A DNA stretch of 64,000 nucleotides. Source: an uncultured Bacilli bacterium (lineage in GTDB: Bacteria > Bacillota_I > Bacilli_A > RF39 > UBA660). The notes beneath the pieces are model-generated. The model saw only the letters and a list, made by a program, of their open reading frames with translations, made no database searches and was not told the origin of the DNA. The DNA lies in assembly GCA_944358445.1 (NCBI GenBank), contig CALVRC010000002.1, forward strand, positions 1 to 64,000. Direction: 5' to 3'. Shown piece by piece: positions 1 to 64,000 of this stretch (within the stretch, counting starts at the first letter, position 1; each line of letters opens with the position of its first letter). Made by a program: the position numbers and the translations under genes.

Positions 1-224
1 GACCTACGGGACCTACTGGACCTGCTAGTACGGTTACTGGACCAACAGGGGCTACTGGTGCGACTGGACCTGCGGGACCTACTGGACCAGATGGAGCAAC
101 TGGACCTACTGGTGCGAGTGGACCTACTGGGGCTTCAGGGCCAACCGGACCTACGGGACCTACTGGACCTGCTAGTACGGTTACTGGACCAACAGGGGCT
201 ACTGGTGCGACTGGACCTGCGGGA
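1..224 (+). repeat. Long direct repeats inside the collagen-like gene
   Basis: Bases 1-77 are repeated identically at 148-224, a shift of 147 bp or 49 codons. A further block beginning at 73 recurs at 301, a shift of 228 bp or 76 codons. All shifts are multiples of three, so recombination between copies would change the length of the triplet domain without breaking the frame. Confidence 0.9.
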
Positions 225-437
225 TCTACTGGAGCTACAGGGCCTACAGGACCGGCTGGTGCTACAGGTGCGACTGGACCTACGGGACCTACTGGACCTA
301 CGGGACCTACTGGACCAGATGGAGCAACTGGACCTACTGGTGCGAGTGGAGCGACTGGTGCTACAGGTGCGACTGGACCTACTGGACCAGAAGGACCAAC
401 GGGACCAACCGGACCAACGGGACCTACTGGACCATAA
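3..437 (+). CDS. Collagen-like Gly-X-Y repeat protein, C-terminal part
   Basis: The reading frame is open from the window edge to TAA at 435-437 and encodes about 144 residues that are almost entirely Gly-X-Y triplets ([15 protein letters not shown]), broken twice by an ASTVT insertion. Such collagen-like proteins in spore-forming Firmicutes are usually exosporium or surface filaments; that role is inference here. The 5' end lies outside the window, so any anchor or signal domain is unseen. The gene ends directly on the triplets, with no C-terminal globular domain of the BclA type. GC content is far above the surrounding DNA because of the Gly/Pro codons. A longer open frame at 58-552 in another phase is a shadow: it gives low-complexity Leu/Asp repeats and runs through the terminator. 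Confidence 0.85.
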
Positions 438-453
438 TAAAATTTTTACAAAA

Positions 454-487
454 AAAGAACTTCGTTTTTATAAAACAAAGTTCTTTT
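454..487. terminator. Hairpin terminator between convergent genes
   Basis: A 15-bp stem with one mismatch (AAAGAACTT..GTTTT / AAAAC..AAGTTCTTT) is flanked by A-rich and T-rich tracts on both sides. It can therefore serve the collagen-like gene and the convergent yqeY gene. Confidence 0.75.
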
Positions 488-488
488 C

Positions 489-926
489 TTATCCAATTTT
501 TTCTTTGACAATTTTACTTACTAGCCCCATATCAGCTTTTCCTTTAACTTGAGAAGTTAACTCTTTCATAACTTTACCCATATCTTTTGTGGATTCTGGT
601 TTTACTACTTCAAAAACTTCATCAATTATTTTATTTAATTCTTCTTCAGTTAATTGTTTTGGTAAATATGTAGATAATATATCTATTTCCGCCTGAGTTT
701 TAGTTATTAAATCTTCTCTACCACCTTTTTTAAATTCATTGATTGAATCTTTTCTTGATTTAATTTCTTTAGTTATGACATCAATTACTTCTTCATCATT
801 TAATTCATGTTTTTTATTTAATTCACTCATTTGAATGGCACCTTTTACCATTCTAATAACAGCTAATTTTTCTTTATCTTGATTTTTCATTGCTGTTTTT
901 AAATCTTCTAAAATTTGATTACGCAT
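489..926 (-). CDS. yqeY: YqeY / GatB-YqeY domain protein
   Basis: The 145-aa product has the YqeY family pattern: an N-terminal helical part (MRNQILEDLKTAMKNQDK, IRMVKGAIQ) and a C-terminal part with LSTYLPKQLTEEEL and GKVMKELTSQVKGKADMG. The family resembles the tail domain of the GatB amidotransferase subunit, but its own biochemical role is not well defined; links to tRNA-dependent amidation are inference. Length is normal for the family. It starts at ATG 926 after AAAGGGGA. It lies just downstream of rpsU on the same strand, the order common in Firmicutes, with a hairpin between the two genes. Confidence 0.9.
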   Translation of the reverse strand: MRNQILEDLKTAMKNQDKEKLAVIRMVKGAIQMSELNKKHELNDEEVIDVITKEIKSRKDSINEFKKGGREDLITKTQAEIDILSTYLPKQLTEEELNKIIDEVFEVVKPESTKDMGKVMKELTSQVKGKADMGLVSKIVKEKIG

Positions 927-947
927 ATATATTCCCCTTTCATTTAG

Positions 948-973
948 AAAAAAGCCATATTAAATGGCTTTTT
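948..973 (-). terminator. Intercistronic hairpin between rpsU and yqeY
   Basis: A perfect stem (AAAAAGCCAT / ATGGCTTTTT) overlaps the rpsU stop codon and is followed on the minus strand by a short T-rich tract. It probably attenuates read-through from rpsU into yqeY, so that S21 is made in excess. Confidence 0.65.
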
Positions 974-1175
974 AATATCCACGATTTTCACGACGATTAC
1001 GGCGACGAGTATTTTTTATGCCTTCTTTTTTAGCATTTCTTCTTCTAACTCCTGGTTTTAAGTAACCGTCTTGTTTCTCTCTTAACTGTGCTAGGGAGCC
1101 ATCTTTACTATTGGCAGCTTTTAGGTTTCTAAGTGCACCATCAACATTGCCATTTCTAACTACTACTTTTGTCAT
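972..1175 (-). CDS. rpsU: 30S ribosomal protein S21 (bS21)
   Basis: The 67-aa product begins MTKVVVRNGNVDGALRNLK and ends in an Arg/Lys-rich tail (RRRNAKKEG..RRRNRRENRGY), the bS21 pattern. bS21 binds the 30S platform near the anti-Shine-Dalgarno end of 16S rRNA and helps initiation. ATG 1175 was chosen because GGGAGGGA lies just upstream and the alignment with bS21 starts there; the frame stays open upstream to 1232, but that extension is not bS21-like. A good sigma-A type promoter lies at 1204-1232. Confidence 0.95.
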   Translation of the reverse strand: MTKVVVRNGNVDGALRNLKAANSKDGSLAQLREKQDGYLKPGVRRRNAKKEGIKNTRRRNRRENRGY

Positions 1176-1203
1176 AAAAATCCCTCCCTTCTTGGCTAAG
1201 GAT

Positions 1204-1232
1204 ATTATAACACGCCATCTGTTTGTTTTCAA
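1204..1232 (-). promoter_or_regulatory. Sigma-A type promoter of rpsU-yqeY
   Basis: On the minus strand TTGAAA (1232-1227), a 17-bp spacer and TATAAT (1209-1204) lie about 30 bp before the rpsU start codon, with a TG just before the -10 hexamer. Confidence 0.75.
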
Positions 1233-1256
1233 GGAAAAAACACAAATTATATTAAA

Positions 1257-1278
1257 AAAGTAAGCATTTGCTTACTTT
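1257..1278 (-). terminator. Terminator of the bacteriocin operon
   Basis: A perfect 10-bp stem (AAAGTAAGCA / TGCTTACTTT, two-base loop on the DNA) overlaps the stop codon of the second bacteriocin peptide. It is followed on the minus strand by six T's. Confidence 0.8.
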
Positions 1279-1436
1279 ACATTACAAGTGGCTCCAGAGG
1301 TTATTCTTCTGAATGATGAACCAAGGCTTTTACCTAATTCTATGATTATACTTATACCTTTAACTATAGCATTAATAAATGTAGCGGTAATACTACCACC
1401 ATGTATTAACTTTAACTCACTATCTTTTAAAATCAT
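1272..1436 (-). CDS. Class II bacteriocin-like prepeptide with double-glycine leader (peptide B)
   Basis: The 54-aa peptide has a 14-residue leader MILKDSELKLIHGG ending in the Gly-Gly cut site of C39-peptidase exporters. A 40-residue core follows (SITATFINAIVKGIS... GKSLGSSFRRITSGATCNVK). The core has an amphipathic/hydrophobic first half and a GKSLGSxxRR tail of a type I associate with class II bacteriocins of Firmicutes; assignment to a named subfamily is uncertain. Its ATG overlaps the TGA of peptide A (ATGA), so the two are translationally coupled. The dedicated exporter gene is immediately upstream. No immunity gene is recognisable beside it. This gene is shorter than usual annotation cut-offs. 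Confidence 0.8.
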   Translation of the reverse strand: MILKDSELKLIHGGSITATFINAIVKGISIIIELGKSLGSSFRRITSGATCNVK

Positions 1437-1567
1437 TCATTACACGCTATTGGATTTATGAAGCCTTCTATAGCACTTATTATAAAGGTAACTATGCCAC
1501 CTAGAATAGCCCAAATACCATATCCTCCACCACTTATTTTCATTAACTCACTATTATTTAATTGCAT
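1433..1567 (-). CDS. Class II bacteriocin-like prepeptide with double-glycine leader (peptide A)
   Basis: The 44-aa peptide has leader MQLNNSELMKISGG, closely matching peptide B's leader in the xSELxxIxGG core. Its mature part of about 30 residues is glycine-rich and hydrophobic, begins GYGIWAILGG and has a single Cys near the C-terminus. An SD-like AAAGGGGA precedes the ATG. It lies 11 bp downstream of the C39 peptidase/ABC exporter and 4-bp overlaps peptide B. The arrangement suggests a two-peptide bacteriocin, or two bacteriocins made together. Membrane permeabilisation of competitors is inference from the class. Confidence 0.8.
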   Translation of the reverse strand: MQLNNSELMKISGGGYGIWAILGGIVTFIISAIEGFINPIACNE

Positions 1568-1578
1568 AAATCCCCTTT

Positions 1579-3615
1579 CTAGTTATTACGCATTACATCA
1601 ACAACAACTTTACCATCTTTAATTTTGATAAATTTATCAAATAAATCTAAATTATCTAATCTATGGGAAATATATATTATAGTTTTGTCATAATAATTAT
1701 CAAACAGTTTTTTAAGTATTCTCCTTTCCATATCTACACTTACTTGATTTAAACCTTCATCGATAATTAAAATGTTAAAATTATTTAATGCTCTGGCTAA
1801 AACAATACGTTGTTTTTGACCTCCAGATAAATTAAATCCATCTTCTTCTATTATTTGGTAATTATCTTTTGAAAATTCTTCTATTTCACATATTTGTTTA
1901 GAAATAGAGTTACTATGATTTAGATTTAAATTATCTATTAAGGTTCCAGTAAACAATGTTTCTTTTTGAGAAACATATGTTATATCATCAAAATTATAAT
2001 CTTTAACTTCATTATTATTTATTGTAATACTTCCTTTATAATCTTTATAATAACCTTTAATTATTTTAAATAGGGTTGATTTACCAGAACCACTGTCTCC
2101 AGTAACTATAACTTTATTTGATTTTTTTATTGTTAAATTAATATTTTTTAAAACATCTTTGTGTTTATCAAATGAGTAACTTAAATTTTTTATTACAATG
2201 TTGTTATCAGCTGGAATATGTTTTAAGTTTTCTGATTTCTTATTGATCAGTTCAGTTATGTTTGCCAAAGCAGCTTTAGTTTCACATATTTGATAGCTAT
2301 ATTCTAAAATGTTTACTATATATGAAATTAGTAATGAAGTTAATAGAAATAGAATGATAAAGTGTGTTAAATCATTGTTATAAACATTAAATATTAAAAT
2401 ACTTAATATTATCATTCCCAAATCATTTACTATATTTTTTAAGAATTTTGATTTTTCTTCACTTATATATAGTTTTTTGCTTGTTTGTATAAACATTTGA
2501 TATTTGTCTATAAAGGAATCATGAATTTTTTTCACTATATCTAAGTTTTTGATTGTTTCAAAGCCATTAATGTGTTCAACAATATATGAAGTTATTAATG
2601 ATTTTTGTCTAGTTACTTCGTTTGTTTTTATTTTTTGTTTCTTTCGATAGATTAAGGTAATGATTAAAATTATTACTATTAATAATATAGTTACTATTAG
2701 AATTATGAAATTGATTTTTAAAATTGCAAAAGACACTAAAATTAATAAAGGTATTTCAAGAATGGAGAATTGAACTATATTACTTATTAAATTTCTAATA
2801 ATATATAAGTCATTTAAGTAACTAGTGATTTCACCTGTTGTTTTATAACGGTAATAACGGTAAGGAAGGTTTAATATTTTATTAAAAATATCCTCTGAAA
2901 GTTCTTTTTCAAGTTTTAAATTAAAGTTTATCAATAACTTGTTTTTTATAAAAGTTATAATATTTTTAATAATAAATAGCCCAAGAAATACGGACCAAAT
3001 GTTATATAATTTATTAGAATAAAACATTGAAATTATTATTGGTAGAAAGAGAGAAACCAAGACTGTTAAAAGATTAATAATTAAAGAGAGAAATTGAATT
3101 ACTATAACTACTTTTATATGTTTTTTTAAATATTGCCAGATAAACTTTAAGACTTGTGGTTTACTTTCACAAATAATATGCGCTATTGGATACATATGAA
3201 TGGTAACACCACTCCATATTGTATTAAATTCTTTAAATGAGATTTTTTTTATACCTATGGATGGATCAGCAATAGATAATGTTTGATTTTTTGAATTTAC
3301 TTTATATATAACTATGTAATGGGTGTAGGAGTGGTTTATTATTACATGAGCTATACAAGGTAATTTTAATTTTGTAATATCTTTTGATTTTAAACCATAA
3401 CTTTTGAAACCTATACTGTTTAATGTCTGTTTTATATTATAGGCGGTGGTACCATTTTGGTTTGTGTTCATCATTTCACCTAATTTGTCCAGGCTTATAT
3501 ATCCATTATAATATTTTAATATCATTTGGACGCATGCTGGACCACAATCTTTAATTCCACGCTGTTTTGTAAACGGATATTTTTTAATTATTTCACCTCC
3601 CTCATATATTAACAT
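1579..3615 (-). CDS. Bacteriocin-processing ABC exporter with C39 peptidase domain (PCAT)
   Basis: Domain order: C39 double-glycine peptidase (about residues 10-140; Cys in KDCGPACVQM, His in THYIVIY, Asp in ADPSIG), six-helix ABC membrane domain (about 160-440) and ATPase (about 460-678; Walker A GDSGSGKST, signature LSGGQKQR, Walker B NILIIDE). Such proteins cut the leader after Gly-Gly and export the mature peptide; the two substrates follow directly. The ATG at 3615 has no SD, whereas GGGAGGTGA at 3601-3593 lies 7 nt before an ATT codon at 3588. Starting there gives MKKYPFTKQRG..DCG, the usual N-terminus of this family, so the true start is probably AUU 3588 (669 aa). Confidence 0.92.
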   Translation of the reverse strand: MLIYEGGEIIKKYPFTKQRGIKDCGPACVQMILKYYNGYISLDKLGEMMNTNQNGTTAYNIKQTLNSIGFKSYGLKSKDITKLKLPCIAHVIINHSYTHYIVIYKVNSKNQTLSIADPSIGIKKISFKEFNTIWSGVTIHMYPIAHIICESKPQVLKFIWQYLKKHIKVVIVIQFLSLIINLLTVLVSLFLPIIISMFYSNKLYNIWSVFLGLFIIKNIITFIKNKLLINFNLKLEKELSEDIFNKILNLPYRYYRYKTTGEITSYLNDLYIIRNLISNIVQFSILEIPLLILVSFAILKINFIILIVTILLIVIILIITLIYRKKQKIKTNEVTRQKSLITSYIVEHINGFETIKNLDIVKKIHDSFIDKYQMFIQTSKKLYISEEKSKFLKNIVNDLGMIILSILIFNVYNNDLTHFIILFLLTSLLISYIVNILEYSYQICETKAALANITELINKKSENLKHIPADNNIVIKNLSYSFDKHKDVLKNINLTIKKSNKVIVTGDSGSGKSTLFKIIKGYYKDYKGSITINNNEVKDYNFDDITYVSQKETLFTGTLIDNLNLNHSNSISKQICEIEEFSKDNYQIIEEDGFNLSGGQKQRIVLARALNNFNILIIDEGLNQVSVDMERRILKKLFDNYYDKTIIYISHRLDNLDLFDKFIKIKDGKVVVDVMRNN

Positions 3616-3658
3616 ACGATGTGAGGTGGCCGTTTTCCTTCAAAAAAAACAAAAAAAG

Positions 3659-4180
3659 TTATTTTTGAAAAATTTTTATGTTTTTCGTTCCATAACTTTT
3701 TTCTTTTATTAATTTTAAATCAGTTTTAGGATTCCCTATTTCGTATTCACAAATTACAATACCATTTTCATTTAACAAATCTCTTTCTTCAATTATTCTT
3801 AGTGACTTATCCATTTGATTCTCTTTATAAGGTGGGTCTAAAAAAATAATATCAAACTTGTCTTCTGTGGTTTTTAAAAATTTTTTATAATCTATATATA
3901 TTATTTTTAAATCTTCGTTAAAGTTTTGACTATTTGCTTTTATTGTTTTTATAGCTTCTTTATTATTATCAATTAAATAACAAGTTTTAGCTCCATTACT
4001 TATAGCTTCTAAACCCAAAGCACCACTACCAGCAAATAAATCTAACACTTTACTATCTTTAATATATGTTTGAATCATTCCGAATAACGATTCTTTGACT
4101 CTATCTAATGTTGGTCTTGTTCCTTCAATGTTAAATCCTTCTAATTTTTTTCCTTTATATTTTCCACTGATAATACGCAT
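3659..4180 (-). CDS. rsmD: 16S rRNA (guanine(966)-N(2))-methyltransferase RsmD
   Basis: The 173-aa protein is of normal length. It begins MRIISGKYKGKKLEG and has the SAM-binding motif VLDLFAGSGALGLEA and the catalytic DPPY motif (FLDPPYKE). RsmD methylates G966 of 16S rRNA in the 30S head, near the P-site tRNA. The gene is ylbH of the Bacillus ylb cluster, and the ylbD-ylbE-rsmD order here preserves that synteny. The start ATG 4180 follows GGTGAT. Confidence 0.93.
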   Translation of the reverse strand: MRIISGKYKGKKLEGFNIEGTRPTLDRVKESLFGMIQTYIKDSKVLDLFAGSGALGLEAISNGAKTCYLIDNNKEAIKTIKANSQNFNEDLKIIYIDYKKFLKTTEDKFDIIFLDPPYKENQMDKSLRIIEERDLLNENGIVICEYEIGNPKTDLKLIKEKSYGTKNIKIFQK

Positions 4181-4208
4181 AATTAATCACCAATTTTATT
4201 TTAACACA

Positions 4209-4430
4209 TTATCTTAAACTGACCAATAATTTTTCTAACATTTCAAAAGTATTGAAGGCTTTTTCTAATCTATCAACTTTAGATAAATGATAAGCCTCTT
4301 TTACTTCGTTTTCGAATCTTTTAAATTCCCATGGTGTCCTATTTAATATTTTGTACCAATGGGCGTGCTGTCTTAAATATCTAAGATAGTTTTCATTTTC
4401 TTTTATTTTAAATTGAAGTTCTAAGCTCAT
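4209..4430 (-). CDS. ylbE: YlbE-like protein
   Basis: The 73-aa product has the YlbE hallmark of an N-terminal YLRYLRQHAHWYKILNR stretch (family: YLxYIRxxPxWYRxLxR) followed by a helical tail. Its function is unknown. The start codon overlaps the stop of ylbD by one base (TAATG), indicating translational coupling, and it sits between ylbD and rsmD as in Bacillus. Confidence 0.8.
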   Translation of the reverse strand: MSLELQFKIKENENYLRYLRQHAHWYKILNRTPWEFKRFENEVKEAYHLSKVDRLEKAFNTFEMLEKLLVSLR

Positions 4431-4783
4431 TAATCATCAAAGTGTTTATATATTGGTCTTGGTTTATAATTATTAGTTTGTGGCGCATTTTTATTGGATG
4501 ACATATCTTGAAGTAAACTTAAAACTCTTTGTAAACTAGTTACCCCATTTTGAATACCATCTAGATCTAATCCTTTAATGAAAGAAGCTAAATCAAATGA
4601 CGAGGTAGCGGCAACAGTAGACTGATTTTCTTTAACTAAATAATCTTTCCAGGCATCTTTATCTTCTCCATATAAATCGTATATTTCATAAAACTTTTGC
4701 CAGGTCATTTTTCCATCTTTAACGTGCTTTAATAAAATTGGATTACTTTTAACAAAATCTTTAAATTTTTCTTTTGTTTCCAT
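4430..4783 (-). CDS. ylbD: YlbD-like putative spore coat protein
   Basis: The 117-aa product starts METKEKFKDFVKSNPILLKHVKDGKMTWQKFYEIYDLYGED, the YlbD pattern (KxFVxxxPxL...V..G..TWQ..YE.W.LYGE). The C-terminal half has a low-complexity linker and a helix (ASFIKGLDLDGIQNGV). The family is annotated as coat protein in Bacillus, so a spore role is inference. I chose ATG 4783, preceded by AGGTGA; an in-frame GTG at 4792 would place the SD inside the gene. Confidence 0.8.
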   Translation of the reverse strand: METKEKFKDFVKSNPILLKHVKDGKMTWQKFYEIYDLYGEDKDAWKDYLVKENQSTVAATSSFDLASFIKGLDLDGIQNGVTSLQRVLSLLQDMSSNKNAPQTNNYKPRPIYKHFDD

Positions 4784-4856
4784 TAAAATCACCTATATTA
4801 ATATATTCATTACATAGGAAAAAAACACAATATATAAAATTTTTTATTGACATTTA

Positions 4857-4884
4857 AAATAGCCATACAATTTTATGGCTATTT
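4857..4884. terminator. Hairpin terminator after the 4879-5196 gene
   Basis: A perfect 11-bp stem (AAATAGCCATA / TATGGCTATTT) overlaps the stop of the minus-strand gene, with A/T-rich flanks. Confidence 0.6.
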
Positions 4885-5196
4885 CTTTATATGCTGTTTT
4901 TGATTTTCTTGTTCATATTCATAGCATTTTAAAATATTTTCTATGTGATAATCTAAATCAGCTGGAAAATAAGAATCATATGGGTTTTCATCCCAATCAT
5001 AATCAACTTCATATTCATAAAGATCTAATTCTTTTAATCTTTCTATTAGATATTTATATTTAGTTATTTCTTCAATTAAATATGCTTCTTTATCAGAAAT
5101 TTTATTGATTTTCATTAGAATTTCACCGAGTTTTTTATAATATTCTAACTCATTTTCCAAAAGAAATTCTCTATCTATATAAGGTTCTTTAATCAT
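4879..5196 (-). CDS. Hypothetical acidic helical protein
   Basis: I do not recognise this 105-aa protein. It is strongly acidic and rich in Tyr, Glu and Lys, with no membrane segment or signal peptide, and is predicted largely helical. The C-terminal third has a DYDWDENPYDSYFP segment. It starts at ATG 5196 after AAAGGAAAG, 11 bp downstream of the TasA-like gene at 5208-5699, so it is probably co-transcribed with it, and ends in a hairpin terminator. Confidence 0.65.
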   Translation of the reverse strand: MIKEPYIDREFLLENELEYYKKLGEILMKINKISDKEAYLIEEITKYKYLIERLKELDLYEYEVDYDWDENPYDSYFPADLDYHIENILKCYEYEQENQKQHIKK

Positions 5197-5207
5197 TTTT
5201 CTTTCCT

Positions 5208-5699
5208 TTATCCATTTTGAACATAGTTAAGTTTAACTGTTAATGTTGCAGATATTTCCTCTGGCTGTGATGTTATGGTATCACTATAACTTACTATAAC
5301 ATTATAAGTTTGTTTTTGACCAGCTTCTAATAAATCATTTTCATTGATCCCTGATGTTTGAAATACAATGGCTGGATTTTTAGAATCAGTCATTTCTATA
5401 CTTTCAACTTTAGCATCTACATTTCCTTCATTAGAAATGGTAACTTCATATGTCATACTATCGCCAGGAGAAACTAAATTTGTTTTAAAGGTTACAGCGG
5501 TATCTGAGACAACTGGTTCAAAGGCTTTTGTGGCATCACCTATTACATTTTTAGTAGTTACATCAGTTATTTTAATATTCCAATCACTAGTGATTGAAGC
5601 TGTTCCCGTTATATTTAATGTTGTCTGAAATGCGGCATAACCTATAGCCATTATACATACAATGGCAACTAGAAAAGAAATTATAATATTTTTTTTCAT
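5208..5699 (-). CDS. TasA/camelysin-like SipW-dependent surface protein
   Basis: The 163-aa product has a signal peptide with the motif shared by all paralogues in this window (hydrophobic stretch, then MAIGYAAFQTTLNITGTA). A beta-rich domain follows with WNIKIT, NLVSPGDSMTYEVTISNEG and a C-terminal LTVKLNYVQNG. In Bacillus, TasA/CalY proteins with this type of signal are cut by SipW and form extracellular fibres; the matching SipW-like peptidase is at 17910-19052. ATG 5699 was chosen over the in-frame GTG at 5708 because AGGTGAGGA precedes it. A TATAAT with an extended TG lies about 20 bp upstream. Confidence 0.85.
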   Translation of the reverse strand: MKKNIIISFLVAIVCIMAIGYAAFQTTLNITGTASITSDWNIKITDVTTKNVIGDATKAFEPVVSDTAVTFKTNLVSPGDSMTYEVTISNEGNVDAKVESIEMTDSKNPAIVFQTSGINENDLLEAGQKQTYNVIVSYSDTITSQPEEISATLTVKLNYVQNG

Positions 5700-5743
5700 C
5701 TTCCTCACCTATTTTAATTATAACACAATATAGAAAAAAAGTC

Positions 5744-6394
5744 CTATTCACTAGCACTTTTTTCACTCATAGAAGCAACTTCTATTTTATTTCCATTATG
5801 AATTAGTATCAAACTACCTTCTGTTTGGTAATCCATATCTTCTTTATATTCAATACTAAAATTAAATACATAAGCGTTTTCGTCAGTGTTTTCTCCATAT
5901 TGATATGTTTCATTTTTTACTTTTGTTACTTTGACGTTTGTTACTTCTGGTAGTTCTTGGTTTCTTTCTCCATATACATCACTTTCTACTGATTTATACA
6001 TTGAGTCCATGGCAAACTTTTCAAAGTCGCTTTGATAATCTGAATAGACGAACTCTTTACCACCAACATCGTTTTTACTTATTTTATTATCTAAATTAAA
6101 GAAATCAGCAATAAACATTTGTGCAACTAATTCGGCATATTTATCTTTATCTACTTCTTTTTCGTTTAATGTTTTTTCTAATTCTTTAAATAATTTTTTA
6201 TAATAAGCTGTTGCGGTATCTTTTAATGTATAACCATAGGCATCTATTGAGGCTACTTCTTTTATTTCTTTCGTGTTACTTTCTTTATGCGTTAATTTAC
6301 TGATTGTTAAAATGGATCCAGCAATTATAAGTGCGAGTAGGATTATTAAAATTGCTACTCTTTTAACATTTACTTTACGTTTTTTCTTTTTCAT
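5744..6394 (-). CDS. Hypothetical membrane-anchored extracellular protein
   Basis: I do not recognise this 216-aa protein. It has a very basic N-terminus (MKKKKRKVNVKRV), one transmembrane segment (about 13-32) and a soluble, probably extracellular domain of about 180 residues. The start overlaps the stop of the LTA-synthase-like gene by 4 bp, so the two are coupled. An accessory role in the polymer synthesis of its partner is inference from this coupling alone. Confidence 0.75.
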   Translation of the reverse strand: MKKKKRKVNVKRVAILIILLALIIAGSILTISKLTHKESNTKEIKEVASIDAYGYTLKDTATAYYKKLFKELEKTLNEKEVDKDKYAELVAQMFIADFFNLDNKISKNDVGGKEFVYSDYQSDFEKFAMDSMYKSVESDVYGERNQELPEVTNVKVTKVKNETYQYGENTDENAYVFNFSIEYKEDMDYQTEGSLILIHNGNKIEVASMSEKSASE

Positions 6395-8439
6395 TTTTGC
6401 CCTCCTTTTATTACTTCATCTGATTCTTTAGTCTTTTTAATTAAATCATGAACAATTATATCGTTAGAAACGGCAATTTCTTTTTCTGCTTTTTCCGTGT
6501 ATTTGGAAATGTAATCTTTACTAATAACTGATTCTTCATCAAAGACAATGGCCTCTCCATTTTGATTGTCATAGTACATTTTATCTGTTATCCAATTTCC
6601 ATTTGGAAATACTACATAGTGATCATCTGTACTGAATACATCATGACCTAAAGCGTATGGATTTTCTATACCTAACATATTACCTAAAGTTGGAAGTACG
6701 TCATACATTCCAGTTACAGTAGTTATTTCTTTATTTATTTTCTTTTTTAAATCTTTATCTTTAGTCCAGATGATAAACGGTACTTTTCTATTCAATTCAT
6801 AATCATATTTAGTAAATTCTTTATATTCAGGGTCACTTTTAGATCTTTTAGAGTCTGTTTCTGGATTGTAGTTATAGTAATAATCATATTCACCTCTTTT
6901 AACTTTGGCATCATGATCACCATATATAACTAAAACAGTGTCTTCTAATAATCCTTCTTTATCTAATTCTTCAACAAATTCACCTATGGCTTCATCTGCA
7001 TAATGAGCTGTTGTAAAATATCTACCTAAGGTAGTGTTTTTTAAATAATCATTTACAACCTCTGTTTGCTCACCAGTAACTTCATCTGTTTTTGTATACT
7101 TATATGTTAAGTCTAAATCTGTTGTATCTTCAAAGCCTTCAAAAGGTGTATGGTTCGTAAGCATTATTAGTAGTCCATAATATTTATCATGTTTTTCTTG
7201 AATAGCTTTTATTTTTTGAACTGATTGTTTGAAGAATGATTTATCTGATAAACCTAAACCAACCATATCATCTAATTTATAATCTTTATCATAGTAATAA
7301 AATCTATCATATCCTAATTGTTTATGCATTACTTCTCTATTCCACATATTACCTTTATTAGCATGCATACTAAATACATAATAATCTTCTTCTTTTAAGA
7401 ATTTTTGTATTGAAGGATATTCTCTATCCCAATAACTTACAAAGACTGTACCACTACTTGCTGGAAGTAATGATGTACTATATGTAAATTCTGTATCACT
7501 ACTTGTTCCAACACTTTCTTGTGAATAAAAGTTAGAAAAATACATTCCTTCTTCAGCTAATTTTTTTAAATTAGGAGCAATAGTTTTACCATTAATCTCT
7601 GTATCTAATAAATAGTTTTGCATACTTTCAGCATGTATTACTATAACATTTTTACCTTTAAATATATCAGTATATTTATTATTTTTATGTTCTTCTTTAT
7701 TTTCTTTATAATATTCACGGAATTCTTTAGCTGCGGTATCATATCCAAAAAGTGGACTTATTTGTGGTTTCAAACTGGCAATTAAATCATTTCCTTGATA
7801 AGTATATATACCAAATTTCATGACAACATATTCTCTATTCCACTGTTTATATAATCTACTAATATCGGTTCCAGTTAAAGTTGATAAAAAGAAGCCTAAA
7901 ACAATGGTTGCGGCAACTAAAACTTTTAATACTGCCACTTTTGGTTTTTCTTTAGTTTTTAATTTTGAATAATAACCTTGTTTTAAGAGTTTACGGTGTA
8001 TAAATAATAATGTTATAGGAGCCCATATATAGCATATATCTTTTAGTTCCATTATTGTTCCTAAAGCATCACTTACACCTGCTAATTGTAATGATGTTGC
8101 TAGAAGTGAAAATGACGTAAATGAAATATAGTTTGTATAATAAACTGAATTAATTAAACAAATAGCTGTAAATATTACTGACCATACCATATAATATTTA
8201 AATCTATTTTTAGGTTTAAAGAAATATGCTAGAGAACCTACAAATAAAATAAAGGCTAAATCAGCTAATATAGGTGATATAGCCGTATAATTTTTTACTG
8301 TTAAAAAACGAATCAAACAACCATTAATTAAGGAAGTTATGATAAATGTGGTAAATAAAACATTGTTTTTGAAAAAATATATTGTATTATCTTTTGCTTT
8401 TTTAAAAACGCCAATTAATTTGTGGCCAAATTTTTTCAT
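6391..8439 (-). CDS. LTA synthase family protein (sulfatase-fold glycerol phosphotransferase-like)
   Basis: The 682-aa protein has about five N-terminal transmembrane helices (residues 20-200) and an extracellular sulfatase-fold domain. The HAESMQ segment matches the metal-binding Glu of LtaS, VGTSSDTEF has the nucleophilic Thr context and YGDHD carries the metal-binding Asp/His. LtaS enzymes polymerise glycerol phosphate from phosphatidylglycerol onto a glycolipid anchor; a glycolipid-type glycosyltransferase lies at 46921. ATG 8439 follows GAGGTGG; an in-frame TTG at 8451 would lie upstream of that SD. The downstream gene overlaps it by 4 bp. Confidence 0.88.
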   Translation of the reverse strand: MKKFGHKLIGVFKKAKDNTIYFFKNNVLFTTFIITSLINGCLIRFLTVKNYTAISPILADLAFILFVGSLAYFFKPKNRFKYYMVWSVIFTAICLINSVYYTNYISFTSFSLLATSLQLAGVSDALGTIMELKDICYIWAPITLLFIHRKLLKQGYYSKLKTKEKPKVAVLKVLVAATIVLGFFLSTLTGTDISRLYKQWNREYVVMKFGIYTYQGNDLIASLKPQISPLFGYDTAAKEFREYYKENKEEHKNNKYTDIFKGKNVIVIHAESMQNYLLDTEINGKTIAPNLKKLAEEGMYFSNFYSQESVGTSSDTEFTYSTSLLPASSGTVFVSYWDREYPSIQKFLKEEDYYVFSMHANKGNMWNREVMHKQLGYDRFYYYDKDYKLDDMVGLGLSDKSFFKQSVQKIKAIQEKHDKYYGLLIMLTNHTPFEGFEDTTDLDLTYKYTKTDEVTGEQTEVVNDYLKNTTLGRYFTTAHYADEAIGEFVEELDKEGLLEDTVLVIYGDHDAKVKRGEYDYYYNYNPETDSKRSKSDPEYKEFTKYDYELNRKVPFIIWTKDKDLKKKINKEITTVTGMYDVLPTLGNMLGIENPYALGHDVFSTDDHYVVFPNGNWITDKMYYDNQNGEAIVFDEESVISKDYISKYTEKAEKEIAVSNDIIVHDLIKKTKESDEVIKGGQK

Positions 8440-8451
8440 ATTCCACCTCAA

Positions 8452-8653
8452 TTACTTTTAACATTATAGCACTTTTTTGAAATAAAAAAAAGTATTTGGA
8501 ATATACTTTAAGAATGTTTAATTTGAATATATTAAAAGTGGCTTAGCAAGCCACTAGGAGACTATTACCTTTAATACTTTATTTTGATTCTTTAATCATG
8601 AAAGTACTAGTAGTCTGCACTGTAAGCATATACCGGTAATAAATATATGCCCA
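8452..8653 (-). other. Intergenic region with hairpin after the YihY gene
   Basis: This 200-bp gap has no supportable gene. A perfect 8-bp stem (AGTGGCTT at 8537-8544, AAGCCACT at 8548-8555) followed by TTTTAATAT on the minus strand is probably the terminator of the YihY gene. Short open frames of about 15 codons are not convincing. Confidence 0.45.
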
Positions 8654-9496
8654 TTAGTTATTTTGATTTGTTTTTTTATTTTTATACACGTTTTTAAATC
8701 TATTATATTCATCAGCATTTATAGCTATACCCATAACAAATATATAAGTCAGTATATACACCCAAATCATCATAACAATTATTCCAGATATACTTCCATA
8801 AAATAGGCTATAATTTGCCAGATTAGAGACATAATATGAATATACTGAAGTTGTTACTATCCAACATACGGTTGTGAATAGTGCACCTTTATTCATAAAT
8901 TTACTAGAAATTTTTTCATCAGGTGAAATTGTATATATTATTTTTAGTATCCAGAATATTAAGACAAAAGCTACGGGCCATTTTAATAAGACAAAAATGT
9001 AATAGACATTATTGCTTATTGATTGCATAATTTCTAAACTTAAAATCTTTTCTAAAATGATATTTCCATAAGCTAGAACTACAAAGATAAATATAAAAAG
9101 GAACATTAATAGAATTATCATAAAAAAGGCTTTAACTCTATCTTTTATATAGTCATCGTTTTTTATATTATATAGTTCATTAGAAGTTATAATTATAGAA
9201 TATGTACCATTTGAAACTAATATAAAACCAACTATCATAAAAAATAATACATTGGTTGTAATATGGCTATTTTCTATGAATGGTAAGACTATCTGCATAA
9301 CATTTTCTGGGACTATTTCTCCAATTGTATTTATTAATGGTTCAAAGAAGTATACCATTTTTGAACCAATATAACCAAATAATGTTAAGAGAGGAAAGAT
9401 GGCTAAAATTAAGAAAAAAGCTAACTGACCAGGCAATATTTTCATCTCTGGCCTTTTTATCAAATTTAATATTCTTTTTAAATATGATTTTATCAT
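8654..9496 (-). CDS. YihY/BrkB family inner-membrane protein
   Basis: The 280-aa polytopic protein has about six transmembrane helices and family features: PGQLAFFLILAIFPLLTLFGY near the N-terminus, then GSISGIIVMMIWVYILTYIFVMGIAINA at the end. Transport or secretion roles have been suggested for the family, but the function is not established. The older name 'RNase BN' is a misassignment. It follows the GGDEF-type gene by 20 bp and may be in the same operon. Confidence 0.85.
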   Translation of the reverse strand: MIKSYLKRILNLIKRPEMKILPGQLAFFLILAIFPLLTLFGYIGSKMVYFFEPLINTIGEIVPENVMQIVLPFIENSHITTNVLFFMIVGFILVSNGTYSIIITSNELYNIKNDDYIKDRVKAFFMIILLMFLFIFIFVVLAYGNIILEKILSLEIMQSISNNVYYIFVLLKWPVAFVLIFWILKIIYTISPDEKISSKFMNKGALFTTVCWIVTTSVYSYYVSNLANYSLFYGSISGIIVMMIWVYILTYIFVMGIAINADEYNRFKNVYKNKKTNQNN

Positions 9497-9516
9497 ACAG
9501 CCTCTTTCCTTTCAAT

Positions 9517-11547
9517 TTAATTTTTTACTTCTTCTTTATTATTTCTCATGTCTAAAGTAGCTTCATTAATAGCATCATCAATAGTTTTTATTTCGTCATT
9601 AATCATACTATAACCAATAGCAGCTCCAAATCCATGAGATAATTCTTTAAATTCTTTATTTAATTTTCTAATATAAGTTACTACAGATTTTTCATCATGA
9701 CCTATAATAAATATCAAAAATTCATTTCCGTTAGTTCTAAGTATTTCACTATCACTTAGTTGGTGATTAATTAAAATACTAGCTGCTTCAACTATTACTT
9801 TATCACCTTCAGCGTGACCAAAGTTATCATTAATATAAGCAATATTATTTAAGTCAATAATAATTACTGATTGTGGATATGCTTCGCTATTATCCCATGC
9901 GGTCATGTTATCATTTAAATAATTACGATTTTTAAGTGATGTTAGAGTATCAACGTAACGTAATTTATCTGTTTTTGAGAGTTTACTATTAATATTTTTT
10001 TTCTTACCAAAAATTATTTTAGTGATAATTCCGGCAATAGCAAGTAAAACAATTACTATACAACTTAATATTAATTGTAAATTCTTATTATTATTATTTG
10101 ATAAAAGTAAATTTTTATAACTATCGTTCATCATCTCTTTGACATTTACAAATGATAAATAGAAATTGAAGAAATCATTTAGGTTTTCATTTTTATTTTG
10201 TGAAATAAATCCATAATTATTATCAATATCTAAGGTATTAAGTTTCTTATAGTTTTTTAGTTCTAGTCTAACATAATAATCATAAGTGTATTCATCTATA
10301 GCCGCAATGTCATCAGCTTTAATTTTGTTTATTAAATCTTTAATATTTTGATATTCTTTAGTTTTAACACCATTTGATTTTAAATATCTTGATATTTTAC
10401 TATCCTTTATGGTTAATATTGTTTTATCTTGTAATGATGTGACGTTGTTAACTGTTAGGTCTGTATTTTTATCTGTTATAATAACTATTTTACTATCATA
10501 TACAGGAAGTGTTTTAAATGTTTTTGTATTTATTTTGCTATTATTGAAATTATTTAATAATAAATCTAATTTATTTGTTTCAAAATCTTTAAGCATATTT
10601 TCAACTGATGAATATTGCTTATAATCTATTTCAATACCTGCTACTTTAGCAAAATCACTAATTATTTCATGATTAAATCCTTTTAAACTACCATTTATAG
10701 CCATATCATATGGAGGATTTGCGACAAATCCATATGTATATCTTCTACTTCTAAAATCAGTTTGATTTTTTTCACTAATTTCTTTATAAGTAAAATAGGT
10801 GTTGGCAAGGTGTTTATTAAATGAGTCTTTCAAATCTTTTTTTTGCCATTTATTAAAATATTTAGTAATAATTTTATTGAGTTTATCGTTATCACCTAAT
10901 TTTATTGTATAATTTGTTTTATATTCAGTTATATTATAAACTATATGCATGGCTTCTGTTTTTAAAATATTTTCTAAATAATCTAATTTGGGTAAAACTA
11001 TAGCGTTTACTTCATTGTTTGCTAAAGCAGTTAATAATTCATCGTTTGTATTATATCCTTGATAGGTTAGATTTAAAGAACCTTTTAGATAGTTTTCTAC
11101 ATCTTTTAAGCTATCATTTAAAACTCCAACTTTTAAATCTTTTATTTCATCAATACTAGTATAATATTTTTCTTCTTTAGAAATTAAGGCATAATTATCT
11201 TGATATAAAACTAAATCTTTGGATGTTGATTTATCTTTTTTTAATAATGCATATTCAGTTTGAGGATTGTTATTTTCTTCATATGATAATTTATTAAATT
11301 CAAGACCAGTATCACTTTCTAGGTCAGTTATGAAATCAAATAATAATCCACTTCCATTATCATTTATAATTGGAATATTGTTTAATGCTGAAAAGTCAAT
11401 TACTTTATTTTTGTTATCTTCGATCCATTTTTTTTCGATGACTGTTAATGTTGTTTTTTGGTCTTCTTTAGTAAAAAAACGGACTACGCCGATAGAACCT
11501 AAAATTAAAATAACAACTATGGCAATTATTCCGATTTTTTTATTCAC
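9517..11547 (-). CDS. Membrane sensor with tandem solute-binding-like domains and degenerate GGDEF domain
   Basis: Order in the 676-aa protein: transmembrane segment (6-25), extracellular region with two SBP_bac_3-like domains (about 30-245 and 265-480; YTYGFVANPPYDMAINGSLKGFNHEI starts the second), transmembrane segment (about 490-512) and a GGDEF-type domain. The last keeps LTSLKNRNYLN, IIDLNNIAYINDNFGHAEGD, but the signature is RTNGNEF instead of GGDEF, so cyclic-di-GMP synthesis is doubtful. It may be a receptor or an altered cyclase. It starts with GTG 11547 after GAGGTAGAAAG, overlapping the upstream gene by 8 bp. Confidence 0.82.
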   Translation of the reverse strand: MNKKIGIIAIVVILILGSIGVVRFFTKEDQKTTLTVIEKKWIEDNKNKVIDFSALNNIPIINDNGSGLLFDFITDLESDTGLEFNKLSYEENNNPQTEYALLKKDKSTSKDLVLYQDNYALISKEEKYYTSIDEIKDLKVGVLNDSLKDVENYLKGSLNLTYQGYNTNDELLTALANNEVNAIVLPKLDYLENILKTEAMHIVYNITEYKTNYTIKLGDNDKLNKIITKYFNKWQKKDLKDSFNKHLANTYFTYKEISEKNQTDFRSRRYTYGFVANPPYDMAINGSLKGFNHEIISDFAKVAGIEIDYKQYSSVENMLKDFETNKLDLLLNNFNNSKINTKTFKTLPVYDSKIVIITDKNTDLTVNNVTSLQDKTILTIKDSKISRYLKSNGVKTKEYQNIKDLINKIKADDIAAIDEYTYDYYVRLELKNYKKLNTLDIDNNYGFISQNKNENLNDFFNFYLSFVNVKEMMNDSYKNLLLSNNNNKNLQLILSCIVIVLLAIAGIITKIIFGKKKNINSKLSKTDKLRYVDTLTSLKNRNYLNDNMTAWDNSEAYPQSVIIIDLNNIAYINDNFGHAEGDKVIVEAASILINHQLSDSEILRTNGNEFLIFIIGHDEKSVVTYIRKLNKEFKELSHGFGAAIGYSMINDEIKTIDDAINEATLDMRNNKEEVKN

Positions 11548-12007
11548 TGCTTTCTACCTCACTTCCGTAATCAAAGCTGCCCTCTGTTTTATGTTTGTAT
11601 CCAGCTATTGGGTAATTTTCATTTTCTTCTTCAGTATCTATTAAAATTTGTATATCATAATATTCTTTATTTTTATCAGATATTTTATCTAAAATAGTAT
11701 CCCCTAATTTTTTTGCATCATCTTTACTCATATCAGGAGCAACAGTAATAATAAAGTTTAATATACGTCCCTCATTATGATATTCAACATCATTAACCAT
11801 TTTGTTTTCTTTCAATTTACTTTCAATATCATTAATTACTCCAGAAGAAATTTTATGATCTTCAATACCTTCTAGACGATCACCATATTTATTGTTACTA
11901 AAAACAGGTACAATAAATAACCATATAATTATTACAAAGAAGATAATTAAAAATGCGATAGTTCCAATTATACATTCTTTTTTATGATTTTTTATAAATT
12001 TTTTCAT
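11540..12007 (-). CDS. Hypothetical single-pass membrane protein
   Basis: The 155-aa product has a short basic cytoplasmic tail (MKKFIKNHKKE), one transmembrane helix (about 13-35) and an acidic extracellular domain with VNDVEYHNEGRILNFIITV and DAKKLGDTIL, ending EVESSE. I do not recognise the family. ATG 12007 follows GAAGGTGAT. It lies between the big prepilin and the GGDEF-type receptor, overlapping the latter by 8 bp; co-transcription with the prepilin is likely. Confidence 0.7.
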   Translation of the reverse strand: MKKFIKNHKKECIIGTIAFLIIFFVIIIWLFIVPVFSNNKYGDRLEGIEDHKISSGVINDIESKLKENKMVNDVEYHNEGRILNFIITVAPDMSKDDAKKLGDTILDKISDKNKEYYDIQILIDTEEENENYPIAGYKHKTEGSFDYGSEVESSE

Positions 12008-12048
12008 TATATCACCTTCAAACATTATACTATATTTTACATTAATTT

Positions 12049-13083
12049 TCAAACCGCGTTAATTATATATGGATTATTTTCAGATCCAGTTCCACCAATT
12101 ATTTTAGAGTCTTTATTGATGGTTAAAACTGGTCTGACATTTAATGATACATTACTATTTTCTGTATCTATTATTCCATTTTCAATTGTGTAAATATTAG
12201 TTCCATTATTATTTATAGTGTACTCTGGGCCATTTTCTATTGAAAAGTCTGATAAGTAATTTCCTTTCGTACATTCTACTTCAGTACCATTTATACATTT
12301 TAAATTATTTGAGGCATTTAAATAATCTTCGGTTGTTAACAGACCGACATTAACTGTTTCTTTTTCTATGCATTTTTCGTTTTCGTATGATGTACAAAAT
12401 GATGTGTTTTTAAATTCTGAAACAGTATCTAAGCTTGTGAAAAATGTTTTATTTAGATATGTTTTTACAGTAGAATTATCAAAGTTAATATTTCCATCAA
12501 GGCTCCAAGCTATTTTGGTTGTTTCATCATTACTAATAATTTTTATACTTCCATCACTATTATTACTAATTATTCGCCATAATTTTCCATTTAGTTTTAA
12601 ATAATTATCTGGATTTTCTCCTTTATAAATACCATTTTGCGCTAATAAAACATCTTTTTTTTTAGAGTTATTAATTATAGTAGTGGCTAAATCATTCATA
12701 GCTATATCTTCATCTTCACTTTTATCAACATATGTAAATATAAACTGTTTTTTAGAGCTATCATATTTTATTTCAACATTACCTTTTAAGTTTTCACTGC
12801 TATGACGTGGATCTTTAATTTCATCATTTGAAATATATCCTTCATTTACTAATGTGTCAACTGGAAGACGGTATACTGAACCATCATCTGGCAATATATT
12901 TGCATGTTTTAAACTCCATGTTTTAGCAGCTTTTTCAATGACAGCTACCTGATCGTTATATGCACTTTCTCTTGAATTTCTGATAACTGATGCGATTGCT
13001 GGATAAACAACTAATGCTATTAAGCCTAATATAGCTACAACAGCGATTAACTCAACTAATGTAAATCCCTTTATTTTTTTCAT
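12049..13083 (-). CDS. Type IV pilin-like protein with C-terminal adhesin-like module
   Basis: The 344-aa protein begins MKKIKGFTLVELIAVVAILG, a class III prepilin signal cut before Phe by a prepilin peptidase, followed by a pilin helix and a domain to about residue 125. From about residue 150 it has a module also found in the TasA-like protein at 15329 (here YKGENPDNYLKLNGKLWRII, then SNNSDGSIKII, VKTYLNKTF, VGLLTTEDYLNAS, VRPVLTIN, GGTGSENNPYII). The terminal part is low-GC and Asn-rich, unlike the GC-rich island in the paralogous modules. ATG 13083 follows AGGTGA. A strong promoter lies at 13107-13135. Confidence 0.88.
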   Translation of the reverse strand: MKKIKGFTLVELIAVVAILGLIALVVYPAIASVIRNSRESAYNDQVAVIEKAAKTWSLKHANILPDDGSVYRLPVDTLVNEGYISNDEIKDPRHSSENLKGNVEIKYDSSKKQFIFTYVDKSEDEDIAMNDLATTIINNSKKKDVLLAQNGIYKGENPDNYLKLNGKLWRIISNNSDGSIKIISNDETTKIAWSLDGNINFDNSTVKTYLNKTFFTSLDTVSEFKNTSFCTSYENEKCIEKETVNVGLLTTEDYLNASNNLKCINGTEVECTKGNYLSDFSIENGPEYTINNNGTNIYTIENGIIDTENSNVSLNVRPVLTINKDSKIIGGTGSENNPYIINAV

Positions 13084-13106
13084 TTTTATCACCTATTCTA
13101 TTATAA

Positions 13107-13135
13107 ATTATAAAATAATTAGTGTTCAAAGTCAA
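13107..13135 (-). promoter_or_regulatory. Sigma-A type promoter of the large prepilin gene
   Basis: On the minus strand TTGACT (13135-13130), a 17-bp spacer and TATAAT (13112-13107) lie about 25 bp before the prepilin start codon. The -35 overlaps the likely promoter of the divergent U32 gene (TATAAT near 13144-13149 on the plus strand). Confidence 0.75.
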
Positions 13136-13180
13136 CTAACCATGATATAATACTTTTGTAAATTTACGGGGTGAGATTTT

Positions 13181-15274
13181 ATGTTTAAAACTGAACTTTT
13201 AAGTCCAGCTGGAAATATGAAAACTTTAATTTCGGCAGTTAATAATGGCGCGGATGCTGTCTATATTGGGGGCAAAATGTTTGGGGCAAGAGCTTTTGCG
13301 GATAATTTTTCTTTTGACGAGATAAATGAAGCTATTAAATACTGCCATTTATATGGTGTTAAACTTTATGTTACGGCTAATACAGTTATTTTTGAAAATG
13401 AGATTGAAGAGTTTTTAGATTATATGAATTTTTTATATGAATCTGGTGTGGATGCTGTTATTATGCAGGATTTAGGGATGATTAATTTAGTTAGAAGATT
13501 AATTCCTGATTTAGAGATTCATGCATCTACACAGATTAATGCTCATAATGATGAGAGTTTATATTTACTTGAAAGTATTGGGGTTAAAAGAGCTGTTTTA
13601 GCTAGAGAGATGAGTTTAGATGAGATTAAGAGTTTAAAATGTCCTATAGAAAAAGAAGTGTTTATTCATGGGGCTTTATGTGTTTCTTATAGTGGTCAAT
13701 GTTTATTTAGTAGTTTAAATGGCGGTAGAAGTGGCAATAGAGGTAGATGTGTACAATCTTGTAGATTACCTTATGAACTTTATGATGATAAAAAAATTAA
13801 AACTGAAGGTAAATATTTACTTAGTACTAAGGAACTTTGTTTAGTTAATAATATAAAGGATGTTTTGGATGCGAATATTGATAGTTTAAAAATAGAAGGA
13901 AGAATGAAAAGCCCAGAATATGTTGGATATGTTACTAAAGTTTATAGAAGACTAATTGATGAATATTATTTAGGATTAGAACCTAAGGTTACAGAAGAAG
14001 AAATATATAATTTGAATGTTTTATTTAATAGAAAATTTACTAATGGTTATTTGTTTAATGATGATATTTATAATATTAAAACTTCTAATCATTTAGGCGC
14101 ACCTATTGGTAAAGTTATTAAGGTTAATGATCATAAGATTTATATTAAATTAGATCATGATTTATTTCAAGAAGATGGAATTAGATTTTGTGAGAGTTCG
14201 AAAGGAATGATTATAAATAAGCTTTATAATGAAAAAGAACTACTTGTTAATCATGTTTCTAAAGGTTCTATTGCAGTAGTTGATAATAAGGTGGGGCTTA
14301 ATAGTAAAGACTTGGTTAATAAAACTGTTTCTAAGAATTTAATTAATGAGATGAAAAAAAGTAATGATAAGAAAGTTTTTGTTTCTTTTAAATTAAAAGC
14401 TTTAGTTAATACTCCTTTGGAACTTACTATTGATGATGGTGTTAATCGTATTTGTGAAAAATCTATTTTATTAGATAAGGCTAAAAACAGAGCTACTACT
14501 AAGGAGGAGGTTTATTCTAAATTAAATAAACTTGGCTCTACTCCATTTTGTTTAGATAAATGTGATATAGAGTTAGATGATGTATTTATTCCAATGAGCG
14601 TTTTAAATGAACTTAGAAGAAAAGTTTGTGATGAATTAATATTTAAAAGATGTGAATGTAATAATAAAGTTAATTTTAAATACGAGAAAAAAATTATTGA
14701 ACAAAGTAATGATTCTATGAGCATTTTAGTTAGAAATGAGAAACAACTTAAATGTGTTTTGGGTAAATTTAGAATATATACGGAAGACTATAAATTATAT
14801 AAAAAATATAAAGATAAAAATGTCTTTTATAAATTACCTAGAATAATGCATGAATTTCCTTCATTTGAAAATGAAAATTTACTTGTTAGTGAACTTGGAG
14901 GTATTTATAAATATAGTAAAAATAATAATGTTATAGCAGATTATCCACTGAATATTACTAACAGTGAAACAGTTAATTTTTTGCATAGTTTAGGAGTTAA
15001 AATATCAACTATTTCTCCAGAGGTTAATAACTATGAATTAGAAAAATATAGTTTCCCTACAGAAAAAATAATTTATGGAAGACCTGATTTAATGATTTTA
15101 AAAAAGTTTAGAAAAGATGGTAAATATTTAAAAAATAATTTAAATAATTATTTTCCTATTATTCATGGTAAATATACTACTATTTTACATCATAAAAATA
15201 TTGATTTAAGACAATATAATGGTAGAGTTTTATTATTTGATGAAACTGAAAAAGAGATTAAAAATTTGATTTAA
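13181..15274 (+). CDS. U32 family peptidase / TrhP-like tRNA hydroxylation protein
   Basis: The 697-aa protein starts FKTELLSPAGNMKTLISAVNNGADAVYIGG, the U32 hallmark. It contains the Cys cluster GALCVSYSGQCLFSS..GRCVQSCRLPYELY that binds an iron-sulfur cluster in RlhA/TrhP-type members, and a C-terminal extension beyond residue 400. Relatives of this length act in 5-hydroxyuridine formation on tRNA (TrhP) or 23S rRNA (RlhA); which of these applies here cannot be fixed from sequence. The start follows GGGGTGAG. It is the only plus-strand gene in this neighbourhood, divergent from the large prepilin. Confidence 0.85.
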   Translation: MFKTELLSPAGNMKTLISAVNNGADAVYIGGKMFGARAFADNFSFDEINEAIKYCHLYGVKLYVTANTVIFENEIEEFLDYMNFLYESGVDAVIMQDLGMINLVRRLIPDLEIHASTQINAHNDESLYLLESIGVKRAVLAREMSLDEIKSLKCPIEKEVFIHGALCVSYSGQCLFSSLNGGRSGNRGRCVQSCRLPYELYDDKKIKTEGKYLLSTKELCLVNNIKDVLDANIDSLKIEGRMKSPEYVGYVTKVYRRLIDEYYLGLEPKVTEEEIYNLNVLFNRKFTNGYLFNDDIYNIKTSNHLGAPIGKVIKVNDHKIYIKLDHDLFQEDGIRFCESSKGMIINKLYNEKELLVNHVSKGSIAVVDNKVGLNSKDLVNKTVSKNLINEMKKSNDKKVFVSFKLKALVNTPLELTIDDGVNRICEKSILLDKAKNRATTKEEVYSKLNKLGSTPFCLDKCDIELDDVFIPMSVLNELRRKVCDELIFKRCECNNKVNFKYEKKIIEQSNDSMSILVRNEKQLKCVLGKFRIYTEDYKLYKKYKDKNVFYKLPRIMHEFPSFENENLLVSELGGIYKYSKNNNVIADYPLNITNSETVNFLHSLGVKISTISPEVNNYELEKYSFPTEKIIYGRPDLMILKKFRKDGKYLKNNLNNYFPIIHGKYTTILHHKNIDLRQYNGRVLLFDETEKEIKNLI

Positions 15275-15283
15275 TCTCTTTTT
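15249..15283 (+). terminator. Terminator of the U32 gene
   Basis: A 14-bp perfect stem (AAAAAGAGATTAAA / TTTAATCTCTTTTT) spans the stop codon and ends in a T tract. Confidence 0.8.
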
Positions 15284-15328
15284 AAATATTTATATATCAA
15301 ACTTTAACAAATTTAAGTTTTTAACAAT

Positions 15329-16606
15329 TCAATTTGTTATCACATATGGATTGCCTTGACTTCCATCTCCTGTTAAAGTGATATCTGATGTTAGATAGAC
15401 AGCTGGGGAAACGCCATACGAATAGTACGCATTGTTGTTGCTCACGAGACCGGCAGTACTAGCACGACCGTACACATTGAAGACAAAGATGCTCCAACTG
15501 GCGTCAGGCGAAATTATCCATAAATAACCATCTGAAGGTACTATATTATACATCCAATTTGTTGTTTTACATGTTGTTCTATTTGTATTATTTAAACTTA
15601 AGTTTCCACACTCTTCTGTATTGGTATTTGCTCTTAAATATTCTGATGCTGTTATCATTCCTATACTTACACTTTGTGACTGTGTTCCATTTTCAGCTGC
15701 TATTTGTCCAGCTAAATCACTATTACCACCTGTTACCTTTCCTATACTCCATGTATGGCTTACTATTTTATCTTGATTTGTTGTTATAGTTGGCAAATAT
15801 GTATCATTTAAATATGTTTTTATATCTGATGTCTCCCATGCATTACTATTTCCTGCATCCCATATTTGATTACCTATACTTTCATTTCGCATTATTTTTA
15901 TTGTTCCATCATTTTCAACAGATATTATTCTCCATGTTTCATTATTAAAGGTTATATAGTTATTTGGATTAACTCCTTTATAAATATATCTTCCATTTTC
16001 ATATTCATCTTCATATAATCCATCACCTTCTGTTACTACTTCAACTTCTTGGCCTCCTATTGTTGGTCCTGTTGGTGTTGGTGGAACTACTGTTCCATCA
16101 TCTTGTTTATAATTTAAAGTAACTGTTATTGTACTATTTGTATTTTCTGGTTGACTTGTTACACTACTAATATAACTTACTATTACTGTTAATATATCTG
16201 TTTGACTTGCTCCTAATTTATCTCCATTTTCTATTCCACTTGTTTCAAATGTTATTGCATCATTTTCTCCAGTATTTACTTCTATACTTTCAAGTACAGC
16301 ATCTATACTTCCTTCATTTGATACTGTTATATCATATTTCATGGAATCTCCTGGGGATACTAAATTTGTTTTAAAAGTTGCTGTAGTATCTGTATAACTT
16401 GGTTCTACTGCATTTGTCGCACTCCCACTTTGTACTGTACTTTGTATATTAGTTATTTTAACGCTAAAATTACTATCAATATTGGCTGTTCCATTAATTT
16501 TTAATTGAGTCGCAAATGCTGCATATCCTACCCCCATTATTACTAAAATCATACATAGACCTATAATTATATAATTTCTTTGTTTTGAATTTAATCTTTT
16601 ATTCAT
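15329..16606 (-). CDS. TasA-like SipW-dependent protein fused to adhesin-like module with hypervariable end
   Basis: The 425-aa protein has the paralogue signal (MGVGYAAFATQLKINGTANID), a TasA/camelysin-like domain to about residue 170 (NLVSPGDSMKYDITVSNEG, VTLNYKQD), a Pro/Thr linker (VVPPTPTGPT) and a C-terminal module of about 230 residues. Module landmarks are YKGVNPNNYITFNNETWRII, NDGTIKIM, IKTYLNDTYL and IGMITASEYLRA. It ends YGVSPAVYLTSDITLTGDGSQGNPYVI, which suggests an extracellular binding domain. The 15392-15512 stretch has about 48% GC and nearly all NNY codons. ATG 16606 follows AGAGGTGA. The promoter has a G7 tract in its spacer. Confidence 0.88.
   Translation of the reverse strand: MNKRLNSKQRNYIIIGLCMILVIMGVGYAAFATQLKINGTANIDSNFSVKITNIQSTVQSGSATNAVEPSYTDTTATFKTNLVSPGDSMKYDITVSNEGSIDAVLESIEVNTGENDAITFETSGIENGDKLGASQTDILTVIVSYISSVTSQPENTNSTITVTLNYKQDDGTVVPPTPTGPTIGGQEVEVVTEGDGLYEDEYENGRYIYKGVNPNNYITFNNETWRIISVENDGTIKIMRNESIGNQIWDAGNSNAWETSDIKTYLNDTYLPTITTNQDKIVSHTWSIGKVTGGNSDLAGQIAAENGTQSQSVSIGMITASEYLRANTNTEECGNLSLNNTNRTTCKTTNWMYNIVPSDGYLWIISPDASWSIFVFNVYGRASTAGLVSNNNAYYSYGVSPAVYLTSDITLTGDGSQGNPYVITN
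15392..15512 (-). other. Candidate DGR variable region in the adhesin-like module
   Basis: Within the coding strand from GAC GCC AGT TGG to GGC GTT TCC, 28 of 33 codons end in C or T. Leu and Arg are written CTC and CGT instead of the TTA and AGA used elsewhere in this genome. Hand-counted GC of 15421-15480 is 29/60. This is what adenine-targeted mutagenesis of AAY codons by a diversity-generating retroelement produces, at the usual position near the C-terminus of a target protein. No template repeat or reverse transcriptase is visible in the window. Confidence 0.55.
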
Positions 16607-16636
16607 TCTTTTCACCTCTTATATTTTATCAATTAT

Positions 16637-16666
16637 ATTATACCCTCCCCCCCATGAAAATTTCAA
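16637..16666 (-). promoter_or_regulatory. Promoter with G7 tract in the spacer, possible phase switch
   Basis: On the minus strand TTGAAA (16666-16661), an 18-bp spacer TTTTCATGGGGGGGAGGG and TATAAT (16642-16637) lead to the TasA-adhesin gene. The run of seven G's is exceptional in this AT-rich DNA. Changes in its length would alter the -35/-10 spacing; the present 18 bp is permissive and 17 would be optimal. Confidence 0.65.
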
Positions 16667-16740
16667 TATTTTTCTTAAATAAAATAAAAAAAGAAAATAA
16701 GCTTTACACTTATTTCCATGTTAGGGGGTGGTGGGGGTAT
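16640..16740. repeat. G/C-rich imperfect inverted repeat upstream of the TasA-adhesin promoter
   Basis: Bases 16640-16655 (ATACCCTCCCCCCCATG) and 16717-16740 (CATG, TTAGGGGGTGGTGGGGG, TAT) are imperfect inverted copies that include the promoter spacer. The second arm is also a run of two G5 blocks around GG, able in principle to contribute to a quadruplex. The DNA between is A-rich with a small AAATAAG/CTTATTT hairpin. Confidence 0.6.
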
Positions 16741-16771
16741 TTTTGGTAGAAAATATATATTAAATTTTGAT

Positions 16772-16801
16772 AAAAAAATTAGGAACTAAGTCCTAATTTT
16801 T
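16772..16801 (-). terminator. Terminator of the SipW-DUF5305 operon
   Basis: Stem AAAAATTAGGA / TCCTAATTTTT overlaps the stop codon at 16793-16795 and is followed on the minus strand by T-rich sequence. Confidence 0.75.
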
Positions 16802-17893
16802 CTTGAAATGATCAAAATCTGATTCTCTTAAAGTAAATTTATATGCATTATTATTATTTACAATTACAAATACACTTTCAACATTTTCTTTAACTTCGAA
16901 GTATAAAATTGGTGAATGTAATTCTTCTTCTACATCTACTAAGTCGTTAAAGTTTTTAATATTAATTACATCGTATTGTTCTAAATCTGGCATGTTATGT
17001 GTTTCAGCAATAATGTCGGCATATTCTTTTAAGATTTTGTTAAGTGCTAGAACATATTCTGATTTTCTAGTTACTGCAAGTAAGCTCTTAACTAATACTT
17101 TGAATATAATTAATGAGGCAACTAATAATACAACACCAAATGCTAGTAATGGAACATTCATTTCAGTATCTTTTGATGCTGATTTATAGATTGTATCTCC
17201 TCCATTATTTACATAGTTTGGTTTAATATTTATTGTTTGTTGTAATAATGGTATTTCTAATGACATAGTATTAGAGGCTTGTAGGTCATTTTCATTACTA
17301 TCTTTTAGTCCTGCAGTAATATTAATTTTCATACTTAAATCAACTCTAGCATCAATCGATAATCCGAATTGATTACGGAAATCAGTCATAATATCATTAT
17401 ATTCATTATAATTTAATTGAACATTTTTATTAATTGTAAATGTTTTACCACTACCACTTTGATTAGCTTGATTGTCTATAGGATAATTTTTTGTCCAAAC
17501 TTCGACATCCTCACCTTCTGTGTTTTGATATAACCCTTTTGCAGTTGCCACTATTTCATAGTTATAACTGTAATCTAATTCTTCAGTACTTTGGAAATTA
17601 TAAACTGCATCAACATCAATATGATCAATTAATGATGAGATATATTGTTTATTCATTCCAATATAAGGTGATGTAAAGAATTGGTTATTCTTTAAATAAA
17701 CCTTATAATTTAAATTTGAAGTATAATTATATGAATATAATTTTTCTCTAGATGCTTGCTCAGGATTAACAGCTTTAACAATTGACACAATGGATACCAC
17801 CATTAAGGCAATTACAGCGATTAAAAAGAATACTCTAATCCACTGTTTTAAAATCATTTTGTTTTCATTTTTTTGTTTCTTTTTATTTTCCAT
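16793..17893 (-). CDS. DUF5305-type membrane protein, partner of SipW-like peptidase
   Basis: The 366-aa protein has an N-terminal transmembrane helix (about residues 17-40) and an extracellular domain with the DUF5305 pattern (KVYLKNNQFF.SPYIGMNKQYISSLIDHIDV, YSYNYEIVATAKG, WTKNYPI, SLEIPLLQQTINI). A second membrane helix lies near residue 265 and a cytoplasmic tail of about 90 residues follows. DUF5305 proteins often lie beside SipW-type signal peptidases; the function is unknown, and a role in substrate maturation or fibre assembly is inference. ATG 17893 follows AAGGGGAGAAG; a longer start at 17926 would overlap the upstream gene. It is 16 bp downstream of the peptidase gene. Confidence 0.82.
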   Translation of the reverse strand: MENKKKQKNENKMILKQWIRVFFLIAVIALMVVSIVSIVKAVNPEQASREKLYSYNYTSNLNYKVYLKNNQFFTSPYIGMNKQYISSLIDHIDVDAVYNFQSTEELDYSYNYEIVATAKGLYQNTEGEDVEVWTKNYPIDNQANQSGSGKTFTINKNVQLNYNEYNDIMTDFRNQFGLSIDARVDLSMKINITAGLKDSNENDLQASNTMSLEIPLLQQTINIKPNYVNNGGDTIYKSASKDTEMNVPLLAFGVVLLVASLIIFKVLVKSLLAVTRKSEYVLALNKILKEYADIIAETHNMPDLEQYDVINIKNFNDLVDVEEELHSPILYFEVKENVESVFVIVNNNNAYKFTLRESDFDHFKKN

Positions 17894-17909
17894 TTTTCTT
17901 CTCCCCTTC

Positions 17910-19052
17910 TTATGATATTGCACCACTTAACCATACTGATGGATATCCAATCAATGGTATAACAAATGATACTTTTCCTTTTACATCTTCTAAAGCAACC
18001 TTATCTTCATCAATGGTGTTGTTGTGATCACCTTTTGTAATAAATTGTTTGTTTCCATAACTGTCATTAGTAATATCTACAATTCTATGGACAACATATT
18101 TTGTTCCACTTACAAATTGAATTATATCACCTTTTTTTAGTTCATTCTTTTCTCTAGTGTTAAGTTTATTAACGACTACTGCGTCTCCTCTATTAAAAGT
18201 TGGTGACATACTGCCTGATAAAACAGCTATTGGTTGGTATTTAAATAATCCCATTACGAAGCCAGCAAGCAGTGCTATAAAAGCAAAAACTGGAACATAA
18301 ACTACCGGATTATAATTTCTTCTTTCTCTTTTTGATAATCTTTCTGATCTATTTACATGAACATAATTCATATAAATATAAATTGCAAGTGGTAATGTAA
18401 CGCCAACTATGGCAGTTGCAAACCAATCCAGGTTAGGAATGATTGGTACTATGAATGGTGGAATTGTAACAAATAATCTATATATTATAGAGAATTTTGC
18501 ACCACCTATATATACTAGATAAGTAGCAATTGCACTTTCTAATATAGCTGGAATTAAAGTTGTTGAAGAATAAATAAATATTTCTTTCAAATCTGTAAAA
18601 TGACTTTCAATATTAGAATAATTTAAGTTAATTAACATAAATAAGATTGTCATTAAAATATAATTCCAATGTTTTTTCTTTTCATTTTTTACTAATGCTT
18701 CTCTAATAAATTCTTGGAAGAAAATTAATCCACCAAAACTCCATAAGTTTTTCAATATGCTAAATAAATCTTTTGAATATGGTGTTTTTTCAAATCCAAA
18801 AATTAATCCTAGTAAGAAGTAAACAATTATATAAATAATTAGTGCTATAATTAAGCTTTGTGTTTTGTCTTTTTCACCTTTAACTCTTAATCCAGAGTCT
18901 TTACTCAAATAAACTGCTACACCACATATGATTATCCACATAAGTGGATGGAATATTTCATTATAATAATCGAGACTAAGTGGAATGATGACAAAAACAT
19001 TTAAAACTAAATATATAATTAACAAACTATATATTATTAGGTTTTTTTTCAT
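17910..19052 (-). CDS. sipW: SipW-type (ER/archaeal-type) signal peptidase I with polytopic N-terminus
   Basis: The catalytic C-terminal part has GSMSPTFNRGDAVVVNK with the nucleophile Ser, and KYVVHRIVDI with His in the place of the usual catalytic Lys, the SipW/archaeal-type hallmark, followed by TKGDHNN. The 380-aa length is about twice that of Bacillus SipW. The extra N-terminal 240 residues form about six to seven transmembrane helices I cannot assign to a family. In Bacillus SipW cuts TasA-type signals; nine TasA-like genes or remnants occur in this window. ATG 19052 is 7 nt after AAGGGG, while the ATG at 19058 is too close to it. Confidence 0.88.
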   Translation of the reverse strand: MKKNLIIYSLLIIYLVLNVFVIIPLSLDYYNEIFHPLMWIIICGVAVYLSKDSGLRVKGEKDKTQSLIIALIIYIIVYFLLGLIFGFEKTPYSKDLFSILKNLWSFGGLIFFQEFIREALVKNEKKKHWNYILMTILFMLINLNYSNIESHFTDLKEIFIYSSTTLIPAILESAIATYLVYIGGAKFSIIYRLFVTIPPFIVPIIPNLDWFATAIVGVTLPLAIYIYMNYVHVNRSERLSKRERRNYNPVVYVPVFAFIALLAGFVMGLFKYQPIAVLSGSMSPTFNRGDAVVVNKLNTREKNELKKGDIIQFVSGTKYVVHRIVDITNDSYGNKQFITKGDHNNTIDEDKVALEDVKGKVSFVIPLIGYPSVWLSGAIS

Positions 19053-19096
19053 ATTCATACCCCTTTTTAATGGTTATCCCTACTATTCTATAATGA

Positions 19097-19125
19097 ATTA
19101 TAGCATATCATTTTAAAGTTGACAA
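19097..19125 (-). promoter_or_regulatory. Sigma-A type promoter of the sipW operon
   Basis: On the minus strand TTGTCA (19125-19120), a 17-bp spacer and TATAAT (19102-19097) with a TG before the -10 lie about 45 bp before the sipW-like start. Confidence 0.75.
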
Positions 19126-19194
19126 CTGTTAACAGAAAAGTTTTAATTATATTTTTTTGCTTGACAATTTTTCGTTTATTTATGTAAATTAAAA

Positions 19195-19215
19195 GAAAAA
19201 CTTTTTCAGTTTTTC
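19195..19215 (-). terminator. Terminator of the TasA-like gene at 19230
   Basis: Perfect 8-bp stem GAAAAACT / AGTTTTTC, followed on the minus strand by TTTTAATTT. Confidence 0.6.
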
Positions 19216-19229
19216 TTCATTTACTATTA

Positions 19230-19790
19230 TTAAGCTTGAGAAGCATTCATATTAACAGTAATACTTGCAGTTGTGTCAGTACCAACAGATGTTGCAGAAC
19301 TAATGAATTCAGCTTTTACTGTCATAGTAACTGTATCATTTTGATTCATTGTTGTAGTAGCTGCTGGTGTTACAGTAAATTGAATATTACCTTTTCTAGC
19401 AACTAATGGTTCAACAGCTTCGTCACCAGTCATTTCAACGGTTGGAGTTCCTACAGTAGCAGGAATTGTACCATTATTTTTAATTGTTAGTGTAAATGTA
19501 ACAGTATCTCCTGGTTGATATAATGTTGCCCTAATATTTGCATTATGATCATCGTTATCATAAGTTACAGTACCAGTTGGAGTTGTTCCTCCAGCAAAAC
19601 CAGCTACTGCATCAACTACACCTGGAGTAGCTTCTGTTTTTGTTGATTCATATTTTACATCCCAAGTTGAAGTAATTTCAGCACTTCCGTTAATTGTTAA
19701 TTGTTGTGCAAATGCGGCATAACCAACTGCCATTACAAATACTACTGCAAGTAATGCTCCAATTAATATGTTTTTGTGTTTACTTTCCAT
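19230..19790 (-). CDS. TasA/camelysin-like surface protein (tandem copy 1)
   Basis: The 186-aa product begins MESKHKNILIGALLAVVFVMAVGYAAFAQQLTINGSAEIT, a SipW-type signal, then a beta domain (WDVKYE, AGFAGGTTPTGTVTYDN, YQPGDTVTFTLTIKNNGT, MTVKAEFISSATSV, ITVNMNASQA). It is very similar over its length to the neighbour at 19908, indicating a recent tandem duplication. ATG 19790 was chosen because the paralogues also start MESKHKN and an AAAGGA SD precedes it. The gene has its own promoter, 5' hairpin and terminator, so it is monocistronic. A fibre or biofilm subunit role is inferred from the family. Confidence 0.87.
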   Translation of the reverse strand: MESKHKNILIGALLAVVFVMAVGYAAFAQQLTINGSAEITSTWDVKYESTKTEATPGVVDAVAGFAGGTTPTGTVTYDNDDHNANIRATLYQPGDTVTFTLTIKNNGTIPATVGTPTVEMTGDEAVEPLVARKGNIQFTVTPAATTTMNQNDTVTMTVKAEFISSATSVGTDTTASITVNMNASQA

Positions 19791-19809
19791 TTTTTCCATC
19801 CTTTCTCTC

Positions 19810-19828
19810 AAGTAGCTTTCTCCTACTT
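19810..19828 (-). promoter_or_regulatory. 5'-terminal mRNA hairpin, copy 1
   Basis: Stem AAGTAG / CTACTT (minus strand AAGTAGGAGAAAGCTACTT) begins at about +2 of the predicted transcript. The same element precedes the two neighbouring paralogues. A mRNA-stabilising or translational role is inferred. Confidence 0.55.
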
Positions 19829-19835
19829 TATTTAT

Positions 19836-19864
19836 AATATATCATAATTGGTTTTTTCATTCAA
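19836..19864 (-). promoter_or_regulatory. Sigma-A type promoter, TasA-like gene 19230
   Basis: TTGAAT (19864-19859), 17-bp spacer ending ATGA, TATATT (19841-19836) on the minus strand. Confidence 0.75.
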
Positions 19865-19872
19865 GACAAAAC

Positions 19873-19898
19873 AAAAAAAACTATAAAAAGTTTTTTTG
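19873..19898 (-). terminator. Terminator of the TasA-like gene at 19908
   Basis: Stem AAAAAAACT / AGTTTTTTT lies just after the stop codon, with further T's on the minus strand. Confidence 0.6.
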
Positions 19899-19907
19899 TT
19901 TTACACT

Positions 19908-20471
19908 TTACGCTGTTGCTTGAGAAGCGTTCATGTTAATTGTAACATCTGCTGTAGTAGTATTACCAATAGATGTTGCAGAACTAATGAATTCAGCTTT
20001 TACTGTCATAGTAACTGTTTCAGTTTGGTTAATTGTTTTTGTGTCTGCAGCAGTTACAGTAAATTGAATATTACCTTTTCTAGCAATTAATGGTTCATCA
20101 GCTTCGTCACCAGCCATAGCAACAGTAGGCGCTCCTACAGTAGCAGGAATTGTACCATTATTTACAATTGTTAATGTAAATAAAACGGTATCTCCTGGTT
20201 GATATAATGTTGCACTTATGTTTGCGTTATGATTTCCGTTATCATAACCTATTGTTCCGGTTGGAGTTGTTCCTCCAGCAAAACCAGCTACTGCATCAAC
20301 TACACCTGCTCCGGTTTTTTTAGAAGGGTCGAATGTTACATCCCATGTAGATGTAATTTCAGCACTTCCGTTGATTGTTAATTGTTGAGCAAATGCGGCA
20401 TAACCAACTGCCATTACAAATACTACTGCAAGTAATGCACCAATTAACGCATTTTTGTGTTTACTTTCCAT
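19908..20471 (-). CDS. TasA/camelysin-like surface protein (tandem copy 2)
   Basis: The 187-aa product begins MESKHKNALIGALLAVVFVMAVGYAAF and then follows copy 1 nearly residue for residue (AGFAGGTTPTGTIGYDN, YQPGDTVLFTLTIVNNGT, MTVKAEFISSATSI, NMNASQATA). The differences cluster in the WDVTFDPSKKTG loop. It has its own promoter (20522-20550), 5' hairpin and terminator. As a duplicate pair, copies 1 and 2 may form mixed fibres or serve as alternative subunits; this is inference. Confidence 0.87.
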   Translation of the reverse strand: MESKHKNALIGALLAVVFVMAVGYAAFAQQLTINGSAEITSTWDVTFDPSKKTGAGVVDAVAGFAGGTTPTGTIGYDNGNHNANISATLYQPGDTVLFTLTIVNNGTIPATVGAPTVAMAGDEADEPLIARKGNIQFTVTAADTKTINQTETVTMTVKAEFISSATSIGNTTTADVTINMNASQATA

Positions 20472-20498
20472 TTTTTCCTTCCTTCCTATAATATTCTA

Positions 20499-20513
20499 AG
20501 TAGCTTCCCTACT
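20499..20513 (-). promoter_or_regulatory. 5'-terminal mRNA hairpin, copy 2
   Basis: Minus strand AGTAGGGAAGCTACT: stem AGTAG/CTACT right at the predicted mRNA 5' end; identical in layout to the neighbours at 19810 and 21217. Confidence 0.55.
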
Positions 20514-20521
20514 CTATAATG

Positions 20522-20550
20522 ATATTATCATATTTTGATTTACAATTCAA
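20522..20550 (-). promoter_or_regulatory. Sigma-A type promoter, TasA-like gene 19908
   Basis: TTGAAT (20550-20545), 17-bp spacer ending ATGA, TAATAT (20527-20522) on the minus strand. Confidence 0.75.
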
Positions 20551-20609
20551 GAAATTTTTCTCGTTTTTTTGTATACATTTGTTAAATGTGTTTAAATTAC
20601 ATAATAAAA

Positions 20610-20633
20610 ACTTAAGCAAAAAAATGCTTAAGC
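20610..20633 (-). terminator. Terminator of the TasA-like gene at 20628
   Basis: Stem CTTAAGCA / TGCTTAAG overlaps the stop codon and is followed on the minus strand by TTTTTATT. Confidence 0.75.
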
Positions 20634-21191
20634 TTGAACATAGTTCATTGTTACTGTTAATTGAGCTGAAAGATTTTGAAGGTTACCTTGTCCTTCTGCC
20701 CTGTTAACAAATTCAGCGACAATAGTTATTTGAGCTGTACCGTTATTAGCATTTAATATTCCTGTACCTGGACTAGTAACAGTATATTTAATATCACCAT
20801 CTTTTGTTGTAGCAGTTAAACTTCTATTATCAACAACCATTTCTGGAGTTTCACTTGATAAAGTAATTGTACTTAATTTAGCATTTAATGTTCCAGTATT
20901 TTCGATTGGAATCACATAAGTAACGGTATCTCCTGGACTCATTAATTCTGAAGTAAATGTAGCTGTTAGTCCGCCTTCATCAACAGTAACATCTCCAGTA
21001 GGGGCTGTTCCCATTGTAGAATTTGGTGTTGCAGTTGCTCCTTCTTGTTTCATATGAACATCCCATCTTGAGGTGATTTCAGCACTTCCGTTGATTGTTA
21101 ATTGTTGTGCAAATGCGGCATAACCAACTGCCATTACAAATACTACTGCAAGTAATGCTCCAATTAAGGCATTTTTGTGTTTTGCTTCCAT
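20628..21191 (-). CDS. TasA/camelysin-like surface protein (copy 3)
   Basis: The 187-aa product begins MEAKHKNALIGALLAVVFVMAVGYAAFAQQLTINGSAEIT, almost identical to copies 1 and 2. The beta domain is more diverged (WDVHMKQEGATATPNSTMG, ELMSPGDTVTYVIPIENTG, AQITIVAEFVNRAEGQ, LTVTMNYVQA). SD AGGAGGGGAG precedes the ATG. It has its own promoter, conserved 5' hairpin and terminator. The signal and first 40 residues are far more conserved than the rest, as expected if SipW recognition or fibre packing constrains them. Confidence 0.87.
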   Translation of the reverse strand: MEAKHKNALIGALLAVVFVMAVGYAAFAQQLTINGSAEITSRWDVHMKQEGATATPNSTMGTAPTGDVTVDEGGLTATFTSELMSPGDTVTYVIPIENTGTLNAKLSTITLSSETPEMVVDNRSLTATTKDGDIKYTVTSPGTGILNANNGTAQITIVAEFVNRAEGQGNLQNLSAQLTVTMNYVQA

Positions 21192-21216
21192 TTTTCTCCC
21201 CTCCTATAATATTCTA

Positions 21217-21231
21217 AGTAGCTTCTCTACT
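21217..21231 (-). promoter_or_regulatory. 5'-terminal mRNA hairpin, copy 3
   Basis: Minus strand AGTAGAGAAGCTACT; differs from copy 2 by one base in the loop while the stem is kept. Confidence 0.55.
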
Positions 21232-21239
21232 CTATTATG

Positions 21240-21268
21240 ATATTATCACATTTGGTGCATTATTTCAA
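21240..21268 (-). promoter_or_regulatory. Sigma-A type promoter, TasA-like gene 20628
   Basis: TTGAAA (21268-21263), 17-bp spacer ending GTGA, TAATAT (21245-21240) on the minus strand. Confidence 0.75.
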
Positions 21269-21306
21269 GAATAAAATTTTATAATTTATGGCAATGATGT
21301 AAAGAA

Positions 21307-21340
21307 AGAAACATTAGAATTTATGCTTTCTAATGTTTCT
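21307..21340 (-). terminator. Terminator of the TasA-like gene at 21340
   Basis: Perfect 13-bp stem AGAAACATTAGAA / TTCTAATGTTTCT; followed on the minus strand by TTCTTTAC. Confidence 0.65.
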
Positions 21341-21840
21341 TAAGCTTGAACAAATGTTAAATTCATAGTTAAATTACCTGTCTTGTTAGCAGGGGTTGTA
21401 GTATAACTTTCGTTAAATTTTACAGTAACTGTAAATGTTTTGGAACCGTCTGTATTAATAACATCATTCTGTGAAATACCTTCATAACTATATTGGATAG
21501 CATCATTATTATCAGCATCAAATGTAACTGTATCTAATTTGGCATTTAATGTTCCAGCATTTTTTACTGTTACATTATAAGTTACTCCACTACCCGGACT
21601 TACTAATTCAGCTTGAAATGTAGCACTTAATTTATCATCTCCAACGGTGGCACTAACATTTTTTCCATCTAATATTTCATGATTTACAGCAATATCTTCA
21701 ATGTGAACATCCCATTTTGAAGTTATTTCGGCAGTTCCGTTGATTGTTAATGCTTGGGCGAATGCGGCATAACCTATAGCCATAACTAGGACTACTGCTA
21801 CTAAAACCATAATTAGTGAAGATTTGTGCATATCTTCCAT
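21340..21840 (-). CDS. TasA/camelysin-like surface protein (copy 4)
   Basis: The 166-aa product begins MEDMHKSSLIMVLVAVVLVMAIGYAAFAQALTINGTAEIT. The beta domain has WDVHIEDIAVN, ELVSPGSGVTYNVTVKNAG and NLTMNLTFVQA. It is the most diverged of the four tandem genes. It shares the promoter architecture (21865-21893) but lacks the AGTAG hairpin. SD GGAGATGGGAA precedes ATG 21840. Confidence 0.86.
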   Translation of the reverse strand: MEDMHKSSLIMVLVAVVLVMAIGYAAFAQALTINGTAEITSKWDVHIEDIAVNHEILDGKNVSATVGDDKLSATFQAELVSPGSGVTYNVTVKNAGTLNAKLDTVTFDADNNDAIQYSYEGISQNDVINTDGSKTFTVTVKFNESYTTTPANKTGNLTMNLTFVQA

Positions 21841-21864
21841 ATTCCCATCTCCTATCTTGATATT

Positions 21865-21893
21865 AATATATCATAATTGAGGTTTCTTTTCAA
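21865..21893 (-). promoter_or_regulatory. Sigma-A type promoter, TasA-like gene 21340
   Basis: TTGAAA (21893-21888), 17-bp spacer ending ATGA, TATATT (21870-21865) on the minus strand. Confidence 0.75.
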
Positions 21894-21898
21894 CTGTT

Positions 21899-23584
21899 TT
21901 ACATTGTTTTTGGAATATGAATACCTAATAATTCTAGTAAAGATTTTAATACAAAATTATTATATGTTAAAACTATGTCGTAATCATTTTTTATACTTTC
22001 TTCTAAGTTTGCCATATGATTTGTTTGATAAAAGTTATTAGCAATTACAGATAATTCGTATAAATAATTAGCTATAATATGAGGTCTTCTTTCTTTTGAG
22101 GCTTCATCGATAACTGAGCTTACTTCTAATAATTTTAAGCGTAAAGTTCTGTCTATATCATTATATATTTTATCTGATAGTTTTCCATTATTTTTAGTTA
22201 ATAATTTGTTTATTCTTAAATATGTATACAAGATGTAAGGACCTGTTTTACCATTAACTTCACTAAATTTTTTAATATCAAAAATGTAATTTCTAGTTAG
22301 GTCATTTTGTAAATCAGCAAATTTTAAGATAGAGTTAACTATTTTATCTAAGTCTTCTTTATCCATGTTTTTATTTTCTTTACGTAGATTTATGAATTCT
22401 TCTTTTACTGCTTTAATTAAATCTTCAAGTTTTAAGGCGCCACCTGTTCTTGTTTTAAAAGGTTTATTATCTTTACCATTGACAGTTCCATTACCATAAT
22501 GAATTAGCTTTCCTTCATAAATTCCTGTTTTTTTGGCCACTCTAAAGACTTGAGTAAAATACATGCTTTGTCTTGCATCAACAACATATATTATTTCGTC
22601 TGGGTTAAAGTCTTTTTTTCTTTGCCAAATTGTTCCTAAGTCAGATGTAGCATATAAATAAGCGCCATCTGATTTTTGAATTATACAAGGTGGAATATCT
22701 ATTTTATCATTTTCTTCTTTAACATCAACAACTTTAGCTCCATTATCTATTCTAACGCATGGCTGTTTATCTAAATATTCCATCATTTCTGGGAAAACTT
22801 TATAAGCATCACTTTCTCCATACCAATAATCAAAATGTACATCTAAGTAATCATATATTCTTTTAATATCAGAAACTGATAGTTTATATATTTTTTCCCA
22901 TAGTATATGATAATTTGGATCACCTTCTTGAAGTTTTTTTGTTATTTCAGCGCAGGCTTTACGAACATTTTCATCCTCTTTACATAAAGCACTCATTTTA
23001 GGATATGTGACATTTAAGTAATTTAAATCAAATTCAATATCTTCATATTTTGTGTTTGGAAAATCATTTAAAATACCATAAATAACTTGTCCCATTTGGG
23101 CACCAATATCACCTAGATGAACATCTCCTATTGTATGATTACCTTTGAATTTTAAAATATTATTTATAGCTTGTCCAATTATAGCGGTTCTTAGATGTCC
23201 AACATGAAGTGGTTTAGCAACGTTTGGTCCACCATAATCAATGACGATTGTTTCATTTTCTAAAGTGGCTCCTAGTTTATCTTTTTGCATTAATGATTTT
23301 AATGAATCGTTGATTAATTTATCACTGACATTAATATTAATGAAACCTGGTTTAGAGACAGAAACTTCTTTGAAATAATTTTCAAATTTTTCGTTTTCTT
23401 TTAATTGGTTTACAATTTCTTCGGCAATCATGAATGGAGCTTTATGATAAAGTTTTGCTAATTTAAAAGCGTCATCGCACTGGAAATCTACACCATCCAT
23501 GTTTGATTTTACAACTTTTGTTTTATATTCATAGTTTAAATTTTTTAATGTTTCATTTAAGATGTTTTCTAATTTTTCAATCAT
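21899..23584 (-). CDS. argS: Arginine--tRNA ligase
   Basis: The 561-aa class I aminoacyl-tRNA synthetase has the ArgRS N-terminal additional domain (residues 1-110), the HIGH-like motif PNVAKPLHVGHLRTAIIG and the ArgRS DVHLGDIGAQMGQVIYG segment. The KMSK region is replaced by a FKTRTGGALKLEDL-type loop, as in many ArgRS. The anticodon-binding DALR domain follows (YLYELSVIANNFYQ, LLELLGIHIPKTM). It charges tRNA-Arg. The start ATG 23584 follows AAAGGAGG. A T-box leader with an Arg specifier codon precedes it, confirming the identity independently. Confidence 0.97.
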   Translation of the reverse strand: MIEKLENILNETLKNLNYEYKTKVVKSNMDGVDFQCDDAFKLAKLYHKAPFMIAEEIVNQLKENEKFENYFKEVSVSKPGFININVSDKLINDSLKSLMQKDKLGATLENETIVIDYGGPNVAKPLHVGHLRTAIIGQAINNILKFKGNHTIGDVHLGDIGAQMGQVIYGILNDFPNTKYEDIEFDLNYLNVTYPKMSALCKEDENVRKACAEITKKLQEGDPNYHILWEKIYKLSVSDIKRIYDYLDVHFDYWYGESDAYKVFPEMMEYLDKQPCVRIDNGAKVVDVKEENDKIDIPPCIIQKSDGAYLYATSDLGTIWQRKKDFNPDEIIYVVDARQSMYFTQVFRVAKKTGIYEGKLIHYGNGTVNGKDNKPFKTRTGGALKLEDLIKAVKEEFINLRKENKNMDKEDLDKIVNSILKFADLQNDLTRNYIFDIKKFSEVNGKTGPYILYTYLRINKLLTKNNGKLSDKIYNDIDRTLRLKLLEVSSVIDEASKERRPHIIANYLYELSVIANNFYQTNHMANLEESIKNDYDIVLTYNNFVLKSLLELLGIHIPKTM

Positions 23585-23599
23585 TTTATTTCCTCCTTT

Positions 23600-23830
23600 T
23601 TATATAAAAATCCCTATAAAATAAGGACGAGTTTTTACCCGCGGTGCCACCTTACTTCATAGAGATTCTATGCGACTTTAATCTTTAATGCAGATTATAC
23701 AACGACTGTTTTTAGGGATGCGTTCATAAGGATATATTGCTTAGCTTCCACTTATCTAAGCTCACTATAAATATATTTATCTTATTACTATTTCCCTCAT
23801 GTCTTGCTATTAATTATATAAAAATGTGGT
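23600..23830 (-). promoter_or_regulatory. T-box riboswitch of argS (tRNA-Arg sensing)
   Basis: The T-box core GGTGGCACCGCGG is at 23651-23639 on the minus strand. A terminator stem (TCCTTAT..ATAGGGA, then TTTTTATAT) lies between it and the gene. In the upstream specifier loop the sequence ATGAACGCATCC offers codon CGC (23722-23720), which is Arg. Uncharged tRNA-Arg should bind here and allow transcription of argS. Confidence 0.9.
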
Positions 23831-23860
23831 TTATTTGTCAAACTTTATGTACGATAAAAG

Positions 23861-23878
23861 AAAAGTCCATGGACTTTT
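23861..23878 (-). terminator. Palindromic terminator of the small spore peptide genes
   Basis: A perfect 18-bp palindrome (AAAAGTCCATGGACTTTT) is followed on the minus strand by TTTCTTTTATC. Confidence 0.55.
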
Positions 23879-23884
23879 CCCTTA

Positions 23885-24007
23885 TTAAAAGAATACAGAC
23901 CCTAGTAAAATAGCTAAAAGTATATAAAGCACTAATACTATTAAGTAGCTATTATTACTTGTACATTGTCTTTCACATGGTCTTTCACATGAATTATTGC
24001 AAGCCAT
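23885..24007 (-). CDS. YjcZ-like small Cys-rich membrane peptide, probable sporulation protein
   Basis: The 40-aa peptide MACNNSCERPCERQC.. carries four Cys in its polar head and ends in a single hydrophobic helix (YLIVLVLYILLAILLGSVFF). This resembles the YjcZ/SscA class of tiny sporulation proteins. SD AAAGGAGTAATT precedes the ATG. It follows a second, shorter peptide of the same type by 19 bp; the pair is probably one transcript. Confidence 0.65.
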   Translation of the reverse strand: MACNNSCERPCERQCTSNNSYLIVLVLYILLAILLGSVFF

Positions 24008-24026
24008 AATTACTCCTTTCTAGGGC

Positions 24027-24110
24027 TTATAAATAAGCTCCAAGTATGATTATTAAAAGAATAAATAGTACTAATACGATTGCTGCTGAACTTACTCCAG
24101 TATTACACAT
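24027..24110 (-). CDS. YjcZ-like small hydrophobic peptide, probable sporulation protein
   Basis: The 27-aa peptide MCNTGVSSAAIVLVLFILLI.. is nearly all one hydrophobic helix ending GAYL, the YjcZ-family pattern (xxxALIVVLFILLVIVG). SD AAAGGAGGATG precedes it. A sequence fitting the SigK consensus (AC, 16 bp, CATAAAATA) lies 31 bp upstream, in line with mother-cell expression. Confidence 0.68.
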   Translation of the reverse strand: MCNTGVSSAAIVLVLFILLIIILGAYL

Positions 24111-24140
24111 ATAAATCATCCTCCTTTTTACCTTTCACAT

Positions 24141-24167
24141 TATTTTATGGAAATTTTTAGTTTGTGT
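24141..24167 (-). promoter_or_regulatory. SigK-like promoter of the YjcZ-like peptides
   Basis: On the minus strand AC (24167-24166), 16 bp, then CATAAAATA (24149-24141), matching AC-N16/17-CATANNNTA. Short consensus, so chance agreement is possible. Confidence 0.4.
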
Positions 24168-24198
24168 GATTACTTATGGGTAAAAATAAATAAAAATG

Positions 24199-24227
24199 TT
24201 GAAATTTAAAGGAAAATTTGGTATTAT
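24199..24227 (+). promoter_or_regulatory. Sigma-A type promoter of prsA
   Basis: TTGAAA (24199-24204), 17-bp spacer and TATTAT (24222-24227), about 40 bp before the prsA start. Confidence 0.7.
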
Positions 24228-24267
24228 TTTATATGTATGAAAGCATACATATGAAAGGAAGATTGAC

Positions 24268-25257
24268 GTGAAAAAGAAAAAAATATTTGCTTTAGTGTTA
24301 GTGGCTACGTTAATGCTTACTGGTTGTGGCAGTAAAGCTACTTTAAAAAATGGTGAAGAAGTTGTAGCTACACTTAAAGGTAAATCTATTACTGCAGAAG
24401 ATTTATATGATGAGCTAAAGAAACAAGGTGGTGCAGTTACTTTAACTAACATGATTGATGAGTTTGTTGTTAATAAGGAAATTAAAACTGATGACGATGC
24501 TGAGTCTTATGCTGAATCACAATTAAGTTCATATAAAAAATCTTATCAAAGTTATGGTCAAGATTTTAACGCCGCTCTAACTGCTGCTGGATATTCTGGT
24601 GAAGATGAATTTAAAGATGAACTTATTTTAGAGTATAAGAAAAATGTTGCAACAGAAAATTATGTTAAGGATGAACTTACTGACGATGAAATTAAAAAAT
24701 ATTATGATGATAACATTTATGGAGATATTGAAGCTAGACATATTTTAATTAGTCCTAATACTAAAGATGATATGACTGATGATGAAAAAGATGAAGCTGA
24801 AAAGAAAGCTAAAAAAGAAGCTGAAGATATTATTAAGAAACTTGACAAGGGTGAAAAATTTGAAGATTTAGCAAAAGAATATTCTGATGATGAAGGTACT
24901 GCTAGTAAAGGTGGAAAACTTACTGTTACTTATGGCTCTGTTGTTGATGAATTTTGGGATGGAGCTAGTGAGTTAAAAGATGGTGAATATTCTAAAGAAC
25001 CAGTTAAATCTGAATATGGTTACCACATTATTTACCGTATTAAACAAAAAGAAAAACCTGAGTTAAAAGAAGTTAGAGATGATGTTATTGATAAATTAGT
25101 GGAAGAAAAAATGAATAATGACTCTACTTTACAAACTAAAGCTTTAATGGCTTTAAGGAAGAAATATAATTTAGAAATTTCTGATGATGAACTTAAAAAA
25201 TCTTATGATAATTCGGTAAATAGTGCTTTAAGTGCAAATCAAAACAGTTCAAATTAA
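24268..25257 (+). CDS. prsA: PrsA-like foldase lipoprotein (parvulin peptidyl-prolyl isomerase)
   Basis: The 329-aa protein has a lipoprotein signal (MKKKKIFALVLVATLMLTGCGS; lipobox LTGC) and an N-terminal SurA/PrsA-like helical region. A parvulin domain spans about residues 145-250 (ARHILISPNTKDD, GEKFEDLAKEYSDDEGTASKGGKL, SEYGYHIIYR), and a helical C-terminus follows. PrsA sits on the outer face of the membrane and folds secreted proteins, which would include the abundant surface proteins of this genome. It uses a GTG start after AAAGGAAG. It converges with recX with a 4-bp overlap. Confidence 0.92.
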   Translation: MKKKKIFALVLVATLMLTGCGSKATLKNGEEVVATLKGKSITAEDLYDELKKQGGAVTLTNMIDEFVVNKEIKTDDDAESYAESQLSSYKKSYQSYGQDFNAALTAAGYSGEDEFKDELILEYKKNVATENYVKDELTDDEIKKYYDDNIYGDIEARHILISPNTKDDMTDDEKDEAEKKAKKEAEDIIKKLDKGEKFEDLAKEYSDDEGTASKGGKLTVTYGSVVDEFWDGASELKDGEYSKEPVKSEYGYHIIYRIKQKEKPELKEVRDDVIDKLVEEKMNNDSTLQTKALMALRKKYNLEISDDELKKSYDNSVNSALSANQNSSN

Positions 25258-26021
25258 TGAACTGTTTTTTCTATGAAATCATATATTTCTTCACTTGTAA
25301 ATCCTTTTAAATATAGTTTTTGTTTTAATTTTGTTTTTAACGTATATCCTTCATATTTTGTTTTTAATTTATTATATATTTTTTCCATTTCTTTTTCTAA
25401 TTTACTATTGTCTAATTTTATGTTTTCTAAATGATTATTTATATCTTCTCTACTATACCCTAAATTAGATAAATACAAGGTTAATTTTTGCTTGAAAATA
25501 TGTTCTGTATCTTTGGTGTTTGATTTTATTTTTTTATTTATAATTTTTTCTATTTTTTCGTCAATTAAATTTTGCGTAAAATTATTTAAAGCATTTTCAA
25601 TATATATGCTATCTATTTGATTTTCTTCTAATTCTTTTTTTATTTTATAAGGTCCTTCTAAGGTTAAACTAATCTTATCATTACAGTAACTTTCAGCATA
25701 TATTTCATCGTTTAAAAGTCCTATTTCTTTGAGCGCACAAATAATTTTGTTTTGATCTTTTGTTGAAACTCCATTTTTACTTAATGTTTTTCTTATTTCA
25801 TATTCACTGCGAAGTTTTCTATTAATCATTTTTAAAACTTTATTATAATTTTCATAGTATACTGTTTCTTCTTTTATTTTGTCTAATTCTTTTTTGTTTA
25901 TTTTTTTATCATATAAAAGATTGTTATTAATAATAACTTGATCATTTGTAGTTATTACTTCATCATTATCTAAAAATATTTTATATTTAGCTCCGACTTT
26001 TTTTATGTTTTTTATTTTCAT
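25254..26021 (-). CDS. recX: Regulatory protein RecX
   Basis: The 255-aa protein has repeated RecX-type three-helix units (LRSEYEIRKTLSKNGVS, IICALKEIGLLNDEIYAESYCNDKI, GPYKIKKELEENQID, LYLSNLGYSREDI, LKQKLYLKGFTSEEIYDFIE). RecX modulates RecA filaments. The length is normal for Bacilli-type RecX. It starts at ATG 26021, after GGTGAT. No recA is in the window. Confidence 0.85.
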   Translation of the reverse strand: MKIKNIKKVGAKYKIFLDNDEVITTNDQVIINNNLLYDKKINKKELDKIKEETVYYENYNKVLKMINRKLRSEYEIRKTLSKNGVSTKDQNKIICALKEIGLLNDEIYAESYCNDKISLTLEGPYKIKKELEENQIDSIYIENALNNFTQNLIDEKIEKIINKKIKSNTKDTEHIFKQKLTLYLSNLGYSREDINNHLENIKLDNSKLEKEMEKIYNKLKTKYEGYTLKTKLKQKLYLKGFTSEEIYDFIEKTVH

Positions 26022-26123
26022 TTACATCACCAATAATTATTATATAAGAAATGAAATAAATAAGTAAATATAAATTTTAAAACAGCGCCTATTTTTAGGT
26101 GCTGCTTCAATTTAAATATGTAT

Positions 26124-26662
26124 TTATGACACTATAGTAAATGGGGCTTCTTTACTTCCACTGCCAGTCAATTGAGTATCTGCTTTTAGGAAAACTACTG
26201 GGCGGGGAGCGTAACTACTACCAGGCAGCACGGGTGCGGTATAAATGCTAAGCACACATGCGTTAAAACTATCCACACCAGCATACCAAACTTGAGAAGA
26301 AGCACTACCAGACTCATTAGAAAAGGCATTTATTGTCCAATAAAATAATGAACTTGCATTTCCTTTATTTAATAGGTAATTGCTATTACACGCATCCTTG
26401 AATCTCCCGGTGAAACTAAGTTTGTTTTAAACGTTGTGGTTGTATCATCGTGGGTTGGAGTCATAGCATCACTTGCCTGTCCACTTTGAACCGTACTTTG
26501 TATATCAGTTATTTTAACTAAGAAGTTAGTAGCTATATTAGATGTTCCTGATATTTTTAATTGTGATTGAAAAGCCGCATATCCTACTCCCATTATTAAA
26601 AGTATTGCACATAATCCCATAATTATATAATTTCTATTTGTCCTACTTAATTTTTTGTTCAT
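26124..26662 (-). pseudogene. Decayed TasA-like adhesin (internal deletion plus frameshift)
   Basis: The 5' part encodes a normal TasA-like start (MNKKLSRTNRNYII, MGVGYAAFQSQLKISGTSNI, NLVSPGDS) and then runs out of frame into RMRVIAITY and a stop at 26369. Directly after the junction another frame encodes the C-terminal end of the adhesin-like module (DACNSNYLLNKG, FYWTINAFS, ending RPVVFLKADTQLTGSGSKEAPFTIVS). About 250 residues between the two parts, relative to the intact gene at 15329, are missing. The remnant keeps a GC-rich island at 26195-26315 like that of the intact gene. The 97-aa truncated reading frame may still be expressed. Confidence 0.82.
26195..26315 (-). other. Candidate relic variable region in the decayed adhesin
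   Basis: 30 of 39 codons (from AAT GAG TCT to CCC CGC) end in C or T, and 26221-26280 has 30/60 GC by hand count against AT-rich surroundings. The position just before RPVVFL equals that of the island in the intact gene before SPAVYL. Confidence 0.45.
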
Positions 26663-26769
26663 TGTTTAAATCCTTTCTACTATTATGAATATTTTTTTAT
26701 TCATACCCTATTTTAATTATAAAATAATTTCAAACAATAAGCAACAAGTGCTTTTTTGTTTACGTAAAC

Positions 26770-26803
26770 AAAAAACAAGTAATTTTTGAAATCACTCGTT
26801 TTA
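26770..26803 (-). terminator. Terminator of the Rpn-type gene
   Basis: An imperfect stem (AACGAGTGATTT / AATTACTTGTT with G-U pairs) overlaps the stop codon and is followed on the minus strand by TTTTTTGTTT. Confidence 0.5.
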
Positions 26804-27727
26804 GCTTTGCTTTTGCAATTCTTGAATATCTTGTATAGTTAGACCAGTTGCTTTTGAAATATCTTCTAAGCTCATTTTCATATTAAGCATATTTTTAACT
26901 ATTTGTGTTTGGTTTTCCTTAATTCCTTCAGCTCTTCCTTTATTTGTTGCCTCTTCTAGTTCATTATACTTAACTAATGCATCCATCTTATCTTTTTGCC
27001 AGGAATGTATTGTGAATTCATCCATACTCATATTTACCACCATCTCCATTAACCTTTTAACTTCATCTTCTTCTAAAACTATGCTTACAAGTTCATAAAG
27101 TTCTGTAAATGTCCTTGCGGTTAATATTGTAAGCCATATGACGTCTTCATCTTTTACTCCATTATAATATAAATCTCTATACCGTTCAAGCCCTTTGACT
27201 ATTGTATCATTTGGAGAATATATTTTTTTAGTCTTTGTACCATATAAAACTATGACATCTTCTAGTATTTCTTCAGATGGATTCGCGTTTAAATTAATTT
27301 GATATAGTCTTTTTTCTTTTAACTGTTTAATGTTTTCACCTTTTTCAAAGATAAGGTTTGATATTCTATTTTTATATTCTATATTTCTTTCTACGACATT
27401 TTCAAACTTACTTCTATTCATTTCAATATCAACAAATATGGTTTTATTTATAACAACTAGAATATCTACTATCTCGCCGTGTTCATTTTTATTTAAAACA
27501 GGTAATTCTCCATCTATAATTTGAACTTTATCTTCTTTGCCTATGGTTATAGGAAGAGTAACATTTAAAAATTTTTTTAACAAATCTAAATTACGTTTAA
27601 AAACACCTTTAAAAACTATATCATAACTTAAAGGAATTAAGGATATTTTTTGGTCTAACTCTTTAACAGATTGTTTTGTGAATGTAATATTTTTTCCTCC
27701 TTTTCTTGCCCCTTCATAGATTAACAT
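26801..27727 (-). CDS. Rpn family recombination-promoting nuclease / PD-(D/E)XK transposase-like protein
   Basis: The product resembles Rpn/YhgA-type proteins: LSYDIVFKGVFKRNLDLLKKFLN at the start, then a PD-(D/E)XK core (VDILVVINKTIFVDIEMNR, with D..D-I-E spacing) and a C-terminal tail with GRAEGIKENQTQIVKNMLNMKMSLEDISKATGLTIQDIQEL. Such nucleases are spread by horizontal transfer and promote RecA-independent recombination in E. coli. The ATG 27727 has no SD; AAAGGAGG lies 7 nt before an ATT at 27688, giving MTFTKQSVKELDQK, so an AUU start (295 aa) is likely. Confidence 0.82.
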   Translation of the reverse strand: MLIYEGARKGGKNITFTKQSVKELDQKISLIPLSYDIVFKGVFKRNLDLLKKFLNVTLPITIGKEDKVQIIDGELPVLNKNEHGEIVDILVVINKTIFVDIEMNRSKFENVVERNIEYKNRISNLIFEKGENIKQLKEKRLYQINLNANPSEEILEDVIVLYGTKTKKIYSPNDTIVKGLERYRDLYYNGVKDEDVIWLTILTARTFTELYELVSIVLEEDEVKRLMEMVVNMSMDEFTIHSWQKDKMDALVKYNELEEATNKGRAEGIKENQTQIVKNMLNMKMSLEDISKATGLTIQDIQELQKQS

Positions 27728-27760
27728 ACGACATTTTATACTCTTTTTCCTTCTTAAATA

Positions 27761-28120
27761 TTAAAAAAACAACAATTTTGTGTTGTTTTTCGTTCTAATA
27801 GATAATAGAGAGCCGTTTAATAAATTATCAATTATATTTTTCCATACTTCAAATGATAGCTTACTATGACAAATTATTGTATTTGATGTTTCTGATGAAG
27901 TGGCCTTACAGCCACTACAAATATATTTTTGAATACCATTTTTTGTTTTTCCATTCTTATGTAGTTTACATCCACATTTCTCACAAAATATTTCTTTATC
28001 TTTAAATTTAGAAATAATTTTTGAATTTGAACTTTTAGTTGAACATAAATCAGATAAATGCTCAATAATATAATTTTTAAATTCGATAATAGTTACTGGA
28101 TCTAAGTCTTTAATATTCAT
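27761..28120 (-). pseudogene. Truncated transposase N-terminus with zinc ribbon
   Basis: The 119-aa frame has a zinc-ribbon CEKCGCKLHKNGKTKNGIQKYICSGC, typical of the N-terminus of IS1595-like and similar transposases, then FEVWKNIIDNLLNGSLLSIR before an unrelated TKNNTKLLFF end. The DDE/DDN catalytic domain is absent, so this is an insertion-sequence remnant. The elaborate inverted repeats at 28131-28232 immediately upstream probably belong to the same element. Confidence 0.7.
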
Positions 28121-28130
28121 ACTACAAAAA

Positions 28131-28232
28131 TATCCTTAATCAGTTAGTCCCAATCATTCTTAATCGCCAAATCAAAAATTGTAGAGAGACTAACTGATTA
28201 AGGATACTTCCTTTCTACATTTTTGATTTGGC
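28131..28232. repeat. Interlocked inverted repeats upstream of the transposase remnant
   Basis: Two long inverted repeats are interleaved. TATCCTTAATCAGTTAGTC (28131-28149) pairs perfectly with 28188-28206. GCCAAATCAAAAATTGTAGA (28166-28185) pairs with 28214-28232 with one bulged T. In the minus-strand RNA the second-formed helix would be followed by TTTTTG, so the two helices are either mutually exclusive (attenuator) or form a pseudoknot. Confidence 0.8.
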
Positions 28233-28305
28233 TATACTAATTATATCACACTTTTCATTTATCAGTCATAAAGTTGAACACAACTTACGTAAAAAAAGAA
28301 AAGTT

Positions 28306-28533
28306 TTAAAGCTTTTCTATCAGAATATTTTTAGTATCTTTTAGTCTTAAGGCCATAATTGTATTTTTTATTTTGTAGGCTCGCATATTATCACCAAAGT
28401 TTTTAAGTATTAGTTTTATTTTTTCTCCTTTTACAAAGCCTATATCCATGAGTCTTCTTTTAATGTTTTTATCGGTATCTACTGATTTAATTATTCCCTC
28501 TTCATTTATTTTTAATTCATTTAAACTAATCAT
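28306..28533 (-). CDS. feoA: FeoA family protein
   Basis: The 75-aa protein has the FeoA SH3-like pattern (EEGIIKSVDTDKNIKRRLMDIGFVKGEKIKLILKNFG..MRAYKIKNTIMALRLKDT). FeoA assists FeoB ferrous iron transport, but no feoB is adjacent here, so it may be a stand-alone member or serve a distant feoB. Divergent from sspI. Confidence 0.85.
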   Translation of the reverse strand: MISLNELKINEEGIIKSVDTDKNIKRRLMDIGFVKGEKIKLILKNFGDNMRAYKIKNTIMALRLKDTKNILIEKL

Positions 28534-28553
28534 ATTATATTATATGTTTTTTT

Positions 28554-28584
28554 TGAATAATTGTTATATTTTAAGTACATAATA
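28554..28584 (+). promoter_or_regulatory. SigG/SigF-like promoter of sspI
   Basis: TGAATA (28554-28559), 18-bp spacer and CATAATA (28578-28584) match the forespore SigG consensus (TGAATA / CATACTA) closely and stand 18 bp before the sspI start codon. Confidence 0.65.
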
Positions 28585-28602
28585 GATTTGAGGAGGAAAA
28601 AA

Positions 28603-28809
28603 ATGAATATAAGTATTAAGAATCATATTATGAATAATTTTAAAGGAGCAAGTAAGAATGATATTAAAGAATCAATTGTTTCATCTTTTAATGATAAAGA
28701 TGAAATAACTTTACCTGGTTTAGGAGTTTTTTTCGGGATTGTTTGGAGTAATAGTTCTCAAGAAGAACAAAATAGAATTTTAGATATTTTAAAAGATAAC
28801 CTTTCTTAG
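28603..28809 (+). CDS. sspI: Small acid-soluble spore protein SspI
   Basis: The 68-aa product MNISIKNHIMNNFKGASKNDIKESI..EITLPGLGVFFGIVW.. matches SspI, whose core is LPGLGVLFEVIW. SspI is a minor spore-core protein made in the forespore. ATG 28603 follows GAGGAGG; an in-frame upstream ATG at 28561 lies inside the promoter and is rejected. A SigG-like promoter precedes it and a hairpin terminator (28792-28820) follows. Confidence 0.88.
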   Translation: MNISIKNHIMNNFKGASKNDIKESIVSSFNDKDEITLPGLGVFFGIVWSNSSQEEQNRILDILKDNLS

Positions 28810-28820
28810 GGTTATCTTTT
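28792..28820. terminator. Bidirectional terminator after sspI
   Basis: Stem AAAGATAACC / GGTTATCTTT around the sspI stop, T tract on the plus strand; convergent with the gene ending at 28820. Confidence 0.75.
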
Positions 28821-29539
28821 TAGTTTGTTCTAACAAATTCTGGTTTAGAAAATTTATCACCATTGATTGTTACTTGATATGTTGAACCATTTATTGTTTG
28901 GTTAGATGTGTCTGTAAATCTTGTTTTAAATGTAATATTTGTTTCTGTGAAGGTAAAACTATTTGGATCGATTGTTTTAGATGTTACTATATTGTCTATG
29001 TTTTGAATAGCTGGGTCTGCTATTTTAGTATCTTCTAGGGTTTCTTTTAAATCATATAATTTGACGGCATTATTTGAAAATACTAAGACATTTGACTGTC
29101 CATCATTATTATCTAATGTGAATAGTTTATCACCATAAATTCCAAATTTAATATTGGATACATTATCAATTTTAGATGCATATCTTTTATCATTTATGTA
29201 TAAACCTGCTCTATTTCCATTTTGATCTGAGAATATAACTGTTACATTTAGTTTTTTACCGTTTACTTCAAGGTTATTTACATTGTATCTGCTATAGCCA
29301 TTTTTACATTTTGGACCAGTTAAACCATTATATTCATCCATAGTTAAATTGAATGTACATTCATTTGAGATTTCTGGATATGGATTAACATCTACTATTG
29401 GTGCTGTTGTGGCATTTTGTTCTTTTGAATTTTCTTTCTTTGGATTATTTAATACTGTAAATGTTAAAGCTATTATTAAACCAATTACTACAATCATTAA
29501 AATATAAACTAAAATTAATTTTGTTTTTTCCCCTTTCAT
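28820..29539 (-). CDS. Hypothetical membrane-anchored extracellular protein
   Basis: I do not recognise this 239-aa protein. It has an N-terminal membrane anchor (TKLILVYILMIVVIGLIIALTF), a polar linker and an extracellular domain with two Cys (NECTFNLTMDEYNGLTGPKCKNGYS) that may form a disulfide. ATG 29539 follows GAGGTGA; an in-frame GTG at 29548 overlaps that SD. It ends 11 bp from sspI, convergent. Confidence 0.75.
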   Translation of the reverse strand: MKGEKTKLILVYILMIVVIGLIIALTFTVLNNPKKENSKEQNATTAPIVDVNPYPEISNECTFNLTMDEYNGLTGPKCKNGYSRYNVNNLEVNGKKLNVTVIFSDQNGNRAGLYINDKRYASKIDNVSNIKFGIYGDKLFTLDNNDGQSNVLVFSNNAVKLYDLKETLEDTKIADPAIQNIDNIVTSKTIDPNSFTFTETNITFKTRFTDTSNQTINGSTYQVTINGDKFSKPEFVRTN

Positions 29540-29592
29540 TTCTTTCACCTCTATTATAAGAATAACATATTTTTAGGTAAAAATATATAGTT

Positions 29593-32475
29593 TTAATTTA
29601 GTTTGAGAATTTTGTTTGCTATTATTTGATACTCATCATATCTTTTTTCTACTTTACCAGTTATTTTTAAAATATCGCCTATTTCAATTTCTGGAGATAT
29701 TTTATAAGTTCTTGGGAAGACTACTATATCAGCTTGAGATAGTTCATCACTGGCAGTAATAAACATCATTTTTTCTTTAGCTTTTGTATCAATTTCTTTT
29801 GTTTTATCAACATAGATAATTGCTTCAACTATTTTATCAAAGTAATTACTGATATCTTTTAGCTCTATGGCTTTTGGATTTTGTTTTTTATATTCTGTTA
29901 CTGGATGATTACTTAAGTAAAATCCAAATACTTCTAGTTCTTTTTGCATTAATTCTTTTTTAGTAAATTCTGGGTATAATTCTAATTCTGGTTTAAAGGT
30001 ATCATCAGAAACATAAGCTCCTATTTCACTATAATTAGTAATAAGTTCTAAGTTTTGAATTAATGTTTTTTTATTAAATCCAAAGGAATCAAAAGTTCCA
30101 GCGTATATTAAATTTTCTAATGTTTTAGAGTTTATAGTGCCTCCATAACAACGACAGACAAAATCAAATATATCTTTAAATTTTCTTTTATTTCTTTCCT
30201 CTAATATTATTTTAGTGGCATTTGTTCCGACATTTTTTATATTAGTTAAAGGAAATATTATTTGATTATTAATGGTTACATAGCTCTCTTCACTTATGTT
30301 TATATCTGGTTTATGGATAATTATTCCATTTTTAGAACATTCATATATATATTCTTTAGTTTTTGTTTCACTATTAATAGCACTAGATAAAAGATGTTTC
30401 ATAAATATTTTGGGATAGTGAGCTTTTAGGTAAGCCATGCGGTAAGATATCATGGCATAAGCAACTGAATGTGAACGGTTAAATCCATAATCAGCAAATC
30501 TAAAAATCATGTCATAGACGTTTTGAGCAAGTTCTTTATCATAACCTTTTTCAATACTACCTTTAATAAATTTATCTTTTTCCTTTAACAAAATATTTTC
30601 ACTTTTTTTACTCATAGCTCTTCTAAGTAAATCTGCTTCAGCCAAGGTATAGCCAGCCATAGTACTTGCTATCTGCATTATTTGTTCTTGATAAACAATG
30701 ATACCATATGTTGGTTTTAAAATTGGTTCTAAGTCTTTATGAAAATAATCGATTTTTTCTAATCCTTTTTTTCTTCTAATATATGAGTCAATATTTTTCA
30801 TGGGTCCTGGTCTAAATAGCGCTAGAGCGGATACAATGTCTTCAAAGGTAGTTGGTTTAAATTTTTGTAGAAACTTTTTCATACCTTCTGATTCGAATTG
30901 AAATATGCCTATGGTATTTACTTGATTGAAAATGTTTAAAGCTTTTGGATCATCTTCTGGAATGGTATCAAATTCTAAGTTTTCTATTTCTTTTAAAATG
31001 TTTGTTATTAATGTTAAGTTTTTTAGACCTAAGAAATCCATTTTAAGTAATCCTAGTTCTTCTAGATGGTCTTTATCATATTCTGTTGCGTAAAATTCGT
31101 CATGAGTTTTATCTAATGGTATATAATCATCTAGATTATATTTAGACATAACAATACCGGCGGCGTGCAAGGACGTATGACGTTTTAATCCTTCAAATCT
31201 AGAGGCTATTTTATAAATGGGTTTAAATTCTGGATTTATTTCTAAAAATCTTTTTACTTTAGGATTTTGATAGTTTTGCTTTAGGGTTAATCTTGAGTCT
31301 AAGAGTTTACTTAGGTGGTCTACTCTATCTTGTTCAATGTTTATGGTTCTACAAACATCTTTAATGGCTTGTTTAGCGGCTAAAGTTCCAAAGGTAACTA
31401 TTAGCGCTACTTTTTTTAATCCATATTTATGCATGCAATACTCTATTACTTCTTCTCTTCTTGTGTCTTCAAAGTCGACATCGATATCAGGCATGGTTAT
31501 TCTTTCTGGGTTTAAGAATCTTTCAAATAATAAATTATATTTTAAAGGGTCAATAGTTGTTATATTTAATGTATAAGCTACTAATGAACCTGCCGCACTT
31601 CCCCTACCGGGTCCAACTAAAATGCCTTTATTTTTTGCGTATTTAATGTAGTCTGACACAATTAAAAAATAATCACAAAAACCCATTTTATTTATTATTT
31701 CTAATTCATGTTTTAATCTTATGGCATATTTTTTAGGGGCTTTGCTTCCAAATATTTTTTTCATACCTTCAATGCATGCTTTTTTTAATTCTGTATAAGC
31801 GTCTTGATTTTTATTAAATACCGGTAACAAATCTTGATGTGTTTTTATTTTGACATCGCATAAACTTACTAATAATTCGTTATTTTTATCTTGATTTGGG
31901 AGTGGTAATAAGCTGACATTTATGAAGTTTTCTTTTACTTCATTTACTTTAATACCTTCTTTAATAGCTTTTAAGTATTTTAAGTATTTTTCGTCTTCTT
32001 TATTTATACATAAAATTTCATTCATATATAATATATTACTAGCTTTTATTTTAGATTTTTGTTGTTCATCTTTATAAGTTATAAAAATATGTTTATATAG
32101 TTTTGTTAATTCGTTATATAATTTCCTACTTTCATAAGGAACTAGACAAACAAGGTTAGATGAATATTCAGATAAATCATCGATGGTGAGTTTTTTTTCT
32201 GACTTGATTGTTGTTAATTTAATTAGGTTTTTATATCCTTCATAATTTTGAGCATATAAAATTACTATTTCGGGTAAGGATAATTCTAAACCAATTATTG
32301 GTTTAATATTATATTTTTGACACGCTTTATAAAAATCTAAGACTCCATACATGTTATTATCAGTAATAGTTAGAGCTTCTATATGGTTTTCAAAGGCAGT
32401 TTTAACTAAATCTTCAATTTTAATCATACTTTTTAAAAGTGAATTACAAGTTTTTATATTAAGTGGTGCATACAT
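29593..32475 (-). CDS. dnaE: DNA polymerase III subunit alpha, DnaE type
   Basis: The 960-aa protein has the DnaE polymerase core with catalytic aspartates in PDIDVDFEDTRREEVIEYC, GPGRGSAAGSLVAY and the RPGPM..IDSYIRRKKG segment. A helix-hairpin-helix region follows, then an OB-fold near the end (KEKMMFITASDELSQADIVVFPRTY). In Bacilli, DnaE extends primers before PolC takes over. It lacks the C-terminal tail of longer alphas. The N-terminal PHP domain reads YAPLNIKTCNSLLKS where active PHP domains have HLHxH, so metal binding and proofreading there are probably lost. The start follows GGAGGGA. Confidence 0.95.
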   Translation of the reverse strand: MYAPLNIKTCNSLLKSMIKIEDLVKTAFENHIEALTITDNNMYGVLDFYKACQKYNIKPIIGLELSLPEIVILYAQNYEGYKNLIKLTTIKSEKKLTIDDLSEYSSNLVCLVPYESRKLYNELTKLYKHIFITYKDEQQKSKIKASNILYMNEILCINKEDEKYLKYLKAIKEGIKVNEVKENFINVSLLPLPNQDKNNELLVSLCDVKIKTHQDLLPVFNKNQDAYTELKKACIEGMKKIFGSKAPKKYAIRLKHELEIINKMGFCDYFLIVSDYIKYAKNKGILVGPGRGSAAGSLVAYTLNITTIDPLKYNLLFERFLNPERITMPDIDVDFEDTRREEVIEYCMHKYGLKKVALIVTFGTLAAKQAIKDVCRTINIEQDRVDHLSKLLDSRLTLKQNYQNPKVKRFLEINPEFKPIYKIASRFEGLKRHTSLHAAGIVMSKYNLDDYIPLDKTHDEFYATEYDKDHLEELGLLKMDFLGLKNLTLITNILKEIENLEFDTIPEDDPKALNIFNQVNTIGIFQFESEGMKKFLQKFKPTTFEDIVSALALFRPGPMKNIDSYIRRKKGLEKIDYFHKDLEPILKPTYGIIVYQEQIMQIASTMAGYTLAEADLLRRAMSKKSENILLKEKDKFIKGSIEKGYDKELAQNVYDMIFRFADYGFNRSHSVAYAMISYRMAYLKAHYPKIFMKHLLSSAINSETKTKEYIYECSKNGIIIHKPDINISEESYVTINNQIIFPLTNIKNVGTNATKIILEERNKRKFKDIFDFVCRCYGGTINSKTLENLIYAGTFDSFGFNKKTLIQNLELITNYSEIGAYVSDDTFKPELELYPEFTKKELMQKELEVFGFYLSNHPVTEYKKQNPKAIELKDISNYFDKIVEAIIYVDKTKEIDTKAKEKMMFITASDELSQADIVVFPRTYKISPEIEIGDILKITGKVEKRYDEYQIIANKILKLN

Positions 32476-32550
32476 AATATCCCTCCATTTTTATTTTACT
32501 ATAATTTTATTGGTTTAAAAAGATAAATCGATGTTTAAATGTTTTTTCTG

Positions 32551-32580
32551 TTTACAATTTAGTATATAACCTGTTATAAT
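32551..32580 (+). promoter_or_regulatory. Sigma-A type promoter of the ClpX-like gene
   Basis: TTTACA (32551-32556), 18-bp spacer ending TGT and TATAAT (32575-32580), 31 bp before the start codon. Confidence 0.7.
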
Positions 32581-32610
32581 ATTTAACACTAATTAGAAAG
32601 GATTAATTAT

Positions 32611-34026
32611 ATGAAAAATAATTTGATTTATGGTTTTAGTTTAGAAGATATTGTTAATAATTTAGGAATTGGATATATTTTTAAGATTAAACATGGCATT
32701 ATTAATAAGTTTAAAGGGATTCAAGATTATTATGAGGTGGAATGTGCTGATTTAGGATTTGTAACTGATGATAACACTTTTATATCTTTAATGAATGATG
32801 TTGGTACAACATATCAATTAGGGAATGGATTCGATGAAGAAAAATTTGTTATTGATTTTCATTCTTTTTCGGGATTAAGCAAGAAAAATAAAGCTTTTAA
32901 TCCTAAAAAAATTTTAGAAAAGTATAAATTAAAGGTAGGAAAATTTTATACTTGGAATTTTGATAAGAATGAATTTGAAGAGATTACTGATAAAGATTTT
33001 TTGAATAAACAAATGAAGAGTAAAAAAGTAAATATAGTTGATTTAGATATTTTAAAAATGTATGATGAAGTTAAGAAGACTATTATTGCTCAAGATGAGC
33101 AAGTTAAACAGGTTTTATCTTCTGTTTATAAGAATCAAAGAATCATTAATTCTTCTTTAGATGATGAGACTATTTCAAAATTAAAAGAAAATATTATTGT
33201 TTACGGTCCTACAGGGACTGGTAAAACAGAGATTCTTTCACAAATTGCTAAATTATGTGAGGTTCCTATTGTTATTGAAGATGTAACTTCTTTTTCCGAA
33301 ACGGGATATGTTGATAGAGATGTATCTGAAATGCTTAGTGATTTATATGCAAGAGCAGGAATGGATTTAGAATTTGCCCAAAAAGGAATTTTAGTTATTG
33401 ATGAATTTGATAAGATTGCCGAAGGTGGAATGGATGGGAATACAGAGGGTCCTTCTAGAAATGGTGTTCAAAGATCTCTTTTAAAATTACTAGATGGTGG
33501 CACTATTAATTTTAGGGAAGATAATTACGATGGAACTATGATTGATTTTAACACTTCTAAACTAACTGTAGTTGCACTGGGAGCTTTTAGCGGAATTAAA
33601 AAAAATGATGACTACTCTGATATTGCTACTAAGGATTTTATAGATTATGGAATTATGAGAGAAGTTATGGGAAGATTTTCTAAACTTGTTTCAATGAACG
33701 CTTTTTCTAAGGAAGAGTATAAAAGAATTTTATTAGAATCAAATTTAAGTCCTTTAAATACTTATAAAAAGTTATTTGAAGAAATGGGAATTAAATTTTC
33801 TTACGATGATGATTTAATCGACTATATTGCTGATGAAGCTGTTGCATTAGATTGTGGGGCTAGAAGTTTAAAAACGGTATTCGATGGAATTATAAGTGAT
33901 AGTTTATTTGATTTATTTGCTGGTAATACTAAGGAAATACATTTGACTAAGCCAGCTGACATGAGCAAATCATATAGAGCTAAAAAGTTAGCTTCTGAAA
34001 ATAGAAAACAAGTAGGTTTTTATTAG
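32611..34026 (+). CDS. Divergent ClpX-like AAA+ ATPase without zinc-binding domain
   Basis: The 471-aa protein has an AAA+ core of ClpX/HslU type from about residue 150 (Walker A GPTGTGKTEI, SFSETGYVDRDVSEMLSDLY, Walker B GILVIDEFDKIA, sensor/arginine region REVMGRFSKLVSM, C-terminal CGARSLKTVFDGII). Instead of the ClpX N-terminal Cys4 zinc domain it has about 140 residues I cannot assign, starting LIYGFSLEDIVNNLGIGYIFKIK. It may be an unfoldase with its own adaptor domain. Whether it docks on ClpP (gene at 54466) is unknown: I see no clear IGF-type loop. It is divergent from dnaE and monocistronic. Confidence 0.8.
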   Translation: MKNNLIYGFSLEDIVNNLGIGYIFKIKHGIINKFKGIQDYYEVECADLGFVTDDNTFISLMNDVGTTYQLGNGFDEEKFVIDFHSFSGLSKKNKAFNPKKILEKYKLKVGKFYTWNFDKNEFEEITDKDFLNKQMKSKKVNIVDLDILKMYDEVKKTIIAQDEQVKQVLSSVYKNQRIINSSLDDETISKLKENIIVYGPTGTGKTEILSQIAKLCEVPIVIEDVTSFSETGYVDRDVSEMLSDLYARAGMDLEFAQKGILVIDEFDKIAEGGMDGNTEGPSRNGVQRSLLKLLDGGTINFREDNYDGTMIDFNTSKLTVVALGAFSGIKKNDDYSDIATKDFIDYGIMREVMGRFSKLVSMNAFSKEEYKRILLESNLSPLNTYKKLFEEMGIKFSYDDDLIDYIADEAVALDCGARSLKTVFDGIISDSLFDLFAGNTKEIHLTKPADMSKSYRAKKLASENRKQVGFY

Positions 34027-34042
34027 ATTTATTTATAAATAT

Positions 34043-34071
34043 TTGACTTATTAATGATATTGTGATAAAGT
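34043..34071 (+). promoter_or_regulatory. Sigma-A type promoter of rpmB
   Basis: TTGACT (34043-34048), 17-bp spacer ending TGA and TAAAGT (34066-34071). Confidence 0.65.
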
Positions 34072-34106
34072 TATATAGCGAAGAAAAAACTTAAGGAGGG
34101 ATAATC

Positions 34107-34280
34107 ATGGCAAAAAAAATAACTGAGGCTAAACCATTATTTGGTAATCGCCGTTCACATGCTTTAAATGCAACTAAACATGCTTTTAAACCAAATTTAC
34201 AAACAGTAACTATTAATGGAAAAAAATATAGAGTTTCTGCTAGAGAATTAAAAAGTATCAAAAAAATGTTAGCTGCTTAA
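34107..34280 (+). CDS. rpmB: 50S ribosomal protein L28 (bL28)
   Basis: The 57-aa product [21 protein letters not shown].. followed by [15 protein letters not shown] and [15 protein letters not shown] matches bL28 (FGNxRSHALNxTKRxFxPNLQ...VSARxLKS). The usual Cys residues near the N-terminus (CxxTGK) are replaced by KITEAK, the zinc-free form. SD AAGGAGGG precedes the ATG. It is a single-gene transcript with its own promoter and terminator. Confidence 0.93.
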
Positions 34281-34303
34281 GTCCATGGTTATGGACTTTT
34301 TTT
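34280..34303 (+). terminator. Terminator of rpmB
   Basis: Stem AGTCCAT / ATGGACT with a four-base loop and a run of seven T's. Confidence 0.85.
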
Positions 34304-34312
34304 CATGTTAAA

Positions 34313-34338
34313 AGAAAGCCTGAGAGAATAAGGCTTTC
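34313..34338 (-). terminator. Terminator of the two-component system
   Basis: Stem AAGAAAGCCT / AGGCTTTCTT abuts the histidine kinase stop codon, followed on the minus strand by TTTTAAC. Confidence 0.7.
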
Positions 34339-35598
34339 TTATTTTATTATAAAGGAGATTCCGGTACGTTCGTTTTTGGCAGTTACTTCATACCCTAGTA
34401 GGGATAGGGTTTGTTTAACAATCGATAACCCCAATCCAAACTGTCCGTTAATTCCTTTTTTGTAAGGAGTAAACATGTCGTTTAAAATGCTTTCATCGAT
34501 ATTCGGTCCATCATTATAAAAGGTAATACGTTTATTTTTAACTGTTATCTTCACCTCTTTTTTTGCATACCTTATGAAATTACTTAAGATATTATCAATA
34601 ATGGCTTCCCACATATCTTGGGTTCCTTTAAAATCCGTCTTCTTATCTAGAATATCAATTTGCCATTTAATATCTGGCCTAGTCATTTTAAACTTAGATA
34701 CGGAATTTTCTAATATATCGACAACATTTATTATGCCACTTTTATAGTTTTCCATATCTTTAAAATACGTTAATTTATTCAAATATAGTAAGGAGTGTAC
34801 TTTAATTTCTAATTTTTTTATTTCTTGTTTTATTATATTAAGTCCTGTTTTTTCGTCTTCTACACCATCTTCAATAGCTTCTATATATGATTTTATAACG
34901 GTGAGAGGGGTTTTAAAATCATGAGAAATATTTTGATACATTTGGTTTTTATATTCTTCTTGTTTATGTAGGGTAAGCTTCATTTCATCGATGGCTTTAG
35001 ATAGGACTTTTAATTCATCATCTACTTTATAATTATATTTGTCGACGTAGTTATCATTATCTAAATTATCTACTTTTTCTTTTAGATGACGAATCTTTTG
35101 GGCGAGGGACTGACTCCACCATGCTACAATAGCAAGCATTAGTAGCAAAGTGATTAATAGGACTGGGAATAGAGCCTCTAGTATGTCAGCCCGCATTTGA
35201 CGTACATAATTATCATTTGTAATTGCAACACGATAACTTGCATTGTCATTTAGTGTATTATAATAGTAAGTTTTTCCTTGGTAATTAAATTTACCATATT
35301 CCCCGTTTATGTTCTCTAAAATTTGATTAGCTGAAAGATTTATTACTTCTTTTAGATTACTAGATGTAGTAATTATATTATTTTTTTCATATATATAAGC
35401 TATACTGCTATCAATTTCAGTAGAATTTACATCTGATTTTACAACATCTAGTGGAGTTTTTAGATATAAGTATATATTTTTTTCGTAAATTGGTATTAAG
35501 ACTTTTGGGAGTATAATCGCAAAACTTATATATATAAGGGCAAACATAACTAAGACAATAGTTAGAATTTGTCTATATAAATTATGTCTTAAGTTCAT
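34339..35598 (-). CDS. Sensor histidine kinase
   Basis: The 419-aa protein has a transmembrane helix (about 10-30), an extracellular sensor domain of about 100 residues, a second helix (about 140-165), a linker/HAMP-like region and a HisKA H-box QNISHDFKTPLTVIKSYIEAIEDG with the phospho-accepting His. The HATPase domain follows (IIDNILSNFIRYAKKEV, GLGLSIVKQTLSLLGYE). It is probably the partner of the response regulator whose stop overlaps its start by 4 bp. The signal is not predictable. Confidence 0.92.
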   Translation of the reverse strand: MNLRHNLYRQILTIVLVMFALIYISFAIILPKVLIPIYEKNIYLYLKTPLDVVKSDVNSTEIDSSIAYIYEKNNIITTSSNLKEVINLSANQILENINGEYGKFNYQGKTYYYNTLNDNASYRVAITNDNYVRQMRADILEALFPVLLITLLLMLAIVAWWSQSLAQKIRHLKEKVDNLDNDNYVDKYNYKVDDELKVLSKAIDEMKLTLHKQEEYKNQMYQNISHDFKTPLTVIKSYIEAIEDGVEDEKTGLNIIKQEIKKLEIKVHSLLYLNKLTYFKDMENYKSGIINVVDILENSVSKFKMTRPDIKWQIDILDKKTDFKGTQDMWEAIIDNILSNFIRYAKKEVKITVKNKRITFYNDGPNIDESILNDMFTPYKKGINGQFGLGLSIVKQTLSLLGYEVTAKNERTGISFIIK

Positions 35599-36248
35599 GA
35601 CAATCTATATCCATATCCATAAATAGTATTTAATCTTAGCTTTGGCATTTTCTTTCTAAGTCTTCTTACTAAATCATCTACTACTCTATCACTACCAAAA
35701 TAGTTATCTCCCCAAACTGTTTCTAATATATGACTTCTAGAAAATGATTTGTTTTTATTTTGGACTAGCATTAATAGTAAATCGAATTCCAAAGTAGTGA
35801 GAGAAAGTTCTTTAGATTCATCTTTGACTAGTCTTTTATCAATATCTATTTCATATGTATCATACATTATTTTTTGGGTTTGGCCCATATAAGCTCTTTT
35901 TATAATATTATTAACTCTTAATACTAATTCTTTTGGTGAGTATGGCTTAGTTACGTAATCATCACTTCCTAACTCTAAGCCAATTATTTTATCTAAATCT
36001 TGATCCCTGGCTGATGTAAATATTACAGGAACATCATTGCTTTCTCTTATTTTTTTTATAATGTCATAACCACTTATTTCATCGCCTAACATTATATCTA
36101 ATATCCATAAATTAACTTTATCAGTTACGTGATTTAAAGCATCGGTTCCATTATAATATTGTATTACTTCATACCCTGCTCTTTCTAAATATGATTTTAT
36201 TAAATCATTTAAGTTTTTTTCATCTTCAACTAAACAAATCTTATACAT
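35595..36248 (-). CDS. OmpR/PhoB-family response regulator
   Basis: The 217-aa protein has a receiver domain (CLVEDEKNLNDLI, acceptor Asp in NLWILDIMLGD, VIFTSARDQD, DDYVTKPYSPKELVLRV) and a winged-helix DNA-binding domain (TTLEFDLLLMLVQNKNKSFSRSHILETVWGD, VDDLVRRLRKKM). It pairs with the overlapping histidine kinase. Target genes are unknown. Confidence 0.93.
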   Translation of the reverse strand: MYKICLVEDEKNLNDLIKSYLERAGYEVIQYYNGTDALNHVTDKVNLWILDIMLGDEISGYDIIKKIRESNDVPVIFTSARDQDLDKIIGLELGSDDYVTKPYSPKELVLRVNNIIKRAYMGQTQKIMYDTYEIDIDKRLVKDESKELSLTTLEFDLLLMLVQNKNKSFSRSHILETVWGDNYFGSDRVVDDLVRRLRKKMPKLRLNTIYGYGYRLS

Positions 36249-36640
36249 TAATTATCGCCTCATTTATAGTATAACACTATTTTTGAAATTTCTCATCTAT
36301 CACGACCTTTCTAAGAGCTTTTCTTTTGCTCTGTAATAATCATACTAAATCATTGTGGTGTAATTTTGATAAAAATATGGGAAATTGTGGTAAAAGGAAA
36401 AGTTAAGCTTTAAGCTTAACTCAGGCTGTTGACAAAGTCGGTTTTTCAAACCGGCTTTGTCTTACAGCCTTTTATATTCCCCACAAAAGTATAAAAAAAG
36501 AGCAATTTTAGGGAATTTCTATCTAAAATTGCTCATATTTTGACATTTTTCTACCACTTTAAACCAACTAAAATATTAGTTTTTTAAAATAGGTAGTTTG
36601 TCAACACTCTGAAAGGAGAAAAGTTTCTAACTAATCTCCT
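36249..36640. other. 390-bp intergenic region with a cluster of palindromes
   Basis: No gene is supportable here. The region holds a 21-bp palindrome (36401-36421, AGTTAAGCTT on each arm), a large two-part hairpin (36423-36470: AGGCTGT..ACAGCCT outer, GACAAAG..CTTTGTC inner) and a perfect 12-bp hairpin (36500-36511 with 36523-36534). CAGGCTGTTGACAAA at 36422-36436 and the near-identical inverted CAGAGTGTTGACAAA at 36611-36597 bound a 190-bp segment like the ends of a small non-autonomous element. Confidence 0.6.
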
Positions 36641-36847
36641 TTATTTATTATGATACATTGTTTGAATCAATATTTTTTTATTATTATTCATTTGATTCGT
36701 TTTTAGTTGTTTACATTGCATAGCTGTAATACCTGCAGTTTCAATTATTAAACCTGCACAAAATGTTGTACTATCAGCATTTAACACACCATGTGTGATT
36801 GCTAAAGCTCCTGCAAAAATTGTAATTTTATCACTTATTGTATTCAT
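36641..36847 (-). CDS. Hypothetical small membrane protein
   Basis: The 68-aa product begins MNTISDKITIFAGALAITHG. It has one or two hydrophobic stretches (ITIFAGALAITHGVL, FCAGLIIETAGITAM) and a basic tail. I do not recognise it. ATG 36847 is preceded by AAAGGAGGAAC, which lies inside the 3' end of trmK; the two genes overlap by 17 bp in different frames, so translation is coupled to trmK. Confidence 0.55.
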   Translation of the reverse strand: MNTISDKITIFAGALAITHGVLNADSTTFCAGLIIETAGITAMQCKQLKTNQMNNNKKILIQTMYHNK

Positions 36848-37301
36848 TTGTTCCTCCTTTATATTTTGCACATATAATATCATATGTTTTTCCATCTTCA
36901 ATAATTACTTCTTTTTCTATATAATATTTTTTTGATTTTAAGAATTCTTTTAGTTCGTCAATATTTGTATGACTAGATAATATTAAGTCATTTGTAATAT
37001 TAAAATTTAAAATTTTAATTATATTACGTGTTCCCATACCACTTATAACAATTATTTCGTCATTAAGCTTTATATTATTTAAACCATCATTGGTAACAGC
37101 TATAATATTTGCTTCATATTTTTTGGCGTTTTCTATTGCTGTTTTTGTACAAAATTTTGATTTATCAATTGCGAGACATTCACAGTTTTTATATTTATTT
37201 AAATAGATGTCTAAAAAGGCGTGGTCGGAACCAACGTCTATTATTTTACTATTTGGATTTATTAAATCACTGATAGCTTGCAATCTTTTAGATAATTTCA
37301 T
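36831..37301 (-). CDS. trmK: tRNA (adenine(22)-N(1))-methyltransferase TrmK, short form
   Basis: The 156-aa protein begins MKLSKRLQAISDLINPNSKIIDVGSDHAFLDIYL, the TrmK SAM-binding start, and has VISGMGTRNIIKIL and LILSSHTNIDELKEFL. It methylates N1 of A22 in tRNA. Typical TrmK proteins have about 230 residues; the C-terminal coiled-coil domain is missing here and the gene ends in the SD of a small overlapping gene. It follows rpoD directly, as in other Firmicutes. Confidence 0.88.
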   Translation of the reverse strand: MKLSKRLQAISDLINPNSKIIDVGSDHAFLDIYLNKYKNCECLAIDKSKFCTKTAIENAKKYEANIIAVTNDGLNNIKLNDEIIVISGMGTRNIIKILNFNITNDLILSSHTNIDELKEFLKSKKYYIEKEVIIEDGKTYDIICAKYKGGTNEYNK

Positions 37302-38375
37302 TTAATCACCTAAGTAATCTTTTAATTTTCTACTTCTAGATGGATGACGTAATTTTCTTAGTGCTTTAGCTTCAATTTGTCTAATACGTTCACGGGTAAC
37401 ACCAAATAACTGGCCAACTTCTTCTAAGGTTCTAGGTCTTCCATCTTCTAAGCCGAATCTTAATCTGATTACTTTTTCTTCTCTTTCAGTTAGGGTTAAT
37501 AAAACTTCTGATATTTCATCTTTTAATAGTTCATTAACTGCGAAATCTTCTGGACTCATATTGGTTTCATCTGGGATGAAATCTCCTAAATGAGAGTCAT
37601 CTTCTTCTCCAATTGGAATCTCTAAACTAACTGGCTCTTGAGATATTTTATAAATATCTCTAATTTTTTCTACACTTGTTCCCATCTTCTTAGATAGTTC
37701 TTCTTCTGTTGGTTCTCTATTTAACTCTAGCGTTAATTGTCTTTCAACTCTAGCTAATTTATTTATTGTTTCTACCATGTGAACTGGAACTCTTATTGTT
37801 CTTGCTTGATCGGCAATGGCTCTTGTTATTGCTTGTCTAATCCACCATGTAGCATATGTTGAAAATTTATATCCTTTGGTAACATCAAATTTTTCAACGG
37901 CTTTCATTAATCCTATATTTCCTTCTTGAATTAAGTCCAAAAATAGCATTCCTCTTCCAACATATCTTTTAGCAATACTAACGACTAAACGTAAATTAGC
38001 TTCAGCTAATGTAGCTTTGGCCTGTTCATCACCGGCAGTAATTCTATCAGCTAATTCCAATTCTTCTTCGGTGGTTAACAATTTTATTTGACCAATTTCT
38101 TTTAAATACATTCTTACAGGGTCATTAATAGTTAAATCTTTTGTTAATAGTTCATTACTAACACCACTAGGGTCTTCATCATCTTCTTCGTTTTCTGAAA
38201 CAACACTAATATTGTTTTCACTTAAGGTGTTATATAAATCATCTAATGAATCAGCATCCAATTCTAAATTTTTTAATTTTTCTGCTAATTCTTCATAGGT
38301 AATACTTCCCTTTTTTTTACCTAATTCGATTAGTTCTTTTTTTCTCTCTTCAAAAGTTTTCATTTCTTCAAACAT
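37302..38375 (-). CDS. rpoD: RNA polymerase sigma factor RpoD/SigA
   Basis: The 357-aa primary sigma factor has region 1.2/2 ([100 protein letters not shown]) and region 4 ([41 protein letters not shown]). The start ATG 38375 lies inside the end of dnaG, after AGGAGT, an 8-bp overlap. It is the middle gene of the dnaG-rpoD-trmK operon. The many TTGAAN-17-TATAAT promoters in this window are its likely targets. Confidence 0.97.
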
Positions 38376-40098
38376 TCATAACACTCCTTTTTAATCCAAC
38401 AATTTCCTCAGCTATTTTAGCCTTATCTAATGGGTCTGTCAAGTTTTTCATCTTATTTGTAAGTCTTTTTATTTCTTCTTTAACATTATAATCTCTGATT
38501 ACATTAATATAATCTTCAATTTCTTCTAAAGTATAAGTTTCTTTGGTGTTATTTTTATTTATTTTACTAATTGTTTCCATAATCTCACTATCACATTCAA
38601 TATAGTCTATAAAGTCTGCTTCATTTATAAATCCAAAGTTTTTATAGAAACTACTTATTTCTCTAGCAAGCATACGGTATTCTTTGTTTGGAATATAAGT
38701 TACTTTATTATTATACATGGTAATGACTTCAGGACTTTTAAGCATATAATATACTAAACCACTTTCAGCTTTTTCATATTTGGTTGTTAAAGCTTTTGTT
38801 TCTGTTTTTTTTGGTTTAATTTGCTTTATTTCTTTTTTCTCAAGGTGTTTTCTAATTAAATCTTCATCAATATCCATTTCAGTAGCTACTTTTTTAATAG
38901 TTAAATCTTTTAAAATTTCATCATCGATTTTGTTTAATTCGGTTATTAGTTCACTGATATATTTTGCGCCATCAACACTACTTGTTAAATCTTTTCCCTT
39001 TTTTAAATAAGATAATTTAAAATCCATAATATTTATTGGATTGTCAATCTTTTTTTGAAAGGCTTCTTTACCATATTTTTGAATGTATTCATCAGGATCT
39101 AGGTTATCTTCAAGTCTTATTACTTTTGGAGTTACTCCTATTTTTAATAGTTCGTTAGAACATGACATTGTTGCTTTGGCACCAGCTTCATCACCGTCAA
39201 AACATAATATTATTTCTTTAGCCATTCTTTTTATTAAATTTGCTTGAACTTCGGTTACTGCTGTTCCCATGGTAGCCACTACATTTTTAACTCCTATGGT
39301 GTAAGCTCTAATGACATCCATAAAACCTTCCATTATAAGAACTTTATTTTTTCTTCTAGCTTCATCTTTAGCCCTATGGTAATTATATAAAAGTTCACCT
39401 TTTTTAAATATCTCTGTTTCAATGGTGTTAAAATATTTTGAATTATCTTGTCTATTATATATTCGTCCGCTATAAGCTACAGGATTACCATCTAAATCAT
39501 AAAGTGGGAACATTATTCTTTCATAAAATAAATCATAATATCCATAGTCATTTTTACCAACTAAGCCACTTTTTAAAACATCTTCTGGTTTAAATTTTTT
39601 TATTAATATTTTAGATAATGTATCTTTTTTTAAAGCTAGACCTATTTGAAATTCTTTGATGACATCTTCACTTATATTTCTTTTACTTAAGTATTCTTTA
39701 GCTGATTTTCCCTGAGCTGTATTTAAATTATTAATATAAAATTTTAAACTTAAATCATATATTTGATGTAATTCTGTATTGGTCTTTTTTTTATGAATCT
39801 TACCTATGTTGACAACTATTCCGCCTAAATCAGCAACTTTTTTTACTGCTTCCATAAATGAAATGTTTTCATAGTCCATGATAAATTTAAAAACGGTTCC
39901 AGTTGCACCACAAGAGAAACATTTGTAAATTTGTCTGGACGGGCTTACACTCATAGATGGATTTGTGTCATCATGAAATGGACAAACTCCAAAATAGTTT
40001 TTCCCTTTTGGAGTAAGTGGTATGTAAGAGGAGATAACATCTACAATGTTAACACTATTTCTTATTTCATTAATTTTTTCTTGACTAAGTGTATTCAT
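38368..40098 (-). CDS. dnaG: DNA primase
   Basis: The 576-aa protein has an N-terminal CHC2 zinc finger ([29 protein letters not shown]), a TOPRIM core ([40 protein letters not shown]) and a C-terminal helicase-binding region. It makes RNA primers for replication. ATG 40098 follows GGGGAGG; a frame open upstream to 40200 contains that SD and no primase-like sequence. The sequence before the SD (TATATTAATATATA) resembles a promoter -10 that recurs upstream of two other genes. Confidence 0.96.
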
Positions 40099-40227
40099 GA
40101 AAATTCCTCCCCTATATATTAATATACAATTTTTTTTGCTCATTTCCTTTTTTTTTCGTAAAAAAGTTGCAAAAAAGTATATTTTTTTGCAAAACCACAT
40201 ATAATATTCTTAAAATGAGGCGATGTT

Positions 40228-40761
40228 ATGACTCTAAAGAAAATAAAGATGGTTAGTATTTTTGGTATGTTTGCTTTATGTTTTTTAACACATTTTTTGT
40301 ATAATTGGTTTCCAAATTCTTTGTTTAGTATATTTTTCCCAGTTAATGAAAGTATTTGGGAGCATATGAAAATGATGACTAGTAGTATTTTAATTTGGAG
40401 TATTTTAGAGTATTTTATTTATAAAAAATATAGAGTAAATCATAATAATTTTGTTTTGAGTTTATTTTTAGAAGTTACTTTATCTATTATTATATTTTTA
40501 ATTATATATTTACCAATATATCATTTTACTGGTTCTATTTTTATTTTAAATTTAATTACCTTATTTATAAGTTTATATTTTGTGAATGTAATAAGTTATT
40601 ATATTTTAAATTTAAGACCACTTCATAAGGAGATTTTAGCTATAATTGGAGTTATTTTAATTTATATTATTTTTGGTATTTTAACATATAACCCACCTTA
40701 TAATTATATATTTTTTGATAAGGTGGAAAACAAATATGGCATTAATATTTATGAACTTTGA
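40228..40761 (+). CDS. DUF6512-type membrane protein
   Basis: The 177-aa protein has about five to six transmembrane helices. It carries FLTHFLYNWFPNSLFSIFFPVNESIWEHMKM near the N-terminus, the conserved motif of the DUF6512 family, in which VNES.WEH is invariant. The function is unknown. It is divergent from dnaG and its 3' end overlaps the convergent gene by 13 bp. SD GAGGCGAT precedes ATG 40228. Confidence 0.78.
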   Translation: MTLKKIKMVSIFGMFALCFLTHFLYNWFPNSLFSIFFPVNESIWEHMKMMTSSILIWSILEYFIYKKYRVNHNNFVLSLFLEVTLSIIIFLIIYLPIYHFTGSIFILNLITLFISLYFVNVISYYILNLRPLHKEILAIIGVILIYIIFGILTYNPPYNYIFFDKVENKYGINIYEL

Positions 40762-41096
40762 GTAAATATACTAGATATTTTTTTGTGATAGTTTAATTGT
40801 TCGGCAGCGGTTAAATAAGCCTCTTCTTTGGTGCATATTGTATATATAATATCACCTGGAATATATACTTTATAGCCACCTTCTTTATTTAAACCTATTT
40901 TGTTTTTAGTTAATAATTCCTCAACATAAGGTGTATTTTCATCCCCTACTTTAATTACAATATTATTTAATTTTAATGATTTATACGGGGTTATTTTAAA
41001 TAGATGAAAAGTATAGGAGGGCTTTAGTTTTTTCTTTCTAGATTCTATTTCCAATAGTTCAATTGGAATGGTCGCATATTGTGATTTTGATGTCAT
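40749..41096 (-). CDS. Hypothetical protein
   Basis: I do not recognise this 115-aa soluble basic protein. It begins MTSKSQYATIPIELLEIESRKKKLKPSYTFHLF and contains VYIPGDIIYTICTKEEAYLTAAEQLNYH. ATG 41096 is preceded by CAGGAGGAATG; the longer frame to 41162 includes that SD and is rejected. Convergent with the DUF6512 gene. Confidence 0.65.
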   Translation of the reverse strand: MTSKSQYATIPIELLEIESRKKKLKPSYTFHLFKITPYKSLKLNNIVIKVGDENTPYVEELLTKNKIGLNKEGGYKVYIPGDIIYTICTKEEAYLTAAEQLNYHKKISSIFTQSS

Positions 41097-41192
41097 TTTA
41101 CATTCCTCCTGCTTCTGTGTAGTTATTATATACAGATGCTTTTTTTTGTCAATTGGTTTCACATTAATTTCTAAAAAATGTCAGAAAACAAG

Positions 41193-41489
41193 GTTACTAT
41201 TCACAGACTAATATATAAAAGCACAGAAAAATAGCGAATATCTCCACTATTTTTCTGTGCTTAGTTTTCATCATTCAAAATTTCTTCTAAAGTAAAAGGT
41301 ACACTTATTGATAGTCTAAATAGTGCATACATAAGATTTATACCATTTCTATAGCTTGTTTATATGTATGTCTTTATGTTGGCATAGTCCATATCTCTAT
41401 CAATATTTTTAAATTGTCCAGATACTTTTTGATTAGTCTTACTAGATCTAGGTGAACGTTCGTTACTATTCCGGGTTGTGAATAGTAAC
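41193..41489 (-). mobile_element. Remnant of an IS66-like insertion sequence with 12-bp terminal repeats
   Basis: GTTACTATTCAC at 41193-41204 and its perfect inverse at 41478-41489 bound a 297-bp segment. On the minus strand it encodes, across one frame change, RSSKTNQKVSGQFKNIDRD..YANIKTYI and TSYRNGINLMYALFRL..., which resembles the C-terminal end of IS66-family transposases. The rest of the transposase is gone. A perfect 14-bp hairpin (41221-41260) follows the coding relic. The element lies against the 3' end of a truncated TasA-like gene, which it probably disrupted. Confidence 0.6.
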
Positions 41490-41501
41490 TTCAAAAAAAA
41501 T

Positions 41502-41897
41502 TTACACACTAATCTTGACATGACCTACAATGAATGTTATATTAACAGCTTCGCTATTTGAGTTTTCTAAGTTTGTTAATATATTATTTAATTTTGCATC
41601 TATTGTTCCTTTATTTTCTATGGTGACGTCATATTCCATAGCATCACCTTTTTCATACAAATCTGCTTCCATTGAGGCTGTTAGAGCATCCCATTTAGGG
41701 GCGACTGTATTTTCAGCTGAACCTGTTGGAGTACCTGGTGTTACATTAGTAATTTCTATATCCCAATTACTTGTTACTTTAGAGGTACCTGATATTTTAA
41801 GTTCTGTATTAAAAGCGGCATATCCTATTCCCATACAAAATAAAATTCCTATTAAACTAAATATTACTATATTTCTTTTCTTTTTGCTTCTATGCAT
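41502..41897 (-). CDS. TasA-like surface protein, C-terminally truncated by IS insertion
   Basis: The 131-aa frame has the paralogue signal (MGIGYAAFNTELKISGTSKVT), WDIEITNVTPGTPTG, DLYEKGDAMEYDVTIENKGT and DAKLNNIL, but stops after ITFIVGHVKISV. The conserved C-terminal strand (..LTVTLNYVQ..) is missing; intact paralogues have 163-187 residues. The stop lies 13 bp from the terminal repeat of the IS remnant. SD AGAGGTGAAG precedes the ATG and a TATAAT lies about 20 bp further up, so it may still be expressed, but the fold is probably incomplete. Confidence 0.75.
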   Translation of the reverse strand: MHRSKKKRNIVIFSLIGILFCMGIGYAAFNTELKISGTSKVTSNWDIEITNVTPGTPTGSAENTVAPKWDALTASMEADLYEKGDAMEYDVTIENKGTIDAKLNNILTNLENSNSEAVNITFIVGHVKISV

Positions 41898-42054
41898 AAT
41901 ACTTCACCTCTATTTTAAATTATAATTATTCCAATTATTATATATTGTCGTATTTTCCTATTATTAATTATAAATTATTTATAGGGTGGGTAATGCAAGT
42001 ATCTTATTTACATTTACCATATCATATACAATTTTGGTGGAAAGTGGTGAATAA

Positions 42055-42269
42055 ATGGTAAATGTAAATATTGAGGAATTACTAAAAAGAAAAAAAGGAG
42101 CAAATATTGGTTATGTCAAAAGATGAATATTACTTCAAGAAATTTAAATAGGATTATTAGAGGGGAAACGACTTCTATTTCTTTTAAATATATAGAAGAG
42201 TTTTGTTTATATTTGAACTGCAGTCCTGGGGAGTTATTTACAATAAAGCCTAGTTTAGTAAAAAACTAG
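42055..42269 (+). pseudogene. Frameshifted HTH (Cro/C1-type) regulator
   Basis: Frame 1 gives MVNVNIEELLKRKKGANIGYVKR and stops. After a one-base shift in the A7 tract near 42091-42097 the frame gives KKRSKYWLCQKMNITSRNLNRIIRGETTSISFKYIEEFCLYLNCSPGELFTI, together a complete 70-residue HTH_26-type repressor. SD GTGGTGA precedes the ATG. A homopolymer slip (mutation, phase variation or assembly error) explains it. Its terminator is shared with dusB. Confidence 0.7.
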
Positions 42270-42272
42270 GCT
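42248..42272. terminator. Bidirectional terminator
   Basis: Stem GCCTAGTTT / AAACTAGGC between the HTH remnant and the convergent dusB gene. Confidence 0.7.
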
Positions 42273-43240
42273 TATATTTTAGCAAATTCATCAATTACTT
42301 TTAAAAATTCTTCTTTAGTTTTAGTTTGGAATAATTTTAATTTATATGGAGCAGCACCGGGAATACCTTTTAAGTAATAGCTGGCTTCTGTTCTCATTTC
42401 TAATAAGGCAACTTTTTCTGGTTTTATTTCTAGCAAATAATTTAGATGTTTTTTTATCATATTTATTTTATCTTCTTTAGTAGAATCTTCTAATAATTCA
42501 CCTGTTTCTAAATAATGAACTGTATTTTTTATTATCCAAGGGTTTCCAAGGGATGCTCTTGCTATCATGATGGCATCACAATTTGTTTCATCTAACATTC
42601 TTTTAGCGTCTATTGGAGATTTAATATCACCATTTCCTATTACTGGAATATTAACGTTTTTCTTAACTTCTTTAATAATATTCCAATCTGCTTTACCACT
42701 ATATCCTTGAGCTCTAGTTCTCCCATGAACAGTTACAGCACTTGCGCCAGCTTTTTCACAAATTTGCGCTATTTCAACAGCATTTATACTATTACTATCC
42801 CAACCACTTCTAATTTTAACAGTTACTGGAATGCTTACAGCTTCTACTACAGCCTTAACTATTTCATAAACTTTATCTGGATTTTTTAATAAGGCACTAC
42901 CTGCCTGGCTTGATACAGCAACTTTTGGAACTGGACAGCCCATATTTATATCAATTATATCTGGGTGCATGTTCTTTTCAATATAAAGAGCAGCTTTGAC
43001 GAATGATTCCTTATCATTACCAAAGATTTGCTGTGAAAGAGGTCTTTCATAGTCTGTCATATAAAGCATATCAATTGTTTTTTTACTACCATAGCAAATA
43101 GCTTTATCACTGACCATTTCGGCAACTATTAAACCACATCCCATTTCTTTAGCAATTCTTCTAAAGGCACTATTACTTATTCCAGCCATTGGTCCTAATA
43201 CAACTTTATTTTCTATTTCAACATTTCCAATCTTCCACAT
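42272..43240 (-). CDS. dusB: tRNA-dihydrouridine synthase, DusB type
   Basis: The 322-aa flavoprotein begins MWKIGNVEIENKVVLGPMAGISNSAFRRIAKEMG and has the Dus signatures DINMGCPVPKVAVSSQAGSALLKNP (catalytic Cys) and VTVKIRSGWD, plus AVTVHGRTRAQGYSG and IGNGDI. It reduces uridine in the tRNA D-loop. ATG 43240 follows AAAGGTGTGAT; upstream codons to 43285 are rejected because the SD would be internal. Confidence 0.93.
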   Translation of the reverse strand: MWKIGNVEIENKVVLGPMAGISNSAFRRIAKEMGCGLIVAEMVSDKAICYGSKKTIDMLYMTDYERPLSQQIFGNDKESFVKAALYIEKNMHPDIIDINMGCPVPKVAVSSQAGSALLKNPDKVYEIVKAVVEAVSIPVTVKIRSGWDSNSINAVEIAQICEKAGASAVTVHGRTRAQGYSGKADWNIIKEVKKNVNIPVIGNGDIKSPIDAKRMLDETNCDAIMIARASLGNPWIIKNTVHYLETGELLEDSTKEDKINMIKKHLNYLLEIKPEKVALLEMRTEASYYLKGIPGAAPYKLKLFQTKTKEEFLKVIDEFAKI

Positions 43241-43420
43241 TGATATCACACCTTTTTTAATATTTGATAACAAAGATTTCCTCAAACGAATTATATACTA
43301 ATTTAGCACATAATACAAGTAAATTATTTTAAGGATACTGGATAAAAACAAAAAATTGAATTAGATTCAATGAAATATGAAAAAAAGTAAAAAAACATGC
43401 AAATTTAATTTTGAGTATTA

Positions 43421-43476
43421 AAAATGACTGAATTTGTATATTTTCCCTAAGGGAAAACTTAATTTTGAGTCATTTT
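43421..43476 (+). repeat. Nested hairpin upstream of the Rpn-type relic
   Basis: Outer stem AAAATGACT / AGTCATTTT, inner perfect palindrome TTTTCCCTAAGGGAAAA (near 43441-43457), T tract following on the plus strand. A duplicated TTAATTTTGAGT flanks it. It may be a terminator for upstream read-through or part of the mobile Rpn unit; the 43286-43557 gap holds nothing else recognisable. Confidence 0.5.
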
Positions 43477-43557
43477 TTTTATTTAAAATATTTATTTTGG
43501 TCTTTTGTTTTGTTAAAAACTTTTCTATATACTACTAACCCGAAAGGAGAAAAAAGT

Positions 43558-44377
43558 ATGAAAAAAAAGTTTTATAAAGGAACAAATGACCAAATGTTTA
43601 AAGCAATATTTACAGCAAAGAAAAATGAATACCTTTTAAAAGAATTTATTAGAAGGAGTTTAAAAAATGTTTTAAATAGTAATTTAGATGATTTAAAAAT
43701 ATTATCTACAGAAGTAGTTAAAACAAATATAAATATAAAAGGAAAAACTGCCTTTGTTTTAGCTGAAACAAAAAATGAAATTCTTAATATTGAACTCAAT
43801 AATACATATTATCCATCATTACATAAAAGGAATGCAGCATATATATTTAGTAAGTATTCTGAAGAGACAAAGGTAAGTGAAACATATGATAAAATGAAAA
43901 CCTTTATACAAATAAATTTAACTAAAGGGTTAAAAAAAGAATATCCATCATTAGAAATCTATACATTAAAAGGGGAAAAGTCAGATAATAAATATATTGA
44001 TAATTTAATAATCCCTTGAATTTAATATAGATAAAATAAAGGATGGCTGGTATAATGGAGATAAAGAATTTAACTTTGTAGCTGCCTTAGATTTAGAAGA
44101 AAAAGAATTAGATAAAATATGTGAAGGTGATGAATATATGGAACTATTTGAAAAAGAGGTAAAAAGACTAAATGAAGACCAAAAATTTACAGCTTTTATG
44201 TCTGATGAAGAAGAAGCTGAAAAATTAAGAAAGACATTAATATCAGAGGCTAAAACAGAGGGTATAAAATCAGAAAAAATTAAGATTGCTAAAAACATGT
44301 TAGAAAACAATATGTCTAAAGAGGTCATTTCCAAAATTACAGGGCTTTCAATTGCAGAAATTGAAGCATTAAAATAG
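43558..44377 (+). pseudogene. Rpn family nuclease/transposase-like gene with a single frameshift
   Basis: The first frame (43558-44019) gives MKKKFYKGTNDQMFKAIFTAKKNEYLLKEFI, the PD-(D/E)XK-like AFVLAETKNEILNIELN and ends LIIP. After one extra T near 44015-44017 (CCTTGAATTT) the next frame continues EFNIDKIKDGWYNGDKEFNFVAALDLEEKELDKIC to the tail SEKIKIAKNMLENNMSKEVISKITGLSIAEIEALK. Repairing it yields about 272 aa. The tail matches that of the intact Rpn-type gene at 26801. SD AAAGGAGAAA precedes ATG 43558. Confidence 0.8.
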
Positions 44378-44412
44378 AACTTTCAAATAAAATTTTGATA
44401 GTTCTTTTTTTT
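44376..44412 (+). terminator. Terminator of the Rpn-type relic
   Basis: Stem AGAACT..TCAAA / TTTTGATAGTTCT with a run of eight T's. Confidence 0.75.
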
Positions 44413-44438
44413 AATAAAAACATACCTTATCAGTATGT

Positions 44439-44915
44439 TTAACATGGTGATTTATCTAATTTGCATTCAGATGGGTCTTTTTTTGTTAACGTTACTTTTT
44501 TATCACCAGGGTTTTTAGTAGCACAGTCACCGGTTGCTTTATTATAAACAGCCATATAAACATCACCATTACTATCAATGAATATATTACCACTATCTGG
44601 GTTTTGACCTGTATATTCAATTATTCTTTCGTTAGATGTTTCACACTGCTTATTAGCATTATTCAAATATTTATTAGTTTCTTCCCTATTTTTAAAAGTA
44701 ACTAATAGCGGAAGTTTAGTATCACTTTTTAAAGTTAAAGCTGTGTAGTAACTATCGGCAGCTTTAGATAAACTAAGGGCATTATCTTCAAAGGCTTGTG
44801 ATGAAGATGTGTTTAAAATATTAAGAACTATAGGAACAGTTACAGTAGCTAAAATAGCTAAAATAGCTAAGACTGCTAGTAATTCAACTAAGGTAAAGGC
44901 ATTTTCTTTTTTCAT
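44439..44915 (-). CDS. Type IV pilin-like protein
   Basis: The 158-aa product begins MKKENAFTLVELLAVLAILAILATVTVPIVLNIL; Ala-Phe replaces the usual Gly-Phe at the prepilin cleavage site, so processing is plausible but atypical. The C-terminal domain has four Cys, including CKLDKSPC at the end. It is separated by a single base from the upstream pilin-like gene (ending 44917), so the two form an operon of minor or major pilins. No assembly ATPase or prepilin peptidase is in the window. Confidence 0.85.
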   Translation of the reverse strand: MKKENAFTLVELLAVLAILAILATVTVPIVLNILNTSSSQAFEDNALSLSKAADSYYTALTLKSDTKLPLLVTFKNREETNKYLNNANKQCETSNERIIEYTGQNPDSGNIFIDSNGDVYMAVYNKATGDCATKNPGDKKVTLTKKDPSECKLDKSPC

Positions 44916-44916
44916 T

Positions 44917-45312
44917 TTAGCATTCTCCTTCTACTTCAACATATTTATAGTTATATTTTTTTGAATCACTAGTTACTGTAATATAATCATTTAACATTTG
45001 ACAGTTTTTTTCACTATTAATCGTTGTACTATCAATATATCCTTCATCCAGTAATGTTTGAATTTTAATATTACCATCATTTCCATATGTTTTTTCACTA
45101 GTATCAGTAGCTAGAGCTTTTGGAAATGAATCCATATTGTCATTGACATATTCTCTGGTTGCACTAACAGCAAAATCTTGCATAGATTTATCTGTTTCTT
45201 CTTGTGAGCTATTTAACAATCCTAGAACAGCTGGAAATGCTATTACTGCAATTATAGCTAAAATAACGATTGCTCCTAATAATTCTGCTAAAGTAAATCC
45301 TTTATTTTTCAT
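44917..45312 (-). CDS. Type IV pilin-like protein
   Basis: The 131-aa product begins MKNKGFTLAELLGAIVILAIIAVIAFPAVLGLL, a canonical class III prepilin (Gly-Phe site, Glu5). A short globular domain with two Cys (KNCQML, VEGEC) probably forms one disulfide. First gene of the two-pilin operon, upstream of 44439-44915. Confidence 0.88.
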   Translation of the reverse strand: MKNKGFTLAELLGAIVILAIIAVIAFPAVLGLLNSSQEETDKSMQDFAVSATREYVNDNMDSFPKALATDTSEKTYGNDGNIKIQTLLDEGYIDSTTINSEKNCQMLNDYITVTSDSKKYNYKYVEVEGEC

Positions 45313-45359
45313 TTTCTCACCTACTTTAGTATAATTATACCATAAAAAAAAGAAAAAGA

Positions 45360-46124
45360 TTAGTTTACTTGATGAAAATCTAATCTTAATTTGTCAGCAA
45401 TTGTAACCATAAATTCTGAGTTAGTGGGTTTCGCTTTATCTATATCAACACTAAAGCCAAATATTTCTTCCATAAATTCTAAATTTCCTCTGTTCCAACT
45501 TACTTCTATTGCATGTCTTATGGCTCTTTCAACTCTAGAGGTTGTTGTATTAAATTTCTTAGCTAGCTCTGGATATAATTCTTTTGTAATTCCACCAATT
45601 ACTGATGGATTTTCAAAAATTATATTTACAGCTTCTCTTATATACTGATATCCTTTAATATGTGAAGGAATACCTAATTCATGGAGCATTTTAGTTATTG
45701 AAACTTGTAAGTTACTTGCATAGAAATCTATATTTTGTTTTTTATTTTCTTTTTTAGTTATATCATATATTCTTTTTTCTAAATCTGTTAAATCAAAAGG
45801 TTTTAAGATGTAATAACTTACTCCAAATTCTGATACTTCTCTTATTACTTCAGCGGCATTATAGCTAGTTGCGACTATCACTTTTTTATTTATGCCACGT
45901 TTTTTCATTTCGCTTAAAACGTATATTCCATCTTTATGTGGCATAATTAAATCTAAAATTATTAAGTCTATTTTATCTTTGTTTTTAGTTAATTCGTTTA
46001 TTCCTTCTTCTCCATCATGAGCTTCAAAGGTGATTTCTACTTCTTCATTATCTTTAAAATATTCTTTAACCATTTCTATAAGATTTATATTGTCATCAAT
46101 CATTAAAATATTAATTCTTTCCAT
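45360..46124 (-). CDS. spo0A: Sporulation master regulator Spo0A
   Basis: The 254-aa response regulator has a receiver domain ([18 protein letters not shown], acceptor Asp in [34 protein letters not shown]) and the Spo0A-specific C-terminal DNA-binding domain ([60 protein letters not shown]). Phosphorylated Spo0A commits the cell to sporulation and in Bacillus indirectly drives tasA expression. The start ATG 46124 follows AAAGGGGA. A TGTCGAA 0A-box lies upstream. Its presence shows the lineage is a genuine spore former. Confidence 0.96.
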
Positions 46125-46150
46125 TTTTCATTCCCCTTTACTATATTCAA

Positions 46151-46206
46151 ATTATACAAAAGATTGACACTATTTTCTAGAGTAAAAAATAGCTAGTTTT
46201 GTCGAA
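46151..46206 (-). promoter_or_regulatory. spo0A promoter region with 0A-box
   Basis: On the minus strand a perfect TATAAT (46156-46151) lies 26 bp before the start codon with only a weak -35 (TAGAAA, 17-bp spacer). TGTCGAA, the Spo0A-binding consensus, lies at 46200-46206 on the plus strand, around -50. Autoregulation is inferred. Confidence 0.5.
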
Positions 46207-46228
46207 TAAAAATTTAAAAAAATAGAAG

Positions 46229-46924
46229 TTACGTGTGTGCAACTTCTATAATTTTTTTTAAACTGTTTGGATTTGTAGCAGCTTTACCAATTAAGAAACC
46301 ATCAATATTTGTTATTTGATTTAATTTTTCTATGTTTTCTTCGGAAACACTACCACCATATAAAACTTTTATTTTATAGTTAAATAAGCTTTTAATGTAA
46401 TTTACAATATCCGTTATTTCTTCGTTTGTTGGTGTTTTACCAGTTCCTATAGCCCATACTGGCTCATAGGAAATGATTATTTCTTTATCTATATCTTTTA
46501 AGGCATTAATTATTTGTGTTTTTAATATTTCTTTGGTTTGATTTTGATTATATGCTTCTAAATTTTCACCAATACACAATATAGGTATTAAGTCATGATT
46601 TAAAGCATTTTTAATTTTAATATTGATTAAGTCATCTGTTTCATTATTACTTTGTCTGATTTCACTATGACCTATTAATATATACTTTGCCCCCATATCT
46701 TTGATAGATAGTGCGGATGTTTCTCCTGTATGTGGCCCTTCTTTATGAATAGAGATATTTTGAATTCCACATATATATCCATTTTGAATAAATCTATCTA
46801 AGTAGATAATTGGTGGAAAAGCAATGAATTTATCTTTTTCTTTGTTTAAATCATTTAAGTAATTTGAAACATCTATTTTAGTGTTTTGATACATTTTTAG
46901 GTTAGCTAATATTAGTTTTTTCAT
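46229..46924 (-). CDS. tpiA: Triosephosphate isomerase
   Basis: The 231-aa TIM barrel has catalytic His in YILIGHSEIRQ, catalytic Glu in IISYEPVWAIGTGKTP and the phosphate loop VLYGGSVSEENI. The N-terminal substrate loop reads ANLKMYQN where most enzymes have GNWKMN; the catalytic Lys is kept. It is somewhat shorter than the usual 250 residues. It interconverts DHAP and glyceraldehyde 3-phosphate. Its start overlaps the end of the glycosyltransferase gene by 4 bp; last gene of the pgk operon. Confidence 0.94.
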   Translation of the reverse strand: MKKLILANLKMYQNTKIDVSNYLNDLNKEKDKFIAFPPIIYLDRFIQNGYICGIQNISIHKEGPHTGETSALSIKDMGAKYILIGHSEIRQSNNETDDLINIKIKNALNHDLIPILCIGENLEAYNQNQTKEILKTQIINALKDIDKEIIISYEPVWAIGTGKTPTNEEITDIVNYIKSLFNYKIKVLYGGSVSEENIEKLNQITNIDGFLIGKAATNPNSLKKIIEVAHT

Positions 46925-48144
46925 GAGAAAACCTTTCTAATTAAGTTTACTATTTTTTCTCTATAACCTGGTTTACGGTTATTAATGGCTAATTTATATA
47001 CATCTAAAACTTTTTCGGCAAAATATTTTGACGAATGAAGTTCAGCACTATTTCTAGCCCCATTTTGAATTTGACTTAATAATTTTTTATTATTCATAAT
47101 TTTTAAAATTTTCTCTTTACAAGATGTTTCGTCTTTAAATAGATAACCATTTAAATCATCGACTACTGTATCTCTAAAACTTTCATCATCAATGCATAAA
47201 GCTGGTAATGATGCGGCCATAGCTTCTATAATGGTTAAACCTTGAGTCTCACTTTGAGATGCAGATATGAAAATATCGGCTAGCTGGTAGTAAATTGGAA
47301 TATCATCCCATGGTACTTTACCAGTAAATATTATATTATTTTCTGCGTGTTTTTCTTTAGTTAGTTTTTCATATGCTTCTTTATCAGGTCCATCCCCTAT
47401 TATTAATAATTTGAAGTTTGGGTTTGCTTGAATTAAATCTTCGGTTATATTAATTAAAAAAGGGATATTTTTTTCTTCTGCTATACGACCAACAAAAACG
47501 GCTGTAAAATCTTTTTTAGAAATATTATACTGTTTTTTTAAGATGTTTATTTTTTTATGATCTATTTTTTCTTTATAAAATCTTTCTACTTCAATACCAG
47601 TTGGGATTATATGTATATTTCTTTCAACATTATATTTCTTTTTAAATAAGTCATAAGCTTTTTTTGTCGGAACAATTAGTTCATTGATTGTTTTATCACA
47701 GTAGAACTTGGTTAAATATTCTACTAGTTTTTTACTTGATCTATCAAAATGCCCTCTAGTTATATAATGAACATAATCTTCATACATTGTATGATATGTA
47801 TGAACGATTGGAATATTATATTGTTTTGCGAATAATCTAGCAAATGTTCCAATTGCAAATTCTGTTTGTGAATGGATAACATCTAAATTCCAACTTTTTA
47901 TTTTATTTATAGCTTTTATTGGATAAATGCTTGTTAATCTAGAATCATATATTCCGGTTGGAATTCCTGGGATTCTTAAAACTTTTTCTTTTTCATCATA
48001 TTCATATTTGGAGCTTATTAAATTGGCGGTAACGACATATACTTCATGTCCTTTTTTTTCTAGGGCTTTTTTTAACATGAGTTCACTGGTGACTAGTCCA
48101 CTAATATATGGTGTGTATGTTTCTGTAAATATTCCTATACGCAT
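46921..48144 (-). CDS. GT4 family glycosyltransferase, probable diacylglycerol glucosyltransferase
   Basis: The 407-aa GT-B enzyme begins MRIGIFTETYTPYISGLVTSELMLKKALEKKGHEVYVVT and has SQTEFAIGTFARLFAKQYNIPIVHTYHTMYEDYVHYI, AVFVGRIAEEKNIPFLI, FTGKVPWDDIPIYYQLADIFISASQSETQGLTIIEAMA (donor-binding E-x7-E). This pattern fits glycosyltransferases that build glucosyl-diacylglycerol membrane anchors, the lipid on which LTA is built, but the acceptor is inferred. It is coupled to the flippase-like gene upstream (adjacent stop/start) and to tpiA downstream. Confidence 0.85.
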   Translation of the reverse strand: MRIGIFTETYTPYISGLVTSELMLKKALEKKGHEVYVVTANLISSKYEYDEKEKVLRIPGIPTGIYDSRLTSIYPIKAINKIKSWNLDVIHSQTEFAIGTFARLFAKQYNIPIVHTYHTMYEDYVHYITRGHFDRSSKKLVEYLTKFYCDKTINELIVPTKKAYDLFKKKYNVERNIHIIPTGIEVERFYKEKIDHKKINILKKQYNISKKDFTAVFVGRIAEEKNIPFLINITEDLIQANPNFKLLIIGDGPDKEAYEKLTKEKHAENNIIFTGKVPWDDIPIYYQLADIFISASQSETQGLTIIEAMAASLPALCIDDESFRDTVVDDLNGYLFKDETSCKEKILKIMNNKKLLSQIQNGARNSAELHSSKYFAEKVLDVYKLAINNRKPGYREKIVNLIRKVFS

Positions 48145-49142
48145 TATTTTGCCTCCCTATTAAAGTTTAAAGCTATACCGCCAACTATGATTCCAAAATA
48201 GTATGTTACTAATCTCCAGACAATCATGATAATTGATAGTTTAGGACCTGTAACAAAGTTTTTGAAGAATGCTAAGAAACTAAATTCTAAGCCACCGGTA
48301 CCTCCTGGAATTGGAACCATTGAACCAATTAACATAACATAAGCAGATGTTATTATTACTAGTAATGGATTTATATATATTCCGAGTCCCATTAATAAAG
48401 TGAATGGTATTAGGTACTGTCCAACTAAGGCTATGAAATTTAAAGAAATTATTCTAATCATGTTAAATTTATCTTTGAATAAAATAATAGCACTTTGATG
48501 AAAGTTGTGGATAAATTTTTCTGATTTTTTTAGTTTTTCCTCTTTATCTTTTATAATTTTTAATTTATGTAATAAAGTTACTGTACCATCAATTATTTTT
48601 TTATTCCATTTTTTACTAAATGCGACAACAAATAATACTATGACAACTACTGTGTTTATAATAAAACCAATTGTAACTAATTTTTTTAGTAATGAATCAC
48701 TTGGAAAAATGTGCATTATATAATTAGCAGTTATTGCACACCCACCTAAGAAAACTAGGGCTATTTGGTATGCTATAAAATCTTGAATTACAACGTTTGT
48801 GGACTGTCCCAATGTTAATCCATCTTTTTTTAATTTATATATTTGCCATGGTTGGCCACCAGCTGCGAACGGTGTAATGGCGTGAAAAAACTGAGTAGTT
48901 ATCATTAATAGAATTCCCTTTTTATCGGTATATTTTTTATTTACTTTTGAAGCGCAGTAATATAACACTAATCCTTTTAAAAACCAATAAGCGATAATTA
49001 AAAGAAATGATAGTATTAACCATTTTATATCAAAAGATAATAAGTATTCTATTTTTTGAGCAAAGTTATCTTTTAATACAAAGTATAATATTATGGCGGT
49101 GATGGCTATAATTATTATAAAGTTTCTTTTATTTTTTTTCAT
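48144..49142 (-). CDS. Flippase-like integral membrane protein (LPG synthase TM / UPF0104 family)
   Basis: The 332-aa polytopic protein has about eight transmembrane helices, with ITPFAAGGQPWQIYKLKKDGLTLGQST and GSMVPIPGGTGGLEFSFLAFF, the conserved motifs of the MprF-N/YbhN/AglD family. Members act in lipid translocation or glycolipid pathways. Pairing with the GT4 gene suggests it moves or helps make a glycolipid. The start overlaps the end of pgk by 14 bp. Confidence 0.82.
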   Translation of the reverse strand: MKKNKRNFIIIIAITAIILYFVLKDNFAQKIEYLLSFDIKWLILSFLLIIAYWFLKGLVLYYCASKVNKKYTDKKGILLMITTQFFHAITPFAAGGQPWQIYKLKKDGLTLGQSTNVVIQDFIAYQIALVFLGGCAITANYIMHIFPSDSLLKKLVTIGFIINTVVVIVLFVVAFSKKWNKKIIDGTVTLLHKLKIIKDKEEKLKKSEKFIHNFHQSAIILFKDKFNMIRIISLNFIALVGQYLIPFTLLMGLGIYINPLLVIITSAYVMLIGSMVPIPGGTGGLEFSFLAFFKNFVTGPKLSIIMIVWRLVTYYFGIIVGGIALNFNREAK

Positions 49143-50316
49143 TAATAATTTTTAGAGCTGGAAGCTCAATTCCTTCTAAGAAAGCGAGTGATGCCCCACC
49201 ACCTGTTGATACATGACTAATTTTATTTTCATAGTTAAAAGTTGTAGCTGCTCTAGCCGTGTCTCCTCCACCAACTAATGTATAGGCTTTAGTATTAGTA
49301 ATGATTTCAAATAATTCTTTTGTACCGTTTTCAAATCCTTTTGTTTCAAAGCAGCCAACTGGACCATTCCAAAATATGGTTTTACAATCATCTAAATATT
49401 GTTTGAAAACTTCTAATGTTCTTGGTCCTATATCTAGTCCCATTTCATCTTCTTCAATTTCATTAATGAATCTTTCATGAGTTTTGGTATTGTCTTTTAT
49501 TTCAGTAGCGGTTATAACATCAATTGGCAATATTAATTTATCAGGGTAGTTTTCTAACATTTCTTTACAGTATGATAGTTTTTCTCTTTCACATAATGAA
49601 GAGCCTATATTAAATCCAGCTGCTTTTAGAAATGTGAAGGCCATACCGCCACCTATTAGGATATAGTCTGCTTTGGTTATTAAATTACTAATGACGCCAA
49701 TTTTATCACTGACTTTGGCTCCACCTAAAATAATTGTATATGGTTTTCTAGGTTTATTTGTTAGTTTGGTTAATTTTTTTATTTCTTCTTCTACAAGAAA
49801 ACCTAAGCCATTTGGAATATTACTGGCAATTCCTAGGTTAGAAGCATGGGATCTATGAATTGTTCCAAAGGCATCATTAATGAAAATATCACCTAAGCTA
49901 GCCCAATATTTACCTAATTCTTTATCATTATTACTTTCTTTTTTTCCATCTAAATCTTCAAATCTTGTGTTTTCTATTAAGATAACATCTTTATCTTTCA
50001 TGTTATCAATGGCATTTTCTAGATTTTGTCCTCTAGTTTCATTAATAAATTTTACTTTTTTTCTTAATAATTTTGAAAGTCTTTCAGCAACTGGTTTTAG
50101 GGTATATTTTTCTTTATCTTCTATGGTTTTTACCCTTCCTAAATGAGACATTAAAATAACTTTAGCGCCTTGTTTTCTAGCGTATCTAATTGTTTTTAAA
50201 CTTTTCTTTATTCTGCTTTCATCTTTAATGATTCCATTTTCAATTGGAACATTAAAATCACATCTAATAATTACTTTTTTACCACTTAAATCATAGTCTT
50301 TGATTGTTTTTTTCAT
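49129..50316 (-). CDS. pgk: Phosphoglycerate kinase
   Basis: The 395-aa protein is of full normal length: KKVIIRCDFNVPIENG, MSHLGRVKT, LIENTRFEDLDGKKESNN, HRSHASNLGIA, YTIILGGAKVSDKIGVI, IGGGMAFTFLKA, FWNGPVGCFE, VGGGDTARAA, HVSTGGGASLAFLEG. It makes ATP from 1,3-bisphosphoglycerate. It lies in an operon with a pilin-like gene upstream and flippase-GT4-tpiA downstream; gap is transcribed separately at 51669. Confidence 0.97.
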   Translation of the reverse strand: MKKTIKDYDLSGKKVIIRCDFNVPIENGIIKDESRIKKSLKTIRYARKQGAKVILMSHLGRVKTIEDKEKYTLKPVAERLSKLLRKKVKFINETRGQNLENAIDNMKDKDVILIENTRFEDLDGKKESNNDKELGKYWASLGDIFINDAFGTIHRSHASNLGIASNIPNGLGFLVEEEIKKLTKLTNKPRKPYTIILGGAKVSDKIGVISNLITKADYILIGGGMAFTFLKAAGFNIGSSLCEREKLSYCKEMLENYPDKLILPIDVITATEIKDNTKTHERFINEIEEDEMGLDIGPRTLEVFKQYLDDCKTIFWNGPVGCFETKGFENGTKELFEIITNTKAYTLVGGGDTARAATTFNYENKISHVSTGGGASLAFLEGIELPALKIINEKK

Positions 50317-50327
50317 TAGTTTTCCCC

Positions 50328-50699
50328 CTAACTAGAATAAGTATATTTAAGTGTGCCGTTTTGATTTCTTACTGTAACAGAACCCCCTTCTTCAATTAGT
50401 GGTCTATCTGTTTTCGGATTTCTTAAGGTACCTTGGATAACACCACTTGCGACCAAAACATCTGTGTGAATATTTACAGATGCTCCATTTGTAGTTTTTA
50501 AATTTGCATATTCGGACCTATCAGAATGCGTTTCAACATATATTTCGGCAGCGTTTTCAATATTATCAACATATCTTTCATAATTTTGCTCTTGTGATTT
50601 TTTATTTGTCGATACAATGCTTGGAACAGAAACTAATATAATTGCTCCTAATAAAACTAATATGGCTAGTAATTCAATTAGCGTAAACCCATTTTTCAT
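50328..50699 (-). CDS. Type IV pilin-like protein
   Basis: The 123-aa product begins MKNGFTLIELLAILVLLGAIILVSVPSIVSTNKKSQEQ, a canonical prepilin with Gly-Phe site and Glu5, then a small beta-rich domain (SVTVRNQNGTLKYTYSS). ATG 50699 follows TAGGTGA; an in-frame GTG at 50708 overlaps this SD. It ends only 11 bp before pgk, so the surface protein and a glycolytic enzyme are probably on one transcript. Confidence 0.85.
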   Translation of the reverse strand: MKNGFTLIELLAILVLLGAIILVSVPSIVSTNKKSQEQNYERYVDNIENAAEIYVETHSDRSEYANLKTTNGASVNIHTDVLVASGVIQGTLRNPKTDRPLIEEGGSVTVRNQNGTLKYTYSS

Positions 50700-50794
50700 T
50701 CTTATCACCTACTTTTTATTTTATACTATTTTTTCGATAATAACAAGTTTATTTTAGGTTTTATAATAATTATGGTTTTACATTTTACAAATAA

Positions 50795-50817
50795 AACCCC
50801 ATGTTTTAAATGGGGTT
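50795..50817 (-). terminator. Terminator of the PASTA-protein gene
   Basis: Stem AACCCCAT / ATGGGGTT overlaps the stop codon, followed on the minus strand by TTATTTG. Confidence 0.65.
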
Positions 50818-51594
50818 GTTTGAAGAATCTGAATTTTCTTCTTTATTATTTTCTTCTGTATCTTCGCTTTTTTCTGGTAAATTTACATTTTCTTCTTTTT
50901 TTGAAACTGTAATAACAACTATTTCTGTGTTTTCTATTTTTTTACCAGCTTTAACACTTTGTTTTAATACTATATTTTCTTCATCTGATGTTTCATATTC
51001 TATTTCATATTTTATTTTATTTTTATTTAACAAGGTTATTGCATTATCTAGGGTTAAGCCTTCAACATCTGGCATGGTTACTTTTGTGTCTAACACACCG
51101 ACTGTTAATTTAATAATTGTATTTTCCATAACTTTGGAGCCAGCTTTTTTATTTTGTTTTATAACTACTCCAACTTCATCTTCATCAGTAACTAACTTTT
51201 CGGTCATTTGAGCTTGTAAGTTTGATTCTTTTAACAAATCTTCAGCATCTTCATAGGTATAACCTTCAACATCAGGAACTACTATATTTTGATTTTGATA
51301 GATATAATATCCTAGAAAAGCAGCAGCTCCTAAGGCCGCTATACTTAATAATATGAAGAAAAACATCATAAAGCTTTGAAAAAAACTCATTTTACCTTTT
51401 TGTTTATCATTATTATTTTTATATTTTATCTTAGTTTTTGTTCTACTTTTAGTTTTGGTTTTACCACGTTTTTGTTTTGGCTTTGAATTACTTTTTTGAT
51501 TATAATTTTCGACTTCTTCATCTAGTGGGAAACCACATCTTTTACAGAAGAATGAGTCATAATCATTTTCCATTCCACATTTTGGACAATTCAT
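50806..51594 (-). CDS. Zinc-ribbon, single-pass membrane protein with two PASTA domains
   Basis: Order in the 262-aa protein: zinc ribbon MNCPKCGMENDYDSFFCKRCGFPL, a basic low-complexity linker, a transmembrane helix (about 72-95), two extracellular PASTA domains (VVPDVEGYTYEDAEDLL, MPDVEGLTLDNAITLL) and an acidic Ser/Asn/Glu tail. PASTA domains bind muropeptides in PknB-type kinases and PBPs, but there is no kinase domain here; the cytoplasmic zinc ribbon could recruit a partner. This architecture suggests a cell-wall sensor or scaffold; function unknown. Confidence 0.82.
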   Translation of the reverse strand: MNCPKCGMENDYDSFFCKRCGFPLDEEVENYNQKSNSKPKQKRGKTKTKSRTKTKIKYKNNNDKQKGKMSFFQSFMMFFFILLSIAALGAAAFLGYYIYQNQNIVVPDVEGYTYEDAEDLLKESNLQAQMTEKLVTDEDEVGVVIKQNKKAGSKVMENTIIKLTVGVLDTKVTMPDVEGLTLDNAITLLNKNKIKYEIEYETSDEENIVLKQSVKAGKKIENTEIVVITVSKKEENVNLPEKSEDTEENNKEENSDSSNNPI

Positions 51595-51647
51595 AATATC
51601 ACCTCACACTAATATTATAGTCTTTTTATAAATTTTGACAAATTTAA

Positions 51648-51670
51648 AAGAAGATAAGTTTTATCTTCTT
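51648..51670 (-). terminator. Terminator of gap
   Basis: Perfect 10-bp stem AAGAAGATAA / TTATCTTCTT with a 3-bp loop at the gap stop codon. Confidence 0.75.
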
Positions 51671-52670
51671 ATTTGAATAAATATTTGGCAGTTCTAACCA
51701 TTTGAGATGAATAACTCATTTCATTATCATACCATGCGACTACTTTTACTAAATCACCGTTTTCGGTTTCTAAAACGTCTGTTAGTAATCCATCGACAAT
51801 TCCTCCATGAGTTTCACCAATGACATCACTTGAAACAATTGGGTCCGTAGTATAACCTAATGTTTCATTTTGATTTTGTTTGAATACTTCATTTATTTCT
51901 TCTTTTGTCACTTTTTTATTTAACTCTAAGGTTAAATCAACAACAGAACCTGTAGTTACTGGAACTCTAATGGCATTTCCATCTAATTTACCATTTAAAC
52001 TAGGTATTACTAACCCTAGGGCACTAGCGGCTCCTGTTGAAGTTGGTATTATATTGGCAGCGGCAGCTCTACCTCTTCTTGATTTGGCGCCTTTTTTATG
52101 AGGAACATCTAATACTGATTGGTCATTAGTATAGGCATGAACAGTTGTCATATAACCTTTCTTTATTCCAAAAGCATTGTTTAAAACGTTGACTACTGGA
52201 GCTAAACAATTCGTTGTACATGATGCAGCACTTATAATTTGTTCTGTTCCATCTAATGTATTTTCGTTTACTCCATAAACTATTGTTTTTAAATCGCCTT
52301 TAGCAGGTGCTGAAATAATTACTTTTTTTGCGCCTGCATTTATATGAGCTTCAGCTTTTTCTTTACTTGTGAATTTACCTGTACATTCAAATACAGCATC
52401 TATATCTAATTCTTTCCATGGCAAATTATTTGGGTCCATTTCTTTATATATTTTTATTTTTCTTTGTTTTACAATGATACCATCTTCATCATATGTGATT
52501 TCGTTTGGTAAGTATCTTCTATGTGATGTATCATATTTAAGAAGATATGCGAGGTCTTCTGGGCTTGTTAAGTCATTGATGGCAACTACTTCCATTTCTG
52601 GGTCTTCTTCCATAATTCTAAATACTAATCTTCCTATACGGCCAAAACCATTAATTGCTACTTTTATCAT
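51669..52670 (-). CDS. gap: Glyceraldehyde-3-phosphate dehydrogenase
   Basis: The 333-aa protein has the NAD-binding start IKVAINGFGRIGRLVFRIM, the active-site SAASCTTNCLAPV with catalytic Cys, TVHAYTNDQSVLDVPH and the C-terminal VAWYDNEMSYSSQMVRT. It oxidises glyceraldehyde 3-phosphate to 1,3-bisphosphoglycerate. It follows the nucleoside kinase by 17 bp and may be co-transcribed with it. Confidence 0.97.
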   Translation of the reverse strand: MIKVAINGFGRIGRLVFRIMEEDPEMEVVAINDLTSPEDLAYLLKYDTSHRRYLPNEITYDEDGIIVKQRKIKIYKEMDPNNLPWKELDIDAVFECTGKFTSKEKAEAHINAGAKKVIISAPAKGDLKTIVYGVNENTLDGTEQIISAASCTTNCLAPVVNVLNNAFGIKKGYMTTVHAYTNDQSVLDVPHKKGAKSRRGRAAAANIIPTSTGAASALGLVIPSLNGKLDGNAIRVPVTTGSVVDLTLELNKKVTKEEINEVFKQNQNETLGYTTDPIVSSDVIGETHGGIVDGLLTDVLETENGDLVKVVAWYDNEMSYSSQMVRTAKYLFK

Positions 52671-52687
52671 TTTATCAAATCCTTTCT

Positions 52688-54349
52688 TTATTCTTCAAAA
52701 ATACTTCCACCAATAAATTCTCTTAAGATTGAATCTTTTGGAACTACTTCACTAGTTATTGGAAGGAAGTTTCTTAATAGATTAATTAATCTCATGGCTT
52801 CTGGATATTCTGGGCTTGTACTTTCTATTCCATATAATAGTGGTTCAGCATATATTCTGAGTACTGAAAGTTCATAACCTAATGAGGAGTTTATCATCGC
52901 ATCTGCATCATCTTGATATGGATAGATGCTTAGTCTTGCTTCTTTATCAACGTTTGGCCACATGGCTAGTGTGGTTTCAGCGTTCGTTCCCCTAAATTGG
53001 TTGTCTCTGACTATTCTTCTAATTTTTCTGACATCAGTTGTATGAACACGATTATGATTATCTAATTTTAGATGAATAAGTGGACTCATAAATATTTTAA
53101 ATTTATTTTCTCTCGGAATATTTTGAGTTAGTTTTTCATTTAAGGTATGAATTCCTTCAATGATTAATATATCATTTTCTTCTAATTTTAAATATTTATT
53201 TTCATAGACTTTTTTACCGGTTATAAAATCAAAGGTTGGCATTGATACTTTATGACCTGACAATAATTTTGTTAAGTGATTATTAAACAAGGCTGTATCA
53301 ATTGATTCAATGCTTGAAAAGTCTAATTCACCATTTTCATCTCTTGGGGCATCTACTCTATCTACGAAATAATCATCTAATGAAATTTTATGGCAATTTA
53401 TTCCTTTTACTTTTAAATATAGAGATAATTTTTTAGCTGTTGTTGTTTTCCCACTTGAAGAAGGTCCAGCTAGTAAGATGATTTTTATTTGATCTTTCTT
53501 TTTATAAATTGTTTCTGCTATTAAAGAAAGCTGATCTTCATAATGGGTTTCAAATAATCTTAATACATCAACGTATTTTCCTTCAGTACATATTTTATTT
53601 AAATCAGGAGCTGTACTAATGCCTATAGTTCTACCCCAATTTTGAAAGCTTTTATATGTATCAAAGGTTAATTTATGATGAATGTATTCGTCAACTTTTT
53701 CTGGATTATTAACGCTTGGATAAGTTAATATAAAACTATTTTCTTTTAGATAGACCATACCAAATTCTGTTAGTATTCCTGTGTTATAAACAAGTGGTCC
53801 AAAGAAGTAATCATATATTCCATCTAATGAGTAAAGAGTTACGGTTCTATTAGTCATATATCTTAAACCTTCTACTTTATCTTGTTGATGGTGTTTTTTA
53901 AAATATTTTATGGCATCAAATCTATCAACAAGCATTTCTTTAAATGTAAATTTTTGATTAACCATTTTTCTCATTTCTTCTTCTATTTTTTGAGCGGTTA
54001 TTTTTGTTATTCTTTGTCCTATTATTTCACAGTATATGCCGTTTTCTAGCGAATAGTTTATTAAAATATCTGTTTCATCGCCTAAGATTTTTTTGGTGGC
54101 TACAGTTACTAAGAACTCTAAACTTCTTGCATAAATACGGTTTCCAACTGTTGATGATAGGTCATAGAATTTTACTTTTTCGTTACTGGTTACTTTGGCA
54201 TTTAAACCAACTAGAAATTCACCTAATCTAGCTCCAACAATTGGATACTTAAAATCATTTTTTACTTTTTTTGACACTTCATAAAGGGGTGTGTCTTCTG
54301 GGATGCCATCTAAGTAAGTATTGTTATATTTTAGTTTTAGGTCTCGCAT
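52688..54349 (-). CDS. Nucleoside kinase with TGS and ThrRS-like editing domains
   Basis: The 553-aa protein begins MRDLKLKYNNTYLDGIPEDTPLYEVSK with an N-terminal TGS-like domain, followed by a threonyl-tRNA-synthetase second-additional-domain-like part (GIYCEIIGQRITKITAQKIEEEMRKM). A phosphoribulokinase/uridine-kinase domain follows from about residue 280 (Walker A LLAGPSSSGKTTTAKKLS, SLDDYFVDRVDAPRDENG, FDFITGKK, IIEGIHTLN). This three-part layout is a known Firmicutes nucleoside kinase type. ATG 54349 is preceded by AGGAGGGGA; the frame upstream to 54406 contains that SD and is rejected. Confidence 0.88.
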   Translation of the reverse strand: MRDLKLKYNNTYLDGIPEDTPLYEVSKKVKNDFKYPIVGARLGEFLVGLNAKVTSNEKVKFYDLSSTVGNRIYARSLEFLVTVATKKILGDETDILINYSLENGIYCEIIGQRITKITAQKIEEEMRKMVNQKFTFKEMLVDRFDAIKYFKKHHQQDKVEGLRYMTNRTVTLYSLDGIYDYFFGPLVYNTGILTEFGMVYLKENSFILTYPSVNNPEKVDEYIHHKLTFDTYKSFQNWGRTIGISTAPDLNKICTEGKYVDVLRLFETHYEDQLSLIAETIYKKKDQIKIILLAGPSSSGKTTTAKKLSLYLKVKGINCHKISLDDYFVDRVDAPRDENGELDFSSIESIDTALFNNHLTKLLSGHKVSMPTFDFITGKKVYENKYLKLEENDILIIEGIHTLNEKLTQNIPRENKFKIFMSPLIHLKLDNHNRVHTTDVRKIRRIVRDNQFRGTNAETTLAMWPNVDKEARLSIYPYQDDADAMINSSLGYELSVLRIYAEPLLYGIESTSPEYPEAMRLINLLRNFLPITSEVVPKDSILREFIGGSIFEE

Positions 54350-54465
54350 TTTATCCCCTCCTATTTTCCTATATTTTAGCTTAACACAAATAATATAATT
54401 TGTCATGTTTTTTGATGAATAATATTTACTCTTTACACCTATTATAATTATGAGGAGGGATTTTT

Positions 54466-55050
54466 ATGTTGATACCAAGTGTTGTTGAGAAAAATAGTGA
54501 TGGAGAGAGAGTTTATGATATATATTCTAGATTACTTAAAGATAGAATTATTATTTTAAGTGGGGAGATTGATGACAATTTAGCTAATTCAGTAGTGGCA
54601 CAATTACTTTATTTAGATTCTATTAATCATGATCCAATTAATTTATATATTAATTCTCCAGGTGGAAGTATTACTGCTGGTATGGCTATTTATGATACAA
54701 TGAATTATATAAAAAGCAAGGTTTCAACTATTTGTATTGGAATGGCTGCTAGTATGGCTGCATTTTTACTTTCATCAGGTGAAAAAAAGATGAGATATAT
54801 TTTGCCTAATGGTGAGGTTATGATTCATCAACCTTTAGGTGGGGCGCAAGGTCAAGCTACAGAAATTAAAATAGCGGCTGAGAGAATTTTAAAATTAAAA
54901 GAAAAATTAAATAAAATTTTAAGTGAAAATACTGGTCAAAGTTTAGGAAAAATTCAAAATGATACTGAAAGAGATTATTTTTTATCATCATGTGAGGCTT
55001 TAGAATATGGACTTGTTGACAAAATTTTAAAAGAACAAAGGTCAAAATAA
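54466..55050 (+). CDS. clpP: ATP-dependent Clp protease proteolytic subunit
   Basis: The 194-aa protein is standard Clp[49 protein letters not shown], nucleophile Ser in [15 protein letters not shown], His in [13 protein letters not shown] and Asp in [10 protein letters not shown]. It degrades proteins fed by Clp ATPases. It stands alone with its own terminator; the divergent ClpX-like gene at 32611 is a possible but unproven partner. SD GAGGAGGG. Confidence 0.97.
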
Positions 55051-55059
55051 ATTTTGACT

Positions 55060-55084
55060 AGCTTACCTCGCGGTAAGCTTTTTC
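55060..55084 (+). terminator. Terminator of clpP
   Basis: Stem AGCTTACC / GGTAAGCT with TCGC loop and T tract. Confidence 0.8.
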
Positions 55085-55214
55085 TACTTCATTGGAATCT
55101 AAGATTCCTCCATAGACCAGTATCGGATAGTCTTTTGCCCTAATTTATATTATTTGTTTGTCATTCAAAAATGCACTTTCTTTATATATAAAAATAAGCT
55201 ATATTTCAAGCTTA

Positions 55215-55727
55215 TTAACTGTTTTGAACATAGTCTAGAGTTACATTAAGAGTACTATCTATATCAGCTGGCTGACTTGTCACATCTTTATTATAAGATA
55301 CTTTAACTGTAAATGTTGTGTTTGAGTGCTCACCTAAAACATCGTTTTCGCTAATTCCTGTGATTTCAAATAAAATCGCAGGATTATTTTCATCAGTAAC
55401 TGTTAATTTATTTAATCTAGCTGGAATACTACCATCATTAGCAACGGTTACTTCATAAGTCATACTGTCACTAGGTGAAACTAAATTAGTTTTAAATATG
55501 GCTGTAGTATTATTTGTAACTTGTGGCTCTTCTGCATTGGTAGCACTTCCAGTAAAGCCTACAACGGTTATATCTGTAATTTTTATATCCCACGTACTTT
55601 CAACTACAGCTGTTCCATTAATGGTTAGGCTTTGTGAAAAACTGGCATATCCAACAGCCATAAATAACACAATTAGGCATAAACCAACAATCATCCAATT
55701 TTTTTGAGTTTGATTCATTTTTTTCAT
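55215..55727 (-). CDS. TasA/camelysin-like SipW-dependent surface protein
   Basis: The 170-aa product has the paralogue signal (MKKMNQTQKNWMIVGLCLIVLFMAVGYASFSQSLTINGTAVVE), WDIKITDITVVGFTG, NLVSPSDSMTYEVTVANDGS and the C-terminal LNVTLDYVQNS. It is closest in layout to the protein at 5208 and lacks an adhesin-like extension. Far from sipW but with its own strong promoter. SD GGGGAAG precedes ATG 55727. Confidence 0.86.
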   Translation of the reverse strand: MKKMNQTQKNWMIVGLCLIVLFMAVGYASFSQSLTINGTAVVESTWDIKITDITVVGFTGSATNAEEPQVTNNTTAIFKTNLVSPSDSMTYEVTVANDGSIPARLNKLTVTDENNPAILFEITGISENDVLGEHSNTTFTVKVSYNKDVTSQPADIDSTLNVTLDYVQNS

Positions 55728-55751
55728 AAGTCTTCCCCTACCTTTAATATA

Positions 55752-55780
55752 ATTATAAGGGTTTGTGTCAATAAAGTCAA
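55752..55780 (-). promoter_or_regulatory. Sigma-A type promoter of the TasA-like gene at 55215
   Basis: TTGACT (55780-55775), 17-bp spacer, TATAAT (55757-55752) on the minus strand. Confidence 0.78.
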
Positions 55781-55879
55781 TTGTATTTTTTGTGATAATT
55801 TTTTATTATAAGAAAATCATTTTTTTATAATTAGTAAATTTTGATATATCTTTTGATTTCATTTTTTTAAATGAAAAAA

Positions 55880-55897
55880 GACAGTATACTAACTGCC
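55880..55897 (-). terminator. Terminator of the SASP gene
   Basis: Short stem GGCAGT / ACTGTC (one G-U pair) followed on the minus strand by six T's. Confidence 0.55.
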
Positions 55898-55915
55898 CTT
55901 TATACTTTAGTTTAA

Positions 55916-56119
55916 TTATTTAGTATAATTAGAACCTGAAATTTGTTGTTGACCCATTTGTACAAGTCTTTTAGTAATTTCTCCACCTACTGAACCGTTA
56001 GCTCTACTAGTAGCATCTGGTCCCATTTTAACGCCTAATTCGTTAGCAATTTCATATTTCATTTGTTCAATTGCTTGTTTAGCGCCAGGAACTACTAAAC
56101 GAGAATTATTATTAGTCAT
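55916..56119 (-). CDS. Alpha/beta-type small acid-soluble spore protein
   Basis: The 67-aa protein has the full family pattern: [51 protein letters not shown]. The EIANELG site is where the germination protease GPR cuts. The protein coats and protects DNA in the dormant spore. The start follows AGGAGGTGA. A TGTACAC/GTGTACA inverted repeat (56134-56156) lies just upstream. A SigG-like promoter (TGCATT, 17 bp, CAATATA) is only a fair match. Confidence 0.95.
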
Positions 56120-56195
56120 ACATTTTCACCTCCTGTACACTTATATATTGTGTACATTTGAGGATTTAATGCATTTTTTTTATTGGTAATTTTTG

Positions 56196-57365
56196 TTAAA
56201 GAAGGTTTTCAAACTCATCTTCTTTAAAATTGGTTATTGTTTCAATATTATTAATAGCTTTTTCTATTAAAGTTTTATAATCAAAGTTATTTTCATAAGC
56301 TATACATTTTTCTAATTCCGGCTTAATTACTGGGTGTTTTGGAACAAATATAGTACAGCAATCTTCATATGGTAATATGCTTGTTTCATAGGTGTTTATT
56401 TTTTTTGCAATATCAATTATTTCTAATTTATCTAAACAAGCAACTGGGCGAATTACTGGCATATTTGTAACATTATTTATGCAATACATACTATCTAGTG
56501 TTTGACTTGCAACTTGTCCAATACTTTCACCATTAATTAATATTTTTGTGCCAATTTTTCCCGCATAAAGTTCAGCTATTCTATACATCATTCTTCGCAT
56601 AATGGTTATCATATAAGTGTCAGGGCAATTTTTAAAAATAGCTTCTTGAATTAAAGTGAATGGTACAACATGAACTTTTACTCTACCGGAATATTCATTG
56701 ATTATACTAGCTAGTTTGATAACTTTGTTTTTAGCTTCTAGACTAGTATGAGGTGGTGATTCAAAATATAAACATTCAACAGTTACTCCTCTTTTTTGAG
56801 AGAGGTAACCAGCAACTGGACTATCAATGCCACCAGATAACATGAGTAAACCTTTGCCCGCGACACCAACCGGATATCCACCAGCGCCTTTTAATTCATC
56901 TATGTAGACAAATGTTCCTTCAGTTCTTATTTCAATGGTTAAGGTAATATCTGGATTATGAACATCTACTTTAAAATTAGAGTTTTTTAAAATTAATCCA
57001 CCAAGTTTTCTACTATAGTCCATGGAATGAATAGGATAACTTTTGTCTGCTCTTTTAGTTACTACTTTGAATGTTTTCTTTGTTTTATCCATAATTTCTA
57101 AAGATTTATTTAAGACATCTTCTATAGTATTATTTACCTTATAAGCGATAACTATACTTAGTATTCCGAATACTTTTTGTAATTTAATGGCAATTGATTT
57201 GGCATTTTCACATTTAATAAACATTCTTACGTTGTCTTTTGTTATTTCTACTTTTTCACCTTCTAAAACTTTTTCGACATTTTGGGTTAAAATATTTATA
57301 AAAATTTTTCGGTTTGCTTTTTTTGTTGTTAGTTCTCCATATTTAATCATGATTAATTCTTTCAT
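56196..57365 (-). CDS. thiI: tRNA 4-thiouridine synthase ThiI
   Basis: The 389-aa protein begins MKELIMIKYGELTTKKANRKIF, followed by an NFLD/THUMP region (residues 1-165) and a PP-loop ATPase domain with GLLMLSGGIDSPVAGYLSQKRG. It ends without a rhodanese domain, the usual Bacillus-type form. It transfers sulfur to U8 of tRNA and may also serve thiamine thiazole synthesis. ATG 57365 follows GAGGTTTTTG; upstream codons to 57389 are not conserved. Confidence 0.94.
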   Translation of the reverse strand: MKELIMIKYGELTTKKANRKIFINILTQNVEKVLEGEKVEITKDNVRMFIKCENAKSIAIKLQKVFGILSIVIAYKVNNTIEDVLNKSLEIMDKTKKTFKVVTKRADKSYPIHSMDYSRKLGGLILKNSNFKVDVHNPDITLTIEIRTEGTFVYIDELKGAGGYPVGVAGKGLLMLSGGIDSPVAGYLSQKRGVTVECLYFESPPHTSLEAKNKVIKLASIINEYSGRVKVHVVPFTLIQEAIFKNCPDTYMITIMRRMMYRIAELYAGKIGTKILINGESIGQVASQTLDSMYCINNVTNMPVIRPVACLDKLEIIDIAKKINTYETSILPYEDCCTIFVPKHPVIKPELEKCIAYENNFDYKTLIEKAINNIETITNFKEDEFENLL

Positions 57366-57420
57366 ACAAAAACCTCGTTTCTTTCCCAATTATACTATTA
57401 TTTTTTGATTTTTCAAAGAA

Positions 57421-57447
57421 AAAGAAAGTTCTAATGGAACTTTCTTT
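57421..57447 (-). terminator. Terminator of ezrA
   Basis: Perfect 11-bp stem AAAGAAAGTTC / GAACTTTCTTT, with TTTTTCTTTG following on the minus strand. Confidence 0.75.
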
Positions 57448-57450
57448 TGT

Positions 57451-59181
57451 TTATTCACTCATTCTTTCTTTTCCACCATATAATTTTAACAATTTATCAT
57501 AAATACCTGGTTCAATTTTGTTTAAAGAATTGATAGTGAGTTCTAGAGATTTTTGATAATCTCCTTTAGCAAATAACATTTCAGAATATGTTAAGTTTCT
57601 ATCTAAATCTTTTTCAGATGAACGGTATCTATTACCATATACAATAGCCATTTCAGCAAACATGGCTGTTTTCATCATTTCTTTTGTTTTACCATATAGT
57701 TTTAAGGCAAGGTCACGGGCTGTATCTACTCTTGTGTTTAATATTTCAATGGTAATTGGTTTTTTATCTAATTCTTTAACTATTTCTTTCATAGCATCTT
57801 TAGCTTCTTTTAATTCTACATAATATCTATTTGGTATTACTGGCAAGTTAAATATTCTAATTTGTTTTTGTGAATTTTTAAGTAATTCTTCTACTTCGGA
57901 TAGTTGCTGACGAGCACGCATTTCATCATCATGCATGTTTCCAATAACATTTAATGTATTATCTAATTTGTTTTCTAGGTTAGATAATCTTATTACTAAG
58001 TTTTCAATTTCTTCTGTTAATTTAGAATATGCAAAACTATGATTACTTGTATGAGCAATAAGTGTTTCATAATCTTCATTTAATTTTTCTAAATCTTTTT
58101 TTACTTCATATAAAGCTTTAATATCATCTTCATTTAAACTATACATTTGTTTTAAATCATCAATTTGTTCAAAAATATCTTTAACTAAAACATTTATTTT
58201 CTTTAGTTTTGTATTTAATGTTTTATTAGCGGCATCATAATCGGCTTTAATAACTTTCTCTTTTTCAAAGTCAGTGAACAAGTTTTCAAAATATTCTGTT
58301 AGCACTTTCAAGTCGAATAAGCTATCTTCTAAATTTAAGACTTTGGCTCTATCTAATATATCAGCAATTTTCTTTTTTGCTTCTTCTATATTATATTCAA
58401 CATTCAAATAGTCTAATGGATAACCAGCGGCAACCATTTTGTTATACATATCCATAATTTCTTCAATTTTTTTAGGTAAAATGCCTTCAGCTATTAGAAC
58501 GATTGATGGTAATTCATCGATGACTACTTCCATATGTTTTAAAAGTTCATCAATAACTTTTAATATGCTGGGCACTTCTGTATATTCATTTTCTTCCATT
58601 AATGCTTCAAAATCTTCAAATCTTTTAGTTATGTTTTCAAATTGTAATGCGACAACTTTAGCAAATTCACCAAATTCATTTCTTGTATCTTCAAATTTTT
58701 CAAATAGTTCACGATATTTTGCTTTCAATTTAGTGATACTTGCTCTATTACGTTCTTCACTATTAGTAATGTCTTTTATTTCATTTAATAAGAAAGCTGA
58801 AGTTGCTCTTACTTTATATATTTCCATCTCTAATTTTGCTATTTTATACATGGTACTTTTGTAGTCTGTTTGTGATAATGAATATTCAGCTTCTATTAGC
58901 ATATCTGTTATTTTTGGGATTTGAGTTTCTTTAATATCATTTAATCTTTCTTTCCAGTTTTTATAAAGAACTTCTAATTTTTCGTTGCTGGCATAACTTT
59001 CAACTTTTGCTAGTTCTGGTCCTACTGGTGAAGTGTCAAGTCTATTTTTTTGATAATCTAATTCTTCAATTAGTTTTTTATATTTTTTCTTTTTACGTCC
59101 TTTTAACACTCCTAGGACAATAAATACAACTACTAGTGTTGTGCCTACAGCTGCAGCAATGATTATAGCAATATTATCCAT
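57451..59181 (-). CDS. ezrA: Septation ring formation regulator EzrA
   Basis: The 576-aa protein has one N-terminal transmembrane helix (MDNIAIIIAAAVGTTLVVVFIVLGVLKG) and a very long spectrin-like coiled-coil cytoplasmic region, the EzrA layout, with the family-typical C-terminal LAKLYGKTKEMMKTAMFAEMAIVYGNRYRSS and SLELTINSLNKIEPG. EzrA binds FtsZ and controls Z-ring placement in Bacilli. ATG 59181 follows TAGGGTGAT; an in-frame GTG at 59190 lies in that SD. Its presence supports assignment to Bacilli. Confidence 0.94.
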   Translation of the reverse strand: MDNIAIIIAAAVGTTLVVVFIVLGVLKGRKKKKYKKLIEELDYQKNRLDTSPVGPELAKVESYASNEKLEVLYKNWKERLNDIKETQIPKITDMLIEAEYSLSQTDYKSTMYKIAKLEMEIYKVRATSAFLLNEIKDITNSEERNRASITKLKAKYRELFEKFEDTRNEFGEFAKVVALQFENITKRFEDFEALMEENEYTEVPSILKVIDELLKHMEVVIDELPSIVLIAEGILPKKIEEIMDMYNKMVAAGYPLDYLNVEYNIEEAKKKIADILDRAKVLNLEDSLFDLKVLTEYFENLFTDFEKEKVIKADYDAANKTLNTKLKKINVLVKDIFEQIDDLKQMYSLNEDDIKALYEVKKDLEKLNEDYETLIAHTSNHSFAYSKLTEEIENLVIRLSNLENKLDNTLNVIGNMHDDEMRARQQLSEVEELLKNSQKQIRIFNLPVIPNRYYVELKEAKDAMKEIVKELDKKPITIEILNTRVDTARDLALKLYGKTKEMMKTAMFAEMAIVYGNRYRSSEKDLDRNLTYSEMLFAKGDYQKSLELTINSLNKIEPGIYDKLLKLYGGKERMSE

Positions 59182-59280
59182 GTATATCACCCTATTATAA
59201 TTTTACCATAAATTTATCTTTTTTTGTAAAAAAATGTCTAGTTTTTGTTAAATGTATAGTAATTAAAGAAATGATATATA

Positions 59281-59307
59281 AAAACTGTTGATTTTTTCAA
59301 CAGTTTT
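59281..59307 (-). terminator. Terminator after the obg operon
   Basis: Perfect 11-bp stem AAAACTGTTGA / TCAACAGTTTT at the stop codon of the 59306 gene. Confidence 0.75.
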
Positions 59308-60013
59308 ATAATGTTTGTGGACTAATTCTATAATGATATGTAGAATAATTATCTTTATTATTTAAATTTATTAATGGTTTAAATTTTATTATTTGATTAT
59401 ATTTTTTCCCCGCTTTATCTTCATATGTGAGCGTTCCTGTTAAAGTTAAATTTTCTAAAAAGTTATAATCTTTATAATAAGAATTTAAATAGCAAAGAAG
59501 ATCTATATATGATGTATATTCATAGGGAAATAAGATAGTTATTTCATTAGACTCATTACCTTCAGATAAAAGGTAATCAATTTCATATGATAGGTTTTTA
59601 GGAGAATACGAATATAGTCCTGTACCATTATTAAGTATATAAGATACTGTGTTATCAGTGGCTGAGATGAGAGCTACTTTGTCTTTATCAATTTTATTTA
59701 TCAAGGTTAAAAGGTTTTGTATATTATTTTCGTCCCAAATAAATGAGATATTTTTAGCTGGACTATTTCCGATATTTACTATTTTAAGATTATTTGGTTC
59801 TTTTTTTAAATAGTTATTGTAGTAAATATTATTATGTTTAATAACTTGATAATTATTTTTATATGAAGTAACTATTAAGTTTGGTGCTTTTTTTTCAATA
59901 GACATTATTTGAATAAATGATGGTATTATAGCAAGGATAGCAATAATAGTTGTAATTATAAATTGAGGAGTAAAATGAGTTCCTTTTTTCTTATTCTTTA
60001 AATTCGAATTCAT
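59306..60013 (-). CDS. Hypothetical membrane-anchored protein
   Basis: I do not recognise this 235-aa protein. It has a basic N-terminus, one transmembrane helix (about residues 18-36) and an extracellular or cytoplasmic domain rich in Asn, Tyr and Ile with IVNIGNSPAKNISFIWDENN, a pattern seen in beta-sandwich domains of membrane proteins. The start overlaps the end of obg by 23 bp, so it is expressed with obg. Confidence 0.7.
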   Translation of the reverse strand: MNSNLKNKKKGTHFTPQFIITTIIAILAIIPSFIQIMSIEKKAPNLIVTSYKNNYQVIKHNNIYYNNYLKKEPNNLKIVNIGNSPAKNISFIWDENNIQNLLTLINKIDKDKVALISATDNTVSYILNNGTGLYSYSPKNLSYEIDYLLSEGNESNEITILFPYEYTSYIDLLCYLNSYYKDYNFLENLTLTGTLTYEDKAGKKYNQIIKFKPLINLNNKDNYSTYHYRISPQTL

Positions 60014-61259
60014 AATCCATTATTCTGATAGGATCACCATCTTTGGCTCCTAACTGTCTTAACTCATCATCTATTCCCATTTTTCTTAGTTTGTTTGAAA
60101 AGCGTAATATAGCTTCATCTGTATCTAATCTACTCATGATTAAGAGTTTTTCTATTTTGTCACCACTTATTACCCATGTATCATTATCTTTAGTTATATT
60201 ATATGGTTTTTCTTCTTTAAATTTATAAATAACATGGCTTTCAAAGTTTTCACTTTTATAAAGATTTTCTTTTGGTATTTCATCTAACATATCAGCTAAT
60301 TTTAATAGTATTTTATTTATTCCTTCTCCATTAATTGCAGACATTTCATATACTTCTTTATCTACTTTTTCTTTGAATTTTTTTAGGTTTTCTTTAGAAG
60401 AAGGCATATCCATTTTATTAGCTATTATTATTTGTGGTTTTTTGATTAATGATTCATCGAAGTTTTCTAGTTCTTTATTTATGGTTATGTAATCTTTATA
60501 TGGGTCATTGGTATAACCACTCATATCAATAATATGAGCAATTACTCTTGTTCTTTGTGTATGCTTTAAGAATCTATCACCTAGTCCGTGTCCTAGGGAG
60601 GCACCTTCAATTAAGCCTGGCAAGTCGGCTACGACAAAGCTTCTATTATCGGATGTTTTGACAACTCCTAAATTAGGTTTTAATGTCGTAAATGGATAGT
60701 CGGCAATTTTTGGTTTTGAGGCAGATATTTTGGAAATAAAGGTTGATTTTCCAACACTTGGCATTCCAACTAATCCAACGTCTGCCATTAGTTTTAATTC
60801 TATTTTTACTTTTACTATTTCTCCTGGTTCACCATTTTCTGCATAGTGCGGAGCAGGATTTGACTGAGTAGCAAAGGCCATGTTTCCTCTTCCACCTCTT
60901 CCACCTTTAGCAATAATGCACTCTTCTTTATCTTTAGTTAAATCAGCAATAATTAATCCTGTATCATAATCAGTTACAACAGTACCCGCTGGTACTGGTA
61001 TAACTATATTTTCAGCATTTTTTCCGTGCATTCCTTTACCCATTCCATTTTCGCCTTTATATCCTTTGATTATTTTTTTATATTTAAAGTCAACTAGAGT
61101 ATTTAATCCAGCATCAACTTTGAATATAATGTCTGAACCTTTTCCACCATTACCACCGAATGGTCCGCCCATGGCAACATATTTTTCTCTTCTAAATGCG
61201 AGGCACCCATTTCCACCACTACCTGCAATTAGTTCAACTACTGCTTCATCAATAAACAT
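59991..61259 (-). CDS. obg: GTPase Obg/CgtA
   Basis: The 422-aa protein has the glycine-rich Obg domain (IAGSGGNGCLAFRREKYVAMGGPFGGNGGKGSD), the G domain (G1 GMPSVGKSTFISKIS, G3 VADLPGLIEGASLGHGLGDRFLKH, G4 IIANKMD) and a C-terminal OCT domain. It acts in 50S assembly and stress control, and in Bacillus is needed for sporulation initiation. ATG 61259 follows TGGGTGAT; the upstream frame to 61271 contains that SD. Confidence 0.97.
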   Translation of the reverse strand: MFIDEAVVELIAGSGGNGCLAFRREKYVAMGGPFGGNGGKGSDIIFKVDAGLNTLVDFKYKKIIKGYKGENGMGKGMHGKNAENIVIPVPAGTVVTDYDTGLIIADLTKDKEECIIAKGGRGGRGNMAFATQSNPAPHYAENGEPGEIVKVKIELKLMADVGLVGMPSVGKSTFISKISASKPKIADYPFTTLKPNLGVVKTSDNRSFVVADLPGLIEGASLGHGLGDRFLKHTQRTRVIAHIIDMSGYTNDPYKDYITINKELENFDESLIKKPQIIIANKMDMPSSKENLKKFKEKVDKEVYEMSAINGEGINKILLKLADMLDEIPKENLYKSENFESHVIYKFKEEKPYNITKDNDTWVISGDKIEKLLIMSRLDTDEAILRFSNKLRKMGIDDELRQLGAKDGDPIRIMDYEFEFKE

Positions 61260-61311
61260 AATATCACCCATTTCCTAGGAATATTATACATGATTTTAGG
61301 CAAAGAAAAAA

Positions 61312-61328
61312 GGATTAATTAATAATCC
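61312..61328 (-). terminator. Terminator of the pilin-like LRR gene
   Basis: Stem GGATTA / TAATCC at the stop codon, followed on the minus strand by TTTTTTCTTTG. Confidence 0.7.
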
Positions 61329-61822
61329 CAATGAATTGTCGCATCTTTTGCTCCCCAAATAGTTCCGACTGAGTTATTTACTTCTTCTTGAGTTCCTGTG
61401 CCAACTACTTCTTCGTTTCTAGCTTTAACATAAAATACCATTCCATCATTACCCGTGAATGCGGTTACATGAACTTCTTTTACATTTGACTTCATAGTAA
61501 TATTTACTAATTTTTGATTATTGAAAGCACCTGGACCAATTGCATCAACCATTCTTCCGTTTAAGTTTTCAGGAATAAAGACAGTTTTATCACAAGTTGA
61601 ATCATATCCAGTGATGGTTATATTTCCTCTAGAATTTGTCTGTGTTTGAAAACATGCAGGATCATTACTTAAGTTTTGTACATCATTTAAGGCACTTTCT
61701 TTTATTTTATCGTTAGCTAATTTTCTATTGGCTAAAATAGATACAGTTCCTAATACTAAAACTAAGAAAAGTGCGAGAATTCCATATAGTAAAGCTGATG
61801 TGATAAAACCTTTTTTATTCAT
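61319..61822 (-). CDS. Pilin-like protein with BspA-type leucine-rich repeat domain
   Basis: The 167-aa product begins MNKKGFITSALLYGILALFLVLVLGTVSILANRKLAND. The short basic leader plus Gly-Phe and a hydrophobic helix resemble a prepilin, but Glu5 is absent. The C-terminal part (ITITGYDSTCDKTVFIPENLNG, AIGPGAFNNQKLVNITMKSNVKEVHVTAFTGNDGMVFYVK) matches BspA-like LRR_5 repeats, often involved in adhesion. ATG 61822 follows ATAGGGGATG. A pseudopilin carrying an adhesin tip is one reading; a simple membrane-anchored LRR protein is the alternative. Confidence 0.75.
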   Translation of the reverse strand: MNKKGFITSALLYGILALFLVLVLGTVSILANRKLANDKIKESALNDVQNLSNDPACFQTQTNSRGNITITGYDSTCDKTVFIPENLNGRMVDAIGPGAFNNQKLVNITMKSNVKEVHVTAFTGNDGMVFYVKARNEEVVGTGTQEEVNNSVGTIWGAKDATIHWDY

Positions 61823-61938
61823 TTTGCCATCCCCTATTCTGTTTAAATTATACATTATTTATAGGGTTTATACAAGTCTTTTAGGTTTATATCATGCTTA
61901 TTTATGAATAACTTGAATAAATTATTACAGGTGATATT

Positions 61939-62112
61939 ATGCGAAATTTTTGGTGTGGACGTGGTAAGTGGTCGCTTATTTGCTTAATTTGTATGATTAT
62001 TTTATTTTATCAAATTTTAATTACTATATTTGTAGTGACTAGATTTAATGTATTTTTATTATTTATTTTTATGATTTTACTATTTTGCTCTATCTTTAGA
62101 CTCTTTTGGTGA
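61939..62112 (+). CDS. Possible small membrane protein
   Basis: The 57-codon frame begins MRNFWCGRGKWSLICLICMI and encodes two hydrophobic helices. It has a good SD (CAGGTGATATT) and stands divergent from the pilin-like gene, in a gap otherwise without a gene. Its 3' end overlaps the convergent ysxE-like gene by 33 bp. No family is recognised, so it could be a chance frame in AT-rich DNA. Confidence 0.45.
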   Translation: MRNFWCGRGKWSLICLICMIILFYQILITIFVVTRFNVFLLFIFMILLFCSIFRLFW

Positions 62113-62970
62113 AATTAACATTTCTGTTTTATATATTTTGTCTATCATTTTACTAACTACTTTACAGTTTTGATATTCTGAATTTTTTAAGTTGATTAAA
62201 TCTGGTTGAGAAATTAAAATAAATAGCAATTCTCTTTCATCTTTCATCAGGGGATATTGATTTTCATATTCATGAAGAATTGTTTCAAAGTCAAAGTCTA
62301 AAGCATGAGTTTGATACAGTTTGTATATGTCAAATACAGGGCTTCCAACTTTAGATTTATCCCAGCTGACTAAATATGGTTCATCTGCTTCTAAAAAATG
62401 GTCTAGTTTTAAATTATTGTGAAGAATGACTCTACGTTCTTTTCTTTTTTCTTTTATGTGACTATGCCAATTTTCTAATCTTTTTTTATTTTCACTTATA
62501 GTATCATATATTTTAGTGATGTTTCGTGCTAGTAGCTGTTCACTTGGACTCATATATACTTTAGATTCGATTAGTGTTATTAAGTCTGTGTAATATAAAT
62601 ATAGATAGTTTAAATTATTATCTAAATCTTCATAAATTTCCTCATAATAATCTAAATCTATTTCTTTGTAATGTGTTGTTTTGCTATGGAGTAAAGCTGT
62701 TAGTTTTACTAAATCTAATATTTTTTGTTCTTTTGGAATATCTAAATCTTGAATATACGTGGTTAGTTGATATGGATCATCTTTTGCATTTAAAAAAAGA
62801 GGTAAATAATCAAAATTACGTGATTTTAAGTAATTTAAAATTTGTTTGTTTAGTTTTCCCTCTTTATAAATATATTTTCCATCTGTAGTTTCGATTATAG
62901 TTACTTTACCTTTTTTCTTGTATCCTCTAGCAGTAATGCCTTTACTTTTTAATATTTCATTTATCTTCAT
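62080..62970 (-). CDS. YsxE/CotS-like spore coat-associated kinase-fold protein
   Basis: The 296-aa protein has an aminoglycoside-phosphotransferase-like fold: TDGKYIYKEG in the N-lobe, LTALLHSKTTHY, then VILHNNLKLDHFLEADEPYLVSWDKSKVGSPVFDIYKLYQTH. The catalytic HxD..N is altered to HNNLKLDH and the DFD-type Asp to SWDKSK, so activity is uncertain. CotS/YsxE proteins are targeted to the spore coat. The start overlaps the end of the SpoVID-like gene by 14 bp, the same spoVID-ysxE order as in Bacillus subtilis. Confidence 0.85.
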   Translation of the reverse strand: MKINEILKSKGITARGYKKKGKVTIIETTDGKYIYKEGKLNKQILNYLKSRNFDYLPLFLNAKDDPYQLTTYIQDLDIPKEQKILDLVKLTALLHSKTTHYKEIDLDYYEEIYEDLDNNLNYLYLYYTDLITLIESKVYMSPSEQLLARNITKIYDTISENKKRLENWHSHIKEKRKERRVILHNNLKLDHFLEADEPYLVSWDKSKVGSPVFDIYKLYQTHALDFDFETILHEYENQYPLMKDERELLFILISQPDLINLKNSEYQNCKVVSKMIDKIYKTEMLISPKESKDRAK

Positions 62971-63613
62971 GAGATGGAATAATTAATTTATCTCCTATTT
63001 TTAATTCTGATAAATCATTATATGCTTCTAAATCTTCTCTATTTACATTATACTCACTAGATATTGACTCTATAGTGTCATTTTCGGTAACAATGTGTAC
63101 TTTATAAACAGCATATCTTTCATTTTCATCTAAGTCTTCAAAAATTGATTTAACATTTGTCTCTTCATTTACCTCTATTTCATTATTTTCTACACTTACT
63201 GTTTGGGTTTGATTTTCTACTTCACGGGTTTCTTCTAAGGTTTCTATTTCATCAGTCAAGGTATTTTCCTCCTTTTCTTCTCTTGGCTTTTCTTCTAGGC
63301 CATCTAAAACAACTTCTATACTAACCGATAATATTTCGTTATTTGTGACTTCATAGTAAAAGTCATTTATATCCACATCAATATTTTTTGTATCATATTT
63401 TTTATCTACACTGATATCGAATGGTAATTTATATTCAAATGGATCTACATTTAAACTTGCCTCAGTCATTTTATATGTTCCACTTATAATAAATTCACCT
63501 GAGACTATGTTTTCCTCTTGGAGTTTTAAGGTGTGCTCCAACGAGATACTACTTATTTCTGCAATATTATTATCAAAGGAAATATCTTTTTTAAAAGGTA
63601 CTATTTTTTTCAT
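62957..63613 (-). CDS. spoVID: SpoVID-like coat assembly protein with C-terminal LysM
   Basis: The 218-aa protein has an N-terminal beta-domain (SLEHTLKLQEENIVSGEFIISGTYKMTEAS, PFEYKLPFDISVD), a short acidic linker and a C-terminal LysM domain (YKVHIVTENDTIESISSEYNVNREDLEAYNDLSELKIGDKLIIP). It is much shorter than Bacillus SpoVID (about 570 aa) because the acidic central region is reduced. SpoVID anchors and spreads the coat around the forespore. The start follows AGGAGGAG, with a CATATATT upstream that resembles a SigE -10. Confidence 0.88.
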   Translation of the reverse strand: MKKIVPFKKDISFDNNIAEISSISLEHTLKLQEENIVSGEFIISGTYKMTEASLNVDPFEYKLPFDISVDKKYDTKNIDVDINDFYYEVTNNEILSVSIEVVLDGLEEKPREEKEENTLTDEIETLEETREVENQTQTVSVENNEIEVNEETNVKSIFEDLDENERYAVYKVHIVTENDTIESISSEYNVNREDLEAYNDLSELKIGDKLIIPSHEDK

Positions 63614-63656
63614 TTTTTACTCTCCTCCTATATAAATATATGAATATATATTTTTT

Positions 63657-64000
63657 TTAGAATAATTTTTCATATATCTTACTGGCATTGTCAAAATTAG
63701 CTTTATTCCAAATATTTTCAATATATTTATTTCTTTCGTTTCTATATTTTAAATAGTAAGCGTGTTCCCAAAGGTCTACTGTAAATAAAGGTGTTAGATC
63801 ATATGAAAGTGGTGTTTCTTGGTTTGGAAGGTTTATGATTGTTAGATTTCCATTATTATCGGAAACTAAGAAAGTGTATCCGGAACCTACTAAATTTTTT
63901 GATTTGTTTATAAATATTTTTTTAAAGTTTTCAAAACTTCCATAATCATTATTTATTTTATTTAGTAGTTTTCCTTTAGGTAGTCCTGGAGTTTCATTTA
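63657..64000 (-). CDS. sodA: Superoxide dismutase (Fe/Mn), C-terminal part
   Basis: The last 114 codons are present and the 5' end lies beyond the window. The frame includes GSFENFKKIFINKSKNLVGSGYTFLV, LFTVDLWEHAYYLKYRNERNKYIENIWN; VDLWEHAYY holds the metal-binding Asp and His of Fe/Mn SODs. It detoxifies superoxide; manganese SOD of this type is often spore-associated in Bacilli. Whether it uses Fe or Mn cannot be told from this part. Confidence 0.92.
   Translation of the reverse strand, partial: NETPGLPKGKLLNKINNDYGSFENFKKIFINKSKNLVGSGYTFLVSDNNGNLTIINLPNQETPLSYDLTPLFTVDLWEHAYYLKYRNERNKYIENIWNKANFDNASKIYEKLF

Follow-up and report, generated by a model that had tools for sequence, protein, structure and literature searches.

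A probable DGR variable region, now apart from its template, in a SipW-type secreted protein of an uncultured Bacilli bacterium

A G+C-rich segment near the 3' end of a gene for a secreted protein is very probably the variable region (VR) of a diversity-generating retroelement (DGR) target, written at some time by a type-A DGR and now found apart from its cognate template repeat (TR) and reverse transcriptase (RT). The gene lies in the window, the whole 64,000-nucleotide stretch of DNA analyzed here (bases 1-64000 of contig C2; assembly of 1.43 Mb in 40 contigs, 90.9% complete). The DGR targets described so far are for the most part tail proteins of phages, together with a few cellular ones. 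Here, a large family of secreted proteins would carry DGR-made tips, with a SipW-type export gene adjoining the target, in genomes that measure about 0.8-1.5 Mb. Such a system, if active, would provide programmed variation of the cell-surface layer in uncultured Bacilli. The VR was recognizable without a TR of its own, by means of the TRs of sister species.

Composition and position of the variable region

The target gene comprises the following features.

15329..16615, minus strand: target gene, 428 residues, with a SipW-type leader, a stem and a C-terminal DUF6273-like domain that contains the VR (open reading frame)
16511..16615, minus strand: SipW-type leader peptide (...GLCMILVIMGVGYAAFA), from sequence; common to paralogs, similar in small proteins at 19230-21840
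15389..15898, minus strand: DUF6273-like domain, residues 240-409 (Pfam PF19789, E=6e-4)
15404..15513, minus strand: VR core, 110 bp (ungapped match to the TR of G014:C7, 81/110 identical)
15380..15415, minus strand: conserved 3' end of the VR, candidate initiation-of-mutagenic-homing-like segment GGCGTTTCCCCAGCTGTCTATCTAACATCAGATATC (identity with the G011 homolog resumes here)

The first-pass annotation had singled out this segment by its composition, and its counts were reproduced. G+C at 15421-15480 is exactly 29/60, and 28/33 codons at 15410-15508 are NNY, the highest value for any run of 33 codons in the gene (mean 14.4 per run; 156/393 in the remainder of the gene). Codons CTC (leucine) and CGT (arginine) occur in the segment, which occupies residues about 368-403 of the 428-residue reading frame, in the C-terminal placement that had been described. 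The VR core has 51% G+C, compared with 30% for the remainder of the gene and 27.6% for the whole window, and 15400-15509 is the most G+C-rich 110 bp of the window, a collagen-like repeat at the window start excepted. The latter (1-430, at the contig start, ~65% G+C) codes for collagen-like GPT/GXT repeats and ends near 430.

The edges of the VR were delimited by comparison with homologs. The homolog in G011 shares ~84% DNA identity across the gene, is unalignable inside the VR, where its length also differs, and regains near-identity in the final 36 bases (GGCGTTTCCCC(A/G)GCTGTCTATCTAACATCAGATATC). At the protein level, mean identity with five homologs drops from 75% directly upstream of the VR to 39% within it. 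The TR counterpart of the conserved 3' segment 15380..15415 in G019 is GGCGTTTCCCCAACTCTCTATAAA, and its position suggests a role like that of an initiation-of-mutagenic-homing site.

Target protein and its export context

The PF19789 match of the window target is below the curated cut-off, and the best E-value among seven aligned homologs is 2.6e-8. DGR VRs have been reported in DUF6273 domains of Faecalibacterium phages, and DUF6273 is C-lectin-like in AlphaFold models (PMC11792537, PMC10743442). By analogy, the C-terminal domain of the target probably adopts a C-lectin-type fold. Structure prediction of this domain from two window sequences only (mean pLDDT 36) was too poor for a fold, and the PDB, searched with the target by sequence and by profile, gave no useful match. 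The genes next to the target supply the export context.

16793..17926, minus strand: DUF5305 protein, between target and peptidase (PF17231, E=4e-21)
17910..19058, minus strand: membrane protein with a C-terminal S26 signal peptidase of SipW/archaeal type (TIGR02228)
19230..21840, minus strand: four small proteins with a similar leader (open reading frames)

The peptidase scored 94 bits with TIGR02228 (cut-off 51.85) and was below the cut-off of the SipW model NF046067. The target leader (...VGYAAFA) recurs in the paralogs and, in similar form, in the four small proteins, one of which is weakly camelysin-like (PF12389, sub-threshold). The target had initially been described as a TasA-like adhesin, a label in keeping with the SipW-type leader and the nearby SipW-type peptidase, features shared with TasA/CalY and SipW. 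Unlike these, the target protein matched none of the TasA and camelysin/Peptidase_M73 models, and "TasA-like" therefore covers the leader and context only. We infer that the target is displayed on the cell surface via SipW-type secretion and that its tip binds a ligand.

Type-A cassettes in sister species

RT loci were gathered from 44 genomes of the genus, 32 of which (32/44) encode a DGR-type RT. Comparing these loci with themselves yielded ~18 TR-VR pairs; in most of them every or nearly every mismatch falls on a template adenine (e.g. 21/21 in G025:C14, 17/17 in G030:C2 and 21/21 in G036:C92). One pair, from sister species G014 (contig C7; 17/17 mismatches at TR adenines), is homologous to the window VR over 110 bp without gaps; next to it lie the end of a homologous target, two ORFs resembling MutS domain I and Avd, respectively, and an RT. 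The arrangement in G019:C62 is equal, and the Pfam match to MutS_I was obtained on that copy. A diverged second TR related to the G014 TR was found in G031:C22, and G013 and G025 contain related VRs with equal adenine bias. The G014 TR also accounts for a VR on another contig, C79 (23/27 mismatches at A, no reverse change); remote targets therefore occur. In cassettes of type A and of type B alike, Avd is preceded by a small protein with MutS domain I (loci L115, L119 and L117).

Compared with the G014 TR, the window VR has changed at 17/37 adenines and at 12/73 non-adenine positions (p=0.0012), and in columns where the G014 and G031 TRs agree the values are 14/33 and 1/43 (p=1.3e-5); the sister TRs were picked by likeness to the window VR, so that these p-values serve as description, and the contrast of A with non-A positions does not obviously depend on that choice. 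All adenines of the window VR (20/20) are A in the G014 TR. Window bases fitting neither the TR nor mutagenesis of a TR adenine numbered 5/110, whereas codon-shuffled controls averaged 35.6, and residues differed from the sister TR at 10/14 AAY codons and at 5/21 others. The excess of G+C in the VR is attributable to adenine mutagenesis, which yields it: the G014 TR has 39% G+C, the VR paired with it 51%, and the window VR 51%. Measured against the best heterologous TR, 17/29 mismatches (59%) are at A. This share is under the criterion of 75% of mismatches at A (Roux et al. 2021, PMC8144416), as would be expected with a TR of another species, yet it is no proof; some change at non-A positions is expected because the G014 TR comes from another species.

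DGR of the same genome and search for the template

The genome that holds the window contains one complete DGR, on contig C19. Its RT has LPIGNETSQ and YMDD motifs (RVT_1, 63 bits; PHROG reverse-transcriptase family phrog_1423), and the Avd gene upstream of the RT matches bAvd (PF22296) above the cut-off as well as phrog_3206, "Avd protein of DGR". Between the Avd gene and a target of 982 residues are three template-like repeats; over 107 bp the third departs from the 3' end of the C19 target at 11 positions, 11/11 of them repeat adenines. The three TRs (L002:6556-7195), ahead of a single Avd/RT pair, are unlike one another in sequence and the target fits the third; a related species (L048) has a similar triple-TR arrangement. 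The C19 TRs were ruled out as the source of the window VR, to which none of the three repeats is similar.

In the 90.9%-complete assembly, searches for RT and Avd found no second copy of either. For a TR of the window VR, both blastn and an adenine-tolerant 72-bp IUPAC pattern allowing 3 mismatches recovered the VR itself as the sole match in this assembly. A search of the same assembly with the G014 TR and its flanks gave no TR; it returned a strong match on C5 to an unrelated stretch at the query's far end and a leader-like piece of 39 nt. Similar to the type-A TR leader and followed by no TR, this piece (C2:98701-98741, L169) is flanked by two unrelated genes and is possibly the relic of a lost cassette.

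These results divide the original claims. The first-pass annotation had proposed looking in the genome for a DGR RT and for a template repeat: an RT, within the DGR on C19, is present, and the 90.9%-complete assembly holds no TR matching the window VR. The segment reads as a DGR-type hypervariable region in its homology to TR/RT-linked VRs of sisters, in its adenine-directed change, in its location within a DUF6273-like domain and in the presence of a DGR in the genome. A DGR acting on this gene in this strain is a possibility at most: the VR is of DGR type, but the TRs of the genome's own DGR are of another type and none for this VR was found in the assembly.

Left-over or remote target

Searches of the 90.9%-complete assembly turned up neither a TR nor an RT to match the window VR, and the window gene is therefore to be regarded as a remote or left-over target in its own genome, with a cassette that may be unseen in the incomplete assembly or lost. 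The gene is best filed with the DGR targets of the remote or left-over kind described in Treponema denticola.

The following mechanism is modelled on the known DGR pathway and the anatomy of the cassettes in sister species. A type-A DGR would consist of a TR RNA, Avd and an RT plus the MutS-domain-I accessory ORF. The TR RNA would be copied by the RT with Avd, adenines being misread, and the mutated cDNA would overwrite the target's 3' end, with priming or guidance from the conserved 3' segment. AAY codons would thereby be randomized on the surface of the probable C-lectin-type domain, at the tip of the secreted protein. The cassette would now lie in an unassembled part of the genome or have been lost, and a left-over target would then also be open to gene conversion from paralogs.

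We lean slightly towards a left-over target, in which the type-A DGR has been lost and the VR is frozen or altered by paralog gene conversion only. The assembly is without a cognate TR or RT, the paralog pairs C24/C10 and C9/C18 have identical 3' segments including the VR, and a like situation exists for Treponema denticola SP32 and al-2 (PMC4891356). Set against this are the incompleteness of the assembly and a VR that still looks fresh, with 51% G+C and no stops.

Continued diversification in trans, by a type-A DGR located in the unassembled part of the genome, is a real possibility that falls short of being probable. With 90.9% completeness and 40 contigs, the assembly leaves space for such a cassette; contig ends are close to some of the sister TR/VR loci, the G014 TR matches VRs on two contigs, and the window VR is G+C-rich in an intact ORF. 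Trans activity and hidden intact RT/TR variants have been reported (Dore et al. 2024, PMC10907252). The single RT and single Avd of the assembly speak against it, and the TR-less leader-like piece at C2:98701-98741 is a weak hint at loss.

It is very unlikely that the segment is a G+C-richer module acquired horizontally or shuffled with no DGR involved, the ordinary alternative named in the first-pass annotation. Paralogs do exchange modules, and the VR of the G011 homolog is of another length, but adenine substitution explains the rise in G+C from 39% in the TR to 51% in the VRs. The A versus non-A bias (p=1.3e-5), the count of 0/20 window adenines that are non-A in the sister TR, and the real TR-RT loci adjoining homologous targets in sisters likewise disfavour it. 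Ordinary diversifying selection on a ligand-binding loop is highly improbable: the segment would be hypervariable under either reading, but selection fails to predict conservation at non-A template positions together with change at A positions, NNY endings, or TR/RT genes nearby in relatives.

Family scale and gene conversion

The target belongs to a large family that is probably diversified by DGRs throughout the genus. A search of its own genome recovered 29 places with a related C-terminus (20 at E<1e-3), and whole-protein homologs at E<1e-40 occur in 40/44 genus genomes, counts that include degenerate copies and modules without sign of a VR. At least three VR types are present in this genome. 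Type-B VRs occupy seven places, two of them mutually identical, and each differs from the type-B TR of G014:C66 with adenine bias (p from 5e-6 to 0.003). When a consensus of the type-B TR was reconstructed and queried as DNA against the same genome, it found VRs only and no TR.

Recent gene conversion also moves VR-bearing segments among paralogs. In two paralog pairs, C24/C10 and C9/C18, the 3' portion with its VR is identical within the pair although the upstream parts differ; C19 and C2 have in common a target segment of 2.9 kb at 99.9% identity. Segment exchange among paralogs is therefore a second source of change besides retrohoming, which is not the sole possible current source. At C2:86841-89789 (L160:4842-7790), a second copy of the C19 target has another leader, and the fragment that comes after it has almost the sequence of the first TR. 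A tentative wider picture, to which we give somewhat less than even credence, is that each genome carries dozens of SipW-secreted fibre-type paralogs whose tips are hypermutated in trans by several DGR types and then copied or shuffled by gene conversion.

Comparison with known systems

With the Mtd type of Bordetella phage BPP-1 and cellular DGRs, the systems described here share an RT with IGxxxSQ and YMDD motifs, Avd, a TR with AAY codons, a C-terminal VR, A-directed mismatches and a target domain family described as C-lectin-like. In contrast to those systems, the window holds the target alone, the targets are cellular, secreted and equipped with a SipW-type leader, and the C19 DGR has three different tandem TRs. 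Treponema denticola (PMC4891356) likewise has several remote targets per genome, with VRs that match another strain's TR after loss of the core cassette; it has 2-7 targets per genome, whereas 20-29 related modules were counted here. The Faecalibacterium phage DUF6273 targets and tentaclins (PMC11792537, PMC10743442) also contain a VR in a DUF6273 domain, C-lectin-like in the model of the tentaclin authors. These are phage proteins, whereas for the family described here an IMG/VR scan with the target alignment found no relatives and phage records gave one weak partial match (17% covered). Thiohalocapsa PB-PSB1 (PMC10907252) likewise has several classes of DGR within a lineage, along with degenerate loci, domain shuffling and trans activity; its targets are mostly conflict-system sensors in an 8-Mb genome, in contrast to the secreted fibre-type targets described here, whose genomes measure about 0.8-1.5 Mb.

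DGRs, left-over or remote targets, DUF6273 targets, trans activity and multi-DGR genomes are thus already known. The family of SipW-type secreted cellular targets and its scale in small genomes look new, and a literature search, with most subscription journals outside its scope, found no paper mentioning both DGR and SipW.

Other features of the window

An Rfam scan of the window gave no match. An imperfect inverted repeat at 15305-15339, directly 3' of the target's stop codon, could be a terminator common to the convergent gene or a VR-associated hairpin. Two further genes have modules related to that of the target.

12049..13092, minus strand: pilin-like protein with a related DUF6273-like C-terminal module (N_methyl and weak DUF6273)
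26127..26662, minus strand: broken second target, with leader/stem (26369-26662) and type-B VR module (26127-26426) in different frames

The first combines the DUF6273-like module, 32% identical to the target domain, with a type IV pilin-type N-terminus. The VR of the second differs from the type-B TR at 21/37 A and 20/86 non-A positions (p=4e-4), and this broken gene has a G+C island of its own at 26180-26239.
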